Of a stretch of 50,576 nucleotides of DNA, positions 1 to 50,576 are shown one piece after another. A model generated the notes under the pieces. It worked only from the letters and a program-made list of their open reading frames with translations, searched no databases and was not told the DNA's origin. Both the position numbers and the translations under genes were made by a program. The stretch comes from an uncultured Clostridia bacterium (lineage in GTDB: Bacteria > Bacillota > Clostridia > Oscillospirales > Oscillospiraceae), in NCBI GenBank assembly GCA_946186225.1, contig CAMHMK010000003.1, positions 1-50,576 of the forward strand, in the 5' to 3' direction. The stretch's first letter is position 1, and the number at the start of each line of letters is the position of its first letter.

Positions 1-89
1 TTGAGTGCGCCACAGGTGCCTCGCTTTTCTTTGTTCAGCTCCCGCTGCTTTTTCTTCGAGAGCTTCTCGAATGGAATGAACTTTTCCAT
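1..89 (-). CDS. small basic conserved protein, C-terminus outside window (MEKFIPFEKLSKKKQRELNKEKRGTCGALN...)
   Basis: Read on the minus strand from ATG at 89 with a GAGGA RBS upstream; open to the window edge. Resembles small proteins common on Firmicutes mobile elements (from memory). Confidence 0.6.
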   Translation of the reverse strand, partial: MEKFIPFEKLSKKKQRELNKEKRGTCGAL

Positions 90-161
90 TTCGCATTCCT
101 CTTGTATTTCAGATGTATGGGATCATATCACAAGAACACACATAATGCAAGCGATTGTCGC

Positions 162-383
162 TTACTTCACCTTCGGATCATCTGTTCTGCCGGCAAGATA
201 GTCCAGGGACACCTCATACAGATCCGCAATCCGCGCCAGGATCTCCAGCTTCGGCTCCCGGGTCATCAACTCATAGTTCTGATAGGCCTTCTCTGTGATA
301 TCACAGTAGACGGCAACCTGCATCTGGGTCAGACCGCGTTGCTTCCGGCATTCCTTCAAACGTCTTGCTAAGACCTCTTTCAT
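162..383 (-). CDS. XRE-family helix-turn-helix transcriptional regulator
   Basis: MKEVLARRLKECRKQRGLTQMQVAVYCDITEKAYQNYELMTREPKLEILARIADLYEVSLDYLAGRTDD: classic Cro/CI HTH. ATG at 383 preferred over the track's GTG at 392. Confidence 0.9.
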   Translation of the reverse strand: MKEVLARRLKECRKQRGLTQMQVAVYCDITEKAYQNYELMTREPKLEILARIADLYEVSLDYLAGRTDDPKVK

Positions 384-385
384 GA

Positions 386-429
386 TAATCACCTACAATT
401 GTTATTGACAGAACAATTGTAGGTGATTA
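386..429. promoter_or_regulatory. perfect 18-bp inverted repeat (8-nt spacer), candidate operator of the adjacent XRE regulator
   Basis: TAATCACCTACAATTGTT-attgacag-AACAATTGTAGGTGATTA, between divergent genes. Confidence 0.8.
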
Positions 430-433
430 CAAT
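405..433 (+). promoter_or_regulatory. sigma-A-type promoter for the SLOG gene, embedded in the inverted repeat
   Basis: TTGACA (405-410), 17 nt, TACAAT (428-433). Confidence 0.75.
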
Positions 434-482
434 TTCAGATATACTAACGTTCGTTGGTGTTTTGAGATTGGAGCGGTTCTAT

Positions 483-935
483 ATGGTGGTTACATTTGTT
501 GGACATCGGGAGATTTCGGAGGAGCCTAAGCTGCGCCGCTGGCTGGAGGAAACTGTTTCAGCGCTGGTCCATGAGGGTGCGGACACATTCTACCTGGGCG
601 GATACGGCCAATTTGATCGTTTGGCAGCCAGTGTTGTCTGGTCAGAAAAGGCACGGATTCCGCAAATCTGCTCCTACCTGGTGATTCCCTACCCGGATCG
701 CAGCTATGATACCGCCCAATATGATGGGACAGTTTATCCGCCCTTGGAGAGCGTTCCCCGGCGCTATGCCATTGCAAAGCGAAACGAATATATGATCCAA
801 TGGTCAGACGTCGTGGTCGCCTGTGTTTAATATCCCTTCGGCGGCGCTGCTGCGACGCTCCGTTATGCGAAGCAGAGGAATAAGCGGATTGTTCACTTCA
901 CATCGGCTGATTCGCTCCCAAATAGTATGCCATAA
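483..935 (+). pseudogene. SLOG/DUF1273-type (YpsA-like) protein interrupted by an in-frame TAA at 828-830
   Basis: MVVTFVGHREI...YMIQWSDVVVACV*YPFGGAAATLRYAKQRNKRIVHFTSADSLPNSMP*: the same frame continues after the stop with the conserved GGAA..L.YAK segment to TAA at 933-935. Confidence 0.7.
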
Positions 936-963
936 TTATTTATGGTTAACCATTCTCTGCAAT

Positions 964-1007
964 AACAAGGTGCCTGGGCGGAACAGATCCCCTGGGCACC
1001 TTGTTTT
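964..1007. terminator. bidirectional Rho-independent terminator
   Basis: AACAAGGTGCC(T)GGG...CCCTGGGCACCTTGTTTT hairpin between convergent genes. Confidence 0.75.
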
Positions 1008-1009
1008 CC

Positions 1010-2005
1010 TCATTTCTCCACGTTCATTCCCATGGCGCGGAGCTGCCGGACCATTTCCTCCCGATCCAGATCACCGCTGGCAAACGCCTTCTGCATCCCA
1101 GGGCCAAAGCTGATCGAAGGCTTTCCCTGTGGCTTATAACGCTGCGCCAGCTCCACAGGCTTCCAGCCGCAGATGCACCAGTGTCTGGAATGGTTGTGGA
1201 ATTCCATCATCAGCCGGGTCAACTCCTGCGCCTGCTGGAACGTCAGTTCCACGCCAACCTCCGACAACTCCTCTGTCACATGTTGAACGCTCTCCGCAGG
1301 GCTGAAATATCCGATATTGTCTTCCTCCCGCAGACGCCGGAGAAGCTTCTCCGCTTCCGTACCGGCGCAGTCCGCCAAAAAGGCGGCCTGCTGCTTTGGC
1401 CGCTTCTGCAGATATTCAACCTCGAAGCGTTCGTCCGAATTCAGAAAAGAGAATTCCCGCAGACGCTTGCCCTTGTGCTCACAGGGGTATTCTTGGCCAT
1501 AGCGCGCTTTACCTTTGCTGGCCGTCACCTTGAGCCGACCCAGGAAGTTCAGAAGCTCCGTTTCCTCTTTTTCCGGCTTGGGTGACGCATAGCTTAAAAA
1601 GTCATCCGGGACGCAGGGAGGATAATTCACCGCCTGCTCCATGACCTTGTTCAGCCACATAAACTTGCCGTAACCGCCACGGACCAGCTCCTTGGAAACG
1701 ATGAGCCTTGAAAGCTCGTTGTGCTTCTCCTCGGAATACACTTCCTCGGTCTCAAACACGTAATAGGGCTGCTCCTCCCGGCGGGTAATGGCGGAGAACG
1801 CAATCAGATCCTTCCGGCGCAGCTTGGGCTTATCTTCCGAAATCTGATGATAGACGTCCCATGCGTCCCGGAGCTCAATCGCGCCGTACAGGTTGGCACA
1901 GGCGGCAAAGAAATCGTGCAGGAACCCCTGCGCACGCTCATCCAGCCCACGTTCTTTGTAGAGCCTCTGCAGTGCTTTTTCAGATAACGGTTTCGGGTAT
2001 GCCAC
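1010..2005 (-). CDS. uncharacterised 331-aa protein with a C-terminal HNHSRHWCICGWKP motif
   Basis: Long ORF, GTG start with an AGAGGGG RBS; no family recognised. Confidence 0.75.
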   Translation of the reverse strand: MAYPKPLSEKALQRLYKERGLDERAQGFLHDFFAACANLYGAIELRDAWDVYHQISEDKPKLRRKDLIAFSAITRREEQPYYVFETEEVYSEEKHNELSRLIVSKELVRGGYGKFMWLNKVMEQAVNYPPCVPDDFLSYASPKPEKEETELLNFLGRLKVTASKGKARYGQEYPCEHKGKRLREFSFLNSDERFEVEYLQKRPKQQAAFLADCAGTEAEKLLRRLREEDNIGYFSPAESVQHVTEELSEVGVELTFQQAQELTRLMMEFHNHSRHWCICGWKPVELAQRYKPQGKPSISFGPGMQKAFASGDLDREEMVRQLRAMGMNVEK

Positions 2006-2109
2006 GCTGAACCCCTCTTTCTTTTTGTAGACTCATTTTCTGATAAGCTCGATTGTCTTTTCCATTTCTTTGCCCACTTTTGCTGTCTGTATTGAATGGA
2101 AGGCTTGTA

Positions 2110-3246
2110 TTATTTCTCTTTCAGAAGCTTTCGCGCCTGCTCATGCACAACGGCTTCGATCAGCTCCAAGCGCTGCTCGGGCAGGTTGTACAATCTGTGG
2201 CGTCTGAATCGGAAATCCAACAGCTTCCGCAGATTGTTCCTGTGTTCATGGGTGAGCAAAGGCTTCGCCTCTTCTATGAAATCGTCGTATACACAGGGCA
2301 GCTGCCCGGCGGCGTATTTCTTGATCCCTTTTTCGCTTGTCAGCGCCTCACCGGAAGCGAAATTCAGCAGTGAATTTCCATGGTCAAACAGCGGCGCCGG
2401 GGCGATGATCTGATTCGTTCTGCTGTCTACGAGAAAGCCGAAATTGCCATAGTGACGGTCTGTATTCAGAATCACAGCGTCGAAGACGATCATGTCGTTC
2501 AGCGCTTTTGTGAATGCCTCACCAAGCTGCTGATAATACGCCCGCACCGCTTTCATGCCGCCGCTGCGGACAATCCTTCCAACGGGAACGTAGGACTGCT
2601 CTTTGCTTGTGAAAAGGACACAAGTCGAGCACAGGGTGTTCTTCCACTTGGAGAGGCCATACGGAATCGCGTCAATCTCAAGGACCTGTGCAATCTGCGC
2701 GGCATAGAATTCCGAATAAGGCTCGTTCCCGGCATTGGAAGCGCCTTCGGTACCGCCCTTAAAGAGCCGGACGACGCCGTTTTCCCGCCGCCAGCATTTC
2801 CGGAGCATGCCGTTTGTGGTCAGCTCCGGGCTGGAGGTCAGCCTGGAGTGGCTGCTGCCGTAGCCGGTGAACGCAATTTCGCCCAGCGTGCGATTAAACC
2901 GATTGTCATACAGATTATACTTCTCAAAGGAGGCGTCAAAGCCTTCCTCGGTAACCCAGTAGCAATCGTTCAGCGACAAACCCTTGGAGACGCGGAGAAT
3001 ATCAAACGGGCGATTCATACTCAGCCCCATCGCATTAAGAATCGTATCAGCGTAAGCACGGTTTCTTGGAATCAAGCGGTGCCGCACCCATCTCTCGATT
3101 CCCTTTCCGGAAGCTTCTTCCAGATCAAGCGGGAATAGCTTCCGATTCGATTCATCTACCCAGAGAATCTTCACGTTCGGCTCTGCTCCGGAATCAGCAG
3201 AAAACCGGATAAGAGGCGTATCAAAATGTTTGAGGGTATAGAGCAT
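2110..3246 (-). CDS. HipA-like Ser/Thr kinase domain protein
   Basis: NTDRHYGNFGFLVD (catalytic loop) and LFDHGNSLL (metal-binding D) motifs typical of the HipA C-terminal fold; ATG at 3246 chosen. Confidence 0.8.
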   Translation of the reverse strand: MLYTLKHFDTPLIRFSADSGAEPNVKILWVDESNRKLFPLDLEEASGKGIERWVRHRLIPRNRAYADTILNAMGLSMNRPFDILRVSKGLSLNDCYWVTEEGFDASFEKYNLYDNRFNRTLGEIAFTGYGSSHSRLTSSPELTTNGMLRKCWRRENGVVRLFKGGTEGASNAGNEPYSEFYAAQIAQVLEIDAIPYGLSKWKNTLCSTCVLFTSKEQSYVPVGRIVRSGGMKAVRAYYQQLGEAFTKALNDMIVFDAVILNTDRHYGNFGFLVDSRTNQIIAPAPLFDHGNSLLNFASGEALTSEKGIKKYAAGQLPCVYDDFIEEAKPLLTHEHRNNLRKLLDFRFRRHRLYNLPEQRLELIEAVVHEQARKLLKEK

Positions 3247-3406
3247 AATGGACCTACTCAAGAGCAGAAGTCATACAGACACATAAAGTAAAATGTGTTT
3301 TCATTCATCAGTAGTATAGCATAGTTTCGAAAAAAACACCACAGATTCTTAGCGCCAGGATAAGGAAAAGTTCTCCTTAATTCTTTGGATCAAAGACACA
3401 CTCGGA

Positions 3407-3958
3407 TCAATCTTCATAGTCTTCGCGATTCCCGCATCGACGCAGATAGTCTGTCAAATCTTCACTCTTTGGGAATGCCGCTTTGAATTGATCGACAATC
3501 TCCTTGTGTTTACTAAGCACAAGAACCAATGAACTGTCCCACGGAACAATCTCGACTTCCGCCAAAGGGTGCTGTATCGTCAATGGTTTCTCCCAAAAGC
3601 CTTTATAGCCATCTGCGTATGGTAATGGATGTGACAGGATTTGATCCAGTGGGACATTCTTCTCAATGCCAGATAAGACACCCCAAATCCACTGCGCATG
3701 CTCTGCGTGAATAATCTCTTGCAGTTCTTCTCCAGGTAGAAATACATACTCCCGGCAAGGAATTCTGACGAATGCATCTTCCTTTTTGATGTAATACGGT
3801 TTCGTATTAAATTTTTCAAATTTGGAATCTTGCGAATAAACCTCACTGTCTGTAATCAACCAGTTATATTTACAGATCGTATCTCCAATTCCACCAAACA
3901 CTTTTCCTAAGTCTGTATACCACTTGGCAGATTCTTGATCAATTGCACCATACACCAT
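3407..3958 (-). CDS. hypothetical protein (183 aa)
   Basis: ORF with an in-strand context; no family recognised. Confidence 0.6.
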   Translation of the reverse strand: MVYGAIDQESAKWYTDLGKVFGGIGDTICKYNWLITDSEVYSQDSKFEKFNTKPYYIKKEDAFVRIPCREYVFLPGEELQEIIHAEHAQWIWGVLSGIEKNVPLDQILSHPLPYADGYKGFWEKPLTIQHPLAEVEIVPWDSSLVLVLSKHKEIVDQFKAAFPKSEDLTDYLRRCGNREDYED

Positions 3959-3983
3959 GTTGATAGCCTCTTTGCAGCACAGC

Positions 3984-4589
3984 CTATTTCAAGATCTTAA
4001 TCCGATTTGCGCTCCGTGATAGATACAGTCGGCTCACATTGGCACTGCCGGCCGTTTCTGCCAAATTTTCTAAATCTGTTTTCACATAATTGGACGGTAA
4101 TTTCAACTCTCCAGCAAGCTCGTCCATTGCTTCTTCCGCAAGCACATGGTCTGCGTTGATGACTTCACGAAATGCGGTCAGGTCGGGAATGATACTCAGC
4201 CAACCTTCTTCATGCTCCAAAGATAATCCCATCTCCTGAGCCATAAATCCTGTAGCAGCTTGCGCAGGCTCTTCATCCTCCGGATTATAAACGATCAAGC
4301 CCAATACATCGGAATCGAAACAGCCAATATCCAGGACGCGGAGCTTTTCGGACTGAGAAAGCCAACAACCAAGTGCTTCCCGATCCTGCGGGTCTTCAAA
4401 GAAATCCGAATAAACAGAAATCCATGCGGAATCGTCCGCATCCAGAATCGCAAGACTGAGTTCTGCATTCTCTTCTCCGCAAACTCCATAGCCAAATTGA
4501 GCGTAGTAGTCCTGAACCATTTGAATGACTGCATCCGCATTGGCCTTTGAATCTTTCTGAACATGGAGATTTCCAAACGTCCAGCCCAT
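3984..4589 (-). CDS. hypothetical acidic protein (201 aa)
   Basis: ATG at 4589 with an AGGAGG RBS (MGWTFGNLHVQKDSKANADAVIQM...). The N-terminal extension in the ORF track is translation through the tRNA and was discarded. Confidence 0.7.
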   Translation of the reverse strand: MGWTFGNLHVQKDSKANADAVIQMVQDYYAQFGYGVCGEENAELSLAILDADDSAWISVYSDFFEDPQDREALGCWLSQSEKLRVLDIGCFDSDVLGLIVYNPEDEEPAQAATGFMAQEMGLSLEHEEGWLSIIPDLTAFREVINADHVLAEEAMDELAGELKLPSNYVKTDLENLAETAGSANVSRLYLSRSANRIKILK

Positions 4590-4619
4590 GTGACAAACGC
4601 CTCCTGTCGTAAGATTGTA

Positions 4620-4652
4620 GAAAAAAGCCGCAAAACATTTCTGCTTTGCGGC
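4620..4652 (-). terminator. Rho-independent terminator downstream of tRNA-Ser
   Basis: Minus strand GCCGCAAAGCAGAAATGTTTTGCGGCTTTTTT. Confidence 0.85.
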
Positions 4653-4674
4653 TTGCGCGGTCTGATTGCCGCGT

Positions 4675-4765
4675 TGGCGGAGCGGGTGGGATTCGAACCC
4701 ACGGTACCATTGCTGGTACACCTGATTTCGAGTCAGGGCCGTTATAACCACTTCGATACCGCTCC
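4675..4765 (-). tRNA. tRNA-Ser (anticodon CGA), encoded CCA
   Basis: GGAGCGG acceptor, CCTGA-CTCGAAA-TCAGG anticodon arm, long class II variable arm (TGTACCAGCAATGGTAC), GGTTCGAATCC T-loop, CCGCTCC-G-CCA. Confidence 0.95.
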
Positions 4766-4782
4766 GTATGGAATTTGGGGGT

Positions 4783-4811
4783 ATTATATCAGCTATCCGG
4801 CAAAAAATCAA
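4783..4811 (-). promoter_or_regulatory. tRNA-Ser promoter
   Basis: Minus strand TTGATT, 17 nt, TATAAT just upstream of the tRNA. Confidence 0.8.
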
Positions 4812-4882
4812 GAACTTCCGGAAAAATAATGTTGATTAGTGCCGGATTAATTATTTTTGCTTAGAGAGATTAATCTGATTGA

Positions 4883-5590
4883 TCAAACTGGGGAGGATGC
4901 GTGTGGGTTCATCGTGTCGTGGGCCAGGCGGGCGGCTTCGAGGGAGACGGTGCATTCCAGAGAATACAGGGGAACCGTGCGGAAGCAGGCGTCCATGAGG
5001 GCAAGCTGGGCGGCAAGATGAGCCGGTTCCTTCGGCAGATAAACCTGCTTCATCAAAAACTGCAGCGCCTCGCCCGGCTCGATGGGGCGGATTCGGTTTT
5101 CAGGGCCGCGGTTAAGCAGGCAGATCCCGGCGATTCTCTTGATCTGGTTCCCTCCGAATCGCTCTTTGCCGCGCCAGGGCGTGCCGCAGGCATAGAAGTT
5201 GTCGCCGAGGCGGCGAATGATCGGCTTGTCGCCGTTGAGGATCTCGCACGTCTCCCCGTAGAGGGACCGCCAGAGCTTGCAGTGGGTGGTCTTGCCGGTC
5301 CCGCTCGGAGCCGTGAACACAAAGCACAGGTCGTTCTTGCAGATGGCCGCGCCATGGAACAGGAACGCGTGGTATTCCGGCAGCCGCTCGGCAATCTTTC
5401 GATTGGTGCAGACGAATTCCAAATAAGCGGGCGTATTCGGGGCAATGCTTCCCTCCTTCTCGATCTCCTCAGGGGTCACATGAACCGTAAAATCCGGGGC
5501 GGCGTCCGTCACAAAATCCTGCAGATACGGGAGAATATCATATTGATTCTCGATTCCGATGTTCAGACCGGCGACTGTGATGGTAATCAT
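4883..5590 (-). CDS. HprK-like P-loop kinase (HPr kinase/PEP carboxykinase-type fold)
   Basis: FTAPSGTGKTTHCKLW Walker A and ILNGDKPIIRR segment; start taken at MITITV, 4-nt overlap with the upstream gene. Confidence 0.7.
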   Translation of the reverse strand: MITITVAGLNIGIENQYDILPYLQDFVTDAAPDFTVHVTPEEIEKEGSIAPNTPAYLEFVCTNRKIAERLPEYHAFLFHGAAICKNDLCFVFTAPSGTGKTTHCKLWRSLYGETCEILNGDKPIIRRLGDNFYACGTPWRGKERFGGNQIKRIAGICLLNRGPENRIRPIEPGEALQFLMKQVYLPKEPAHLAAQLALMDACFRTVPLYSLECTVSLEAARLAHDTMNPHASSPV

Positions 5591-6156
5591 AAATAATCCT
5601 TTACCTTTCCTTCCCATTCGGATTCCGGTATGCCGCGAAGGACCACCCGGCGGATGAAGCGGTAGAGCACGGCTTCCCCGCGGTCGCGGAGGAGGGTCAA
5701 CAGGAACACGAGCTGGCGGAGCGTGTCCGGATGCATGTGCAGACGCTCCGGGACCCGGAGCAGATACTCCAGGGCATCGCCGTCACGATAGTCCTTGCCC
5801 TTGTAGATTTTGCAGGCAGCGATCCGGTCCATGACGGATTCCACCATGTACCGCGTCGGCATCGGTACGGCCTCATAATCGGTCTTGCCCGGCCGGATAT
5901 CGGTCCAATACTCATAGTGATGCTTATTGCGGCCCTTATGGTGCATCCAGGCTGTGGACCAACCCTCCACCTCGCGAGCGCGGGCGTTCGGGCTGCGGCT
6001 GCCCTGATAATACTTTGCGCCCTGCCAGAACTCTGTCGGGGAATACTTGCTCAGATCATGGGCAAGACCCTGGCGGATCAGGCCCACGCGGAAGCATTCC
6101 GCCATAACCTTGTGCCGGTGCCTGGTGATCGTAATGAAGTGCTTGATCGGGTGCAT
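5587..6156 (-). CDS. DUF5662-type family protein
   Basis: HDLSKYSPTEFWQGAKYYQGSRSPNARARE...GWSTAWMHHKGRNKHHYEYW; recognised as a conserved Firmicutes family from memory. Confidence 0.75.
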   Translation of the reverse strand: MHPIKHFITITRHRHKVMAECFRVGLIRQGLAHDLSKYSPTEFWQGAKYYQGSRSPNARAREVEGWSTAWMHHKGRNKHHYEYWTDIRPGKTDYEAVPMPTRYMVESVMDRIAACKIYKGKDYRDGDALEYLLRVPERLHMHPDTLRQLVFLLTLLRDRGEAVLYRFIRRVVLRGIPESEWEGKVKDYL

Positions 6157-6170
6157 GACAGGCTCCGGGT

Positions 6171-6881
6171 TCAGTCCGCGCGGGCGATGCGCTTCTTCAT
6201 CACGCGAAGCTCCTTGAGCATCCGGAAGGTGTCGCGGACCACGTTGACCTTCGATTCGCGGTGGTTGACAATTTTGACCGGCATCTCCACGGTGGAATAG
6301 CCGAGCTTCTGTGCCCAGAGCAGGGTTTCAAAGTCGAAAGCGAAGCCCTTCGTCTCCACGCGGGAGAAGATCTCGTGGGCCGCCGGACCGCGATAGGCCT
6401 TGCAGCCGCACTGTGAGTCGGAGAGTTTAAAGCCACCGGCGACGTTCAAAACCTTGATATAGGTTTTAGAGGCCAGCTTTCGGATGAAGGTATAGCCGGC
6501 ATAGCCCTCGGGGTGGAGTGGGCGGGAGCCAATGACCAGATTCGCCTCAGGGTGTTCTTCCATGAGCTTTGCCGCACGTTCAATGACCTCGGTTCCGTAG
6601 GCGATATCCGCATCAAGGAACATCGCCACGTCACCGGTTGAGGCCAACATACCGGTTTTAACTGCGTTGCCCTTGCCCTGGTTGGGCTGATAGGAGATCA
6701 CGCGGGTATTCGGTGCGTGGACGGCCTCCACAGCGGCGGCAGAGCCGTCGTTGGAGCCGTCGTCTACAAAGATCAGCTCCCAATCAGAGAAGGTCTTGCC
6801 AAGGTAGTCGGCATAGACGTGGACTGTATTCTCGATAATGCTGATTTCATTGTACATAGGTACGATCAGGGACAGTTTCAT
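6171..6881 (-). CDS. glycosyltransferase family 2 (dolichyl-phosphate beta-glucosyltransferase-like)
   Basis: MKLSLIVPMYNEISIIENTVHVYADYL...FVDDGSNDGS...FLDADIAYGTEV. Confidence 0.88.
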   Translation of the reverse strand: MKLSLIVPMYNEISIIENTVHVYADYLGKTFSDWELIFVDDGSNDGSAAAVEAVHAPNTRVISYQPNQGKGNAVKTGMLASTGDVAMFLDADIAYGTEVIERAAKLMEEHPEANLVIGSRPLHPEGYAGYTFIRKLASKTYIKVLNVAGGFKLSDSQCGCKAYRGPAAHEIFSRVETKGFAFDFETLLWAQKLGYSTVEMPVKIVNHRESKVNVVRDTFRMLKELRVMKKRIARAD

Positions 6882-6906
6882 AGAATTCCTCTTTCCGGGA
6901 CGCCGG

Positions 6907-7134
6907 TTAAATCTTAGCGGTGTTTCCCATGTAAGTAAAGCGTTTTACGATCCTTCCGTCGCGTTCCACAAGTTCGTTCCACATGGACGCCGGGCGGACC
7001 CAAAGGCCGCGCTCTCCGTAGAGTGCGCGGTAGACGACCAGCTCCTCCAGAGTCTCGCTGTGGCGGGCGGTGCCGATCACCTGGTAGAAATTACCCTTGA
7101 AGTGGCGGTAAAGGCCGGGCTTGACGGCGCTCAT
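6907..7134 (-). CDS. DUF1653 domain protein
   Basis: [46 protein letters not shown]. Confidence 0.85.
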
Positions 7135-8072
7135 ACAGCAACCTTCTCCAATTTGCGGTCGATGGCGAAGCGGGCGTCGTCCTCAGGCAGATAGTCCACC
7201 TCGGCGGAGGCCGGGAGCTCCAGCAGTTCCGGATGGGCAAGCAGGTGCTTGACCAGCTTCATGGTCTTGGAATAATAATAGCCGTCTGCGATCCGCTCGT
7301 CAAGGGTGACGCCGAGATTCAGGACCGGTCTGGTGGTGACTGTGCCGTTCGGATGGCACTCCGGGGCCAGGTGGCGCTTACCGATCACGACGAAGCAGGA
7401 GCAGGTGCCCCAGTTGGAGAGGTGATGGTAGCCGGAGTTCAGGTCGATGGAGCCGAGATTCGTCAGGAAGATGGACGAGTAGTTGGGGTCGTCCTTGATC
7501 AGATCGTAGGGAACCTTGCCCTTCTTGTCCAGACGGAACAGGACGCGCATGATCAAGCGAAGGACCCAGCGCGGCAGCTTGAGCAGCTTATCCATGAAGT
7601 AGGTGGAGTTGTCCACGGTGCCTTCCTTGCGCTGGGTGTGAATCTCCTCGCACAGATCGTCGTGCAGCTTGTCGATGTTGGCGTCCCCATCGAACTTGCG
7701 GAAGGCCAGGCCCTCCTCGCTGCGGTCGGAGAACTTCTTCTTGACCACAAAGGCGACGGAGAGGTATTTGCGCTGGTACATGCGATTGCCGGAGATGAAG
7801 CGGTTCATCTTGGGGCGGAGCGTAAATGCCTTGACCACGGCGGAGCAGATAATATGGAAATAGGTGTATTTGTCCGTCGTGCGACCCTCGTTTTTCTTCG
7901 CAAGATACGCTTCAATGGGGCGCAGATCGATCTCCTCGTTGATATAGGCCTCGTTATCTGCGCGGTTGGGATAGAGATATGCCATGAACTGATTCAAGGC
8001 TGGCTCTTTGTTCAGCCAGACGCCGTCAAAACGGTCGCCGCGTTTGATTTTCTCTTTCGTAGCTTTTGGCAC
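7131..8072 (-). CDS. CAT/2-oxoacid dehydrogenase E2-like acyltransferase domain protein without a lipoyl domain
   Basis: E2 catalytic-domain-like organisation ending [34 protein letters not shown]; no lipoyl or linker region. ATGA overlap with DUF1653. Confidence 0.8.
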
Positions 8073-8108
8073 AATCGGTCAGCTCTTTTCTATTTATTTA
8101 AAATGGAA

Positions 8109-8822
8109 TTATAGCTGCGAGGAGATCAGCATCATCAAAAGGCCGACGATCGGCAGATGTATGATGAAGATGTACAGGGAGTTTCTGCCGCAGAAGCAGA
8201 AAAAGCGGACAATGGGATTTGCAGTTGAAACGCCGGGCAGACGGGTTGTCTTCTCGCGGTAGAGCAGTCTGCCGAGGACGATGCCGAGGCAGAACCAGCC
8301 GAGATGGGGGACGATCGGGAAATAATCCCCCGAGGAAAAGCCGGGATAGCGCAGGCCGAGGGGAAAGAGCAGGCGGGTCTCCACCAGGGCCGGCTGGGCC
8401 TCCAGCCAGTAGCCGACGACCACGACTGCCAAACCGAACACGCACAGCAGCCAACTTGGCAGCTTTTTGAGCAGCGGAGCGATCATCATGGCGAAGCCGA
8501 GCAGATGCAGGACGCCGAAGCGGATGATCATATCGTCACTCAGCCAGCCGAGAAGGACGCCTGCATAGGAGCCCACCGTCAACACCATGCCGCCGGCAAA
8601 GACGAACAGGCCGCGGCGGAAGCTGTTGGAGCCCAGCGTGGAGGAAAGGCCGGAGAGAATGACGAACAGGGCGCCGCCGTACTGCATCACGTAACCGACA
8701 AGCGGCGGAATGCGGAACAGGCCAAGAATGTTGGCGGTATAATACAGCGTATGCGATATGATGACGCAGAGGATCAGGAAGCCGCGTATGGTGTCGATTT
8801 CCCAAATACGTTCCTTTTTCAT
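8109..8822 (-). CDS. heparan-alpha-glucosaminide N-acetyltransferase-like membrane protein (DUF1624)
   Basis: EIDTIRGFLILCVIISHTLYY N-terminus plus multiple hydrophobic segments. Confidence 0.78.
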   Translation of the reverse strand: MKKERIWEIDTIRGFLILCVIISHTLYYTANILGLFRIPPLVGYVMQYGGALFVILSGLSSTLGSNSFRRGLFVFAGGMVLTVGSYAGVLLGWLSDDMIIRFGVLHLLGFAMMIAPLLKKLPSWLLCVFGLAVVVVGYWLEAQPALVETRLLFPLGLRYPGFSSGDYFPIVPHLGWFCLGIVLGRLLYREKTTRLPGVSTANPIVRFFCFCGRNSLYIFIIHLPIVGLLMMLISSQL

Positions 8823-10540
8823 ACTTCCACCTGGGCGTTCGCCTCTTCCTCCAGGACGCGGTAGGCAACCTTGCCGACCAGCGTCTTGGGCAGTTCGGAG
8901 CGGAATTCGATCTCATAGGGCATCGCGTACTTCGCAATATGCTTCCGGCAGTGCTCGAACAGCTCCTGACGGACCTCCTCCGTCGGTTCAATGCCGGGAC
9001 GGAGAACGACGAAGGCCTTGACCTTCTGCATCTTGTACTTGTCCTTGACACCGACCACGCAGGAGAGCAGGACCTTCTCATGGCCGTCGATGATATTCTC
9101 CAGCTGGCTGGGATAAACGTTGTAGCCGGAGGTGATGATCATGCGCTTGATCCGCTGGCGGAAGTAGATGAAGCCGTCGGTATCCATCGCGCCGAGATCG
9201 CCGGTGTGGAGCCAGATGCGGCCGTCGGCGTGACGGCGGAGGGTCTGGGCGGTTTCCTCGGGATTGTCTACATAGCACATCATGACCGAGGGGCCGGAGA
9301 CGCAGATCTCGCCCTCGATGTTGGGGTCGACCTCCTCCAGGGTGCCGGGCTTGACGATCTTGTAGTAGGTATCCGGGAAGGGCACGCCGATGGAGCCGGA
9401 GCGGGCATAGTCCCGCGGCGTCAGGCAGGAGGCCGTGACGCACTCGGTCGTGCCGTAGCCCTCGCGGATCTGAATCTTCGCGTGATGGGCCTTCAGGAAG
9501 TCGTCCACCTTGTGCTTGAGCTCCACGGAGAGTGAGTCGCCGCCGGAGAACATTCCGTCGAGGAAGCTCAGATCGGCATCCTCGAGCAGGTCGGTCCGCA
9601 GCAGGGCCTCAAAGAGCGTCGGAACGCCGGGGACGAAATTGGGCTTCTTCTTGAGCAGGAGCTTGGCATAGGTCTTGACGTTGAACTGCGGGACCAGAAT
9701 GCAGGTCGCCCCGCCGACCAGGGCCGTGTGGATGCCGATGCCGAGGCCGAAGCCGTGGAAGATGGGCATGACGGAGAGCATCCGTTTCCCGTGAATGTCC
9801 TTCAGGCCGGAGGCGGCAATCGTCTGCAGAGCCGTGGCATTGAAGTTGGCGGACGAAAGGAGAATGCCCTTCGTGGTGCCGGTGGTGCCGCCGGAATAGA
9901 GGATGGACGCACCTTCGGTATAGTCGATGGGATGCTCGGGCAGGGCCCCGGTCTTTTTGCCGCCGCGGAGGAAGTCATTCCAGCGGATGTAATCGCCGCC
10001 GGCCGGGAGCTTGGGGATCTTGCGGGCTGCCTTCGTCATCGGATAAAGCAGGTTCAGCGGCGCGGGCAGCTCATCCTTGATCTGCGCGATGACGAGCTTC
10101 GTGGGCTGCTGAAGGTCACCCCGGATCTGATCGATCTTGCCGTAGAACTGGTCCAGGGTCAGGATGGCCTTAGAGTGGGAGAAGTTCAGATAGAAGGCGA
10201 TCTCGCTGGGGGCAGAGAGCGGGTGGATCATATTGGATACCGCACCGATCCGATTGAGGGCGTAGAAGGTATCCAGTGCCTGCGGGCAATTGGGCATGCA
10301 GATCGTGAAGCGGTCCCCTTTCCCGATGCCCAGCGTAATCAGGGCTTTGGCGACGCGGTCGATACGCGCCATGAACTGTGCATAGGTGACGTTCTTGCCC
10401 ATGAATTCATAGGCGACGTCGTTCGGATATTTCACCGCAGCCGCGCGAACGAGCTCATAGATCGTCTTTGCGGGATAATTCAGCGTACGGGGCATGTCTC
10501 CGTAGAAATTGAACCAGGGTGCGCTTGCAGAAAGACCCAT
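8819..10540 (-). CDS. class I adenylate-forming enzyme (long-chain acyl-CoA synthetase-like)
   Basis: LYSGGTTGTTKGILLSS (A3), GYGTTEC (A5), WLHTGDLG (A7), K-containing C-terminus; 573 aa. Confidence 0.92.
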   Translation of the reverse strand: MGLSASAPWFNFYGDMPRTLNYPAKTIYELVRAAAVKYPNDVAYEFMGKNVTYAQFMARIDRVAKALITLGIGKGDRFTICMPNCPQALDTFYALNRIGAVSNMIHPLSAPSEIAFYLNFSHSKAILTLDQFYGKIDQIRGDLQQPTKLVIAQIKDELPAPLNLLYPMTKAARKIPKLPAGGDYIRWNDFLRGGKKTGALPEHPIDYTEGASILYSGGTTGTTKGILLSSANFNATALQTIAASGLKDIHGKRMLSVMPIFHGFGLGIGIHTALVGGATCILVPQFNVKTYAKLLLKKKPNFVPGVPTLFEALLRTDLLEDADLSFLDGMFSGGDSLSVELKHKVDDFLKAHHAKIQIREGYGTTECVTASCLTPRDYARSGSIGVPFPDTYYKIVKPGTLEEVDPNIEGEICVSGPSVMMCYVDNPEETAQTLRRHADGRIWLHTGDLGAMDTDGFIYFRQRIKRMIITSGYNVYPSQLENIIDGHEKVLLSCVVGVKDKYKMQKVKAFVVLRPGIEPTEEVRQELFEHCRKHIAKYAMPYEIEFRSELPKTLVGKVAYRVLEEEANAQVEV

Positions 10541-10635
10541 TTCTTAACTTCCCTTCTGAACGATTGTTTCTAAGCAAATATTATACAATATAGTATGCAG
10601 AAATGCAAGAAAAATTGAAAAAGAAGTCGAAAGCT

Positions 10636-11802
10636 TCACCCGTGGACTAAGAGTCGGGCAAGGGCCGGTCTGCGAACCTGCATGGCGCCCTTCGGACAGA
10701 ACTCCTGGCAGCAGAAGCAGCGGATGCAGGCGCTTCGGTCGATCTTCGGCTTGCCCGCTGCCATGCGGATTGCCTTGGCCGGGCAGACCTGCTCGCACTT
10801 CCGGCAGCCGACGCATGCGCTCTTCTCCACGCCGGGACGGGCGGCAATGTAGCGCTGCAGGAAGCCGCTGAACAGCTGGCCGGCCTTGCCATGGAACATA
10901 TTCTGAAACTGGAGTCCGTTGCGCTCCGTGATGGTTCTAAAATCAGGACAGATAAAGTCCCGCCAAGCGCCGGAGATCTCCAACGCATCCGGATCGTCCG
11001 CGCAGAGGCCTCTGGCCTGCGCCGCGCAGAGTGTCGGGACCGTAGCCGGATCGAGACCGATCAACTTTGCGCAGACCAGGTCGATGCTGTGAGGATTTCT
11101 CCCACCAAGGACCAGGCCGACCGGCTTTGGGTCCCCTGCGGTGGGTCCGTTGCCTTCCATGGCGACCACGGCGTCCACCAAGTGCAGCTGCGGCTTCCAG
11201 AACTCATCCAGATCGACCAGCATATTTGCAAAGTCCTCCGGATTCGGGTAGCGGAAATGATACTCCGGCTTCATCGTGCCCGGAATCGTGCCGAAGAGGT
11301 TCTTGGCTGCTGCAGACAGACCCATCATTCCGTGGGACTTGAGCTTGCAGAAGTTGATGATCCCATCGCAGTGCAGGAGCCATTCGGTCACGGTGGCAGT
11401 CTTCGCAAGCTTCGCCTCGGGCAGCTCCACTTCTTTGGTCCCGAAGTTGGAATTGAGGACCGCGCCGACGGTATCCATTCCGGTGGCGTGGTAGATGCGG
11501 TTGACGTAGACCGCGGTATAGAGGCCGCCTGGGCTGTCGCCGATGACAGGCTCCGCACCGCGGGCCTTGACCATCTCCACAAGGGCCCGCAGCAGCTCCG
11601 GATGGGTGGTCGCGGCAGCATCGGGCTTCATGCCGGCGACCAGATTCGCTTTGATGCCGATTCGCATGCCCGGACGGACCCAGTCGAGACCGCCGAACGC
11701 CTCCACGACCTGTTCCAGGGCCGCCCTGCAGTCTGCCGGATCATAGGACGGGCAGCGGGCAAGGACAACGTCCGGGGCTTTTGCTTTGTTCACGTTCATC
11801 AT
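10636..11802 (-). CDS. DUF362 protein with C-terminal 2x[4Fe-4S] ferredoxin domain
   Basis: IGIKANLVAGMKPDAAATTHPELLRALVE...; CVGCRKCEQVCPAKAIRM...CIRCFCCQEFCPKGAM. Confidence 0.88.
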   Translation of the reverse strand: MMNVNKAKAPDVVLARCPSYDPADCRAALEQVVEAFGGLDWVRPGMRIGIKANLVAGMKPDAAATTHPELLRALVEMVKARGAEPVIGDSPGGLYTAVYVNRIYHATGMDTVGAVLNSNFGTKEVELPEAKLAKTATVTEWLLHCDGIINFCKLKSHGMMGLSAAAKNLFGTIPGTMKPEYHFRYPNPEDFANMLVDLDEFWKPQLHLVDAVVAMEGNGPTAGDPKPVGLVLGGRNPHSIDLVCAKLIGLDPATVPTLCAAQARGLCADDPDALEISGAWRDFICPDFRTITERNGLQFQNMFHGKAGQLFSGFLQRYIAARPGVEKSACVGCRKCEQVCPAKAIRMAAGKPKIDRSACIRCFCCQEFCPKGAMQVRRPALARLLVHG

Positions 11803-12082
11803 ACAGACTCCTACTCTCTGTCATTTCCGCCGCAGCTGCTGCGCGGACGGAATCAAGCTGATTTTTGTTCATTGTACTATGGCAGAATCCGAAAAGCAAG
11901 AGTGGATCTCCGCACGGCAGAAAATCCCTGCGGCGGGAGTCGTGTTTTTGCCGGATCAGCCGTCGCATTCTGTTTGTCGGTCGGGCCGGATGCAGCAAAA
12001 CCGACTGAAGCAGACGTTTTGCCTTGCCTCAGTCGGTTTCGGATTCGTTGGAGCGCCCGGCATAGACCGGACCGATTCTGTT

Positions 12083-12496
12083 TCAGACCTCGATTCCGAG
12101 GGACTTCATGTATTCACGGAGGATGGATCTCCGGGTGACAATTCCGATAAAGGTGCCGCGGTCATCGACCACGGGAACAAAGTTCTGCACCAGAACCTTC
12201 TTCATGAGCTCGTTTCCTTCGGTGGAGATGGAGACAGGGGTATTATCCCTGCTGTGCGCGATCTCCATAATATTGTGCGTCTCAGCCTCCTTTAAATCCA
12301 TGTTGCAGAGATTCTTCATGGCCCAGAGCAGATCGCCCTCAGTCAAAGTCCCACGGTACTGGCCGTTCTCCTTGTTGATGATCGGCAGGGCGGAGAAACC
12401 GGAAATCTCCAGCCGTTCCAGCGCCTCACGAATGGATTCGTCATCATAGAGGAGTTCGCAGTTGGCCTTGGGGGTCAAATAAAACAGGATGTTCAA
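12083..12496 (-). CDS. CBS-domain protein
   Basis: Two CBS-like motifs (GFSALPIINKENGQYRGTLTEGDLLWA; FVPVVDDRGTFIGIVTRRSIL). TTG start at 12496 with an AAGGGGG RBS. Confidence 0.8.
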   Translation of the reverse strand: MNILFYLTPKANCELLYDDESIREALERLEISGFSALPIINKENGQYRGTLTEGDLLWAMKNLCNMDLKEAETHNIMEIAHSRDNTPVSISTEGNELMKKVLVQNFVPVVDDRGTFIGIVTRRSILREYMKSLGIEV

Positions 12497-12623
12497 GCAG
12501 TCGCCCCCTTCTGGATCTTTATTTGGTATTCCCATGATGATTCTTCATGGAGGATCACCGTGCTTCGCATCCTTTTCCGCTTCTATCATACCACGAACTT
12601 ATTACAGTAATGTGAATTTTTCA

Positions 12624-12657
12624 AAAAGACGCCTGAAAAAATTCAGGCGTCTTTTTT
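12624..12657. terminator. Rho-independent terminator (likely bidirectional)
   Basis: AAAAAGACGCCTGAAAAAATTCAGGCGTCTTTTTT. Confidence 0.9.
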
Positions 12658-12674
12658 GGCTATTTTACACAAAG

Positions 12675-13448
12675 TTATTCGATGGCAGTCGCAGTTTCAA
12701 CAATCTGAATCAATTTTTCCGGAACCAGAGAGGCGCCGCCGATCAAACCGCCGTCGATATCGGGCTGCATCAACAGCTCCCGGGCGTTTTTTTCGTTCAT
12801 GCTGCCGCCGTAAAGAATGACGGTCGCGCGCGCCGTGCGGGCGTCGTACAGCTTGCGAATCAGCGTGCGGATGTGGGCGCAGACGGCCTCCGCCTGCTCG
12901 GGCGTGGCGGTCCTGCCGGTTCCGATCGCCCAGATCGGCTCGTAGGCGATGACCAGCTTGCGCACAGAACGGTCGTCCAGGCCCTGAAGGGCATATTTCA
13001 GTTGCATGGAAATCCATTCCTCGGTCACACCGACCTCACGCTGCTCCAGGCTCTCGCCGCAGCAGACAATGGGGGTCATGCCCGCATCCAGGACCGCCTG
13101 GAGCTTATTGCGAACGTCCCGATCCGTCTCGCCCATGGCGCGGCGCTCGGAATGGCCCAGAATGACGTATTTGCAGCTTGCATCCACCAGCATGGAGGCA
13201 GAGATCTCACCGGTATAGGCCCCGGCGGGATTGGCGTTACAGTTCTCCGCACCGATGCAGACGCGGGTCTCGCGAAGGGTCCGTACTGCCGCAGGAATGC
13301 AGACTGCGGGAAGGCAAATGGCGACGTCGCAGCCCCGCCCCTTGGGAAGAAGCTCCCGGAGCCGGGTCATATAGGCCCGCGTCTCGGAGGGCGTTTTGTT
13401 CATCTTCCAATTGCCGGCAATCAGCGGTCTGCGGTATTTTCTGTTCAT
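12675..13448 (-). CDS. tpiA: triosephosphate isomerase
   Basis: GNWKMNKT; YVILGHSERR; VIAYEPIWAIGTG; LYGGSMNEKNA; IDGGLIGGASL. Confidence 0.97.
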   Translation of the reverse strand: MNRKYRRPLIAGNWKMNKTPSETRAYMTRLRELLPKGRGCDVAICLPAVCIPAAVRTLRETRVCIGAENCNANPAGAYTGEISASMLVDASCKYVILGHSERRAMGETDRDVRNKLQAVLDAGMTPIVCCGESLEQREVGVTEEWISMQLKYALQGLDDRSVRKLVIAYEPIWAIGTGRTATPEQAEAVCAHIRTLIRKLYDARTARATVILYGGSMNEKNARELLMQPDIDGGLIGGASLVPEKLIQIVETATAIE

Positions 13449-13453
13449 GCGGT

Positions 13454-14654
13454 TTATTTATCCTCCAGGCAGGCAATGCCGGGCAGCTCCAGGCCCTCCA
13501 GGAATTCCAGGGAAGCGCCGCCGCCGGTGGAGATGTGCGTGATCTTGTCGGCAAAGCCGAGCTGCTCGCAGGCAGCGGCCGAGTCGCCGCCGCCAACGAT
13601 GGTGACAGCCTCAGAGTCCGCCAGCGCCTGGGCAACAGCGATGGTGCCCTTGGCCAGGGTCGGGTTCTCAAACACGCCCATGGGGCCGTTCCAGACAACG
13701 GTCTTGGCGCTCTTGACGGCGTCGGCAAAGAGCTCGCGGGTCTTCTCGCCGATATCCAGACCCATCACGTCGTCGCCGATCTCTTCGGCGGCCACGGTGC
13801 AGACCTCAACTGGCCCGTCGATGGGGTCGGGGAAGGACTTGGCAACCACGGTGTCGACCGGAAGCAGGAGCTTGACGCCCTTTTCTTCGGCCTTCTTCAT
13901 CATGTCACGGCAGTAGTCGAGCTTCTCGGCATCCAGCAGGGACTTGCCGACCTTGCAGCCCTTGGCGGCCAGGAAGGTATAGGCCATGCCGCCGCCGATG
14001 ATCAGGGTGTCGACCTTCTCCAGAAGGTTGTTGATAACGTTCAGCTTGTCGGAGACCTTGGCGCCGCCCAGGATGGCGACGAAGGGACGCTCGGGATCGG
14101 CCAGAGCCTTGCCCATGATGCCGACTTCCTTGGCGATCAGATATCCGCAGTAGGCGGGCAGATAATCGGCCACGCCGGCTGTGGAGGAATGGGCTCTGTG
14201 GGCAGTGCCGAAGGCGTCGTTGACAAAGATGTCGGCCAGTTCGGCCAACTTCTTGCTGAGCTCGGGGTCGTTCTTGGTCTCGCCCTTCTCGAAGCGGGTG
14301 TTCTCAAGCAGCATGACGTCGCCGTCCTGAAGCTCGGAAGCCAGACGGTGGGCGTCTTCGCCGGCCACGTCCTTGGCCATACGGACCTTGACGCCGAGCA
14401 GCTCGCTCAGGCGATCGGCGACAACCTTCAGGCTCAGCTCAGGCTTGTATTCACCCTTGGGCTTGCCCATGTGGGAGCAGAGGATGACGCGGGCGCCGTG
14501 CTCGCGCAGATAGTTGATCGTGGGCAGGGCGGCAACAATACGCTTGTCAGAGGTAATCTTGCCTTCCTTCGTCGGAACATTGAAATCGCAGCGGCACAGG
14601 ACCCGCTTGCCGCGGACTTCCACATCTTCAACGGATTTCTTGTTGTAGTTCATC
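13454..14654 (-). CDS. pgk: phosphoglycerate kinase
   Basis: [57 protein letters not shown] at 14654. Confidence 0.97.
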
Positions 14655-14684
14655 GATGACCCTCCAAAATAGTAAATTAAGTAG

Positions 14685-15203
14685 TTATGGATTATGCGAT
14701 CCACCGTCCGGTGGGAGCTTACGATCTTTCATGCTTCCCCAGCCCTGAAGACCCGGGAAGGCTTGCTGCCGCAGGGCCTCATAGACCGTTACGGCAACGG
14801 AATTTGCAAGATTGAGGGACCGCGCGTCGGCGATCATCGGAATCTTGACGCAGGCTTCGCGATGGGCATAGAGGAAGTCCTCGGGCAGGCCACGGGTTTC
14901 CGGACCGAAAAAGAGGTAGCAATCTGCCGCAAACTCGGCCTCGGTATAGGTCCGCGGCGCCTTGGTGGATAGAAGCCACATCTGTCCGACGCGGTTTCGG
15001 GCGAAGAAATCATCTATGTTTTCGTAGACCCGGACGTCCACCAGATGCCAGTAGTCCAGACCGGCACGCTTGACCTGGCGGTCAGAGATATCGAAGCCCA
15101 AGGGCTTGATCAGGTGCAGGCGGCTGCCGGTAGCCGCGCAGGTGCGGGCGATATTACCGGTATTCTGGGGAATCTCCGGTTGGTAAAGTACAACGTTCAG
15201 CAT
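14685..15203 (-). CDS. trmL: tRNA (cytidine(34)-2'-O)-methyltransferase (SPOUT)
   Basis: [70 protein letters not shown]. Confidence 0.95.
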
Positions 15204-15294
15204 ACGGACCTCGGGGAAGGACTTTTTGGTATTTTACCCGTTTTATCCGCGAAAAGCAACACAAATCTGAAATTTCGGCGGAATGAAAGGGTTT

Positions 15295-15798
15295 TTACAG
15301 CGGCAGGGGTTTCGTATTGGTATATTCCACAAAACGGAAGGGCGTCCGGCCCTCCACCTGGGTCGGCTGGATGGAAGACACGAACCAGTGATCCAGGTGG
15401 TTCAGGTTCGGGAAGAACTTGTCCGCCTTGAGCTCGGAGTAGTTGAAGGTCACATAGGCTTTCTCGCAGTGGGGAACGAGAAGCTGATAGACGCTCTCGC
15501 CGCCGATGACCCAGAGGTTCTCGCTGTAGCGGTCGCGGAGCAGGGATTTCAGCTCGTCCACGCTGTGGCAGACGATGGCACCTTCCACAGTGAGATTCGT
15601 ATCGTGCGTCAGGATGATGTTTTCCCGCTCGGGCAGGGGGCGGGCGTTCGGGAAGGTTTCAAGGGTCTTGCGTCCGTAGATGACGGTCTTGTGGATGGTC
15701 AGCTCGCGGAATCGATGAAGGTCGGTGGGGATGGAGACGAGCAGCTTGCCGTTCTTGCCGATGCCCCAGTGTGAGGTGACGTTAACAATGGCATTCAT
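15295..15798 (-). CDS. folA: dihydrofolate reductase
   Basis: WGIGKNGKLLVSIPTDLHRFRELT...VIYGRKTLETFPNARPLPERENIILT...VIGGESVYQLLVP. Confidence 0.95.
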   Translation of the reverse strand: MNAIVNVTSHWGIGKNGKLLVSIPTDLHRFRELTIHKTVIYGRKTLETFPNARPLPERENIILTHDTNLTVEGAIVCHSVDELKSLLRDRYSENLWVIGGESVYQLLVPHCEKAYVTFNYSELKADKFFPNLNHLDHWFVSSIQPTQVEGRTPFRFVEYTNTKPLPL

Positions 15799-15813
15799 GG
15801 ATGATTATCTCTC

Positions 15814-16644
15814 CTAAATCGCGACTGGTATTTTCCCCTCGAAGGGATGATATTGATAGTTCTCCACCGAAAAGCTTTCTTTGGTGAAGGCATAGAAGTC
15901 TGTGACGGTCGGGTCCAGACGGACCGTCGGGGCCGGGAAGGGCTCCAGGGCTAGCATCTGTTCCACCATCGGGATGTGGCGGTCGTAGATGTGGCAGTCG
16001 GCGATGACATGGACCAGCTCACCCGGGATCAGGCCGGAGACCTGTGCAAACATGCACACGAGGGCGGCATATTGGACGACGTTCCAATTGTTCGCGGTCA
16101 GCATGTCCTGGGAGCGCTGGTTCAGGATCGCATTGAGCCGGTTCCCGCTGACGTTGAAGGTCATGGAGTAGGCGCAGGGATAGAGGCCCATTTCATGCAG
16201 GTCCGCGAAGTTGTACATACTGGTAAGGATGCGGCGGCTCTGAGGATTGTGCTTCAGATCGTAGAGGACCCGGTCCACCTGGTCGAAGTCGCCCTCAGGG
16301 TAATGGTGCTTCTGGGCGAGCTGATAGCCATAGGCCTTGCCGATGGTGCCATTCTCATCCGCCCAGCTGTCCCAGATGTGACTGGAGAGCAGGCGGACAT
16401 CATTGGATTTTTTCTGCCAGATCCAAAGAAGCTCGTCGATCGCGGATTTCCAGTAGGTGCGGCGGAGCGTCATCAGCGGGAATTCTTTTTGCAGGTCGTA
16501 GCGGTTGACCACGCCAAAGAGCTTGATCGTGTGGGCGGGGGTCCCGTCCTCCCAGTGGGGCCGTACGGGCAGGTCGTCATCCCGGACGCCGCGAGCCAGA
16601 ATGCTCCGGCAGGTTTCCAGGTAGACCTGATCGGCATAACTCAT
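15814..16644 (-). CDS. thyA: thymidylate synthase
   Basis: EFPLMTLRRTYWKSAIDELLWIW; YPCAYSMTFNVSGNRLNAILNQRSQDM; adjacent to folA. Confidence 0.95.
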   Translation of the reverse strand: MSYADQVYLETCRSILARGVRDDDLPVRPHWEDGTPAHTIKLFGVVNRYDLQKEFPLMTLRRTYWKSAIDELLWIWQKKSNDVRLLSSHIWDSWADENGTIGKAYGYQLAQKHHYPEGDFDQVDRVLYDLKHNPQSRRILTSMYNFADLHEMGLYPCAYSMTFNVSGNRLNAILNQRSQDMLTANNWNVVQYAALVCMFAQVSGLIPGELVHVIADCHIYDRHIPMVEQMLALEPFPAPTVRLDPTVTDFYAFTKESFSVENYQYHPFEGKIPVAI

Positions 16645-16673
16645 GGAGCTTCCCTCCTGTCTGTGTGAAAGAA

Positions 16674-18272
16674 TCAGGGTTCTGTGGACGCGGTCTCCGC
16701 CGGCTCGGTCTCCTGGGCCGTCAGGATCTCATAGGAGGTGCTGGCGTCGGAGAGGGTCCGGCCGCCGGAGAGGTGGAAGACGTTGTCCACCGCCGGCTGG
16801 AGGCTGGATATCGCGCCGCGGTTTGCCATGACCGCATAGGATTTGAAGAGCAGCGGGCAGAAATACCCCTGCTCCATGACGTTTCGGTAGAGGTCGTAGC
16901 AGTTGCCGGAGTTTTCCAGGGCCGCAGCGCAGAGCTCCGTCATTGCCCCGCTCTGGATGCCACCGTAGCTGAGCGCACCGTATGGCTTGAAGAACTCGCT
17001 CAGATCGAAGCTGGCGGAAAGGCGGGTCTCGCCGATGAAGCAGTCAAACTGGCCGGCAAGCAGGCGATACTGATAGGTCTCATAGTCCACAGAGCTGACC
17101 TCGATGCGGACACCGGCCTCGGAGAGCATCTCGGCAATGCGGTGGGCCGTCTCGACCCGTTTGGGGTCCGCCGAGCAGACCAGAAGGGTCCCCACATAGT
17201 CCGGCGAGATATTTGCCTTTGCCTTTGCGGCAGAAAAAGCGATGCGGTCGTATTGGTAGGCCTCGGCAAGATTCTGATCATAGAGCCTGCTCTCCGGAGA
17301 ACAGGGCAGGCAGGCCGCCTTGGCAAAGCCCTTGAAGATCGAGGTCGTGATGGCGGAGCGGTCGATGATGTGGGTGACGCCGGCGCGGAATTCCCGGTTG
17401 ACGAACATTCCGGCGGCGCAGTTAAAGCCAATGTACTGCATCGTCGTGGTGGGGCAGTCCCAGAGCTCGAAATCGCACCGGTAGCCCACTGCCGTGGGCG
17501 AGTTCAGATCGGCACAGACCAAACTGGTTGCGCCAAACTCGAAGCTGTCGCGGATCTCGGTGGGGTTTCTGGCCGCAGAGAGCGTGATGCGGCTGTACTC
17601 GACCGGTGCAGACCGGTCTTGCCACCAGGATCTGCTGCGCACGAGCGCATCTGAGGCAAACACGTAGGGCCCAGAGCCGATGGGGCGGTTTTCCTGGACC
17701 GTCGACGCCTGCACGATCGGGACGTCCAGCAGCAGGGGAAGGTTTTCGTAAGGGGAATAAAGCGTGATCAGCAGGGTCTTTTGATCCTTCGCCTCGATGG
17801 CGGCCACTCTGGAAAATCGGGTGCCGTAATAGGCGCTGTCCCGGGCCGCTTCCAGGGACGCCGCCGCATCCGCAGCGGTCACGGGACTTCCGTCAGAGAA
17901 TACGGCGTCGGCACAGATTGTGAACACATAGTGCTTTCCGTCCTCGCTGACGGCGAAGCTGTCACACAGAACGGGCTCGGCCTCAAACTGGCCGCTCAGA
18001 ACAAAGAGCCCCTCGTAGACCAGGGACAGGACGGGGCGGTTGGTGATGCAGGTGCAGGAATAGGGATTGAAGCCATAGGCGGGAACATAGACAAGGCCGA
18101 AATCCTTCGGCTTCTCCAGGTTACTGCTCGGCTCGGTCACGGCAATGACCTCGTTTTCGGCGGCAGTCGTCGTTTCGGGCTCTGCGGCGCCGGTTTCGGT
18201 TTTGGCCGGACCCGTCCCGCAGGCGCTGAGCAGGAGCGTCAACGAGAGCAGCAGACAGAACATACGTTTCAT
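16674..18272 (-). CDS. ABC-type solute-binding lipoprotein, family 5 (peptide/nickel type)
   Basis: Lipobox LLLSACGTG; SBP_bac_5-like fold features (FSDGSPVTAADAAASLEAARD). ATG at 18272. Confidence 0.85.
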   Translation of the reverse strand: MKRMFCLLLSLTLLLSACGTGPAKTETGAAEPETTTAAENEVIAVTEPSSNLEKPKDFGLVYVPAYGFNPYSCTCITNRPVLSLVYEGLFVLSGQFEAEPVLCDSFAVSEDGKHYVFTICADAVFSDGSPVTAADAAASLEAARDSAYYGTRFSRVAAIEAKDQKTLLITLYSPYENLPLLLDVPIVQASTVQENRPIGSGPYVFASDALVRSRSWWQDRSAPVEYSRITLSAARNPTEIRDSFEFGATSLVCADLNSPTAVGYRCDFELWDCPTTTMQYIGFNCAAGMFVNREFRAGVTHIIDRSAITTSIFKGFAKAACLPCSPESRLYDQNLAEAYQYDRIAFSAAKAKANISPDYVGTLLVCSADPKRVETAHRIAEMLSEAGVRIEVSSVDYETYQYRLLAGQFDCFIGETRLSASFDLSEFFKPYGALSYGGIQSGAMTELCAAALENSGNCYDLYRNVMEQGYFCPLLFKSYAVMANRGAISSLQPAVDNVFHLSGGRTLSDASTSYEILTAQETEPAETASTEP

Positions 18273-19075
18273 GCATCGCCCTCCCTTCCGTGCAGGACGA
18301 TCACAGCGGCCTGAGAGCCGCGGGCGTTGCCGGTAAGCCGGTGGGACCAGAAGCGGTCCGGCTGGCAACGGGTGCAATCGCAGCTCAGGTCGATATTCCG
18401 GACGCCGCAGCGGCGGAGCCACAGGGCGTTGAGCCGCTTGAGATCCGGGAAGTACTTCTCCCCTGCCGGACGGATCAGAGGCTCAGCCTCCGGGCCGAGT
18501 CCGGCGACGATGGCCTCGGGCACGTTGGCGTCGGTCTCGAAGCAGCAGGGGCCGATGCATGGGCCGATGGCAGCCTCCAGGTCGGCAGGCTCGGTGCCGA
18601 AGTCGCGGTGCATGGCTTCCACGCAGCGCATGGCGATGCCGCGTGCCGTTCCGCGCCAGCCAGCATGGACCGCAGCCACGACGTGACGGACCGGATCGTG
18701 CAGGAGGATCGGCGTGCAGTCCGCGGCAAAGCAGACCAGGGCGACCCCCAGCTCGTCGGTATAGATGCCGTCGCGCTCGGGCTCGACCTCTCGGAACAGT
18801 CCCCAGCCGCGGTCGGCTGCGCCAACGCGGGCGACGATGTCCGTGTGCGTCTGGTGGGTAAAGACGGTCTGCTCGGGTGTAAATCCGACGGCCTGACCCA
18901 GACGGCGGTAGTTTTCATAGACGTTGTTCCAGTCGTCTCCGCGGTGGACGCCCAGGTTCAGGGAGGACAGATGACCCACGGAAACGCCGCCGCGGCGGGT
19001 CGTAAAGCAGTGACTCACGCCGGCGGAGAAGACGTCGGAGGTCAGGTATTCCGGTTGAAGATGGATGGTAAACAA
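18269..19075 (-). CDS. pgeF: peptidoglycan editing factor PgeF / laccase-domain (YfiH) protein
   Basis: CFTTRRGGVSVGHLSSLNLGVHRGDD; CFAADCTPILLHDPVRHVVAAVHAGWRGTARGIA; GPCIGPCCFE. Probable TTG start at 19075. Confidence 0.93.
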   Translation of the reverse strand: MFTIHLQPEYLTSDVFSAGVSHCFTTRRGGVSVGHLSSLNLGVHRGDDWNNVYENYRRLGQAVGFTPEQTVFTHQTHTDIVARVGAADRGWGLFREVEPERDGIYTDELGVALVCFAADCTPILLHDPVRHVVAAVHAGWRGTARGIAMRCVEAMHRDFGTEPADLEAAIGPCIGPCCFETDANVPEAIVAGLGPEAEPLIRPAGEKYFPDLKRLNALWLRRCGVRNIDLSCDCTRCQPDRFWSHRLTGNARGSQAAVIVLHGREGDA

Positions 19076-19091
19076 GGCTCCCTCTCCCCTG

Positions 19092-21860
<2,769 letters not shown>

Positions 21861-21976
21861 AGCATGTCCTTTCTGTGCGGGGCGATGCGCCCCGTCGGCT
21901 TCTTTGTCAGAAATCTGATTTATTATATCACACTGTTCTGCATAAAAAAAGTCTTTTTTCTTGATTTTCCGAACTT

Positions 21977-22438
21977 TCACCGAAGCTGCGCTTCCATCAG
22001 CCGGGACAGATCCTCGAACCGGCTCCTTGCAGCGCGCTCCATCCGGGAAAAGGTATCGGCCCATTCGGAGAATTCACGTTCCAGGGCGGCAAACGACTTG
22101 GCCGCCTGCTGCTGGCGCAGGCAGGCCTGACGCAGCGCCTCCGGAAGGTCCCGCGGCAGCGGCTCGATCTTCGGCATGAGGCGCAGGCGCCGCCCGGTCA
22201 GCAGATAATGAAGGGCCGTCAGTTCCCGAGCGCCGGCGTCATTCTGCGCTGCCATGCGGGAGAGTCTGCCTCCGTCCCGGCCGCCGAATCTACGGGAGAG
22301 TTGCCGCAGCTCCGCCGCATTCTGCTTCTGGTCGAGGATCGCCTGCTCCAGCCGTTCCGGCAGAAGTGCCTGCTCCGCGTTGAGCAGACCGGGACCCCGG
22401 ACCCGGTTCCAGATCTCCAGCTCTGTTTCACGGTTCAT
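21977..22438 (-). CDS. hypothetical helical protein
   Basis: [32 protein letters not shown]...; helix-rich ORF upstream of secA. Confidence 0.6.
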
Positions 22439-22541
22439 ACAACGCACCACCTTTCATGGCAGTCTATGCAGAACCCGCTCCGGCTGTGATTCGTCAGAAA
22501 ACCGGCGCGCCCGGAGGGGTGCGCCGGTGCAGAGCTGCGCG

Positions 22542-23801
22542 CTAGGCTTGGTTCACGGAAATTCTTGCGTAATAGTACACGCCGCTGCGGTAGATCGTCA
22601 ATACGACGTGACCGGTCGGAACGGCTTCGGCCAGGGCTTTCTCATACTCGTCTATGGTCGAAACCGCGGTGCCGTTGACCTCGGTAATCACGTCGTTGAC
22701 CGCGAGATATCCGTAGGCCGGAGAGCCTGGGCTGATCTGGGTGATCCACAGCCTGCCGGGGAAGCGGTAGTAGCTGATCATGCCGGAGGAGATCTCCTCC
22801 ACGCGAAGACCGATCCCGTCGTAGGCGTCGGCATGCAGGGTCAGGGCGTCCACCTCGCGCTGGAGATCTGCCGAGCTGAGGGCGAAGCAGGGGTCTGTTT
22901 TACCGCTGAGCAGCCACTGCGAGATCGGCGTTGTCAGGCCGGTGAGCCTGCCCTTTTCGTCAAAGACGGGAATGCCTCCGCCCTCACTCTGGCGGGGCGA
23001 GGAGGTCAAAAGGAGACGGTAGCTCTCCCCTTCCAGTTCGCTGGTCTGGACGGCGGAGATCATGCCCTCGCTCAGGACGTTTGGCATGGTGCTGCCATAG
23101 GGATTGCTGATCAGATAGACCCGCTGGCCGACGCTGACGTCGTCAGTGGAGAAGGTTACCGGAGTCAGCCCGCTGGCCTCCGCCTTGAGCAGCGTCAATC
23201 CGGTGACCCGGTCGCTGTCCACACGGCGGGCGAGGCAGGTGCTGCCGTCGGAGAAGACGGCGGAGAATTCCGAGATGCCGCCGAGTTCAGAGACCGCCGT
23301 GAGCAGATAGCCGTCCTCAGAGAGGACAATTCCGGTCAGGCTGTAGGTTCCGTAATAGGTGGAGACCTCCAGACAGACCACGGAGCGGGAGATGTTCCGA
23401 TAGAGCTCGGTCGCAGTATCTGCCGAGGCAGCGGCGTCTCCCTGTGCCAGATGCAGGCGGATGGGATTCTCCGGGGATTGGGCCGTCTGGGCCGCCGAAT
23501 CCACGCCGTTGGAAACCGGCAGATCGCGGACGGTATCTGTGCCGGAGATGTGCTTTTGCTCCTGCAGATGGAGACTCCAGCCCCCCTCATTGTGCTCCAA
23601 GCGAATGTTCAGGACCGTGGCCGCAACAGCGACCGAGCAGATGGCGATCACCGCCAGCCCGAACAGGACCCACAGCCAGACGTAGCTGCGCTTGGGTCTC
23701 GGGCGCACGGCGGTCCCGTAGCTGTCCTCCGGTGCGGAGCGAGTCTCCGCCTCAGGCATCTCGAGGACCTCCGCCTCCATCGGCGTTCTTTTGTCATTCA
23801 A
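22542..23801 (-). CDS. HtrA/DegP-like S1C protease-fold protein with PDZ domain and apparently lost catalytic triad
   Basis: N-terminal cytoplasmic tail plus one TM (YVWLWVLFGLAVIAICSVAVAATVL), trypsin-like fold (TGIVLSEDGYLLTAV..., SNPYG), C-terminal PDZ (ITQISPGSPAYGYLAVNDVITEVNGTAV). Confidence 0.85.
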   Translation of the reverse strand: MNDKRTPMEAEVLEMPEAETRSAPEDSYGTAVRPRPKRSYVWLWVLFGLAVIAICSVAVAATVLNIRLEHNEGGWSLHLQEQKHISGTDTVRDLPVSNGVDSAAQTAQSPENPIRLHLAQGDAAASADTATELYRNISRSVVCLEVSTYYGTYSLTGIVLSEDGYLLTAVSELGGISEFSAVFSDGSTCLARRVDSDRVTGLTLLKAEASGLTPVTFSTDDVSVGQRVYLISNPYGSTMPNVLSEGMISAVQTSELEGESYRLLLTSSPRQSEGGGIPVFDEKGRLTGLTTPISQWLLSGKTDPCFALSSADLQREVDALTLHADAYDGIGLRVEEISSGMISYYRFPGRLWITQISPGSPAYGYLAVNDVITEVNGTAVSTIDEYEKALAEAVPTGHVVLTIYRSGVYYYARISVNQA

Positions 23802-25263
23802 TTGGATTCACCACACTTTGTCTGTGTCTTTCGTCAGGGTTGGCCGTTTTCGGCATCGTGAATGAGAATTCCGTCACGCCGTCGCGGCTCGTCACATAGA
23901 TATCCTCCTCGTGGCCGAGGATGATGGTTTTTACGATATAAAGTCCCAGTCCCCAGCCGTCGCGGTCCACGGAGCGGCTCTTGTCCGTCTTGTGGAAGCG
24001 GTCAAAGACCAGGGGAAGCTCCTCGGCCGGGATCGTCGGCCCGGTATTGGAGACGGAGACCAGGTATTTTCCGCCCTTCGCCTCCTTGACGCACAGCCCC
24101 AGCGTACCGCCCGTGGGGCAGAACTTAACCGCGTTGTCGATCAGGTTATAGACCACCTGCGTGATGGCGTCCGGGTCGGCCAGGGAGAGCGCGCCGGCGT
24201 CGGGCAAGTTGGTTTCGACGTTGAGACCCTTGCCGTTGATCTTCTGCTCGAAGCTCAGCAGGACCTCGCCCACGACCTGACAGAGGTCAAAGGTCCGCTT
24301 GCGCGAAGCCGGAATGCCCTTATCCTGGATGCGAGAGATCTCGAGCATGCTTCGCACCAGGCGGGACAGGCGCTTGACCTCGCCGGAGATGAGCTCCATA
24401 TATTTTCGGTGCTGCTCCGTCGGGATCGTCCCGTCGAGCATGCCGTCCATATAGCCGGAGATCGTGGTCATCGGTGTTTTGAGTTCGTGGCTGACATTCG
24501 CCACAAATTCCTCGCGCTTGCGCTCGGACTGGGCCAGGGCACGGGACATGTTGTTAAAGGCAACGGCCAGCTCGTTGAGCTCCTCGGTATCGGTCTCACT
24601 GGTCGGGATGCGGACGTCCATCTGCCCGTGCGCCATCCGGCGGGCGGCGGCTGTCATCAGCTTGATGGGCTTGGTCTGCCGCCGGACGAGCCACCAGACG
24701 ATCGGGATGGACAGGAGCATGACCATGAGCATTACGATCAGATTAAGCCGGAAGCTCCCGCTCATGCGGTTGAGAATTCGCGCGGTGGAGACCGAGGCGA
24801 TCACATAGCCGGGATTGCCGCCGCTGTCGGTCACGAGCTTCACGGCCGCCATGCGCGTATCGTCGTAGCATTCCAGGCGGACCTTCGCCGCAAAGCCGAT
24901 TTCGGAGGACTTGGCCAGGTCCAGGAAGGAGATTGGAAGCTGACTGCCCAGGTGCTCGCAGGTCTGCAGCCCGCAGGAGCAGGCGGTGACGACGCCGTTT
25001 TCATCGCAGACGATCGTATCCTTGCCGGTGGCGCGGGTCGTGTAGTTGAGCTGGATGCGAATCTGCTGACGATTCTGGACATTGGACGCAGGCAGAAAGC
25101 TCAAAACGCCGGACTCAGCCTCCACCACGTTTGCAAGCTCGCTCCGCGTCAGATCCAGGGACGCGCGGTAGTAGATGAACTGCGTGGCGGCGGAGAGTAT
25201 GAGGATGGTCAGGAAGATGAGACAAAGCGTCAGAACGATCTGGCTCGAAAAGCTCCGCTTCAC
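23794..25263 (-). CDS. membrane sensor histidine kinase (HAMP, HisKA, HATPase)
   Basis: VSHELKTPMTTISGYMDG H-box; NLIDNAVKFCP N-box; DGWGLGLYIVK G-box; two TM segments. Confidence 0.95.
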   Translation of the reverse strand: MKRSFSSQIVLTLCLIFLTILILSAATQFIYYRASLDLTRSELANVVEAESGVLSFLPASNVQNRQQIRIQLNYTTRATGKDTIVCDENGVVTACSCGLQTCEHLGSQLPISFLDLAKSSEIGFAAKVRLECYDDTRMAAVKLVTDSGGNPGYVIASVSTARILNRMSGSFRLNLIVMLMVMLLSIPIVWWLVRRQTKPIKLMTAAARRMAHGQMDVRIPTSETDTEELNELAVAFNNMSRALAQSERKREEFVANVSHELKTPMTTISGYMDGMLDGTIPTEQHRKYMELISGEVKRLSRLVRSMLEISRIQDKGIPASRKRTFDLCQVVGEVLLSFEQKINGKGLNVETNLPDAGALSLADPDAITQVVYNLIDNAVKFCPTGGTLGLCVKEAKGGKYLVSVSNTGPTIPAEELPLVFDRFHKTDKSRSVDRDGWGLGLYIVKTIILGHEEDIYVTSRDGVTEFSFTMPKTANPDERHRQSVVNPIE

Positions 25264-25266
25264 GGC

Positions 25267-25956
25267 CTATACCACCTCGAATTTATAGCCCACGCCCCAG
25301 ACGGTCTTGAGCGACCACTGGTCGGAAACGCCCTCCAGCTTCTCGCGGAGGCGCTTGATGTGGACGTCCACGGTGCGGGTATCGCCGAAGTAGTCGAAGC
25401 CCCAGACCTCGTCAAGCAGCTTGTTGCGCTGGTAGACCCGGTTCGGCGTGGAGGCCAGGTGGTAGAGCAGCTCCATTTCCTTCGGGGGGGTGGGGATCTT
25501 CTTGCCATCCACGGTCAGTTCAAAGGAATCCATGTCGATGATGAGCTTGTCGAAGACCAGTCGCTTATTCTCCTTTTCCGGCGCTGCGCCGCTGCGGCGC
25601 AGGACCGCCTCGATGCGGGCCAGAACCTCGCGCATCTCAAAGGGCTTCGTGATGTAGTCGTCCGCGCCCTGCTTGAGCCCGGTCACCTTGTCGTCGAGCT
25701 CTCCCTTGGCGGTGAGCATGATCACCGGGGTCTTGGACTCGGAGCGGATGGTCCGGCAGACAGCCCAGCCGTCCATCACGGGCAGCATCAGGTCCAGCAG
25801 GACCAGGTCAGGCCGGAATCGGCGGAACTGCTCCACGCCCTGCCCTCCGTCGGAGGCGATTTGCACCTCGTATTTCTCTTTTTCCAGATAGAGCCGAAGC
25901 AGATCGGCAATATTGGCGTCGTCTTCCACGATCAGAATTTTGGTTGCCACAGTCAT
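25267..25956 (-). CDS. OmpR/PhoB-family response regulator
   Basis: ILIVEDDANIADLLRLYLEKE; LVLLDLMLPVMDGWAVC; C-terminal winged helix (FDYFGDTRTVDVHIKRLREKL). Confidence 0.96.
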   Translation of the reverse strand: MTVATKILIVEDDANIADLLRLYLEKEKYEVQIASDGGQGVEQFRRFRPDLVLLDLMLPVMDGWAVCRTIRSESKTPVIMLTAKGELDDKVTGLKQGADDYITKPFEMREVLARIEAVLRRSGAAPEKENKRLVFDKLIIDMDSFELTVDGKKIPTPPKEMELLYHLASTPNRVYQRNKLLDEVWGFDYFGDTRTVDVHIKRLREKLEGVSDQWSLKTVWGVGYKFEVV

Positions 25957-26065
25957 TACTCCCTTCGATTCCGATTATTTCTTTGTTTATTATAGCGCGT
26001 CTTTTCCCAAATCGGTGAATATTTTGTAAAAGTTGCCGTGAAAAATCATGAACGAACGGTATTGC

Positions 26066-26094
26066 TTGCATTTTTTCGGCGGCTACGATATAAT
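26066..26094 (+). promoter_or_regulatory. promoter of ymdB-like gene
   Basis: TTGCAT, 17 nt, TATAAT. Confidence 0.75.
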
Positions 26095-26117
26095 AGAACC
26101 GAAAGGCTGGTGAAACT

Positions 26118-26912
26118 ATGAGTTTTCGGGTTATGGCCGTGGGGGACGTCTGCGGCGATGCCGGCGTAAACCTGGTTCAGAAGGCGCTGCGGCGGCTCAA
26201 GCGGGAGCACGCGGTCGATTTTTGCGTGGTCAACGGTGAAAACGCCGCCACGGTGGGCATTCTGCCCCGCCAGGCCGACGCCATCCTGGACGCTGGCGCG
26301 GACGTCATCACCCTGGGAAACCACAGCTACAACCGCAGGGAAATCGTTCCCTATCTGGACGACAGCCGCTACATTCTGCGGCCTGCCAACGACTCTCCCC
26401 TCTTCCCCGGGCGGGGGCTCGGAGTCTACGATACGAAGATCGGGCCGATTACGGTGCTGAATCTGATTGGCCGCTGCAACATGGCCTTTGGGCCGGACAA
26501 CCCCTTTTTGCTGGTGGAAAAGCTGCTCAAGCAGATCGACACGAAAATTACCCTGGTGGATTTCCATGCCGAGGCAAGCTCCGAGAAGCTGGCCATGGGC
26601 TGGCATCTGGACGGAAAGGTCTCGGCGGTCTGGGGCACGCATACCCATGTGCCGACGGCAGACGACATGGTCCTGCCCAAGGGGACCGGTTATGTGAGCG
26701 ATCTGGGCATGACCGGGCCAATTTACTCGATCCTCGGCATCCGACCGGAGCAGTCAGTGGCGACCTTCCGCGGCGGGCTGAGCGGCCGATATGAGAACGC
26801 CCCGGGGCCCTGCAAACTGGAGGGCGTAATCTTCACCCTGGATTCCGCCACCGGACACTGCACCGGTACAGAAAGGATTATCTATCATGATACGAATTCT
26901 TCACGCGGCTGA
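26118..26912 (+). CDS. YmdB-like metallophosphoesterase (TIGR00282 type)
   Basis: VMAVGDVCGDAGVNLVQKALRRLK...VNGENAA...GADVITLGNHSYNRREI...VDFHAEASSEK...GTHTHVPTAD. Confidence 0.92.
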   Translation: MSFRVMAVGDVCGDAGVNLVQKALRRLKREHAVDFCVVNGENAATVGILPRQADAILDAGADVITLGNHSYNRREIVPYLDDSRYILRPANDSPLFPGRGLGVYDTKIGPITVLNLIGRCNMAFGPDNPFLLVEKLLKQIDTKITLVDFHAEASSEKLAMGWHLDGKVSAVWGTHTHVPTADDMVLPKGTGYVSDLGMTGPIYSILGIRPEQSVATFRGGLSGRYENAPGPCKLEGVIFTLDSATGHCTGTERIIYHDTNSSRG

Positions 26913-27963
26913 CCTCCATCTGGACAGCCCATTCGCGGTCATGCCGCCGGAGAAGGCGGCAAAACGTCGCGAAGAGCAGCGCGAGGTTCTGACCCGGCTG
27001 GTCCGGGAATGCGCGGCACGAAGCTGCGACCTTCTGCTGCTCTCCGGCGACCTCTTCGATTCGGACGAAGTCTACCGCGACACGACGGATCTGCTCTGCA
27101 GGCTGCTGGGTCAATGCCCGGCCAAGGTCTTCATTGCGCCGGGAAACCATGATTTCTGGTCGCCTGCCTCGGTCTATGCGACCGTCCGCTGGCCGGAGAA
27201 CGTCCACATCTTCCAAAGTGAAGAGATCACGGCGGTGCATCTGGACCAGGTGACCGTCTACGGCGCGGCCTTCACCGGACCGCATGCCTCCGGCCTGCTG
27301 CACGGCTTCCGCGCCGCACAGGACGGATTGCCCTCGGTCATGGTCATCCACGGCGAGCTCTCCGACCGGGAGGGTCTGTACAACTCGATCTCCGTGGCGG
27401 ACGTCGCCGCCTCCCGGCTGGATTATCTTGCCTTGGGCCACATTCATGAGGACAGTCTGCGCAGCGTGGGCGGGACCACCGTCGGCATCCCCGGCTGCGC
27501 GATGGGACGCGGCTTTGACGAGACAGGCGAAAAAGGTGCCTTCTATGTGGAGCTGGACAGCGCCGGCTGCCGGGTCCAGCCCGTCGCCCTTGGCGCAAAG
27601 CAGTATCTGCGCATGCAGGTGGAGGTCCACGGCGACCCGATGGCTGACATTGCGGCGTCCATCCCAGCCGACGCCAAGCAGCTGATCTGCCGCCTGACGC
27701 TGACGGGCGACTGTCCCACGCCGGACCTGGAGGCCCTGCACCGGTCCTTCGACGGCAGCTTTGACACCCTGCAGATCGTGGATCACACCCTCCCGCCCAG
27801 AGAACTCTGGGAGGGGGCCGGCGAGGACAGCCTGAAGGGTCTGTTCCTGCAGCGTCTTCAGGCCATTTACGACCGGTCCGACGACGAGGACAAACGCACA
27901 GTCGCGCTGGCAGCCAGGCTTGGCCGGGACCTGATGGAAGGACGGGAGGTGCGGGCGGAATGA
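26887..27963 (+). CDS. DNA-repair-exonuclease-type metallophosphoesterase (YhaO/SbcD-like)
   Basis: ILHAADLHLDSPF; LSGDLFDSDEVYRDT; IAPGNHDFWS; LGHIHE. Confidence 0.9.
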   Translation: MIRILHAADLHLDSPFAVMPPEKAAKRREEQREVLTRLVRECAARSCDLLLLSGDLFDSDEVYRDTTDLLCRLLGQCPAKVFIAPGNHDFWSPASVYATVRWPENVHIFQSEEITAVHLDQVTVYGAAFTGPHASGLLHGFRAAQDGLPSVMVIHGELSDREGLYNSISVADVAASRLDYLALGHIHEDSLRSVGGTTVGIPGCAMGRGFDETGEKGAFYVELDSAGCRVQPVALGAKQYLRMQVEVHGDPMADIAASIPADAKQLICRLTLTGDCPTPDLEALHRSFDGSFDTLQIVDHTLPPRELWEGAGEDSLKGLFLQRLQAIYDRSDDEDKRTVALAARLGRDLMEGREVRAE

Positions 27964-30179
27964 AGCTCAAATCCATGCAGGCGACCTTTGGCCGTCTGGA
28001 CAGCAAGCGTCTGGAGCTGCAGCCTGGTCTGAACATCATCAGCGGCGGCAACGAGAGCGGCAAGTCAACCTGGACGGAGTTTCTGACCGCCATGCTCTAC
28101 GGCGTGGACACCCGCGCCCGCGGAAAAGGCGTGGAGCTCCCGGTCAGGACAAAATACGACCCCTGGAACGGTAAACCGATGGCAGGCCGGCTGGAGCTCG
28201 AATGGCAGGGACGGCACATTGCCCTGGAGCGGACCTCTGAGTTGAGCCCACTGGGCAGTCTGCGCGCAATCGACGCCGACACCGGTCTGAGCGTACCCGA
28301 GCTGAGTGACGCGCACTGCGGCGAGGCGCTCACCGGCGTGGAGGAGAGCGTGTTTCAGCGCAGCGCCCTGCTGCGTCAGCACGGCGCATTCGTCTCCGCA
28401 GCCCCCGAGCTGGAAAAGCGGCTGAGCGGCCTGGTCACCGCCGGAAGCGAGGACTACGCCTACGGAGAGGTGGAGGGTAAGCTCAAAAAGCTGCAAAACG
28501 CCCTGCAATACAATCAGAGCGGCACAATTCCCCGGCTGCGGAGCGAGATTGAGGAGATCGAAAAGACGCTCAACGAGTCGTCTGAACTGCGCAGGCGGCA
28601 AAACAATCTGCTCTCAGAGCTGCAGGCCCGTCAGGCGGAGGAGGCGGAGCTGGCGCGGATCCATTCCGCTCTGGAGCTTCGGGAACGCCGCCGCCTGCGC
28701 CGCGCCGCGGCGGACAGCCGTCAGCGGCTTGCGGAGGCCCAGGCAGAACGCCAAGCCCTGACCGATGCCTGTCAGGCCCTCCCGGATACAGAAACGATTG
28801 AATCTCTTCTGGCCCAGGTGCGCGCGCTGAAAAAGGCTGTGCAGACCGCGGAGATGGACGATGCGATTGCCCCCATCGAACAGCCGGAGGAACCGAAGGA
28901 CAACCCCTTCCGGGCCTACATCGACCTGCCCGCAGATGAGATTGCGGTAGAAGACAAGCTCTTTGCGGAATCCGTCCGTCAGGTTCGGGAGGCTGAGCTG
29001 CTGCCGAAGCCCTGGAAGCTGACACTGTGGCTGGTCGCCGGTCTGCTGATCGGCTTCCTCCTGCTGGCAGGCAGCTATCTGTATCGCGACCGCCTTGGCG
29101 ACTTTGTCTGGGCGCTCGGCGGAATCGGATGCCTGGTCATCCTCCTGACTCTGATTTTGCACGTCCGCTCACGGAAGCGGATCGGCCAGGCACGCAGCAC
29201 TGCGGCCGAGACTCTGCGCCGCTACGGAAGCGCGGACGCCGACCAGCTCCGGAGCCGGGCGGCGGAGCAGCGCCGGGAGATCGATGCCTACCGCGCCGCA
29301 AAGGCCCTGGCGGATGCAGCACTCGCAGCGCGGAAGACCCGCGACGATCAGCTCCAGCAGCAGTCCCGCACACTGCTGCAGACGCTTGCCGGGCACGGCG
29401 CGGACTGCTCCGGTCTGGATGACGCCGAGGCCTGGCTGCGGGATGGTCTGCAAACCCACCAGAGGCTGGAAAGCGCCACCCGTGCCGAGCGCCAGCGCGC
29501 CGACCAATATGCGCTGCTGAAGGAGCACGAGGGTGAGGAAGCGCCCAACGAGGCAGACCCGGCGGAGGACCTCTCCGCATACGATCCCGCAATTATACGC
29601 GACCGGCTGAGTCGGAGCCGCGCAGCCCTGATTCCGCTTCGCTCCGAGGCAGACCGGCTGGCCGGTTCCCTCGAGCAGCTTGGCGACCCGCTCCTGCTCG
29701 AGGCTCAAAAGGCCGAAAAGCAGGCCGAGCTCCGGCGTCTGGAGCGTCGCTATATCGCTCTGCAGCTGGCACGGAAGGAGCTTGGGCGGGCCGATGAGAC
29801 CCTGCGGGAGCGCTTCGCGCCCCTGCTGTGCAAGAAGGCCGGCGCACTGTTCCAGCAGTTGACCGATGGCAAATACGACCGCGTGAGCCTGGATCGGGAC
29901 ATGCGGGTGACGGTTCATCCCACCGGAAGCCCGACGGACCGCTCCCTGAACTACCTCAGCGGCGGCACTGTGGATCAGCTCTATCTGGCCCTGCGGCTGG
30001 CGATCTGCGACCTGCTTCTCCCCGACTGCCCGATCATCCTGGACGATGCCCTGGTATATTATGACGACGAGCGGCTGAAAACCGCCCTGCAGGTCCTGCG
30101 CGACCTTGCGAAGCAGCGTCAGATCCTCCTGTTCACCTGCACAGACCGCGAGAAGCGAATCCTGGACGCACGCGCATAG
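27960..30179 (+). CDS. AAA/SMC-like ATPase (YhaN-like) with coiled coil and internal TM segments
   Basis: ISGGNESGKSTWTEFL Walker A; LNYLSGGTVDQLYLALRLAI signature; PIILDDALVYYDDERL Walker B; overlaps the phosphoesterase stop. Confidence 0.9.
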   Translation: MKLKSMQATFGRLDSKRLELQPGLNIISGGNESGKSTWTEFLTAMLYGVDTRARGKGVELPVRTKYDPWNGKPMAGRLELEWQGRHIALERTSELSPLGSLRAIDADTGLSVPELSDAHCGEALTGVEESVFQRSALLRQHGAFVSAAPELEKRLSGLVTAGSEDYAYGEVEGKLKKLQNALQYNQSGTIPRLRSEIEEIEKTLNESSELRRRQNNLLSELQARQAEEAELARIHSALELRERRRLRRAAADSRQRLAEAQAERQALTDACQALPDTETIESLLAQVRALKKAVQTAEMDDAIAPIEQPEEPKDNPFRAYIDLPADEIAVEDKLFAESVRQVREAELLPKPWKLTLWLVAGLLIGFLLLAGSYLYRDRLGDFVWALGGIGCLVILLTLILHVRSRKRIGQARSTAAETLRRYGSADADQLRSRAAEQRREIDAYRAAKALADAALAARKTRDDQLQQQSRTLLQTLAGHGADCSGLDDAEAWLRDGLQTHQRLESATRAERQRADQYALLKEHEGEEAPNEADPAEDLSAYDPAIIRDRLSRSRAALIPLRSEADRLAGSLEQLGDPLLLEAQKAEKQAELRRLERRYIALQLARKELGRADETLRERFAPLLCKKAGALFQQLTDGKYDRVSLDRDMRVTVHPTGSPTDRSLNYLSGGTVDQLYLALRLAICDLLLPDCPIILDDALVYYDDERLKTALQVLRDLAKQRQILLFTCTDREKRILDARA

Positions 30180-30197
30180 CGTAAAGCCCGCGAAAAG

Positions 30198-30240
30198 CGG
30201 ACGGTTTCTGCCATTTCTGACAGAAAACCGTCCGTTTTTG
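30198..30240. terminator. bidirectional terminator
   Basis: CGGACGGTTTCTG...CAGAAAACCGTCCGTTTTT. Confidence 0.85.
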
Positions 30241-30241
30241 T

Positions 30242-31120
30242 TTACGCCGTCTTGTCGAGCGCCTGACGCAGACGGTCAAGCAGGGCCTCGCCGGGTGGGG
30301 TCAGGGGCAACCGGCACAGGCCAACGTCCTGGCCGGATAAGCAGAGAGCCGCCTTGATGGGGATCGGGCTGACCTCCGAGAACAGGGCTCGGATCAGGTC
30401 CGCCTGCTCCATCTGCAGGCCAAGGGCGCGCGCATATTCGCCGCGCAGGGCGGCGTCCACCAGGGCCTTGACCGCGGCCGGGCGCAGATTGCTCAGAACG
30501 GAGACCGCGCCGATGGCCCCACAGACCATGAAGGGCAGGATCCGGTCGTCGTTTCCGCAGTAGATCGGGAAGTCCGGCCCGCAGAGCCCGCGAATCCGGA
30601 TCAGGCGGCTGACGTCCGGGTTGGCCTCCTTGATGCCGGCCACTGTTGGCAGCTCTGCGAGCCTGGCGACGGTCTCCGGAGCAATATCCACGCAGGTCCG
30701 GGTCGGGACGTTGTAGAGCAGGACCGGCAGGCGCGTGGCCGCGGCGATGGCACCGTAATGGGCAAGCAGCCCCTCTTGGGTGCAGCGGTTGTAGTAGGGC
30801 GTGACACTGAGCAGACCGTCCGCGCCGAGGGCGGCCGCTGCTTGGGCCGTCTCCACGGCCTTTGCAGTGTTGTTTCCGCCGGTTCCGGCGATCAGCTTGG
30901 TTTTGCCGCCGCAATATCGGACGCAGTGGGCGATGATCGCCAGGGTCTCCTGCTGACTGAGGGTTGCGGCCTCTCCGGTCGTGCCGCAGATCACCAGCGC
31001 CTCCACACCGGCGGCGAGCTGGCTGTCGAGCAGGCGGTCCATGGCCTCGTAGTCGATTCCTCCGTCCCGGAAGGGCGTGACAAGAGCTGTGCAGGTGCCT
31101 CGGAATACAGGCGTTTTCAT
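30242..31120 (-). CDS. dapA: 4-hydroxy-tetrahydrodipicolinate synthase
   Basis: GTCTALVTPFRDGGIDYEAM; CGTTGEAATLS; YYNRCTQEGLLAHY; LYNVPTRT; GIKEANPD. Confidence 0.95.
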   Translation of the reverse strand: MKTPVFRGTCTALVTPFRDGGIDYEAMDRLLDSQLAAGVEALVICGTTGEAATLSQQETLAIIAHCVRYCGGKTKLIAGTGGNNTAKAVETAQAAAALGADGLLSVTPYYNRCTQEGLLAHYGAIAAATRLPVLLYNVPTRTCVDIAPETVARLAELPTVAGIKEANPDVSRLIRIRGLCGPDFPIYCGNDDRILPFMVCGAIGAVSVLSNLRPAAVKALVDAALRGEYARALGLQMEQADLIRALFSEVSPIPIKAALCLSGQDVGLCRLPLTPPGEALLDRLRQALDKTA

Positions 31121-31178
31121 GATGGCATTACCTCCGTTTCCGGGACACTTTATTCCGGGAAACCGTCCATTATGCCTG

Positions 31179-31207
31179 TTGACGAAACGCCGGGTTTCAT
31201 GTATAAT
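31179..31207 (+). promoter_or_regulatory. promoter of queA-tgt
   Basis: TTGACG, 17 nt, TATAAT. Confidence 0.85.
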
Positions 31208-31254
31208 AGATTGAATTAAACAAAAGCGGCTAAGCCGCTGAAAGAGGAACCGGA

Positions 31255-32280
31255 TTGAAAACCCATGATTTTTTCTATGAGCTCCCCCCGGAGCTGATTG
31301 CGCAGACCCCGCTGCAGCAGCGGGACAGCTCCCGCCTGCTGGTACTCGGCCGTGAGAGCGGAAGCATTGAGCATCGGCATTTCCACGATGTGATCGAATA
31401 TCTCAGGCCAGGCGACACTCTGGTTCTGAACGATTCCCGCGTCCTGCCCGCCCGTCTGATGGGACACCGGGTACCCGGCGGCGGCGCCGTAGAGGTCCTG
31501 CTGCTCAAGGATACCGGAAACGACGTCTGGGAATGCCTGACCCGTCCCGGCCGGAAGACCCCGGTGGGGACCCCTCTCCGCTTCGGCGACGGCCAACTCA
31601 CCGCAGAGGTCGTTGATGCCTTGGATGACGGAAAGAAGAAGGTCCGCTTCCACTATGAGGGCATCTTCCTGGAGGTGCTCGAGCAGCTGGGCAAAATGCC
31701 TCTGCCGCCCTACATCAAGGAGGAGCTCCAGGACCAGGAGCGCTATCAGACCGTCTATTCCCGGGTCAATGGCTCCGCTGCCGCCCCCACCGCCGGACTG
31801 CACTTCACCCCGGAACTCCTGCAGGCCATCCGGGACAAGGGTGTGAATCTGGCCTGGGTGACCCTGCACGTGGGTCTGGGCACCTTCCGCCCGGTCAAGG
31901 CCGAAGAGATCACGGACCACCAGATGCATTCCGAGTTCTGCATGCTCTCGCAGGAGACTGCGGACCTGCTCAACCGCACCCGGCAAGCGGGCGGCCGCAT
32001 CATTTGCGTCGGAACCACCTCCTGCCGCACGATCGAGTCCTTTGCCGCCGACGACGGCAGCTTCACCGAGCGCTCCGGCTGGACGAATATCTTCATCTAC
32101 CCGGGCTACCGCTTCAAGGCGATGGACGCCCTGATCACAAACTTCCACCTGCCCGAGAGCACCCTGATCATGCTGGTCTCCGCCTTCGCCGGCCGGGAAA
32201 ACGTCCTGCACGCCTACGAAGTCGCCGTCAAGGAGCGTTATCGGTTCTTCTCCTTCGGCGACGCGATGTTCATTCAGTAA
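31255..32280 (+). CDS. queA: S-adenosylmethionine:tRNA ribosyltransferase-isomerase
   Basis: [77 protein letters not shown] start. Confidence 0.97.
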
Positions 32281-32292
32281 AGGAATCAAATT

Positions 32293-33423
32293 ATGTTTCA
32301 GATACTTAAAACGGAAGGGCTTGCCCGGCGCGGAGTGTTCACCTGTGCGCATGGTACTGTCCAGACGCCGGTGTTTATGAACGTCGGCACACAGGCTGCG
32401 ATCAAAGGCGGTCTGAGCGCAAAGGATCTGGCTGAGATCGGCTGCCAGGTGGAGCTTTCGAACACCTACCACCTGCATCTGCGGCCCGGCGACCGGCTGA
32501 TCCACGACCTGGGCGGCCTGCACCGCTTCATGACCTGGGAAAGGCCCATTCTGACCGACTCCGGCGGATTCCAGGTTTTTTCCCTTGCAAGTCTGCGCAA
32601 GATCAAGGAGGAGGGCGTCTACTTTGCCTCCCACATTGACGGGCGGAAGATTTTCATGGGACCGGAGGAGAGCATGCAGATCCAGTCCAACCTGGGCTCC
32701 GATATCTGCATGGCTTTTGACGAGTGCGTGGAGAATCCCTCTCCCTACGAATACGTGAAGCAGTCGATGCAGCGCACCTACCGCTGGCTGGTCCGCTGTA
32801 AGGCTGAAAACGCCCGTCTGAACGCCCTGCCGGACACTGTGAACCCCCAGCAGATGCTCTGGGGGATCAACCAGGGAGGCGCTTACCGTGACCTTCGCAT
32901 CGAGCACGCCAAAATTGTTGCCGACCTGGATCTGCCCGGCTACGCGATCGGCGGTCTGGCCGTGGGCGAGCCGACCGAGGTGATGTACGAGATGATCGAG
33001 GCAGTCGAGCCCTGGCTCCCGGCAGACCGCACCCGCTATCTGATGGGCGTAGGGACCCCCTCGAACATCATCGAGGCCGTGGCGCGGGGCGTGGACTTCT
33101 TTGACTGCGTGATGCCGGCCCGCAACGCCCGCCACGCCCGTCTGTTCACCTGGGAGGGAGCGATCAATCTCAAGAACGCCAAGTACGAGCGCGACGAGAG
33201 CCCCATCGACCCCGTCTGCGACTGCCCGGTCTGCCGCCGCTATTCCAGGGCTTATCTGCACCATCTGTTCAAGGCAGAAGAAATCCTGGCCCTGCGGCTG
33301 AGCGTGATGCACAACCTGTATTTCTACAACAAGCTGATGGAACGTATCCGCCTGGCGCTCGACGACGGTCGGTTCGCCGCCTTCCGTGCGGAATTCAGCG
33401 AAAAACTGAGCAGAAGGATATAG
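32293..33423 (+). CDS. tgt: tRNA-guanine transglycosylase
   Basis: LTDSGGFQVFSLA; GGLAVGEP; YLMGVGTP; CDCPVCRRYSRAYLHHL zinc site. Confidence 0.98.
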   Translation: MFQILKTEGLARRGVFTCAHGTVQTPVFMNVGTQAAIKGGLSAKDLAEIGCQVELSNTYHLHLRPGDRLIHDLGGLHRFMTWERPILTDSGGFQVFSLASLRKIKEEGVYFASHIDGRKIFMGPEESMQIQSNLGSDICMAFDECVENPSPYEYVKQSMQRTYRWLVRCKAENARLNALPDTVNPQQMLWGINQGGAYRDLRIEHAKIVADLDLPGYAIGGLAVGEPTEVMYEMIEAVEPWLPADRTRYLMGVGTPSNIIEAVARGVDFFDCVMPARNARHARLFTWEGAINLKNAKYERDESPIDPVCDCPVCRRYSRAYLHHLFKAEEILALRLSVMHNLYFYNKLMERIRLALDDGRFAAFRAEFSEKLSRRI

Positions 33424-33439
33424 AATTCAAAAAAACTGC

Positions 33440-33468
33440 TTGCATTCCCAACAAAACCCTTGTATAAT
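33440..33468 (+). promoter_or_regulatory. promoter of yajC
   Basis: TTGCAT, 17 nt, TATAAT. Confidence 0.75.
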
Positions 33469-33497
33469 CAATCAGACGAAACTTTGGAGGTACAACT

Positions 33498-33914
33498 ATG
33501 TTCAACTTCTTAAACGCAGCCGCGCCGTCCGGAGGCTTATTCGGCGGCTCCAGCTCCATGATCATCATGCTGGTGGCCTTTGTTGCCGTTTTCTACTTCA
33601 TGATCCTCCGTCCGGAGAACAAGAAGAAGAAGGAAGCCGAGCAGCTTCGTGCTTCTCTGCATAAGGGCGACCAGATCACCACAATCGGCGGCATCGAGGG
33701 CAAGATCGTCAACATCAAGGACGATAAGATCGTCATTGAGTCCGGCGAGGATCAGGTCCGCATGGAGCTCCAGAAGTGGGCTGTCATGACCAACCACACC
33801 GCTGAAAAGGATAAGCAAAGACGCGCCGCTGAGGCCAAAGAGGCCGCGCAGAAGGCGAAGGAAGAGCGCGCCAAGGCCAAGAAAGAGCGCAAGGAAAACG
33901 AGGGCGTCCGCTAA
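33498..33914 (+). CDS. yajC: preprotein translocase subunit YajC
   Basis: IIMLVAFVAVFYFMILRPENKKKKEAEQLRASLHKGDQITTIGGIEGKIVNIKDDKIVIESG. Confidence 0.95.
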   Translation: MFNFLNAAAPSGGLFGGSSSMIIMLVAFVAVFYFMILRPENKKKKEAEQLRASLHKGDQITTIGGIEGKIVNIKDDKIVIESGEDQVRMELQKWAVMTNHTAEKDKQRRAAEAKEAAQKAKEERAKAKKERKENEGVR

Positions 33915-33926
33915 TCCCGGTTCCGG

Positions 33927-33978
33927 ACCCGGAGGCCGCGCAGAGCATACCATGCTTTGCGCGGCCTCCGGGTTTCTC
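33927..33978 (+). terminator. Rho-independent terminator after yajC
   Basis: ACCCGGAGGCCGCGCAGAGCATACCATGCTTTGCGCGGCCTCCGGGTTTCTC. Confidence 0.85.
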
Positions 33979-34076
33979 TTCTGTAAATTGGGGCAGTTTG
34001 GACACAAGCCCACAAAATATTGAGGGCTGACAAAATTCCGCATCGTTTTTTGTCGGTTCTTCTACTCTTCGGGCGC

Positions 34077-34105
34077 TTGTTCGCGAAAAGTGTTTGTGCT
34101 ATAAT
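34077..34105 (+). promoter_or_regulatory. promoter of dnaD-like gene
   Basis: TTGTTC, 17 nt, TATAAT. Confidence 0.7.
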
Positions 34106-34135
34106 AAAAAGTAATCACGATTCGGAGGCCACGTT

Positions 34136-35023
34136 ATGTCGGAAGTCATCCTCACAACTGAAACCATTCGCAAGCTGCTCGCTGCCGGGAACGGAGACAG
34201 CGCTCTGCTGTATCTCTGCCGCGCCGCCGGGCTGAGCGAGGTTGTGACCGGCTTTTCCGAGGCGAGGCTCGAGACCGCCTCCGTCCTGCTGCGGCAGCTC
34301 GGTCTGGACGACAGCCGCAATCCTCGCTTCCTTCAGCCGACCCAGCCGCCGGAATACACAGACGAGGACGTGCGCAGGCAGATGGAGCTGCCGCGCTCCG
34401 GCTTCCGCAAGCTGGTGGGCGAGGTTCAGCGCTGTCTGGGCAAGGTGCTCAATGTGGACGAGCTGAAGATCCTGCTCTCCATGGAAGAATACCTGGGTCT
34501 GCCCGGCGAGGTGGTGAACATCCTGGTTCACTACTGCGTGGAGCGAAACCGTCTGCGCGGAACGGGCCGGATGCCCTCCCTGCGCACGGTGGAAAAGGAG
34601 GCCTATCACTGGGCCGACGAACAGATCGACTCTGTGGAGAAAGCTGCAGCCTTTATGCAGAGCGAAACCAGGCGCGGCCAGCGGCTGAGCGGTCTTTGCA
34701 AGCTGCTGGGCATCACGGGTCGGCGGCTGACCCCGCCGGAGGAGCGCTATCTGCTCACCTGGGTGGACATGGGCTTCCCCGATGAGGCGATCTCCCTTGC
34801 CTACGAAAAGACCTGTGAAAACACAGGCGCACTGACCTGGAAATACATGAACAAGATTATAGAGAGCTGGCAGAGCCAGGGACTTTTCACTCTGGAGCAG
34901 ATCCAGGCCTCTGACCGTAAGCCGGCCCAGAGCGGTCGAAACACCTATCAGCGGCACGGGGATAGCCTGAGCCCGCTGATGCAGGATGCGGTCAACCGGA
35001 TGCTCTCGGACCAGGAGGATTGA
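34136..35023 (+). CDS. DnaD-domain primosomal protein
   Basis: YLGLPGEVVNILVHYCVERNR; GRMPSLRTVEKEAYHWADEQIDS; WVDMGFPDEAISLAYEKTCENTGALTWKYMNKIIESWQSQGL. Confidence 0.9.
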   Translation: MSEVILTTETIRKLLAAGNGDSALLYLCRAAGLSEVVTGFSEARLETASVLLRQLGLDDSRNPRFLQPTQPPEYTDEDVRRQMELPRSGFRKLVGEVQRCLGKVLNVDELKILLSMEEYLGLPGEVVNILVHYCVERNRLRGTGRMPSLRTVEKEAYHWADEQIDSVEKAAAFMQSETRRGQRLSGLCKLLGITGRRLTPPEERYLLTWVDMGFPDEAISLAYEKTCENTGALTWKYMNKIIESWQSQGLFTLEQIQASDRKPAQSGRNTYQRHGDSLSPLMQDAVNRMLSDQED

Positions 35024-35024
35024 G

Positions 35025-36002
35025 ATGAGCTATACGCGTGCGGTCCTCTCCCGCGCCAGACAGCGCCTGGAGGAGGACAACCGAAAAAAGGAGGCAGAGG
35101 CTGCCGAAAACCTGGCGAAGGCCTATGCCAGATTGCCCCGCCTGCGCGCGATCGATCGGGAGCTGCGGACGACCTCTGCCGCCGTTGTTGCCGCCTGCTT
35201 TGACCAAGGGCGGGATCCGGCCCAGGCGGTTCAGCAGATTCGCGCCAGAAACAAAGAGTTGCAGGCCGAGCGCCAGTGGATCCTGGACGACGCGGAAATC
35301 TCCGAGGAATCTCTGGACAACAGCCCCCTTTGCAATCTCTGCGGCGGAAGCGGCTACAAGGACGGAAGCATGTGCGAATGTCTGCAAGAGCTCTGCCGTC
35401 AGGAGCAGCGCCACGCCCTGTCTCCCCTTCTGGCGACCGGCAGGGAGCGGTTTGAGAACTTCTCGCTGGACGTCTACCCGGAGCGCTACTATCCCTCCAT
35501 TGGAACCACGCCCCGGAAGTTGATGCAGCGGAATCTGAGCTATTGCAGGAAGTATGCCGCCCAATTCCAGCCTGGGGCCGGAAATCTGCTCTTCTCGGGT
35601 GCAACGGGACTCGGAAAAACCTTTCTCTCGGCCTGCATCGCCAGGCAGGTGACGGACCGGGGCTACGGCGTGGTCTACGCCTCCGCTGCCAAGCTCTTTG
35701 CTGACTACGAGGGCGTGAAGTTTGACCGTCTGGACGCAAGTGCGGTCGAGGGCTATTCGGTATGCGACCTGCTGATCCTGGACGACCTCGGGACGGAGAT
35801 GACGACGCCTCTGGCTGTGTCCTCCCTCTATCAGCTGGTCAACAACCGGATGCTGGACCGGAAAGCCACGCTGATCTCCACAAACCTGCGGCCCGAGGAT
35901 CTGGAGCCCCGCTACGGCGGACAGATTGCCTCTCGTCTGCTGGGAACCTATGAGCTGATCGTCTTCGAGGGCGAGGACGTGCGGCGGCTGCGAAACAAAT
36001 AA
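35025..36002 (+). CDS. DnaC/DnaI-like ATP-binding helicase loader
   Basis: CNLCGGSGYKDGSMC zinc-like site; LLFSGATGLGKTFLSACIA Walker A; LLILDDLGTEM Walker B. ATG at 35025. Confidence 0.9.
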   Translation: MSYTRAVLSRARQRLEEDNRKKEAEAAENLAKAYARLPRLRAIDRELRTTSAAVVAACFDQGRDPAQAVQQIRARNKELQAERQWILDDAEISEESLDNSPLCNLCGGSGYKDGSMCECLQELCRQEQRHALSPLLATGRERFENFSLDVYPERYYPSIGTTPRKLMQRNLSYCRKYAAQFQPGAGNLLFSGATGLGKTFLSACIARQVTDRGYGVVYASAAKLFADYEGVKFDRLDASAVEGYSVCDLLILDDLGTEMTTPLAVSSLYQLVNNRMLDRKATLISTNLRPEDLEPRYGGQIASRLLGTYELIVFEGEDVRRLRNK

Positions 36003-36011
36003 ATCGGCAGA

Positions 36012-36047
36012 GCAAAACGGCGCGACCGGACGGTCGCGCCGTTTTGC
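36012..36047. terminator. bidirectional terminator
   Basis: GCAAAACGGCGCGACCGGACGGTCGCGCCGTTTTGC. Confidence 0.9.
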
Positions 36048-36063
36048 TGCACCGAAGGGTGCC

Positions 36064-36495
36064 TTATTCGCTTTGCTGCTCCGCCGGGACGACGGCGGCA
36101 GTCAGGACTTCGTCGATGTCGGGATAGTCCCTGTGCAGGGAGATCGGGCGGCCCTGCATATTGGTGAAGCAATGCATGGAGGCGCCGGTGGAGACGAGCT
36201 CTCCGCTTGCGTCGTTGTACATCTGGTACTCCACACGCAGACGGACGCCGGTGTATTCCCGGATCTCCACATGGACGCGGATGCGCTCGTCAAAGTGCGT
36301 CGGGCGGCGGTAGCGGCACTCCACGCCAACGACAGGCGAGAGAATGCCCCGGGCCTCCATGGTCACAAAGCCGATGCCAAGCCGATCGAGGAATTCCACG
36401 CGGGCCTCCTCCATCCAGCGGATATAGTTCGAGTGGTGGACAACCGCCATCTGGTCGGTCTCGTAGTATTGGACACGGTGGATATAGTCATTCAT
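36064..36495 (-). CDS. acyl-CoA thioesterase, YbgC/FadM-like hotdog fold
   Basis: HRVQYYETDQMAVVHHSNYIRWMEEARVEFLDRLG. Confidence 0.93.
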   Translation of the reverse strand: MNDYIHRVQYYETDQMAVVHHSNYIRWMEEARVEFLDRLGIGFVTMEARGILSPVVGVECRYRRPTHFDERIRVHVEIREYTGVRLRVEYQMYNDASGELVSTGASMHCFTNMQGRPISLHRDYPDIDEVLTAAVVPAEQQSE

Positions 36496-36527
36496 TGTAT
36501 GCTTCCCTTTCCTGTGAAAGCCGGGGC

Positions 36528-36995
36528 TTACGGCGCAACGACCTCGAGCGTCGTCTGCGGAAGCACGCGGTTGACCTTCTGTTTGGTCCCGGCGAAGGTA
36601 CCAACATAGTAGACCTCAACCGCGTTCTGCCCTGGCGCAACAACGAAGCTATCCTTGCCGCCCTGCTTGGAGTCCACGCCGGTCAGCTCTGCCTCCTGCA
36701 GCAGACCGAGCTTCCGGTCCTTCTGGAACGTACCGACCAGCTTGACGGTCTTGGCTTCCGAATAGGTGTTCACAATCACATAATTGCACTTGATGATGAC
36801 CTTCTCGCCTTCGACCTGGAATTCCGCATAGTTGGAGCGGGAGTAATCAATTTCGACGACCTCCTTCACCTTGCCCTGGCCGGGCTGGATGGAGGAGGAC
36901 TCTTTCTCGGAGGAGCAGGCGGCAAAGGTGAATAGCAGCGCAAGCGCGAGCAGGACGGGGATGATTCTGGTTTTGAGGGTTGCTTTAACGTTCAT
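36528..36995 (-). CDS. hypothetical lipoprotein
   Basis: Signal peptide and lipobox LLFTFAACSSEKESSS; ATG at 36995. Confidence 0.8.
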   Translation of the reverse strand: MNVKATLKTRIIPVLLALALLFTFAACSSEKESSSIQPGQGKVKEVVEIDYSRSNYAEFQVEGEKVIIKCNYVIVNTYSEAKTVKLVGTFQKDRKLGLLQEAELTGVDSKQGGKDSFVVAPGQNAVEVYYVGTFAGTKQKVNRVLPQTTLEVVAP

Positions 36996-37100
36996 TTTGG
37001 TTTCTCCTGTTGGTTGGTCGGCGGACCTGCGAAGATGCACAGGATCGGCCGGGAATTGACGCAAGGGATTCGGGGCGGAAGGAAATCTCCGTTCCGCGTG

Positions 37101-38315
37101 CTACCGCCCGCGGCGGTAGAGACGGGCCAGGCCGCCCTCGCTGGTCTCGCGGAAGGCCTTGGCGATGTTGATGCCGGTCTGATACATAGTCTTGACGACC
37201 ATGTCGAAGCTGATCGAGCGCGTGTCATAGAGGAAAAAGGCCAGGTTGAAGCTGTTCATCGCGCGCATGGCGGCCACCGCGTTGCGCTCAATGCAGGGGA
37301 TCTGCACCAGACCGCAGATTGGATCGCAGGTCAGGCCGAGATGGTGCTCCATGGCAACCTCGGCGGCGTACTCGATCTGGGCCAGATTCAGGCCCTTGAG
37401 TTCGGACAAGGCGGCGGCAGCCATGGAGCAGGCCGCTCCGATCTCCGCCTGGCAGCCGCACTCGGCGCCGGAGATGGAGGCGTTGTGCTTGATCAGGTTG
37501 CCGATGATGCCCGCCGTGGCAAGGGCGTGGAGGATTTCGACGTCGGGGTACTTATACTGCTCCTGCATATAGCGCAGGACAGAGGGCACGACGCCGCAGC
37601 TTCCGCAGGTGGGGGCCGTGACGACGGTGCCGTTATCGGCGTTCTGCTCGCTGACCGCAAAGGCGTAGGCGCAGATCGTCCGCAGCTCCTTGAGTTGGAC
37701 GATCTGATTCTGGGTGGCCTGCTCATAAAGGTACTTTGCCTTGCGCTCCAGATGCAGGCCGCCGGGAAGCGTGCCGTCCACGTGCAGACCGTCGGCAATG
37801 GCCCAGCGCATGGTCTTCCAGACCTGGGCCAGGAAGGTCCAGATCTCCGGTCCCTCGCAGAGCTCCACGTACTCCCAGATGCGGATGTGCCGCCAGTTGC
37901 AAAACTGGGCGATCTCGGCGAAGGAGTTTTCAGGGTAGACGTCATCGCGGGTATCGTTGTCCACCGGACGGCCCTCGATCACAATGTCGCCGCCGCCAAC
38001 GGACTGGACGCGCATGGGGCCGACCTCCTGACCGTTTTCCACGGCGAAGAAATCCAAGGTGTTCGGATGCTTGAGATCGGCAGGGTCTTCCTTGGCAAAT
38101 ACGACCTCAGTGGGGATGGGCGCAAGGGTCTCGCGCAGGACGCGGTCGGTGCCGTGGCCGACGCCGGTCTTGGCCAGGGAATCATAGAGGACCACGCGGA
38201 TGGACTCCGCATCAGGGTGCTCCTCTTTGAAGATCTGAGCCGCGCGCTGCGGCCCCATGGTATGAGAGGAAGAAGGGCCTTTTCCGATTTTATAGAGATC
38301 GCGAATGGAATTCAT
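37101..38315 (-). CDS. sdaA: L-serine ammonia-lyase, iron-sulfur type (single-chain)
   Basis: GPSSSHTMGPQRAA; TAPTCGSCGVVPSVLRYMQE; GAECGCQAEIGAACSMAAAAL; LGLTCDPICGLVQIPCIERNA. Confidence 0.95.
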   Translation of the reverse strand: MNSIRDLYKIGKGPSSSHTMGPQRAAQIFKEEHPDAESIRVVLYDSLAKTGVGHGTDRVLRETLAPIPTEVVFAKEDPADLKHPNTLDFFAVENGQEVGPMRVQSVGGGDIVIEGRPVDNDTRDDVYPENSFAEIAQFCNWRHIRIWEYVELCEGPEIWTFLAQVWKTMRWAIADGLHVDGTLPGGLHLERKAKYLYEQATQNQIVQLKELRTICAYAFAVSEQNADNGTVVTAPTCGSCGVVPSVLRYMQEQYKYPDVEILHALATAGIIGNLIKHNASISGAECGCQAEIGAACSMAAAALSELKGLNLAQIEYAAEVAMEHHLGLTCDPICGLVQIPCIERNAVAAMRAMNSFNLAFFLYDTRSISFDMVVKTMYQTGINIAKAFRETSEGGLARLYRRGR

Positions 38316-38452
38316 ATTGCCTGCTCCTTTCCGCATATCAAGGATCGTATGCCCGGACTGAATTATTACGATCACTCATCAGCTTATTATAACAGAAACA
38401 GCTCAGAAATCAATCCACAAATGTTAAAAAAATGATTCTGCGGCCAAATGTC

Positions 38453-38481
38453 TTGCCGCAAACCGTCAAATGTGGTAGAAT
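38453..38481 (+). promoter_or_regulatory. promoter of sbcDC
   Basis: TTGCCG, 17 nt, TAGAAT. Confidence 0.6.
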
Positions 38482-38512
38482 AGAGGCATTCCATCCGAAG
38501 GAGGTATAACGT

Positions 38513-39742
38513 ATGCGTTTTCTCCATCTGGCGGACCTGCACTTTGGCAAGTCTCTGCACGGGCGGTCTCTGCTCGCGGAGGATCAGACGGTCTGGGCTG
38601 AGCGATTTTTGGAATTATCCGCATCTCTCCGGCCCGACGCCGTGGTGATCGCGGGCGACGTCTATGACCGCGGCGCACCTGCGGCGGAGGCCGTGGATCT
38701 GCTCAGCCGCTTCCTGACCGGGCTCTGCGATCTGAAAATCCCGGTGCTGCTGATCCCCGGCAACCATGACTCTGCCCAGCGGCTGGCCTTCGGCCGGAAC
38801 CTGCTCTCACGGCAGGGGCTCCACATTGCCGGGCCGCTGACCGCCCCGGGACGGTTGGACCGCGTGACGCTGACCGACGAGCACGGCCCGGTAACCTTCT
38901 GGATGATGCCTTACGTCTTCCCTGCCCTGATTGCAAACGTACTCGGAGACGAGAGCCTACGGGATTACGACGGCGCGGTCCGTGCCCTGCTGAATGCGCA
39001 GGGGGTGGACTTTACCGCGCGGAATGTGCTGATCGCCCACCAGAATGTGACCGCCGGCGGCCTGGAGGTCGAACGCGGCGGGTCCGAGACGATGGTCGGC
39101 GGCGTCGGGCAGATCGACTACACGGCCTTTGACGGCTTCGACTATGCCGCCCTGGGCCACATCCACGCGGGCTACTGGGTGGGGCGGAAGGCGGTCCGGT
39201 ACGCCGGTTCCCCGCTCTGCTACCACTTTAATGAGGCGAAGCAGGCCGAGAAGGGTCCTGTGCTGGTAACGCTCGGCGCAAAAGGTGAGCGCGTCCAAAC
39301 GGAGGTTCTGCAGATCCCGCCCCTGCACCCCCTGAAGCCCTGGAAAGGGACCTGGGCGGAGATTCGCGCTCTGGCTGAGCAAGCGGAGCCGAACTGCTTC
39401 GTCAGCGCCACGCTGACAGACCGGCGGCTCACCCCCGAGATCTGCGATGAGCTGAGCACCCTGCTGGAACAGCGGGATTGCGTGCTGTTGGAGCGGAACT
39501 CCGTTTATCGGCAGTTTACGGCCGCAAACGGTCAGCTCTCCGCCGGGGAGGCGCGGGAGCGCTCCCTGCCGGAGCTCTTTACCGATTTCTATCGCGGAAA
39601 ACGCGACGGCGCAGATCCATCCGACGAGGAACGCGCCCTGATCGAATACGCGGCGGAGCTGATTGCGGGCTCCGACGGACCGGAGGCGGACGCGGCGCTT
39701 GCGGAGCGTCTGCTGCGGCGGGCAAAGGAGGTGGGAAGATGA
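38513..39742 (+). CDS. sbcD: exonuclease SbcD
   Basis: MRFLHLADLHFGKSLHGRSLLAEDQ; VIAGDVYDRGAPAAEAVDLL; LIPGNHDS; ALGHIHAG. Confidence 0.96.
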   Translation: MRFLHLADLHFGKSLHGRSLLAEDQTVWAERFLELSASLRPDAVVIAGDVYDRGAPAAEAVDLLSRFLTGLCDLKIPVLLIPGNHDSAQRLAFGRNLLSRQGLHIAGPLTAPGRLDRVTLTDEHGPVTFWMMPYVFPALIANVLGDESLRDYDGAVRALLNAQGVDFTARNVLIAHQNVTAGGLEVERGGSETMVGGVGQIDYTAFDGFDYAALGHIHAGYWVGRKAVRYAGSPLCYHFNEAKQAEKGPVLVTLGAKGERVQTEVLQIPPLHPLKPWKGTWAEIRALAEQAEPNCFVSATLTDRRLTPEICDELSTLLEQRDCVLLERNSVYRQFTAANGQLSAGEARERSLPELFTDFYRGKRDGADPSDEERALIEYAAELIAGSDGPEADAALAERLLRRAKEVGR

Positions 39743-42700
39743 AACCGCTTGTACTGGAACTGACGGCCTTTGGCTCCTATGCCGAGAAAACCGTGATCCG
39801 ATTTGACGGCTTCCCCCAGGGCCTTTATCTGATCACCGGCGACACAGGTGCCGGCAAAACCACGATATTTGACGGCATCGTCTTCGCGCTCTACGGCAAG
39901 GCCAGCGGCTCCGACCGCAGTCCGGACATGATGCACTGCGATCTGGTGGACAGGGCAACGGACACAGAGGTCGCGCTGACCTTCCGCCAGGACGGGCGCG
40001 AGTATACGGTCCGGCGCTCCCTGCACTTTGCAAAGATCCGCGGCACGGACGAATACCGCGAGGGCAAGCCCTCTGCCACCCTGACCGGGGACGGGCTCAC
40101 ACCGGTCTCCGGCGCAAGCAACGTTACCGACAAATGCACGGAACTGATCGGTCTGAATGCGGAGCAGTTCCGCCGGATCGTCATGCTGGCGCAGGGCGAA
40201 TTCCGCCGCTTCCTGACGGCGGACAGCGCGGAGAAGAACGCGATCCTCGGACGGCTCTTTGACAGCGCGCCCTACGTGCGCTATCAGAATCTGCTGGAGA
40301 CGGCGCGAAAGCAGTTGGAGGACGAGCGAAGCGGCCACAGGGTCCGACTGAACGACGCTCTGGGGCGGCTGGAGCCGGAGTATCAAACCGAACAGACAGC
40401 AGTCGGAGACCCGGCGCTGTTGGACACGCTGAACGGGCTCGTGGAAGCTGACGAAGCGGACTGCGCGGCGCACAAGGCCGCTTACGCAGCCCATCAGACG
40501 GAGGAAAACAATTTACACAAGCAATACGGCGAGGCAGAGACCGTCAACCGGAACCTGACGGAACTGGAACGTGCCCGGGCAGAAATGGACCGGCTCAACC
40601 TGCTCCGGCCGGAGATGGAGCGTCGGAACGAGGCACTGACGCGGGCGGAAACCGCCCTGCACATCGTTGTTCCCAGCCTGAACGCGGAGGCGCTTGCGGA
40701 GACCCGCCTAAGTGCCGCAAAGCAGGAACTGCCCCTGGCGCAAGCGGAGGCGGAGTCCGCTTCAGCGGCCCTTCAGACTGCCAGGAAGACCGCGGAGGAC
40801 GATCCGAAGCTGCGAAGCGAGCTGGAAGCCCTGAACCACCGGATTGCCACGCTGCAGGAGCAGCTTGATCTCTACCCGGACTTCCGGGCTCTGCAGCAAA
40901 AATGCGCAGCCTCGGAGCAGGAATGCGCCAGGCAGCTTCGCCTACAGCAGAGGGCGGAAACGAAGCTGGAAGCGCTGCGCGGGGAAAAGACAGCCTTGGA
41001 GCAGAAGCTGGCCGCTCTCGACCAGGTGGACGTCCGCCTTGCCCGCTGCGAACAGCGGCTTGCGGAGGCGACGCGCGCAACAGCTGCCTGGTGCGGCGAG
41101 GGCGGCATCGTCCAGAGCAGGACGGAGCTGAATCGGAAAGAGGCCGATCTGCTTGCCGCGGAGGCCCGGCTCATGGCGCTGACGCAGAACGCCATTGAGG
41201 CAAACAACGACGCCGTGGCACAAAAAAACCGTTTCCTGGCCGGACAGGCCGGGCTGATGGCCGAGGCGGTTCGCGAAGAGATCCATCGAACGGGCGTGGC
41301 TGCCTGTCCGGTCTGCGGCACCAGACTGGGCCGGGACGGACTTTCGCATCTGGCGCGCTTGGGCAACGAGATCCCAACCCAAGCAGAAGTCGAGGCCGCC
41401 GAGCAGCGCGCAGCGCAGGCGTATCAGAGCCAGCAGGATCAGCATTTGGCTGTGGAAACCGGACGGAGCGAGCTGCGGGCAGCAAAGGAGGAGCTGATTC
41501 GAAGAGCGCAGGCGCTTTCCGAAGACTGCACCGACTGGACGATTCTGGACGCGCCGGGCTATTGCGAGCGCATGACAAACGACTTCCGGAGGGCGGAGAC
41601 AGACGCGGCTCAAGTGCTGAAAACCGCGGAGGCGGATGTCGCCGCGCGGAATCTTGCGCGGGAAGCCCTGAAGCAAACAGAGGATTCTCTGGCAAGCGGG
41701 ACCGAGTATCTGAATCAGGTTCGCGAAGCCATCTCCATGGCCAGCGGCGATCTGCGGGAATCGCAGGCGAAGCTGGTCAGCCTGCAATCGCAGCTCCCCT
41801 ATCCCACTGAGGCCGAGGCACAGACCGAGCTTGCGGTGATGACGAACCGCCAGTCTTCTCTTAAGGCCGATCTGGAGGCCCACGAGGCCGCGCTGGACCA
41901 GGCCGCTTCCCGTGTGACGGAAGCGGAAGCAAACCGGGCTTCCCGGGAGGCGGCGATCCGGGACCGCGAGAACGAGAGCGCGGATGCTGCCGTGCAGGTC
42001 GAGGCGGCCCTCCGACGGTCCGGTTTTTCGGACCGCAGCGCTGTCACAGCTGCCCTTCTTCCCTGCCGGAACGAGCCGGATCCCGAGAAGTGGGTGGAGG
42101 GCGAACGCAGAGCGATCACGGATTACCGAACCGGACTGCAAGCCCAGGGCGAACGCATTCGCCTGCTGCGTGATCAGACCGCCGGCAGGTCCATGACCGA
42201 TCTGGCCCAGCTTCAGGCGGAGATCGACCGAGTCAACCGCGCCGCAGGCGAGGAAAACCGTCTCTGGGGCGAGGCATCTCGGAAATTGGCCTTCCACCGT
42301 GAGATCCTCGATGCTGTCCTGGCAGAAAAGAAAGCCCTGTCCGAGACGGACGGGGCCTGGGAAAAGCTGGAAAACCTCGGCCGGATGGCGATCGGGACCA
42401 CCGGGCAGGGCGGCAAGCTGAGCTTTGACCGCTACGTGATGGGCGCAGTCTTCCGCGAGATTCTGGAGATGGCGAACCTCCGCCTGGACCGGATGAGCGG
42501 CGGGCGCTACGAGCTGGTCCACAAGGCCACGTCGGATCGCAGCAATGCCCAGGCCGGTCTGGACCTCGAGGTGAACGACCACACGACCGGGATCAAGCGG
42601 GCTTCCGCTTCCCTCTCGGGCGGCGAATCCTTCTATACCTCGCTGGCCCTGGCTCTTGGGCTTTCGGACGTGGTGCAAAATCACGCCGGCGGCAAAAAGC

Positions 42701-42903
42701 TGGATGCCCTGTTCATCGACGAGGGATTCGGTACCCTGAGCGATGATATGCTCTCCAACGCTCTGGAGGTCCTTGGCGGTCTGACCGAGGGCGACCGTCT
42801 GGTCGGCATCATCTCCCACGTGGAGAAGCTGAGCGCGAGTATCCCCCAGCAGATTCAGGTCCGGAGCAGCGGGAAAGGCAGCTCGGTACAGATCGTCATC
42901 TGA
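39739..42903 (+). CDS. sbcC: exonuclease SbcC
   Basis: MKPLVLELTAFGSYAEKTVI; GDTGAGKTTIFDGI; zinc hook CPVCG; LSGGESFYTSLALALGLSDVVQ; LFIDEGFGTL; ATGA overlap with sbcD. Confidence 0.97.
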   Translation: MKPLVLELTAFGSYAEKTVIRFDGFPQGLYLITGDTGAGKTTIFDGIVFALYGKASGSDRSPDMMHCDLVDRATDTEVALTFRQDGREYTVRRSLHFAKIRGTDEYREGKPSATLTGDGLTPVSGASNVTDKCTELIGLNAEQFRRIVMLAQGEFRRFLTADSAEKNAILGRLFDSAPYVRYQNLLETARKQLEDERSGHRVRLNDALGRLEPEYQTEQTAVGDPALLDTLNGLVEADEADCAAHKAAYAAHQTEENNLHKQYGEAETVNRNLTELERARAEMDRLNLLRPEMERRNEALTRAETALHIVVPSLNAEALAETRLSAAKQELPLAQAEAESASAALQTARKTAEDDPKLRSELEALNHRIATLQEQLDLYPDFRALQQKCAASEQECARQLRLQQRAETKLEALRGEKTALEQKLAALDQVDVRLARCEQRLAEATRATAAWCGEGGIVQSRTELNRKEADLLAAEARLMALTQNAIEANNDAVAQKNRFLAGQAGLMAEAVREEIHRTGVAACPVCGTRLGRDGLSHLARLGNEIPTQAEVEAAEQRAAQAYQSQQDQHLAVETGRSELRAAKEELIRRAQALSEDCTDWTILDAPGYCERMTNDFRRAETDAAQVLKTAEADVAARNLAREALKQTEDSLASGTEYLNQVREAISMASGDLRESQAKLVSLQSQLPYPTEAEAQTELAVMTNRQSSLKADLEAHEAALDQAASRVTEAEANRASREAAIRDRENESADAAVQVEAALRRSGFSDRSAVTAALLPCRNEPDPEKWVEGERRAITDYRTGLQAQGERIRLLRDQTAGRSMTDLAQLQAEIDRVNRAAGEENRLWGEASRKLAFHREILDAVLAEKKALSETDGAWEKLENLGRMAIGTTGQGGKLSFDRYVMGAVFREILEMANLRLDRMSGGRYELVHKATSDRSNAQAGLDLEVNDHTTGIKRASASLSGGESFYTSLALALGLSDVVQNHAGGKKLDALFIDEGFGTLSDDMLSNALEVLGGLTEGDRLVGIISHVEKLSASIPQQIQVRSSGKGSSVQIVI

Positions 42904-43128
42904 GGACCTGGATGGTCCCTGTGCCGGAGGCGCCCGGTCGGAGACCGCAGCGCCGGGGCGGATCGGAGGCGGCACAGCCCCTGGCGGCGATGGCCTCCAG
43001 GGACAGCTCCCCGGCCAGCTTGAACAGACTGTCAGCCAGGACCTGCTCCAGGCTGCGCTCCGCAAGCGCAGCAACCCTGGCGTAGAATTCCGCTGTTTTC
43101 TCGTCGAGTAAGACGGTCGTTGGGATCA
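42896..43128 (-). CDS. hypothetical small protein (77 aa)
   Basis: ATG at 43128 with an AGGAGGTAATT RBS; MIPTTVLLDEKTAEFYARVAALAERSLEQVLADSLFKLAGELS. Confidence 0.6.
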
Positions 43129-43266
43129 TAATTACCTCCTGCCGCACAGGCAAGCGATTTGCAAAAAACAAGCATGAAATCATTGCAAATCATCCTATGC
43201 GGCCTCTTGACAAATGTGTTACAATAGATATCAGCAATTTAATCAGCAGCCCGAGGCTGCGGAAGG

Positions 43267-44712
43267 ATGGATATTATGGCGAAAGATAAAAAGGTAGAAC
43301 AGATCACCGATATGGAGGTAGACTTTGCCCAGTGGTTCACCGACGTCTGCAAAAAGGCGGAACTGATCGACTACTCCTCCATCAAGGGCATGTTCATCTA
43401 TCGTCCCTATGGCTATGCCATTTGGGAAAACATTCAGCACATCATGGACGCCGAGTTCAAGAAGTGCGGCGTAGAAAACGTTTATATGCCGATGCTGATC
43501 CCGGAATCCCTGCTCCAGAAGGAGAAGGATCATGTGGAGGGCTTTGCCCCCGAATGCGCCTGGGTCACCATGGGCGGTACGGAGAAGCTGGAGGAGCGCT
43601 ACTGCATTCGCCCCACCTCCGAAACCCTGTTCTGCGAGCACTATAAGAACGTGATCCAGTCTCACCGCGACCTTCCGAAGCTCTACAATCAGTGGTGCTC
43701 TGTCCTGCGCTGGGAAAAGACCAGCCGCCCCTTCCTCCGCCACCGCGAATTCCTCTGGCAGGAGGGCCACACGATGCACGCCACCGCCGAGGAAGCCGAG
43801 GAGTTCACCCAGCGGATGCTGAACGTCTATGCAGACTTCTGTGAACAGGTCCTGGCCATGCCCGTCATCCGCGGACGCAAGACCGACAAGGAGAAGTTCA
43901 ACGGTGCCGAGGCCACCTATACCATCGAATGTATGATGCACGACCGCAAGGCTCTGCAGGCCGGCACCTCCCACTATTTCGGCGACGGCTTTGCGAAAGC
44001 CTTTGACATTGCCTTCACCAGCAAGGACAACCAGCGCGTGAACCCGTTCCAGACCTCCTGGGGCGTCTCCACCCGTCTGATCGGCGGCATCATCATGACC
44101 CACGGCGATAACAACGGTCTGGTCCTGCCCCCGAAGATCGCTCCGGTGCAGGTCATCGTGGTCCCCGTGGCCCAGCACAAGCCCGGCGTGGTCGAGGGTG
44201 CGACCGCCGCGATGGACCGTTTGCGTGCCGCAGGCGTCCGCGCGAAGATCGACCTTTCTGACAACAGCCTCGGCTGGAAGTGCGCCGAGTATGAGATGAA
44301 GGGCGTGCCCCTGCGCCTGGAGATCGGCCCCCGCGACCTGGAAAACGGCTCCTGCGTCCTGGTCCGCCGCGACAGCGGCGAGAAGACCGTGGTACGGCTC
44401 GACGAGCTGGAAACCAAGGCGGCGGAGCTTCTGCAGGCCGTTCACGACGGTCTGTTCGAGAAGGCCAAGAAGAATCTGGACGACCACATCTACGAGGCCC
44501 ACTCTCTGGAAGAAGCCAAGGCCCTGCAGGAGCAGAACGGCGGCTTCATCAAGACCATGTGGTGCGGGGACGAGGCCTGCGAGCTCAAGATGAAGGATGT
44601 CGCGGGCATGTCCTCCCGCTGCATGCCCTTTGCCCAGGAGCATCTGGACGACGTCTGCCCCGTCTGCGGGCGCAAGGCCGTCAAGAGCATCCTCTGGGGT
44701 GTGGCCTACTAA
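43267..44712 (+). CDS. proS: prolyl-tRNA synthetase (short, archaeal/eukaryal-type)
   Basis: [47 protein letters not shown]-terminal Cys-rich zinc region. The start may be a few codons downstream. Confidence 0.96.
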
Positions 44713-44729
44713 TCGGAACGCTTTTCACA

Positions 44730-44765
44730 AACCCGACGGAACGGTTTCGTTCCGCCGGGTTTTTC
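44730..44765 (+). terminator. Rho-independent terminator after proS
   Basis: AACCCGACGGAACGGTTTCGTTCCGCCGGGTTTTT. Confidence 0.9.
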
Positions 44766-44811
44766 TGTCCGGATGAACAGGCGCGTGGCAGAAAAAACGG
44801 TCGAAAGGGTC

Positions 44812-44840
44812 TTGCATTTCCCTGGACGCAGTGTTATAAT
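44812..44840 (+). promoter_or_regulatory. promoter of phosphonate operon
   Basis: TTGCAT, 17 nt, TATAAT, about 185 nt upstream of the first ORF. Confidence 0.75.
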
Positions 44841-45025
44841 GTTCAGCGAAGCATGTTCATTTTAAATATTTGTTTGGCGCGTGCCGGTTCGACCTGCTGT
44901 TTGGAACGCAGGCCGTTTTCTGCGTATTTTTCGTGATTTTGCCCGGTTTTCTTGTTCCAGGAGTATCAGATGATGCTTGATGCTTGAACGCGGCGGCGTG
45001 CTCAAACGGAATGAAGGAGGCTCCC

Positions 45026-46153
45026 ATGGAAGCTGTCAAACGAAATATCCTACTTAACCCCGGTCCGTCCACCACGACGGACACTGTGAAATACGCCCAG
45101 GTCGTGCCCGATATCTGCCCACGCGAGGCAGAGTTCGCCGGACTGATGAAGGGCCTGCGAGAGGATCTGGTGAAGATTGTCCACGGAGATCCGGCGATCT
45201 ATACCGCCGTCCTTTTCTGCGGCAGCGGCACGATGAACATTGACGTCTGCCTCAATTCCCTCCTGCCTGCGGACCGGACGGTTCTGGTCGTGAACAACGG
45301 TGCGTATTCGACCCGCGCCGTGGAGATCTGCCGGGCCTACGGCCTGCCCCACATCGACCTCCGCTTCCCGGTGGACGAGCAGCCGGATCTGGCCCTGGTC
45401 GAGCAAACGCTCCGGGAGCATCCGGAGATTGCCCTGGTCCACACAACCCACAATGAGACCGGAACAGGGCTTCTGAACCCGATCCGCGAGCTCGGCGCGT
45501 TGGCGCACCGGTACGGGGCCGTCTTCACCGTGGACACGACCTCGACCTACGCAATGCGTCCGATTGACGTGAATCGCGACAATATCGACTTCTGCATGGC
45601 CAGCGCCCAAAAGGGTCTGATGTCCTTCACCGGCCTGAGCTTCGTGGTCGGACGGCGCGAGCTGATTGAGCAAAGCGCCGCCTACCCGATGCGCTCGTAT
45701 TACTGCAACCTCTTTTTGCAGTACGACAACTTTGAAAAGACCGGCGAGATGCACTTCACCCCGCCCGTCCAGACGATCTACGCGACCCTGCAGGCCCTGC
45801 GGGAATACTGGGCCGAGGGCGAGGCCGGCAAGTGGGCCAGGCATACCCGGGTCTTTGAGGCCATCTGCCAAGGACTGGACGAGCTGGGCTTCCGCCAGGT
45901 CATCCGCCCCGAATGGCGGGCGGGCCTTGTGGCCTCGGTGCGCTATCCGAGCGACCCCAACTGGAGCTTTCAGGCCGTCCACGACGGCTGCTACCGCCGC
46001 GGCTTTACGATCTACCCCGGCAAGATCAGCGGGGCGGACACCTTCCGTCTGTGTGCCCTCGGGGCCATCGACGTGCCGGATATCGAGGCCTTCTTCCGCG
46101 CTCTGCGTGAGGTGCTGGATGAGCTTGGCGTGAAGGTCCCCGTACAATACTGA
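45026..46153 (+). CDS. phnW: 2-aminoethylphosphonate-pyruvate transaminase-like class V aminotransferase
   Basis: ILLNPGPSTTTDTVKYAQVVPDICPREAEF; TTHNETGTGLLNPI; VDTTSTYAMRPIDV; SAQKGLMSFTGLSFV (PLP Lys); next to PEP mutase. Confidence 0.87.
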   Translation: MEAVKRNILLNPGPSTTTDTVKYAQVVPDICPREAEFAGLMKGLREDLVKIVHGDPAIYTAVLFCGSGTMNIDVCLNSLLPADRTVLVVNNGAYSTRAVEICRAYGLPHIDLRFPVDEQPDLALVEQTLREHPEIALVHTTHNETGTGLLNPIRELGALAHRYGAVFTVDTTSTYAMRPIDVNRDNIDFCMASAQKGLMSFTGLSFVVGRRELIEQSAAYPMRSYYCNLFLQYDNFEKTGEMHFTPPVQTIYATLQALREYWAEGEAGKWARHTRVFEAICQGLDELGFRQVIRPEWRAGLVASVRYPSDPNWSFQAVHDGCYRRGFTIYPGKISGADTFRLCALGAIDVPDIEAFFRALREVLDELGVKVPVQY

Positions 46154-46169
46154 GTGATTGGAGCATCGC

Positions 46170-47465
46170 ATGAAAACCGTATATACCTGCTTTTGCACCG
46201 ACGTGATCCACGAGGGTCACCTGAACATCATCGAGGAAGCCCACAAGCGCGGCAAGGTCGTGGTCGGCGCTCTCTCCGACCGCAACCTGATCCGCTACAA
46301 CAAATTTCCCACTCTCTCCCAGGAGGAGCGGATCAAGCTCTATGCGTCCATCGACGGAGTCGAGGAGGTCGTGGTCCAGGAGGATATGCTCTATGACGAT
46401 GTGATCGAGCGCCTGCACCCCGACTTCGTGGTCCACGGCGACAACTGGACCGAGGGGCCGGAGTCCGCGATCCGGAATCACGTGGAGGCCCTGGTCACCG
46501 CCTACGGCGGCCAGGTCGTGGACATCCCCTACACCTACAACGAGACCGTCCGCAAGATCGACCTGATCACCCGCGAGCGTCTGGCGATGCCGGAATACCG
46601 CCGCAGGCGTCTGCGCCAGCTCATCGACATGACGCCCGTGGTCAAGGTCATGGAGGCCCACTCCGGGCTGACCGGCCTGATCGTGGAGAAGACCGTGGTG
46701 GAGCGTGAAGGCCGCTTAGACCAGTTTGACGCGATGTGGGTCTCCTCTCTCTGCGACAGCACAGCTAAGGGCAAGCCCGACATCGAGCTGGTGGACATGA
46801 CCTCCCGCTTCCGCACGATCGACGACATCATGGAGGTCACGACCAAGCCCATCATCTTTGACGGCGATACCGGCGGCCTGGCCGAGCACTTCGTCTACAC
46901 GGTCCGCTCCCTGGAGCGCATGGGCGTGAGCGCCGTCATCATTGAGGACAAGAAGGGTCTGAAAAAGAACTCCCTCTTCGGCACTGAGGTCCACCAGACC
47001 CAGGCGACCATCGAGGAATTCAGCGCCAAGATCACCGCAGCCAAGAAGGCACAGCTCACCGAAGATTTCATGATCATCGCCCGCATTGAGTCTTTGATCC
47101 TCGAGCAGGGCATGGAGGACGCCCTGGCCCGCGCCGCGGCCTATGTCGCCGCCGGTGCGGATGGGATCATGATTCACAGCCGGAAGAAGGATCCCGCCGA
47201 GATCCTGGAATTCTGCGACCGCTTCCGCGCCACCGACGCGAAGACGCCCATCGTCGTGGTGCCGAGCAGCTTCAACACAATCACCGAGGAAGAGCTCTCC
47301 GCCCACGGCGTCAACATCGTGATCTACGCCAACCAGCTCACCCGCGCAGCCTTCCCTGCCATGCAGAAGACCGCCGAGGATATTCTGCGCTTCCACCGGG
47401 CCAAGGAGGTCGACGACCGCCTGCTGCCCATCAAGCAGATTATTACACTGATCGACGAGATATAG
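46170..47465 (+). CDS. phosphoenolpyruvate mutase with N-terminal nucleotidyltransferase domain
   Basis: N-terminal CFCTDVIHEGHLNII (HxGH-type NTase) fused to a PEP mutase domain with the diagnostic EDKxxxxxNS motif (EDKKGLKKNS, 46944-46973). Confidence 0.93.
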   Translation: MKTVYTCFCTDVIHEGHLNIIEEAHKRGKVVVGALSDRNLIRYNKFPTLSQEERIKLYASIDGVEEVVVQEDMLYDDVIERLHPDFVVHGDNWTEGPESAIRNHVEALVTAYGGQVVDIPYTYNETVRKIDLITRERLAMPEYRRRRLRQLIDMTPVVKVMEAHSGLTGLIVEKTVVEREGRLDQFDAMWVSSLCDSTAKGKPDIELVDMTSRFRTIDDIMEVTTKPIIFDGDTGGLAEHFVYTVRSLERMGVSAVIIEDKKGLKKNSLFGTEVHQTQATIEEFSAKITAAKKAQLTEDFMIIARIESLILEQGMEDALARAAAYVAAGADGIMIHSRKKDPAEILEFCDRFRATDAKTPIVVVPSSFNTITEEELSAHGVNIVIYANQLTRAAFPAMQKTAEDILRFHRAKEVDDRLLPIKQIITLIDEI

Positions 47466-47475
47466 GAGAGAACTC

Positions 47476-48594
47476 ATGCAGGTTGAAACGCTATTGAAGG
47501 TTCTGAACGCCGACTTCTATACCGGCGTACCCGATTCCCAGCTCAAGGCCCTTTGCAGCTGTCTGATCGCACGCTACGGGACCGATCCGAAGCACCACAT
47601 CATCGCCGCCAACGAGGGCAACGCCGCCGCAATTGCCGCGGGCTACCATTTAGCCACCGGCAAGGTCCCGGTAGTCTACATGCAGAACTCCGGCGAGGGA
47701 AACATTGTCAACCCCGCCGCTTCCCTGCTGCACCGGAAGGTCTACGGCATCCCTGTGATCTTCGTGATCGGCTGGCGCGGTGAGCCCGGCGTCCACGATG
47801 AGCCTCAACACGTCTGGCAGGGCGAGATCACCCGCAGCTTACTCGACGAGCTGGAGATCCCCAGCTTCGTGATCGGCACCTACACCACCGAGGAGGAGCT
47901 GCACGCGGCCATGGACGAATTCCGCCCCCTGCTGGCCGAGGGCCGGGACGTGGCCATCGTCGTGCGCAAGGGCGCGCTGAGCTGGGATGGCAAGGTCGCC
48001 TATCACAACGACTGGACCATGCGGCGCGAAGAGATCATCCGCCACATTACCAAGATCAGCGGCGACGACCCCATCATCTCCACGACGGGCAAGGCCTCGC
48101 GGGAGCTTTTTGAACTCCGAACCGCAGCCGGACTGGACCACGGGCGGGACTTCCTGACCGTCGGCTCCATGGGCCACAGCAGCTCCATTGCCCTGGGCGT
48201 GGCCCTGAATCAGCCGGAGCGCCGCGTCTGGTGCATCGACGGAGACGGCGCGGCTCTGATGCACCTTGGCGCGATGGCCGTGATCGGCGCGATCCGCCCC
48301 AGGAATCTGATCCACGTTGTGATCAACAACGAGGCCCATGAGACCGTGGGCGGCATGCCGACCGTGGCGGGCAAAACCGATCTGGTGGCCGCAGCGACGG
48401 CCTTCGGCTATCCGAAGGCCGTCCGCGTGGAAACCTTTGCTGCGCTGGACGCCGCCCTGCAAGCAGCACGCGAAGGCCGCGAGCTGACCCTGATCGAGGC
48501 GATGGCGGCCATCGGCGCCCGCGCTGACCTCGGCCGACCGACCACCACCGCGGCGGAAAACAAGGCGGCCTTCATGGCCTTTTTGCAAGACTGA
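47476..48594 (+). CDS. phosphonopyruvate decarboxylase (TPP-dependent)
   Basis: FYTGVPDSQLKALCSCL; AANEGNAAAIAAGYHLATGKVPVVYMQNSGEGNIVNP; GDGAALMHLGAMAVIG. Confidence 0.94.
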   Translation: MQVETLLKVLNADFYTGVPDSQLKALCSCLIARYGTDPKHHIIAANEGNAAAIAAGYHLATGKVPVVYMQNSGEGNIVNPAASLLHRKVYGIPVIFVIGWRGEPGVHDEPQHVWQGEITRSLLDELEIPSFVIGTYTTEEELHAAMDEFRPLLAEGRDVAIVVRKGALSWDGKVAYHNDWTMRREEIIRHITKISGDDPIISTTGKASRELFELRTAAGLDHGRDFLTVGSMGHSSSIALGVALNQPERRVWCIDGDGAALMHLGAMAVIGAIRPRNLIHVVINNEAHETVGGMPTVAGKTDLVAAATAFGYPKAVRVETFAALDAALQAAREGRELTLIEAMAAIGARADLGRPTTTAAENKAAFMAFLQD

Positions 48595-48612
48595 CCGCTG
48601 AACCGAATCACA

Positions 48613-48648
48613 AAAGCGCCCTGCCGGCTTTCGTCGGCAGGGCGCTTA
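48613..48648. terminator. bidirectional terminator between convergent genes
   Basis: AAGCGCCCTGCCGGCTTTCGTCGGCAGGGCGCTT. Confidence 0.85.
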
Positions 48649-48663
48649 CTATGGCTTTAGAAA

Positions 48664-49809
48664 TTACATCAGCTTGCGGAACATGGCCTCGAAGTCCTCG
48701 AGGGTCGCGTGGCGGGGATTGCCGGGCGCGCAGGCGTCAGCGGCGGCGGACTGGCAGAGGAAGGGCAAGTCTTCTTCCTTGAGCGCAGCAAGCTTGGTGG
48801 GGATACCGACGTCTACGGAGAGCTGCTTGACTGCGTCGATCGCGGCCTTGCGATACTCGGCCTGGCTCATGCCGTTGGTGTCCACGCCGAAGGCCTCGGC
48901 GATCTTCTTGAACTTCTCGCCGGTAGTCTCCTGGTTGAACTCCATGACGATGGGCAGCATCATCGCGCAGGCGACGCCGTGCGGGGTGTCGTAGACCGCA
49001 CCGAGGGTGTGGGCCATCGAGTGGGCGATTCCAAGACCAACGTTGGAGTAGGCCATCGCGGTAACGTACTGGGCCAGGGCCATGCCCTCGCGGCCGTCGG
49101 GGTCGTTCTGAACGGCCTTGCGGAGGTTCTTCGCAATGAGCTGAATCGCCTCGAGGTTGAGGACGTCGGCGAGCTCCCATGCAGCGGCGGTGGTGTAGCC
49201 CTCGATGGCGTGGGTCAGGGCGTCCATACCGGTGGAGGCCGTCAGGCCCTTGGGCATAGAGGACATCATATCCGGGTCGACAACGGCGACGTCCGGGATG
49301 TCGTTGGGGTCGACGCAGACGAACTTGCGCCGCTTCTCAACGTCGGTGATGACGTAGTTGATCGTGGACTCCGCGCCGGTACCGCCGGTGGTGGGGACAG
49401 CGATCGTGAAGACCGTGCGGTTCTTGGTGGGGGCGACGCCCTCGAGGGAGCGAACGTCGTAGTATTCGGGGTTGTTAACGATGATGCCGATGCCCTTGCC
49501 GGTGTCCATGGAGGAGCCGCCGCCGATGGTGATCATGAAGTCGGCGCCGCTGGCGCGGTAGGCGTCCACGCCGTGCTGGACGTTCTCAATGGTGGGATTG
49601 GGCTTGATGTCGGAATAGAGCTCGAAGGCGATGCCATTCTGCTCGAGCAGATCGGTGACCTTCTTGGTGACGCCGAACTTGACCAGATCGGGATCAGAGG
49701 CGACAAAGGCCTTCTTGAGGCCCTTTCCCTTTACGATACCGGGGATCTCCTGGATGGCGCCATGGCCGTGGTAGGAAATGCCGTTCAGAACAAAACGATT
49801 GACAGACAT
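48664..49809 (-). CDS. iron-containing alcohol dehydrogenase, lactaldehyde reductase (FucO)-like
   Basis: IGGGSSMDTGKGIGI; TGMDALTHAIEGY; GIAHSMAHTLGAVYDTPHGVACAMMLP. Confidence 0.93.
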   Translation of the reverse strand: MSVNRFVLNGISYHGHGAIQEIPGIVKGKGLKKAFVASDPDLVKFGVTKKVTDLLEQNGIAFELYSDIKPNPTIENVQHGVDAYRASGADFMITIGGGSSMDTGKGIGIIVNNPEYYDVRSLEGVAPTKNRTVFTIAVPTTGGTGAESTINYVITDVEKRRKFVCVDPNDIPDVAVVDPDMMSSMPKGLTASTGMDALTHAIEGYTTAAAWELADVLNLEAIQLIAKNLRKAVQNDPDGREGMALAQYVTAMAYSNVGLGIAHSMAHTLGAVYDTPHGVACAMMLPIVMEFNQETTGEKFKKIAEAFGVDTNGMSQAEYRKAAIDAVKQLSVDVGIPTKLAALKEEDLPFLCQSAAADACAPGNPRHATLEDFEAMFRKLM

Positions 49810-49908
49810 ATTGGAACTCCTTTCAAAATATGAGCAGAGACGATCCGGCCAGCGCGGCAGGCAAACCACGGGAAGCCGCGCAGCAAGAACCTTATGCTTC
49901 TATGGGAG

Positions 49909-49937
49909 ATTTTACCAATTTCTGCGCAGCCTGTCAA
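49909..49937 (-). promoter_or_regulatory. promoter of alcohol dehydrogenase gene
   Basis: Minus strand TTGACA, 17 nt, TAAAAT. Confidence 0.75.
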
Positions 49938-50036
49938 CGGTCCGAGCGAAATTTACGATTTGTTCACATGAGAGGACCTTTTATTTTTCGTTATTACCCG
50001 ATCACGCAGCGAAAAGTCTGCGTGATAGAAGCCAAT

Positions 50037-50576
50037 TTAAGCCGCGCTTTTGATCGGATATATCTCAACAATCCGATCATATTCCGTGATACTCTCATGC
50101 AGCAGGTTCAGGAAATCCTGCTCCGCATACATACCGTCGGCGTTGGGGGTGATCCCGGCAAAGCGAATGGGAACAATGGCAGGATGCAGCTCCAGATCCA
50201 GGAGCGGCGCTGCGCGGAGCTGATCGACCGTCTCATAAACCATATCAACCGTGCAATAGCTGTTTCCGTCCGGGCCACTCCACCGGCAGAAGACCAGCTT
50301 GCAGCCGATGGGCGTCTTTTCGATCGCGCCGGGCAGCTCGTAGTCCTCCGCGCCGAGGGCGGCAAGGACGCTGCCCACGTTGGAGTCGTGGCCACAGAGG
50401 AAGGAGAAGGTTCTTCCGTCTTTCGTAAGTTCTGCTTCGATTTCCTGCAAGAGCGGATGGGCGACATTCGCCGCGATCAGCGGGGCGGTAAAGAGCACAT
50501 CGCCGTAAACGTCCTTGACCTCGGAGATCTGCTTCCATTGCTCGAAGCTCAGCTCGTGACCGAAGGCAGCTTTGAG
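50037..50576 (-). CDS. histidine-type (acid) phosphatase, partial at window end
   Basis: FSFLCGHDSNVGSVLAALG (HD motif of the histidine phosphatase superfamily); frame open to the window edge. Confidence 0.75.
   Translation of the reverse strand, partial: LKAAFGHELSFEQWKQISEVKDVYGDVLFTAPLIAANVAHPLLQEIEAELTKDGRTFSFLCGHDSNVGSVLAALGAEDYELPGAIEKTPIGCKLVFCRWSGPDGNSYCTVDMVYETVDQLRAAPLLDLELHPAIVPIRFAGITPNADGMYAEQDFLNLLHESITEYDRIVEIYPIKSAA

Follow-up and report, generated by a model that had tools for sequence, protein, structure and literature searches.

The closest described relatives of the protein reported here belong to the HtrA/DegP family (MEROPS S1C, Do-type, including the membrane-anchored HtrA of Gram-positive bacteria), with which it shares a trypsin fold, one PDZ domain and an N-terminal anchor, and from which it differs in lacking all three catalytic residues, with no His left in the domain. 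HtrAs near two-component genes have been described as proteases, as in CssRS-HtrB, YycFGHI-HtrC and the CiaRH-controlled HtrA (reviewed in PMC12826053), and these systems resemble the present one in the side-by-side arrangement of two-component genes and an HtrA and in their envelope setting. Loss of catalysis has precedents as well, since MamO is an HtrA scaffold which no longer catalyses and has a surface di-histidine that binds transition metals (PMC4794232), while inactive HtrA forms in plant Deg7 and others are referred to in PMC3473262. The magnetosome pseudoproteases, MamO and others, have in common with our case that the losses were repeated and independent and that an active HtrA is found in the same cell (PMC4794232). 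Unlike MamO, however, the protein described here has no His in its domain and hence no surface di-histidine metal site, and its setting is a two-component operon. The subtilisin-like CspC of Clostridioides difficile is likewise a pseudoprotease with a signalling role in a clostridial organism, the analogy being one of principle only. CspC is soluble and acts as a signalling node in spore germination (PMC6636752). With regard to PDZ-bearing proteins that act on signalling, the S41 serine protease Prc binds and cleaves the sensor of the kinase VgrS (PMC6237974), and differs from the role proposed below in that it acts by cleavage and not by binding alone, while one regulatory effect of Bacillus anthracis HtrA requires its PDZ domain and not proteolysis (PMC6387919).

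The gene under study lies in a window (the whole stretch of DNA that was analysed, 50,576 nucleotides) from the 1.8 Mb assembly of an uncultured Clostridia bacterium, and its open reading frame, which a sequence-only reading had placed at 22542-23801, was recovered there on the minus strand. The operon and the parts of the protein were assigned as follows.

21977-22450, minus strand: 157-amino-acid protein (orf157) downstream of the pseudo-HtrA gene (same position in other members of the genus)
22542-23801, minus strand: pseudo-HtrA gene, 419 amino acids, TTG start (open reading frame and Pfam matches; orthologs in 20 other genomes of the genus)
22545-22835, minus strand: PDZ domain, residues 323-419 (PDZ_6, 37.7 bits; the confident portion of an AlphaFold model)
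22836-23420, minus strand: pseudoprotease domain, residues 128-322, a trypsin fold without His (Trypsin_2, 59.7 bits)
23616-23687, minus strand: predicted transmembrane anchor, residues 39-62 (hydropathy; helix 41-63 in a low-confidence model)
23688-23801, minus strand: predicted cytosolic N-terminal tail, residues 1-38, with the motif MxDKRTPMEAEVxELP...YGTA (highest identity of all regions)
23794-25263, minus strand: sensor histidine kinase with HAMP, HisKA and HATPase domains (Pfam), immediately upstream of the pseudo-HtrA gene in the genus
24952-25008, minus strand: motif C86...C95-x-C97-x4-C102-x-H104 in the extracytoplasmic sensor of the kinase, residues 86-104 (C95, C102 and H104 conserved across the family)
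25267-25956, minus strand: OmpR-type response regulator (Pfam), in the operon at every context locus examined

The protein thus laid out consists of a short tail, one hydrophobic helix, a weakly conserved linker, a trypsin-like domain and a PDZ domain. The trypsin-like domain was matched by Trypsin_2 with an E-value of 7e-16 (cut-off 27.6 bits), and PDZ_6, PDZ_2 and PDZ all exceeded their Pfam cut-offs in the C-terminus. The TTG start is supported by the N-terminus MxDKRTPMEAEV, which is also conserved in relatives starting with ATG, and the tail is probably on the cytosolic side, as judged from the basic residues preceding the membrane helix. The closest solved structures by sequence were proteins of the DegP, DegQ and DegS type, with an E-value of 2e-16 for the query and of 2e-50 when a profile of the genus set was compared to DegP-like chains, while the score against the curated HtrA/DegP family (TIGR02037) was 73.6 bits, below the cut-off of 416.2. 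AlphaFold modelling from three-sequence alignments gave a confident PDZ domain (pLDDT up to 91) and a protease half that was mostly at pLDDT values from below 50 to 60; a Foldseek search with this low-confidence model matched HtrA structures and was left out of the evidence.

A profile alignment made with intact relatives was used to read the triad columns of the window's protein, which were located as follows.

23289-23291, minus strand: catalytic His position, occupied by Ser171 (TCT), context DGYLLTAVSELG
23199-23201, minus strand: catalytic Asp position, occupied by Gly201 (GGA), context DRVTGLTLLK
22977-22979, minus strand: catalytic Ser position, occupied by Gly275 (GGA), context RQSEGGGIPVF

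The alignment bears out the earlier calls of no His, Gly for Asp and Gly for Ser, and the fold landmarks cited alongside them (SEDGYLLT, SNPYG and the PDZ domain) are correct. The sequence-only reading had also named an alternative alignment with His, Asp and Ser correctly placed as the outcome that would overturn it. Residues 128-320 contain no His, such that the general base which a trypsin-type enzyme needs cannot come from any realignment, and the Asp and Ser motifs align on VTGLTLLK and SEGGGIPV, which rules out an alignment with a restored triad. That the window's protein is a membrane-anchored HtrA-type pseudoprotease, with a trypsin fold and a PDZ domain, is thereby strongly supported at the level of sequence.

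The same state was found throughout the genus, of which 23 genomes were sampled. The kinase was present in 22 of these, one of them having it at a contig end, and was not found in the remaining genome, which is incomplete. A full-length ortholog follows the kinase in 20 genomes, our own included, with 35-67% identity to the query outside its own genome, and at a further locus (L037, genome G018) the ortholog is shortened further. The triad is absent in all 21 members in which the position is assembled, namely the 20 aligned and the further degraded L037. All 20 aligned members have Gly in place of the Asp; in place of the His they carry D, E, G, L, N or S, and in place of the Ser mostly Y, W or G, with Ser itself in only two species. 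The protease domain is also free of His in 12 of the 19 other aligned members. Pairwise omega values (NG86, five pairs) were 0.25-0.33 overall, 0.21-0.29 for the protease domain and 0.17-0.44 for the PDZ domain, and while the high dS (0.66-1.1) makes these values rough, they lie a long way from neutrality. Within the genus the N-terminal tail had the highest mean pairwise identity (0.59), followed by the pseudoprotease domain (0.48), the PDZ domain (0.42) and the linker (0.23). The earlier suggestion of a pseudoprotease can in consequence be extended, in that the pseudoprotease state appears, with strong support from these comparisons, to be genus-wide and kept by purifying selection; a pseudogene of a single species is ruled out by the genus-wide ortholog set and the omega values. 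An order-wide profile search gave 205 bits for the next match outside the genus as compared to 405 for the query, and among the sampled genomes the fully reshaped form looks confined to the genus.

Canonical HtrA paralogs of the same genus present a different picture, as all 22 domains examined (two from our own genome and 20 from other members) carry TNxH and G[NS]SGG. Owing to the intact motifs in every paralog examined, the loss of the triad can be taken to concern the kinase-linked copy alone, with HtrAs of intact motif remaining in the cells. As a separate observation, one locus of our own genome (L003, contig C20, approximately 2590-3126) encodes an intact trypsin-like domain, a hydrophobic helix and a C-terminal domain that by eye is FHA-like, and would appear to be a protease on the outside fused to a phosphopeptide-binding domain on the inside.

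The operon with a histidine kinase and a response regulator, proposed from the window, holds across the genus, and the gene thus has the conserved linkage to both that is looked for in an accessory protein. At most genus loci with a sufficiently long contig the gene order is RR-HK-pseudoHtrA-orf157-SecA-YfiH-SBP, and YmdB is divergent upstream of the operon at many loci. The product of orf157, a conserved protein that most members of the genus encode between pseudo-HtrA and SecA, matched no Pfam or NCBIfam family above cut-off. No SecA gene was seen at the usual place in the two deepest members examined. The 8-bp overlap of the kinase and pseudo-HtrA genes (23794-23801), on which the sequence-only reading had remarked, is real in the window but local to the species, spacing being variable elsewhere in the genus. 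A parallel that it had drawn with Walk-type operons, which carry HtrC in Bacilli, was not sustained beyond layout: with 203 bits for the kinase (WalK cut-off 725) and 228 bits for the regulator (YycF cut-off 340) both fall short, and membership of WalRK (YycFG) was rejected.

To place the genus within its family, the N-terminal part of the kinase served as query, with matches in 178 of 251 family genomes, from which approximately 100 loci were taken. Only kinase-linked copies, ranked by similarity to our own kinase, were sampled, and the frequency of loss is no estimate for HtrA at large; many of the genomes are fragmented assemblies, and the pattern is based on 21 genus genomes and some 90 family operons. 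The order RR-HK-HtrA is common across these loci. Among the 92 kinase-linked HtrA or PDZ genes that were classified the triad is intact in 58 and not intact in 34, and by genus (38 in all) 30 have intact forms only, six lost forms only and two are mixed. The lost forms are of several kinds: in genus g104 three members have Asp replaced by Gly with His and Ser retained and a fourth lacks all three residues, in genus g81 there is a single loss of His or Ser, and two loci (L039, L055) have Tyr at the His position and Tyr or Ala at the Ser position. Genus g84 contains forms with a mutated triad, one with the anchor, half a protease domain and the PDZ domain (L043), and two in which the whole protease domain is deleted and the anchor and PDZ domain are kept (L040, L041), while in genus g13 three intact forms are accompanied by one that consists of anchor and PDZ domain only (L056); these half-domain and deleted forms all lie directly behind the kinase. 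Parsimony on the kinase tree required no fewer than seven changes between intact and lost, and a tree forcing all lost rows together was rejected (log-likelihood 347 lower, p-AU 0.0002). The direction of change is far likelier to have been loss than gain, because in most genera the triad is intact, with the same motif as in HtrA proteins generally. In two proteins of genus g12 (L054, L062) the triad residues are in place with ASGSA as the Ser motif instead of GNSGGP, and their activity is doubtful judging from this motif. Related kinases without a downstream HtrA gene were also encountered (L044, L050, L051 and others), and either represent whole-gene loss or paralogous systems; at two of these loci (L050 and L051, genus g34) the gene after the kinase resembles a solute-binding lipoprotein.

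These sequences document the loss of the triad and its fixation in the genus, purifying selection on the gene, independent losses that recur elsewhere and linkage in the operon, and the most economical reading is that the operon HtrA has a kinase-side function without need for proteolysis, the retained part being the anchor and PDZ domain together with the tail where this is traceable. As anchor and PDZ domain outlast the protease domain in several lineages, a ligand-sensing or kinase-modulating role, as suggested in the sequence-only reading, is the best-supported inference, a co-receptor of the kinase giving the best fit. We consider it moderately probable that the pseudo-HtrA is a non-proteolytic, membrane-anchored HtrA derivative which assists the upstream histidine kinase as an accessory receptor or scaffold on the extracytoplasmic side. 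The ancestral RR-HK-HtrA operon would have encoded an active HtrA, probably devoted to envelope or secretion stress, and the proteolysis of this HtrA may have been made dispensable by other active HtrAs in the cell. Ligand binding would have been retained by the PDZ domain and, in our genus, by the reshaped protease domain, with coupling via the membrane helix and the conserved cytosolic tail; the ligands would most likely be exposed C-termini or unfolded exported polypeptides, while contact with the kinase, and the direction of any effect on it, we infer as parts of this scheme. In favour of a co-receptor we count that the tail is the best conserved region of the protein and that a YGTG-like tail motif occurs in neighbouring genera, persisting even in the g84 proteins without a protease domain, and the precedents of Prc/VgrS and B. 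anthracis HtrA lend it further support by analogy. Against a co-receptor it may be held that a position downstream of the kinase would be equally expected of that system's target gene, that the PDZ-only arrangement occurs in other genera and not in our own, and that constraint on the pseudoprotease domain is similar to that on the PDZ domain, such that the PDZ domain is not obviously the main working part in our genus. The existence of family kinases without an adjoining HtrA gene furthermore implies that the HtrA is not universally needed.

The main rival reading would make the protein an output of the system rather than a sensor: under control of the regulator and kinase, it would act on exported proteins as a holdase-type chaperone or scaffold, its PDZ domain and empty protease cleft holding clients near the Sec exit. 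Chaperone activity besides proteolysis is known for HtrA proteins (PMC12826053), secA lies two genes downstream at most genus loci and the protease domain is still under constraint, yet relatives with an anchor and PDZ domain only, or with half a domain, could hardly form an HtrA-type cage at the same operon position, and a highly conserved cytosolic tail is not called for. This output role is less compatible with the PDZ-only forms than the co-receptor role is, and we hold it to be unlikely. Alternatively, the protein might assemble into mixed trimers with an active HtrA paralog and, as a regulatory subunit, adjust the activity of that paralog, by analogy with the active and inactive pairs of magnetotactic bacteria. 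Active paralogs are indeed present alongside it in the genomes examined, a pairing of this kind is shown by MamE and MamO (PMC4794232), and plant Deg7 uses a degenerate domain for oligomerisation, as cited in PMC3473262; mixed trimers would, however, leave the kinase linkage unexplained, and the gene has stayed in place in lineages that have dropped the protease domain, through which trimers usually form. Such trimers are possible in our genus and unlikely in the lineages without a protease domain, and as an explanation of the whole we judge them distinctly improbable.

A further reading, suggested by analogy with MamO, is that the protease domain was turned into a thiol- or metal-binding module, by which redox state or metals would be sensed jointly with the Cys/His motif of the kinase. 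That motif, whose C95, C102 and H104 are conserved also where the kinase-linked HtrA is intact, may itself be a metal or redox site. Members of the genus have a median of 6 Cys per pseudoprotease domain, as compared to 2 in the intact kinase-linked HtrAs of the family and 0 in the genus's own canonical paralogs (p 1e-8 against the latter), and recurrent Cys columns (203, 230, 232 and 277) lie next to what were the Asp, oxyanion-side and Ser motifs. Cysteines of the kinase sensor are also raised in the genus (mean 5.7 versus 3.1), where Cys 69 and 132 are common in addition to the C86/C95/C97/C102/H104 motif, and within the genus the Cys counts of the two proteins are correlated (rho 0.48, p 0.04, with no correction for common ancestry). 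Such a module is nevertheless disfavoured in that no correlation was seen outside the genus and that Cys may merely be tolerated as a small buried residue in anaerobes. The window's pseudo-HtrA and its nearest relative, moreover, have none of the four recurrent Cys, which makes the gain of cysteines a lead for the genus and not a property of the window. We regard the thiol or metal module as very unlikely, and a broader scheme, in which the kinase-linked HtrA was repeatedly converted across the family to a PDZ co-receptor and, in the genus, the Cys-refilled domain and the kinase Cys/His motif form a thiol- or metal-based envelope sensor, as unlikely. That the gene is a functionless pseudogene in the making, as might be argued from the lost triad and the further shortening at L037, is scarcely credible and for the genus as a whole already refuted by the selection signal, given that the reading frame is open in all members, that overall omega is low in the pairs compared and that residues remain invariant across the full range of ortholog identities.

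In the literature searched we found no report of a two-component operon in which an HtrA pseudoprotease has become fixed, or of repeated reduction of HtrA to an anchor-PDZ protein within one family. HtrA pseudoproteases as such are known from MamO and plant Deg7, and what appears to be new is the two-component setting and the repeated loss. Many Gram-positive bacteria have HtrA proteases near two-component systems, and these might signal either by cutting or by binding. The repeated natural loss described here, of the activity and sometimes of the entire protease domain, with a membrane-anchored PDZ domain staying beside the kinase, provides a minimal set of parts for the question of a non-proteolytic co-receptor. 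Annotation as HtrA in these gut Clostridia is no proof of protease activity, and in this genus of gut and rumen Clostridia the pattern suggests that a protein-cutting enzyme has been turned into a sensing partner.
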